DNA of 5,557 bases from Lachnoclostridium sp. UBA739 (lineage in GTDB: Bacteria; Bacillota_A; Clostridia; Lachnospirales; Lachnospiraceae), in assembly GCA_002297865.1 (NCBI GenBank), contig DBKX01000221.1, positions 8,002 to 13,558 of the forward strand, written 5' to 3'. Positions 1 through 5,557 of the stretch are shown here, one piece after another (positions within the stretch are counted from its first letter, which is position 1; the number at the start of each line of letters is the position of its first letter). The notes under the pieces are model-generated. The model was not told the DNA's origin. It saw only the letters and a program-made list of their open reading frames with translations, and made no database searches. A program made the translations under genes and the position numbers.

Positions 1-907
1 CTTCATCACCATGAATCCAGAATATTGGTTTCCCTTTCTTTACCGAATTAAGCGGGACCAGCTGACTAATCGGTTCCTTTGCGTCAAATGCACCTAGTAT
101 ATTTTTTAGTACAATTGGATTATTTGAAAGCGTTTTCTTCTGATTTTCCCACTCTTTCTCAACTACTTGATCTAATTTTTCTCTGATTTCTTGTGTCATA
201 TGTTCTTTTAGCAAAATCAAAGACTTAAGTGGAGCCTGTGCAATTTCGTCAGCGAGTGCCTTGGCTTCTGTTAACACCTCTTTTTTGGATACAATAGTCA
301 AGCTGACTCCTTTTTCAGCTAATTGAAATCCTTTATAAGTTTTTCCTGTGTAAAGGATTTCTTGTGCAACATTAATGTCCATCTTTTCTTTAAAAATAAA
401 GGTAGCTCCATCCCCTGGTGTAAAGCCATATCTCATATGATTGCATGTGTAACTGCATTCGCTGCCTAGAAGTACAAAATCACAAAACATTCCTAAACAC
501 CAGCCACCACCGATCGCATGACCATTCATTGCAGCAATCACAGGAACTCTGCATTTTAGCGGTAATTCGTATACTCCGAAGTCTGTCATCTTAGCTGTTC
601 CATTATAAAGTTCTAACAGACCTTCTTCATTACCTCCACATGCAAAATAGTTGCGGGACCCAGCCAGAATAACCACTTTACAAGAATCATTTTGATTTAT
701 TTCTTCAAATGTCCTGATTAAACCAGTTATCAGTTCTTTAGAGAACATATTCTTATTCTGTACATCTGCCATTTCTACTAAAACCACACCATTATTGTAT
801 TGTGTTGTTTTCACCACAGATTCCTTCATATCTTTTAGTAGTAAAACTGCCTCTTCCTGAGTGATTTTTCCTTCTTTTAACTGCTCTAAAACCTGCCTAA
901 CATTCAT
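1..907 (-). CDS. ECH2-like domain fused to an apparent thioesterase domain (partial, runs off left edge)
   Basis: The frame from ATG 907 stays open to the left edge: 302 residues, C-terminus missing. AGGGGG lies seven bases before the ATG. Residues 1-30 form a short amphipathic helical motif (LEQLKEGKITQEEAVLLLK), like those at subunit ends or linkers of megasynthases. Residues ~40-270 are a crotonase domain of ECH2 type: FSKEL (55-59), NYFACGGN (86-93), MNGHAIGGGWCLGMFCDF (127-144), MRYGFTPGDGAT (158-169). It aligns without gaps to the neighbouring PksI-like protein over 223 positions, 101 identical by my count. The C-terminal MHEITFHQP of that protein is replaced by NQKKTLSNNP, so both His are gone. 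From ~283, LVPLN..KKGKPIFWIHGDE matches the start of type I thioesterase domains (first strand and HG oxyanion turn). The Ser-Asp-His triad and any further domains lie outside. ECH assignment is firm; the thioesterase call rests on ~20 residues. It is the last visible gene of the operon. Confidence 0.85.
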   Translation of the reverse strand, partial: MNVRQVLEQLKEGKITQEEAVLLLKDMKESVVKTTQYNNGVVLVEMADVQNKNMFSKELITGLIRTFEEINQNDSCKVVILAGSRNYFACGGNEEGLLELYNGTAKMTDFGVYELPLKCRVPVIAAMNGHAIGGGWCLGMFCDFVLLGSECSYTCNHMRYGFTPGDGATFIFKEKMDINVAQEILYTGKTYKGFQLAEKGVSLTIVSKKEVLTEAKALADEIAQAPLKSLILLKEHMTQEIREKLDQVVEKEWENQKKTLSNNPIVLKNILGAFDAKEPISQLVPLNSVKKGKPIFWIHGDE

Positions 908-923
908 GCTTCTTCCCCCTAAA

Positions 924-1673
924 CTATCTACCAAATAACTGCTTTATTCTTTCTTCAACAATTGGCTGGTGAAAGGTAATTTCATGCATTTCTATTTCTT
1001 TTTCAATATACGCGGGTAATTCATTTCTTATATCTGAAACTAAATGCTTCTTTAACGTAATGAGGGACAGTCTAGGCTTTTCTGCCAATTGTTTTGCAAG
1101 TTCAATCGCATATCCTACAACTTCTGCCTTCGGTAACACAGGATATGGAACTCCTCGCTTCTCTAATTCAGGACCACGATACGTTCCCGCATTTAACAAC
1201 ATTTCTTCACCTAATGCAATCCCAAGTTTCTTAGGCACCACACAGGTTGCTCCCATACCAGGTGTAAATCCATATTTCATAAAATTGGTTGTATATACAC
1301 ATTCCTTACCGAGTACAACGAAATCAGCAAACAGCCCCATTACAAAGCCACCACCGATCCCATGACCTTGCATGGCAGAAATGACCGGTATATCACACTC
1401 TAGTGCTAGTGAATATATATTTTTATCTGTAAACTTTTCCTTACCCTGATTGATAGCTAACAGACTCTCCATCGTTCCGCCTGAACAAAAATAATTATCA
1501 TATCCGGTCATTATAACAACTTTATATACATCATCGTTCCTAATTCGCTCAAAACTCTCTTCTAGCTGCTCAATTAACTCTTTTGAAAAGGTATTTTTAC
1601 TCACTCGGTCTTCCATCCGAAGCATTAAAATTTCAGATGTAATTTTCTCCTCAAATACTACTTTCCTATCCAT
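924..1673 (-). CDS. pksI: PksI-type ECH2, decarboxylase of the beta-branching cassette
   Basis: This crotonase-fold protein has 249 residues, the usual size for stand-alone ECH2. Motifs in order are FSKEL (29-33), the oxyanion loop YFCSGGT (61-67), KFTDKNIYSLAL (80-91), MQGHGIGGGFVMGLFADF (101-118, second oxyanion loop), MKYGFTPGMGAT (132-143) and a C-terminal MHEITFHQP (229-237) with His230 and His235. These are the conserved blocks of the PksI/CurF-ECH2 group, which decarboxylates the 3-methylglutaconyl-type ACP thioester; in CurF a Lys, a Tyr and a C-terminal His are reported as active-site residues. It acts after ECH1 and fixes the double-bond position of the beta-branch. The ATG start has GAGGGTG seven bases upstream; the gap is 17 bases to ECH1 and 16 bases to the next gene. 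A second, fused ECH2-like domain follows immediately downstream (about 45% identity by hand count). Confidence 0.92.
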   Translation of the reverse strand: MDRKVVFEEKITSEILMLRMEDRVSKNTFSKELIEQLEESFERIRNDDVYKVVIMTGYDNYFCSGGTMESLLAINQGKEKFTDKNIYSLALECDIPVISAMQGHGIGGGFVMGLFADFVVLGKECVYTTNFMKYGFTPGMGATCVVPKKLGIALGEEMLLNAGTYRGPELEKRGVPYPVLPKAEVVGYAIELAKQLAEKPRLSLITLKKHLVSDIRNELPAYIEKEIEMHEITFHQPIVEERIKQLFGR

Positions 1674-1690
1674 TTATGCGCACCCTCACC

Positions 1691-2461
1691 CTACTCCCAG
1701 GGATATTTACCTTTCTCAACAAAATTGAATATATCAGACAAATTTTCAGGATTGGAAAACATCTCCTTATTTGCTTCAATCGCTCCCGCTTTATGATAAA
1801 ATATCCCCTCTGTGTATTGATTACGATACTTCTTATAATTTTCAATTCCTCGCTTGGATAAAACCTTTAAGCGTAATAAATTTCTTCGAAGAAGTGATGT
1901 TGTATCTTTTGCATATGCATTAACCAAACCATATTCATATGCTTTTTCTACATTAAGTGGCTGTGTCATCATGGTAAAGTAATTGGCTTTGTTCAAGCCG
2001 ATTTTATTTACAAGAAAAGGGAATACAATTGCAGGATAAATTCCAAACAATAATTCTGATAAACTAAAAACTGCAGTTTCGTCAGCGATTACAATATCAC
2101 ACGCCGAAACAAATCCCATTCCTCCAGCATTCACTTTACCTTTTACATTTGCAATTGATACAAACGGTCCTGTGTATAATCTTTGCCATAATTCATACAT
2201 ATCTTCAGGATGTGGTTGATTTTCAGAAGCTTCTTGATTCTTTTGATAGAGTTCTTTAAAATCAGCTCCAAAACAAAATGTTTCTGGCAACCCTTCTAAT
2301 ACAACAATTGTAATCTCATTGGACATGGAATCTAATACATGATGACAGTCTTTTATAAGTTGGTCATTAATTGTATTATTATTTTCAGGACGATAAATCT
2401 GAAGATAACATATCTTTCCTTCTTCTCGTACTCTTATCGTTTCATAATTCACTACAGCCAC
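1691..2461 (-). CDS. pksH: PksH-type ECH1, HMG-ACP dehydratase of the beta-branching cassette
   Basis: This crotonase-fold protein has 256 residues in its longest form. Visible motifs are RPENNNTIND near residue 24, the first oxyanion loop CFGADF (63-68), the second oxyanion loop GKVNAGGMGFVSACD (108-122) and SLSELLFGIYPA (133-144), where Glu136 occupies the place of a crotonase catalytic Glu. The VNAGG and SELLFG(I/L)YPA motifs and the PWE ending resemble PksH. In the pathway it removes water from the HMG-type adduct to give a methylglutaconyl-type thioester, the substrate of ECH2. The start is uncertain: GTG 2461 gives the family-like N-terminus, whereas GTG 2452, overlapping the HMGS TAG stop as TAGTG, has the better ribosome site (AGGTG) and would give 253 residues. 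Either way translation is coupled to the HMGS. The next gene follows after 17 bases. Confidence 0.92.
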   Translation of the reverse strand: MAVVNYETIRVREEGKICYLQIYRPENNNTINDQLIKDCHHVLDSMSNEITIVVLEGLPETFCFGADFKELYQKNQEASENQPHPEDMYELWQRLYTGPFVSIANVKGKVNAGGMGFVSACDIVIADETAVFSLSELLFGIYPAIVFPFLVNKIGLNKANYFTMMTQPLNVEKAYEYGLVNAYAKDTTSLLRRNLLRLKVLSKRGIENYKKYRNQYTEGIFYHKAGAIEANKEMFSNPENLSDIFNFVEKGKYPWE

Positions 2462-3711
2462 CTGTACTCTCTGTGGAATTCATTGATACTGTCTAAAACA
2501 AGTCTCTGCTTTCCAACACTTGCCTTATATGCACCAGGTATCATTTCAACATCTAATTTTGCATTTCTAGTTCCGAATTTTACAATGGAACTTTCTCTTA
2601 ATAGCTGTTCATATTCATCCATTGTTAAGCGGTAACGGTTGTCAAGCTGTTCTGATATTTTTAACTGACGAATTCTTTCCTGACCTTCTTTGGTTACAAC
2701 ACCACTATAAAATTCTGAACAGCATCCTGAACCATAAGAGAAGCATCCTAATCTCTTTGTTGTATCAAATTCACCATTATCAATTGTACTTGCAATTGAC
2801 ATTAGCACTGTTGCCCCCATGATATTTCCTACACGTGCACAATAGGTAATTCCAGGTTTAACTCTTTTTTCGAAATCTTCTTCAATCAGATCTGCCTTAC
2901 GAACTTTTTCAACCTTTCTCATCATAGTACGATGAGCTCCTTTTACCATTCCACCAAATGGTGTATGGAAACATAAGTACTGGAACGTATTCTGATAACT
3001 TACATTGGCAACTCTCTTTGTATATTCTTTGTATGCTTGTTCACAACAGTCTAAATAAGAAAGCAGTGAAAGATCTGCATTTCCTGATTCACTGTCTGGT
3101 ACAGGTCTGCAAGTATCCATAACTTCATATCCAAAGTAACCATTTGCACCAACATCTACTTGATAAATATATGGACGATTACTTACAAGAACAGCAACTG
3201 CTCCCGCTCCTCCACTTGGCTCTGCGTATGACCAGTCTTCTGTTAAAGCTGAACCACCTTCTGTAATTAAAAACCTAGAGATGTCGGTAGCAATAACTAA
3301 TGCTTTTGCGCCTTTTGACGTATTGGACAAAATGAAGTTAACTGCCATCTGAAAACCTGCTGTTCCAGAATAACATGCTTGTTTTAATTCAAACATTCTG
3401 ACATTCGTATTAAGTCCTAAGTATTTATGTATATATGTACTCATAGATTTACCAAAATCGATTCCTGACTCTGAACAGGTAATTACAAGTTCGATTTTAT
3501 TTTTTTCTTCTTCTGTAAGAGCATCAATAATAGGTTTTGCTGCATTTACACCACAAGTAACTGGGTCTTCGTAAGGTAACGCTACTGCCTTTTCTTTCAT
3601 TAATAAATTATTAAATCTTGTCTCATTTAGCTGACGATAATCTGCTAATTCCTTTACATCTAGATACGCAGTTCCACCAAATACATTCATTGCTTCAATT
3701 CCTACTGCCAC
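2452..3711 (-). CDS. pksG: PksG-type HMG-CoA synthase homologue for beta-branching
   Basis: This 419-residue, full-length member of the HMG-CoA synthase family begins GIEAMNVFGGTAYLD. The three catalytic residues are present: Glu81 in TCSESGIDFGKS, Cys113 in ELKQACYSGTAG (the acetylated nucleophile) and His249 in CFHTPFGGMVKGAHR. By family knowledge, cassette HMGS enzymes take acetyl from the donor ACP and condense it with the beta-keto group of an ACP-bound polyketide. A mevalonate-pathway role is unlikely because the gene sits between pksF- and pksH-like genes and next to an AcpK. It starts at GTG with an AGGAGG site, after a 108-base gap holding a strong hairpin, which is the only place where expression could be set apart within the operon. 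Its 3' end overlaps the longest form of the ECH1 gene by 10 bases. Cys residues are frequent, including a CC pair in YGSGCCSEF. Confidence 0.94.
   Translation of the reverse strand: MAVGIEAMNVFGGTAYLDVKELADYRQLNETRFNNLLMKEKAVALPYEDPVTCGVNAAKPIIDALTEEEKNKIELVITCSESGIDFGKSMSTYIHKYLGLNTNVRMFELKQACYSGTAGFQMAVNFILSNTSKGAKALVIATDISRFLITEGGSALTEDWSYAEPSGGAGAVAVLVSNRPYIYQVDVGANGYFGYEVMDTCRPVPDSESGNADLSLLSYLDCCEQAYKEYTKRVANVSYQNTFQYLCFHTPFGGMVKGAHRTMMRKVEKVRKADLIEEDFEKRVKPGITYCARVGNIMGATVLMSIASTIDNGEFDTTKRLGCFSYGSGCCSEFYSGVVTKEGQERIRQLKISEQLDNRYRLTMDEYEQLLRESSIVKFGTRNAKLDVEMIPGAYKASVGKQRLVLDSINEFHREYRWL
2458..2463 (-). promoter_or_regulatory. Candidate ribosome binding site favouring the shorter ECH1 start
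   Basis: AGGTGG on the minus strand lies five bases upstream of GTG 2452 and overlaps the alternative start GTG 2461. Upstream of 2461 only a weak GAGAG is seen. If this site is used, ECH1 starts at 2452 with a one-base stop/start overlap with the HMGS gene. Confidence 0.45.
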
Positions 3712-3718
3712 TTTTCTT

Positions 3719-3724
3719 CCTCCT
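3719..3724 (-). promoter_or_regulatory. Ribosome binding site of the HMGS gene, fixing a GTG start
   Basis: A full AGGAGG lies seven bases before the GTG at 3711. The first in-frame ATG is seven codons inside the gene (codon 8), too far from this site, and starting there would remove the first strand of the thiolase fold. The GTG start is therefore well supported. Confidence 0.85.
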
Positions 3725-3757
3725 GTACAAATTTAATTTTTCTTTTTTTCCAATTTT

Positions 3758-3788
3758 GGAGTCTGCTTTCAAGCAGAAAGTAGACTCC
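3758..3788. other. 31-base intergenic hairpin between the decarboxylase and HMGS genes
   Basis: The 31 bases form an almost perfect palindrome: outer arms of 7 bp (ggagtct / agactcc), one central non-Watson-Crick position, inner arms of 5 bp (ctttc / gaaag) and a 5-base loop. In plus-strand RNA the odd position is a G-U pair, giving a continuous 13-bp stem followed by a U-rich run (tttattattctg). In minus-strand (operon) RNA it is an A-C mismatch and the following sequence is A-rich, so it lacks the U tract of an intrinsic terminator. It may stabilise or process the operon mRNA, partly attenuate it, or terminate antisense transcription entering the cluster; the sequence alone does not decide. 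It sits in the only long gap (108 bases) of the operon. Confidence 0.7.
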
Positions 3789-3819
3789 TTTATTATTCTG
3801 TACTTTTCTATTTCATAGT

Positions 3820-5055
3820 TTATTTGCAAATTGCACTTAGGCAAACTGCTGTATTAATACCTCCAAAGCCTATGCTCATACTAATTGCATTCTGAATAGT
3901 ATAATCCAATGCACTCTCTTGAACCCAATGAAAAGAAGTGTCTATTGGATTCAAGAGATTTCTAGTCGGATGCAGTTTTCCTTCTTTCATCTGCAAAACA
4001 GTAGCAACTAATTCTACTGCACCTGCAGCACTTAATCCATGTCCTGTAATTGATTTTGTTGCATTGATATATGCATGATTTAAACCACAGGATTTTAACG
4101 CTTCCAATTCAATTTGGTCTCCTATCTTAGAACCTGAACCATGCGGATTGATATAATCAATCTGACTGGATTCTAATTCGGCATCTTCAAGTGCCTTTTG
4201 AATTGCTCGCATTTCACCTTCAAGTGATGGATTCGGATTGCGGTTCGCATCCATATGTATTCCAAATCCCTCTACGGTAGCATAAGCTTTCTTTCCTCTT
4301 CTTTTTGCAGATTCTTTGCTTTCTACAACAAGAACTGCACAATTCTCTCCATAGATAAATCCGTCTCGGTCATTATCAAATGGGCGACAAGCCTGATCAG
4401 GTGTCTGACTATACCTATCTGATCCCATTGCTCCGATTGAACGAAAAGCCTGACATTCTAAATAGGACAAATCCATTAGTGTACCAACTGCGATACAAAC
4501 GTCAACCATTCCTGACTCAACTGCCTGGACTGCTTGTAAAAAAGCTAGTTGACCACTTGCAGATGCTCCACCAACAGTGTACGCCAAACCATGTATTCCA
4601 AATTCTTCTGTACATAAACCACATATATCCGTGTCCATGTACGAGCAAGCATACGTTGCTGGTATGTAATAAGCATCATCCCTATATTTCTTAGAAATCT
4701 TTAATAGTTCACGCTGCTGTACATTTGAGCCTCCAATAATAAGACCAGTCGAATCTGGATTCACTCCTTGAAGTTCTGCATCTTCCCAAGCTTCTTTTAC
4801 TGTAGCTAGTGCTACTTGCTCAGTATAAGAACATTTTCTTAATACTCTTCTTGAAAAAGCATCCATTCCAGATAATTCTGGAATTTCTGCTCCTATAAAC
4901 TTCACATCTTCATAACACCTGTCTTCTCTTTTTAAAACAGCAAAGGAATGATTTCCATTCCATAGTGCATTTGAAAATGCTTCGACTCCTTGGCCGACTG
5001 CTGATGTTATCCCTAAGCCTGTAATAACCGACTTACTGTTTCTGCATCTCTTCAT
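3820..5055 (-). CDS. pksF: PksF-type decarboxylating ketosynthase homologue (Cys-to-Ser active site)
   Basis: This 411-residue protein has the thiolase fold of a FabF/KAS-II-like ketosynthase (N-terminal SVITGLGITSAVG; C-terminal SIGFGGINTAVCL). The nucleophile motif, normally T-V-D-T-A-C-S-S, reads TVGGASASG, so Ser165 replaces the catalytic Cys. The two His of the triad remain (His305 in NPHGSGS, His339 in KSITGHG), as does Lys334. Loss of the Cys with both His kept is the known signature of PksF-like enzymes, which decarboxylate malonyl-AcpK to acetyl-AcpK and do not condense. The soluble enzyme acts with the preceding ACP and the following HMGS. Start ATG 5055 has a near-perfect GAGGTGAT lying inside the acpK coding sequence, so the 23-base overlap should couple translation. 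The protein is Cys-rich (13 Cys counted). A condensing FabF is ruled out by the active site; gene identity is by motif and gene order. Confidence 0.93.
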   Translation of the reverse strand: MKRCRNSKSVITGLGITSAVGQGVEAFSNALWNGNHSFAVLKREDRCYEDVKFIGAEIPELSGMDAFSRRVLRKCSYTEQVALATVKEAWEDAELQGVNPDSTGLIIGGSNVQQRELLKISKKYRDDAYYIPATYACSYMDTDICGLCTEEFGIHGLAYTVGGASASGQLAFLQAVQAVESGMVDVCIAVGTLMDLSYLECQAFRSIGAMGSDRYSQTPDQACRPFDNDRDGFIYGENCAVLVVESKESAKRRGKKAYATVEGFGIHMDANRNPNPSLEGEMRAIQKALEDAELESSQIDYINPHGSGSKIGDQIELEALKSCGLNHAYINATKSITGHGLSAAGAVELVATVLQMKEGKLHPTRNLLNPIDTSFHWVQESALDYTIQNAISMSIGFGGINTAVCLSAICK

Positions 5056-5281
5056 AAATCACCTCAGCCAATTCTCCCATATTGTTTGCTTTTCCAAGCA
5101 CAACTCTAGGAATTCTTAAATCTAGTGATTCAAGTGTAAGACTAACAATATCAGCACGGTCGATAGAATTACATCCTAAATCGACCAATCTGTCTGTCAT
5201 CTTAAAGTCTGTTCCTTCTAACTCTGGAATAATTTCTACTGTACTTTCTGTAATTACTTTGAAAATTTCTTCTTTGCTCAT
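5033..5281 (-). CDS. acpK: AcpK-type stand-alone donor acyl carrier protein
   Basis: This is an 82-residue single-domain ACP. The phosphopantetheine site is in LGCNSIDRADI, with Ser39 as the attachment residue. The 'NS-(I/V)-DRA-(D/E)-I' form and the following 'ESLDLRIPRV' are hallmarks of AcpK, the donor carrier of HMG-CoA synthase cassettes, rather than of fatty-acid AcpP (which has DSLD). By family knowledge it carries malonate, which the neighbouring KS homologue decarboxylates to acetyl-AcpK, the donor for the HMGS. I chose the second Met (5281) over the upstream ATG at 5293: the 5293 codon directly abuts the AAGGA, while 5281 has GGTGA five bases upstream and gives the usual AcpK length. 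The 3' end overlaps the KS gene by 23 bases, implying translational coupling. It begins 15 bases after the megasynthase stop. Confidence 0.93.
   Translation of the reverse strand: MSKEEIFKVITESTVEIIPELEGTDFKMTDRLVDLGCNSIDRADIVSLTLESLDLRIPRVVLGKANNMGELAEVIYEEMQKQ
5058..5065 (-). promoter_or_regulatory. Strong ribosome binding site of the decarboxylase gene, inside acpK
   Basis: The minus strand carries GAGGTGAT, which matches eight consecutive bases of the Shine-Dalgarno consensus, just before the ATG at 5055. It lies in the last codons of acpK, which shows that the overlap of the two genes is real and the start well placed. Confidence 0.8.
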
Positions 5282-5286
5282 TTTTT

Positions 5287-5298
5287 TCACCATTCCTT
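5287..5298 (-). promoter_or_regulatory. Ribosome binding site deciding the acpK start
   Basis: The minus strand reads AAGGAATGGTGA. Both AAGGA and GGTGA are partial matches to the Shine-Dalgarno consensus. GGTGA sits five bases before the ATG at 5281, whereas the ATG at 5293 is fused to AAGGA with no usable spacing. The AAGGA overlaps the TAA stop of the upstream gene, so ribosomes ending there could re-initiate. Confidence 0.6.
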
Positions 5299-5557
5299 AT
5301 AATTTTTTATATCTTTGCTCTGCGTCATCTAAATTTATTTCCGCAGTTACAACCTGTTCTACTAATCTTTCCAGTTCTCTCTGAATATCCTTGGAAGATT
5401 CTGTTTCTTCTGTAGCCTCTGCTGTGGCTTCTTCTGTGGCTTTTGCACTTGGCTCTTCTGTTCTATCTTCTTGTACACCTTCGCCACTTATATCATAGAT
5501 ATATTGTGCCATTTCTTTTATAGTAGGATATTGATATATCTTATCTGCTGTAACAGT
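5297..5557 (-). CDS. C-terminal end of a carrier-protein megasynthase (probable PKS), partial
   Basis: Only the last 86 residues are in the window and the frame is open to the right edge, so the gene starts outside. The first ~20 visible residues (TVTADKIYQYPTIKEMAQYI) match the end of an acyl or peptidyl carrier domain, where an 'F/Y-YPTI-x-x-(L/M)A-x-(Y/I)' pattern marks the last helix. The phosphopantetheine Ser lies outside. Then comes a charged low-complexity linker rich in Glu, Ala and Thr (about residues 35-53), and a terminal helical segment (about 57-86) with the pattern V-E-Q-V-x4-I-N-x-D-D-A. A short tail after the last carrier domain usually serves docking to a partner subunit in modular synthases; that role is inferred. 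The stop is followed after 15 bases by the acpK-like gene, so the two are probably co-transcribed. Carrier type (PKS or NRPS) and module content cannot be seen; a PKS is favoured because of the beta-branching genes downstream. Confidence 0.8.
   Translation of the reverse strand, partial: TVTADKIYQYPTIKEMAQYIYDISGEGVQEDRTEEPSAKATEEATAEATEETESSKDIQRELERLVEQVVTAEINLDDAEQRYKKL
5408..5455 (-). repeat. Four imperfect 12-bp tandem units encoding an EATE-like linker
   Basis: Four 12-base units lie end to end, in phase with the codons of the megasynthase tail. On the minus strand they encode EPSA, KATE, EATA and EATE, followed directly by ETE. On the plus strand the units read ttctgtagcctc, tgctgtggcttc, ttctgtggcttt and the more diverged tgcacttggctc. 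The segment separates the carrier domain from the C-terminal helical motif and would form a flexible acidic linker. Tandem units of this kind can vary in number between strains by slippage; that is inference. Confidence 0.7.

Follow-up and report, generated by a model that had tools for sequence, protein, structure and literature searches.

The closest described system is the ECHQ-TE family, reported with 23 members, all of which have the glutamine (Gln) of the ECHQ domain and are encoded behind a beta-branching cassette (PMC11425284). Its member Art21 is reported to show no decarboxylation in vitro and to be required for incorporation of the succinyl unit in aurantinin, and deletion of its ECHQ domain in Bacillus subtilis fmb60 led from the aurantinins, which contain this unit, to auritriacids (PMC11425284). 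According to the same source, Art21 Q280N partially rescued aurantinin, and Q280H, Q280A, and Q280E gave no rescue; loss of the TE, or its S390A substitution, left far less aurantinin and no auritriacids (PMC11425284). Homologues were assayed in a strain that still had Art21's own TE: 10 of the 11 restored aurantinin, and the five closest to Art21 also halted the auritriacids (PMC11425284). Dar43, Bha12755, Lsp9, Cru19, and Apo127 brought aurantinin back while the auritriacids continued, and Mha282 lowered the auritriacids and gave no aurantinin (PMC11425284). The preliminary description of the DNA considered here had not recognized an ECH directly followed by a thioesterase (TE) as a known arrangement; this architecture was already in print as ECHQ-TE (PMC11425284). 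What we add is the S/Q/Q triad of the full-length protein of this locus (P0122), a repeated loss of the TE Ser or His within the family, and a candidate docking hairpin.

The window (i.e., the whole stretch of 5,557 nucleotides that was analyzed) is occupied by genes on the minus strand, in the order end of a larger protein, ACP, KS0, HMGS, ECH1, ECH2, and fusion gene. Judged by their sequences, these genes are an HMG-synthase (beta-branching) cassette closed by the fusion gene, which lies directly behind it, as in the ECHQ-TE family. The end of the upstream protein (5297..5557) had no Pfam or NCBIfam matches; by eye, it comprises the last part of an ACP and a tail, and its place, as in relatives, indicates that it is probably a PKS. 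It is followed by an acyl carrier protein (5033..5293; NF005502, 103 bits, cut-off 79), the putative donor ACP by place and family, and by a ketosynthase (KS0; 3820..5055; NF005490, 602 bits) whose motif GGASASG has Ser where active ketosynthases carry Cys. The HMG synthase (2452..3711; Pfam and NCBIfam) has Cys113 in ACYSG, which we take from the motif to be the nucleophile. Next are the PksH-like ECH1 (1691..2461; NF005498, 363 bits), presumably the dehydratase, and a canonical, PksI-like stand-alone ECH2 (924..1673; NF005496, 377 bits) in which the catalytic His and Lys are kept. With the listed starts, HMGS and ECH1 overlap by 10 bases (2452-2461) and ACP and KS0 by 23 bases (5033-5055), which suggests translational coupling. 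Some published ECHQ-TE clusters also contain a mutated DH and a succinyl-type AT (PMC11425284); the window stops short of such genes.

The fusion gene starts at ATG 907, behind a purine-rich stretch that by eye suits a ribosome-binding site, and its frame stays open to the left edge (2..907; 302 codons, 0 stops). It encodes the first 302 of 578 residues of an ECHQ-TE protein that continues past the edge as P0122 (578 aa; 3 member sequences, 8 contigs), with 100% identity across all 302 window residues. The domain order in P0122 is ECH_1 (residues 38-263; E 4.4e-46 in the window protein; 119..796) and then PF00975 Thioesterase (residues 294-396; 68.4 bits, cut-off 26.4). The thioesterase region begins within the window (residues 282-302; 2..64), and the Pfam match starts at residue 294. 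An ECH2-like domain in frame with a thioesterase fold had been proposed from the window, and P0122 bears this out: the Pfam family expected beyond the edge is present with the right fold, and the record contains neither a stop nor a frameshift just past the edge. The P0122 model had a mean pLDDT of 85.5, N-terminal hairpin included; its pTM of 0.56 makes the domain arrangement tentative.

The architecture recurs in other proteins. A first protein search, which admitted targets up to 1.75 times the query (~528 aa), gave 462 matches, of which the 120 listed had 222 to 277 aa. A search set to a longer query length returned 20 proteins, every one with ECH and PF00975; P0122 ranked first and was 36 to 62% identical to the 19 other fusions. 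A profile search added the ECH-TE proteins P0142 to P0147; another of its matches, P0148, was dropped (TE present, ECH domain absent). With at least 19 further fusions and P0142 to P0147, the fusion is no assembly accident. Because the profile search scored only 7,999 candidates, those with the most words in common, and overlooked five of the 20 proteins above, the family count is a lower bound. Of these 20, five were labeled with an organism: Marininema, Melghirimyces, Cellulosilyticum, Anaeromicropila, and Dictyobacter. A scan of genome contigs (query A1) yielded 11 loci, i.e., six with ECH-TE (L003 to L008), one with ECH and no TE (L009), and four weak ones (L010 to L013); the window's own contig was not among them. 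These loci add Thermoactinomyces and Gracilibacillus to the carriers.

Scans of related genomes, with at most three candidates scored per genome in the two G005 samples, recovered ECH-TE in 2 of 392 genomes from the order of G005 (G005 and G006; E 1e-40), 1 of 391 from its class (G005; E 1e-60), 2 of 42 from the order of G001 (G001 and G004; E 1e-90), and 1 of 47 from the order of G003 (G003; E 1e-90), none of them new. Matches in G153, G168, G588, and G746 and a second match in G006 were rejected, as they covered the ECH part of the query only; the G168 loci L016, L018, and L021 hold three ECH2-like matches within long open frames (1,333 aa and 8,253 aa). Plasmid records matching the window protein numbered 1,099, and the two looked at had no annotation.

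By sequence, the closest solved relatives of the ECH half were the ECH2 enzymes PksI and CurF (PksI 4q1g best), and the best fold match was PksI 4q1k (TMt 0.96, rmsd 1.1). An ungapped alignment with PksI placed Gln256 (codon 140..142) at the catalytic His230, so that the window protein lacks the His of canonical ECH2; Lys106 (codon 590..592) is kept at Lys80, and Gly92 and Gly134 correspond to Gly66 and Gly108. Gln occupied the His230 place in all 25 ECHQ-TEs compared, Lys106 was Lys in 23 of 25, and the oxyanion Gly92 was kept in 25 of 25. The best 120 of the 462 shorter matches had His in 117 cases and Gln in two (P0002 and P0080), one being too short to tell; the stand-alone ECH2 of the window also has His. 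Neither association is free of exceptions in these data: P0147 is an ECH-TE that keeps His, and P0002 has Gln and no TE.

This conservation bears on whether ECHQ is a real enzyme for another reaction (e.g., a hydratase or isomerase step that acts on the branched chain) in whose active site Gln256 sits. The invariant Gln256 and Gly92 and the nearly invariant Lys106 favor this reading, as does the importance of the Q280 amide in Art21, where only Q280N partly works (PMC11425284). However, no reaction has been found so far, and Gly134 is replaced by Ser in 6 of 25; we regard an enzymatic ECHQ as unlikely.

The 25 ECHQ-TEs, the window protein among them, formed one side of a tree branch with support of 100/99. 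The tree was built from aligned columns, with 15 of the 120 shorter matches, P0002, P0080, and five cassette ECH2s as stand-alone enzymes; L006 was not counted, being a 99% duplicate of P0143, and P0147, which retains His, was for that reason tallied separately. On the other side of the branch, P0147 paired with P0002 (96/87). The window protein grouped with those of Dictyobacter, Cellulosilyticum, Anaeromicropila, Marininema, Gracilibacillus, and Melghirimyces, which were matched to published labels by initials, Art21 itself not being in the tree. P0147 (1,151 aa) consists of an ACP of the beta-branching type (GLDSIIGVEW), an ECH2-like domain with His, a TE with S/D/H, and a lipase-like domain; it could represent an intermediate form, although the lipase-like part may be chimeric. 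In P0002 (Paenibacillus polymyxa, 277 aa), an ECH2-like protein lacking a TE, Gln likewise stands for His230, and the C-terminal end looks odd.

A profile built from the thioesterase regions of six fusions matched the GbnD6 TE (9f7b) and the oocydin branching TE (7r0x) across almost its full length, and the triad columns were read from the alignment with the GbnD6 TE, in whose solved structure (9f7b) they hold S, D, and H. In P0122 these columns hold Ser363, Gln390, and Gln551 (S/Q/Q), and the complete Ser/Asp/His of an active PF00975 thioesterase is thus absent. The expectation of GxSxG, Asp, and His in order therefore held for the first element (GYSIGG, with the surroundings GGYSIGG kept) and failed for the other two. 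The nearest relative, P0123, has Ser, Glu, and Arg. Across the 25 ECHQ-TEs, the triad was complete in 14, and three differed at Asp only (two Asn, one Glu). Ser or His was missing in eight (P0122, P0123, P0138, P0139, P0140, P0141, P0142, and P0144), with Ala for Ser in five other than P0122 and P0123. These eight fall in four places of the tree (P0122 and P0123; P0138, P0140, P0142, and P0144; P0139; P0141). Because each group has relatives that keep both residues, four losses would be the simplest reading, with the places of P0139 and P0141 unsure on account of long branches. The repeated loss (8/25) narrows the mechanism, in that ordinary hydrolysis is unlikely in those lineages.

Two hydrolytic readings have to be weighed against these residues. 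One, from the preliminary description, is that the protein may tie the final step of beta-branching to release of the chain by hydrolysis. ECH2 homology and a real TE fold are what such a coupling would need, but the catalytic His is replaced by Gln256, a canonical ECH2 adjoins at 924-1673, Art21 is reported to lack decarboxylase activity (PMC11425284), and the triad is broken. Because of Gln256 and the grouping with the Art21 family, the link is unsupported, and we judge it highly improbable; that the protein works in trans on an ACP, as also suggested there, is possible. Release or editing by the TE was the other part of that proposal, and two of the three triad residues are missing. In the second reading, the TE would still edit in the manner of type II thioesterases, with Ser363 working alongside residues other than Asp and His: Ser363 and its motif are kept, S/D/H is complete in 14 of 25, and S390A strongly cuts aurantinin in Art21 (PMC11425284). 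Against this, P0122 has Gln at both remaining places, P0123 has Glu and Arg, and Ala stands for Ser in five other members, so that an editing role appears quite improbable for P0122.

The published homologue tests bear on the same question. By initials, and by the label "Chloroflexi" for Dar43, the data suggest that Dar43, Cru19, and Apo127 are the Dictyobacter P0138, Cellulosilyticum P0139, and Anaeromicropila P0141, each of which has a broken TE triad. If these identities hold, the reported restoration of aurantinin (PMC11425284) is consistent with steering that does not require the TE, with the caveats that Art21's TE was still in the strain and that these three did not stop the auritriacids. 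Mha282 would, by initials, be the Marininema P0125, whose triad is intact and which nevertheless gave no aurantinin (PMC11425284); therefore, not every ECHQ-TE steers the aurantinin line. In its main text, PMC11425284 does not use the word "triad," and its examined passages containing "catalytic" are silent on the TEs of the homologues. P0122 might itself be one of the 23 published proteins.

In relatives, HMGS and ECH1 preceded the fusion in all six fetched clusters (L003 to L008), a KS0-like gene stood directly before HMGS in three (L004 to L006), and a canonical ECH2 lay between ECH1 and the fusion in four, being absent there in L007 and L008. The canonical ECH2 of Cellulosilyticum (L008) is located elsewhere in the genome. 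The genome of L007 (Anaeromicropila populeti), searched at E 1e-20, contained the fusion only; because neither the cassette nor the genome at this threshold has a canonical ECH2, the branch in L007 might keep its carboxyl group. The upstream PKS ended in tandem GxDSx5W ACPs in 6/6 relatives (two in five clusters, three in L008), a region that the window stops short of.

The N-terminus of the window protein (residues 1-28; 824..907) is a helix-turn-helix in the model, with helices at residues 3-11 and 17-27, and may be a docking domain. By eye, this pattern was present in 20 of 21 fusions and absent in P0139; a PF22746 SHOCT-like match was below the cut-off, and similar stretches occurred close to the beginning of further frames in PKS clusters (L016, L018, L023, and L024). 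Trans-AT docking domains are described as helix-turn-helix elements of ~25 residues at both termini of subunits (PMC9113145). A like motif was seen by eye at the PKS tail end in five of the six relatives (L003 to L007). The N-terminal profile, built without P0139 and with the P0134 row mis-cut, weakly found four PKS tails (L006, 0.025; L003, 0.094; L004, 0.17; L005, 1.2) and did not find those of L007 and the window. The window tail (5300..5374), which resembles the PKS tails of related clusters and is a candidate docking partner, scored 6.0 bits with a five-tail profile (reached by 1/1,000 shuffles; E 0.26 among 1,243 frames). The tail profile also matched frames in L016 (1.1e-5) and L023 (5.4e-4); the tail motif is therefore not special to ECHQ-TE clusters. 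L008 has neither the PKS tail motif nor the N-terminal motif, a single case that, at the level of sequence, would be expected of a matched docking pair. When an ECHQ-TE N-terminus and a PKS tail, one of each, were compared with PDB sequences, nothing relevant came up, and 2N5D was not matched. Docking of the hairpin to the PKS tail is plausible, if slightly less likely than not.

Domain order, Gln256, family grouping, cassette context, and a TE without Asp and His are the basis for the reading that we favor, i.e., that the gene product is probably an accessory protein of the ECHQ-TE type, akin to Art21, that serves a trans-AT PKS and has an assembly-line-steering role and a nonhydrolytic TE remnant. 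The helix-turn-helix at the N-terminus of P0122 would dock to the tail at the C-terminus of the upstream PKS; in relatives, this PKS terminates with beta-branching ACPs in tandem. An acyl chain on such an ACP would be held in the ECHQ pocket without being decarboxylated, and chain building would thereby be biased toward one course and away from the plain collinear one. In this reading, the TE half would no longer hydrolyze in the lineage of P0122 and would serve as a structural or acyl/ACP-binding part. Steering of product choice by the window protein is something that we infer from its likeness to Art21, and loss of TE function may not be neutral, as loss of the TE Ser in Art21 strongly cuts the titer (PMC11425284). 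More tentatively, the TE half of ECHQ-TEs may have repeatedly turned into a pseudothioesterase, a part that binds acyl groups or ACPs without hydrolysis and that, with the Gln-disabled ECH and the docking hairpin, makes a wholly noncatalytic steering subunit. The window protein, disabled in both halves, would then illustrate this best. A docking hairpin, if real, would show where the ECHQ-TE acts, and this point and the repeated loss of TE residues would both be useful for redirecting polyketide synthesis with ECHQ-TEs.

Compared with known systems, the ECH half shares its fold with PksI and CurF ECH2 (4q1g, 42 to 46% identity, and 2q2x, 39 to 40%; Foldseek), along with Lys80 and the oxyanion glycines, and unlike them the window protein has Gln for His230, a TE fusion, and an extra N-terminal helical hairpin. 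GbnD6 (9f7b) and the oocydin branching TE (7r0x) are the best solved matches to the TE by sequence and fold, whereas P0122 is 21 to 22% identical to them and lacks the triad Asp and His. The modeled N-terminus has the ~25-residue helix-turn-helix shape of the four-helix docking domains of VirA/VirFG (2N5D; PMC9113145), with no sequence match to 2N5D. The S/Q/Q of the P0122 TE differs from the situation in Art21, a protein not aligned here, where Ser390 matters for titer (PMC11425284). Art21 and P0122 are alike in having an N-terminal ECH2-like domain with Gln for His and a C-terminal TE, and in being encoded directly behind a cassette with a separate canonical ECH2 (PMC11425284).
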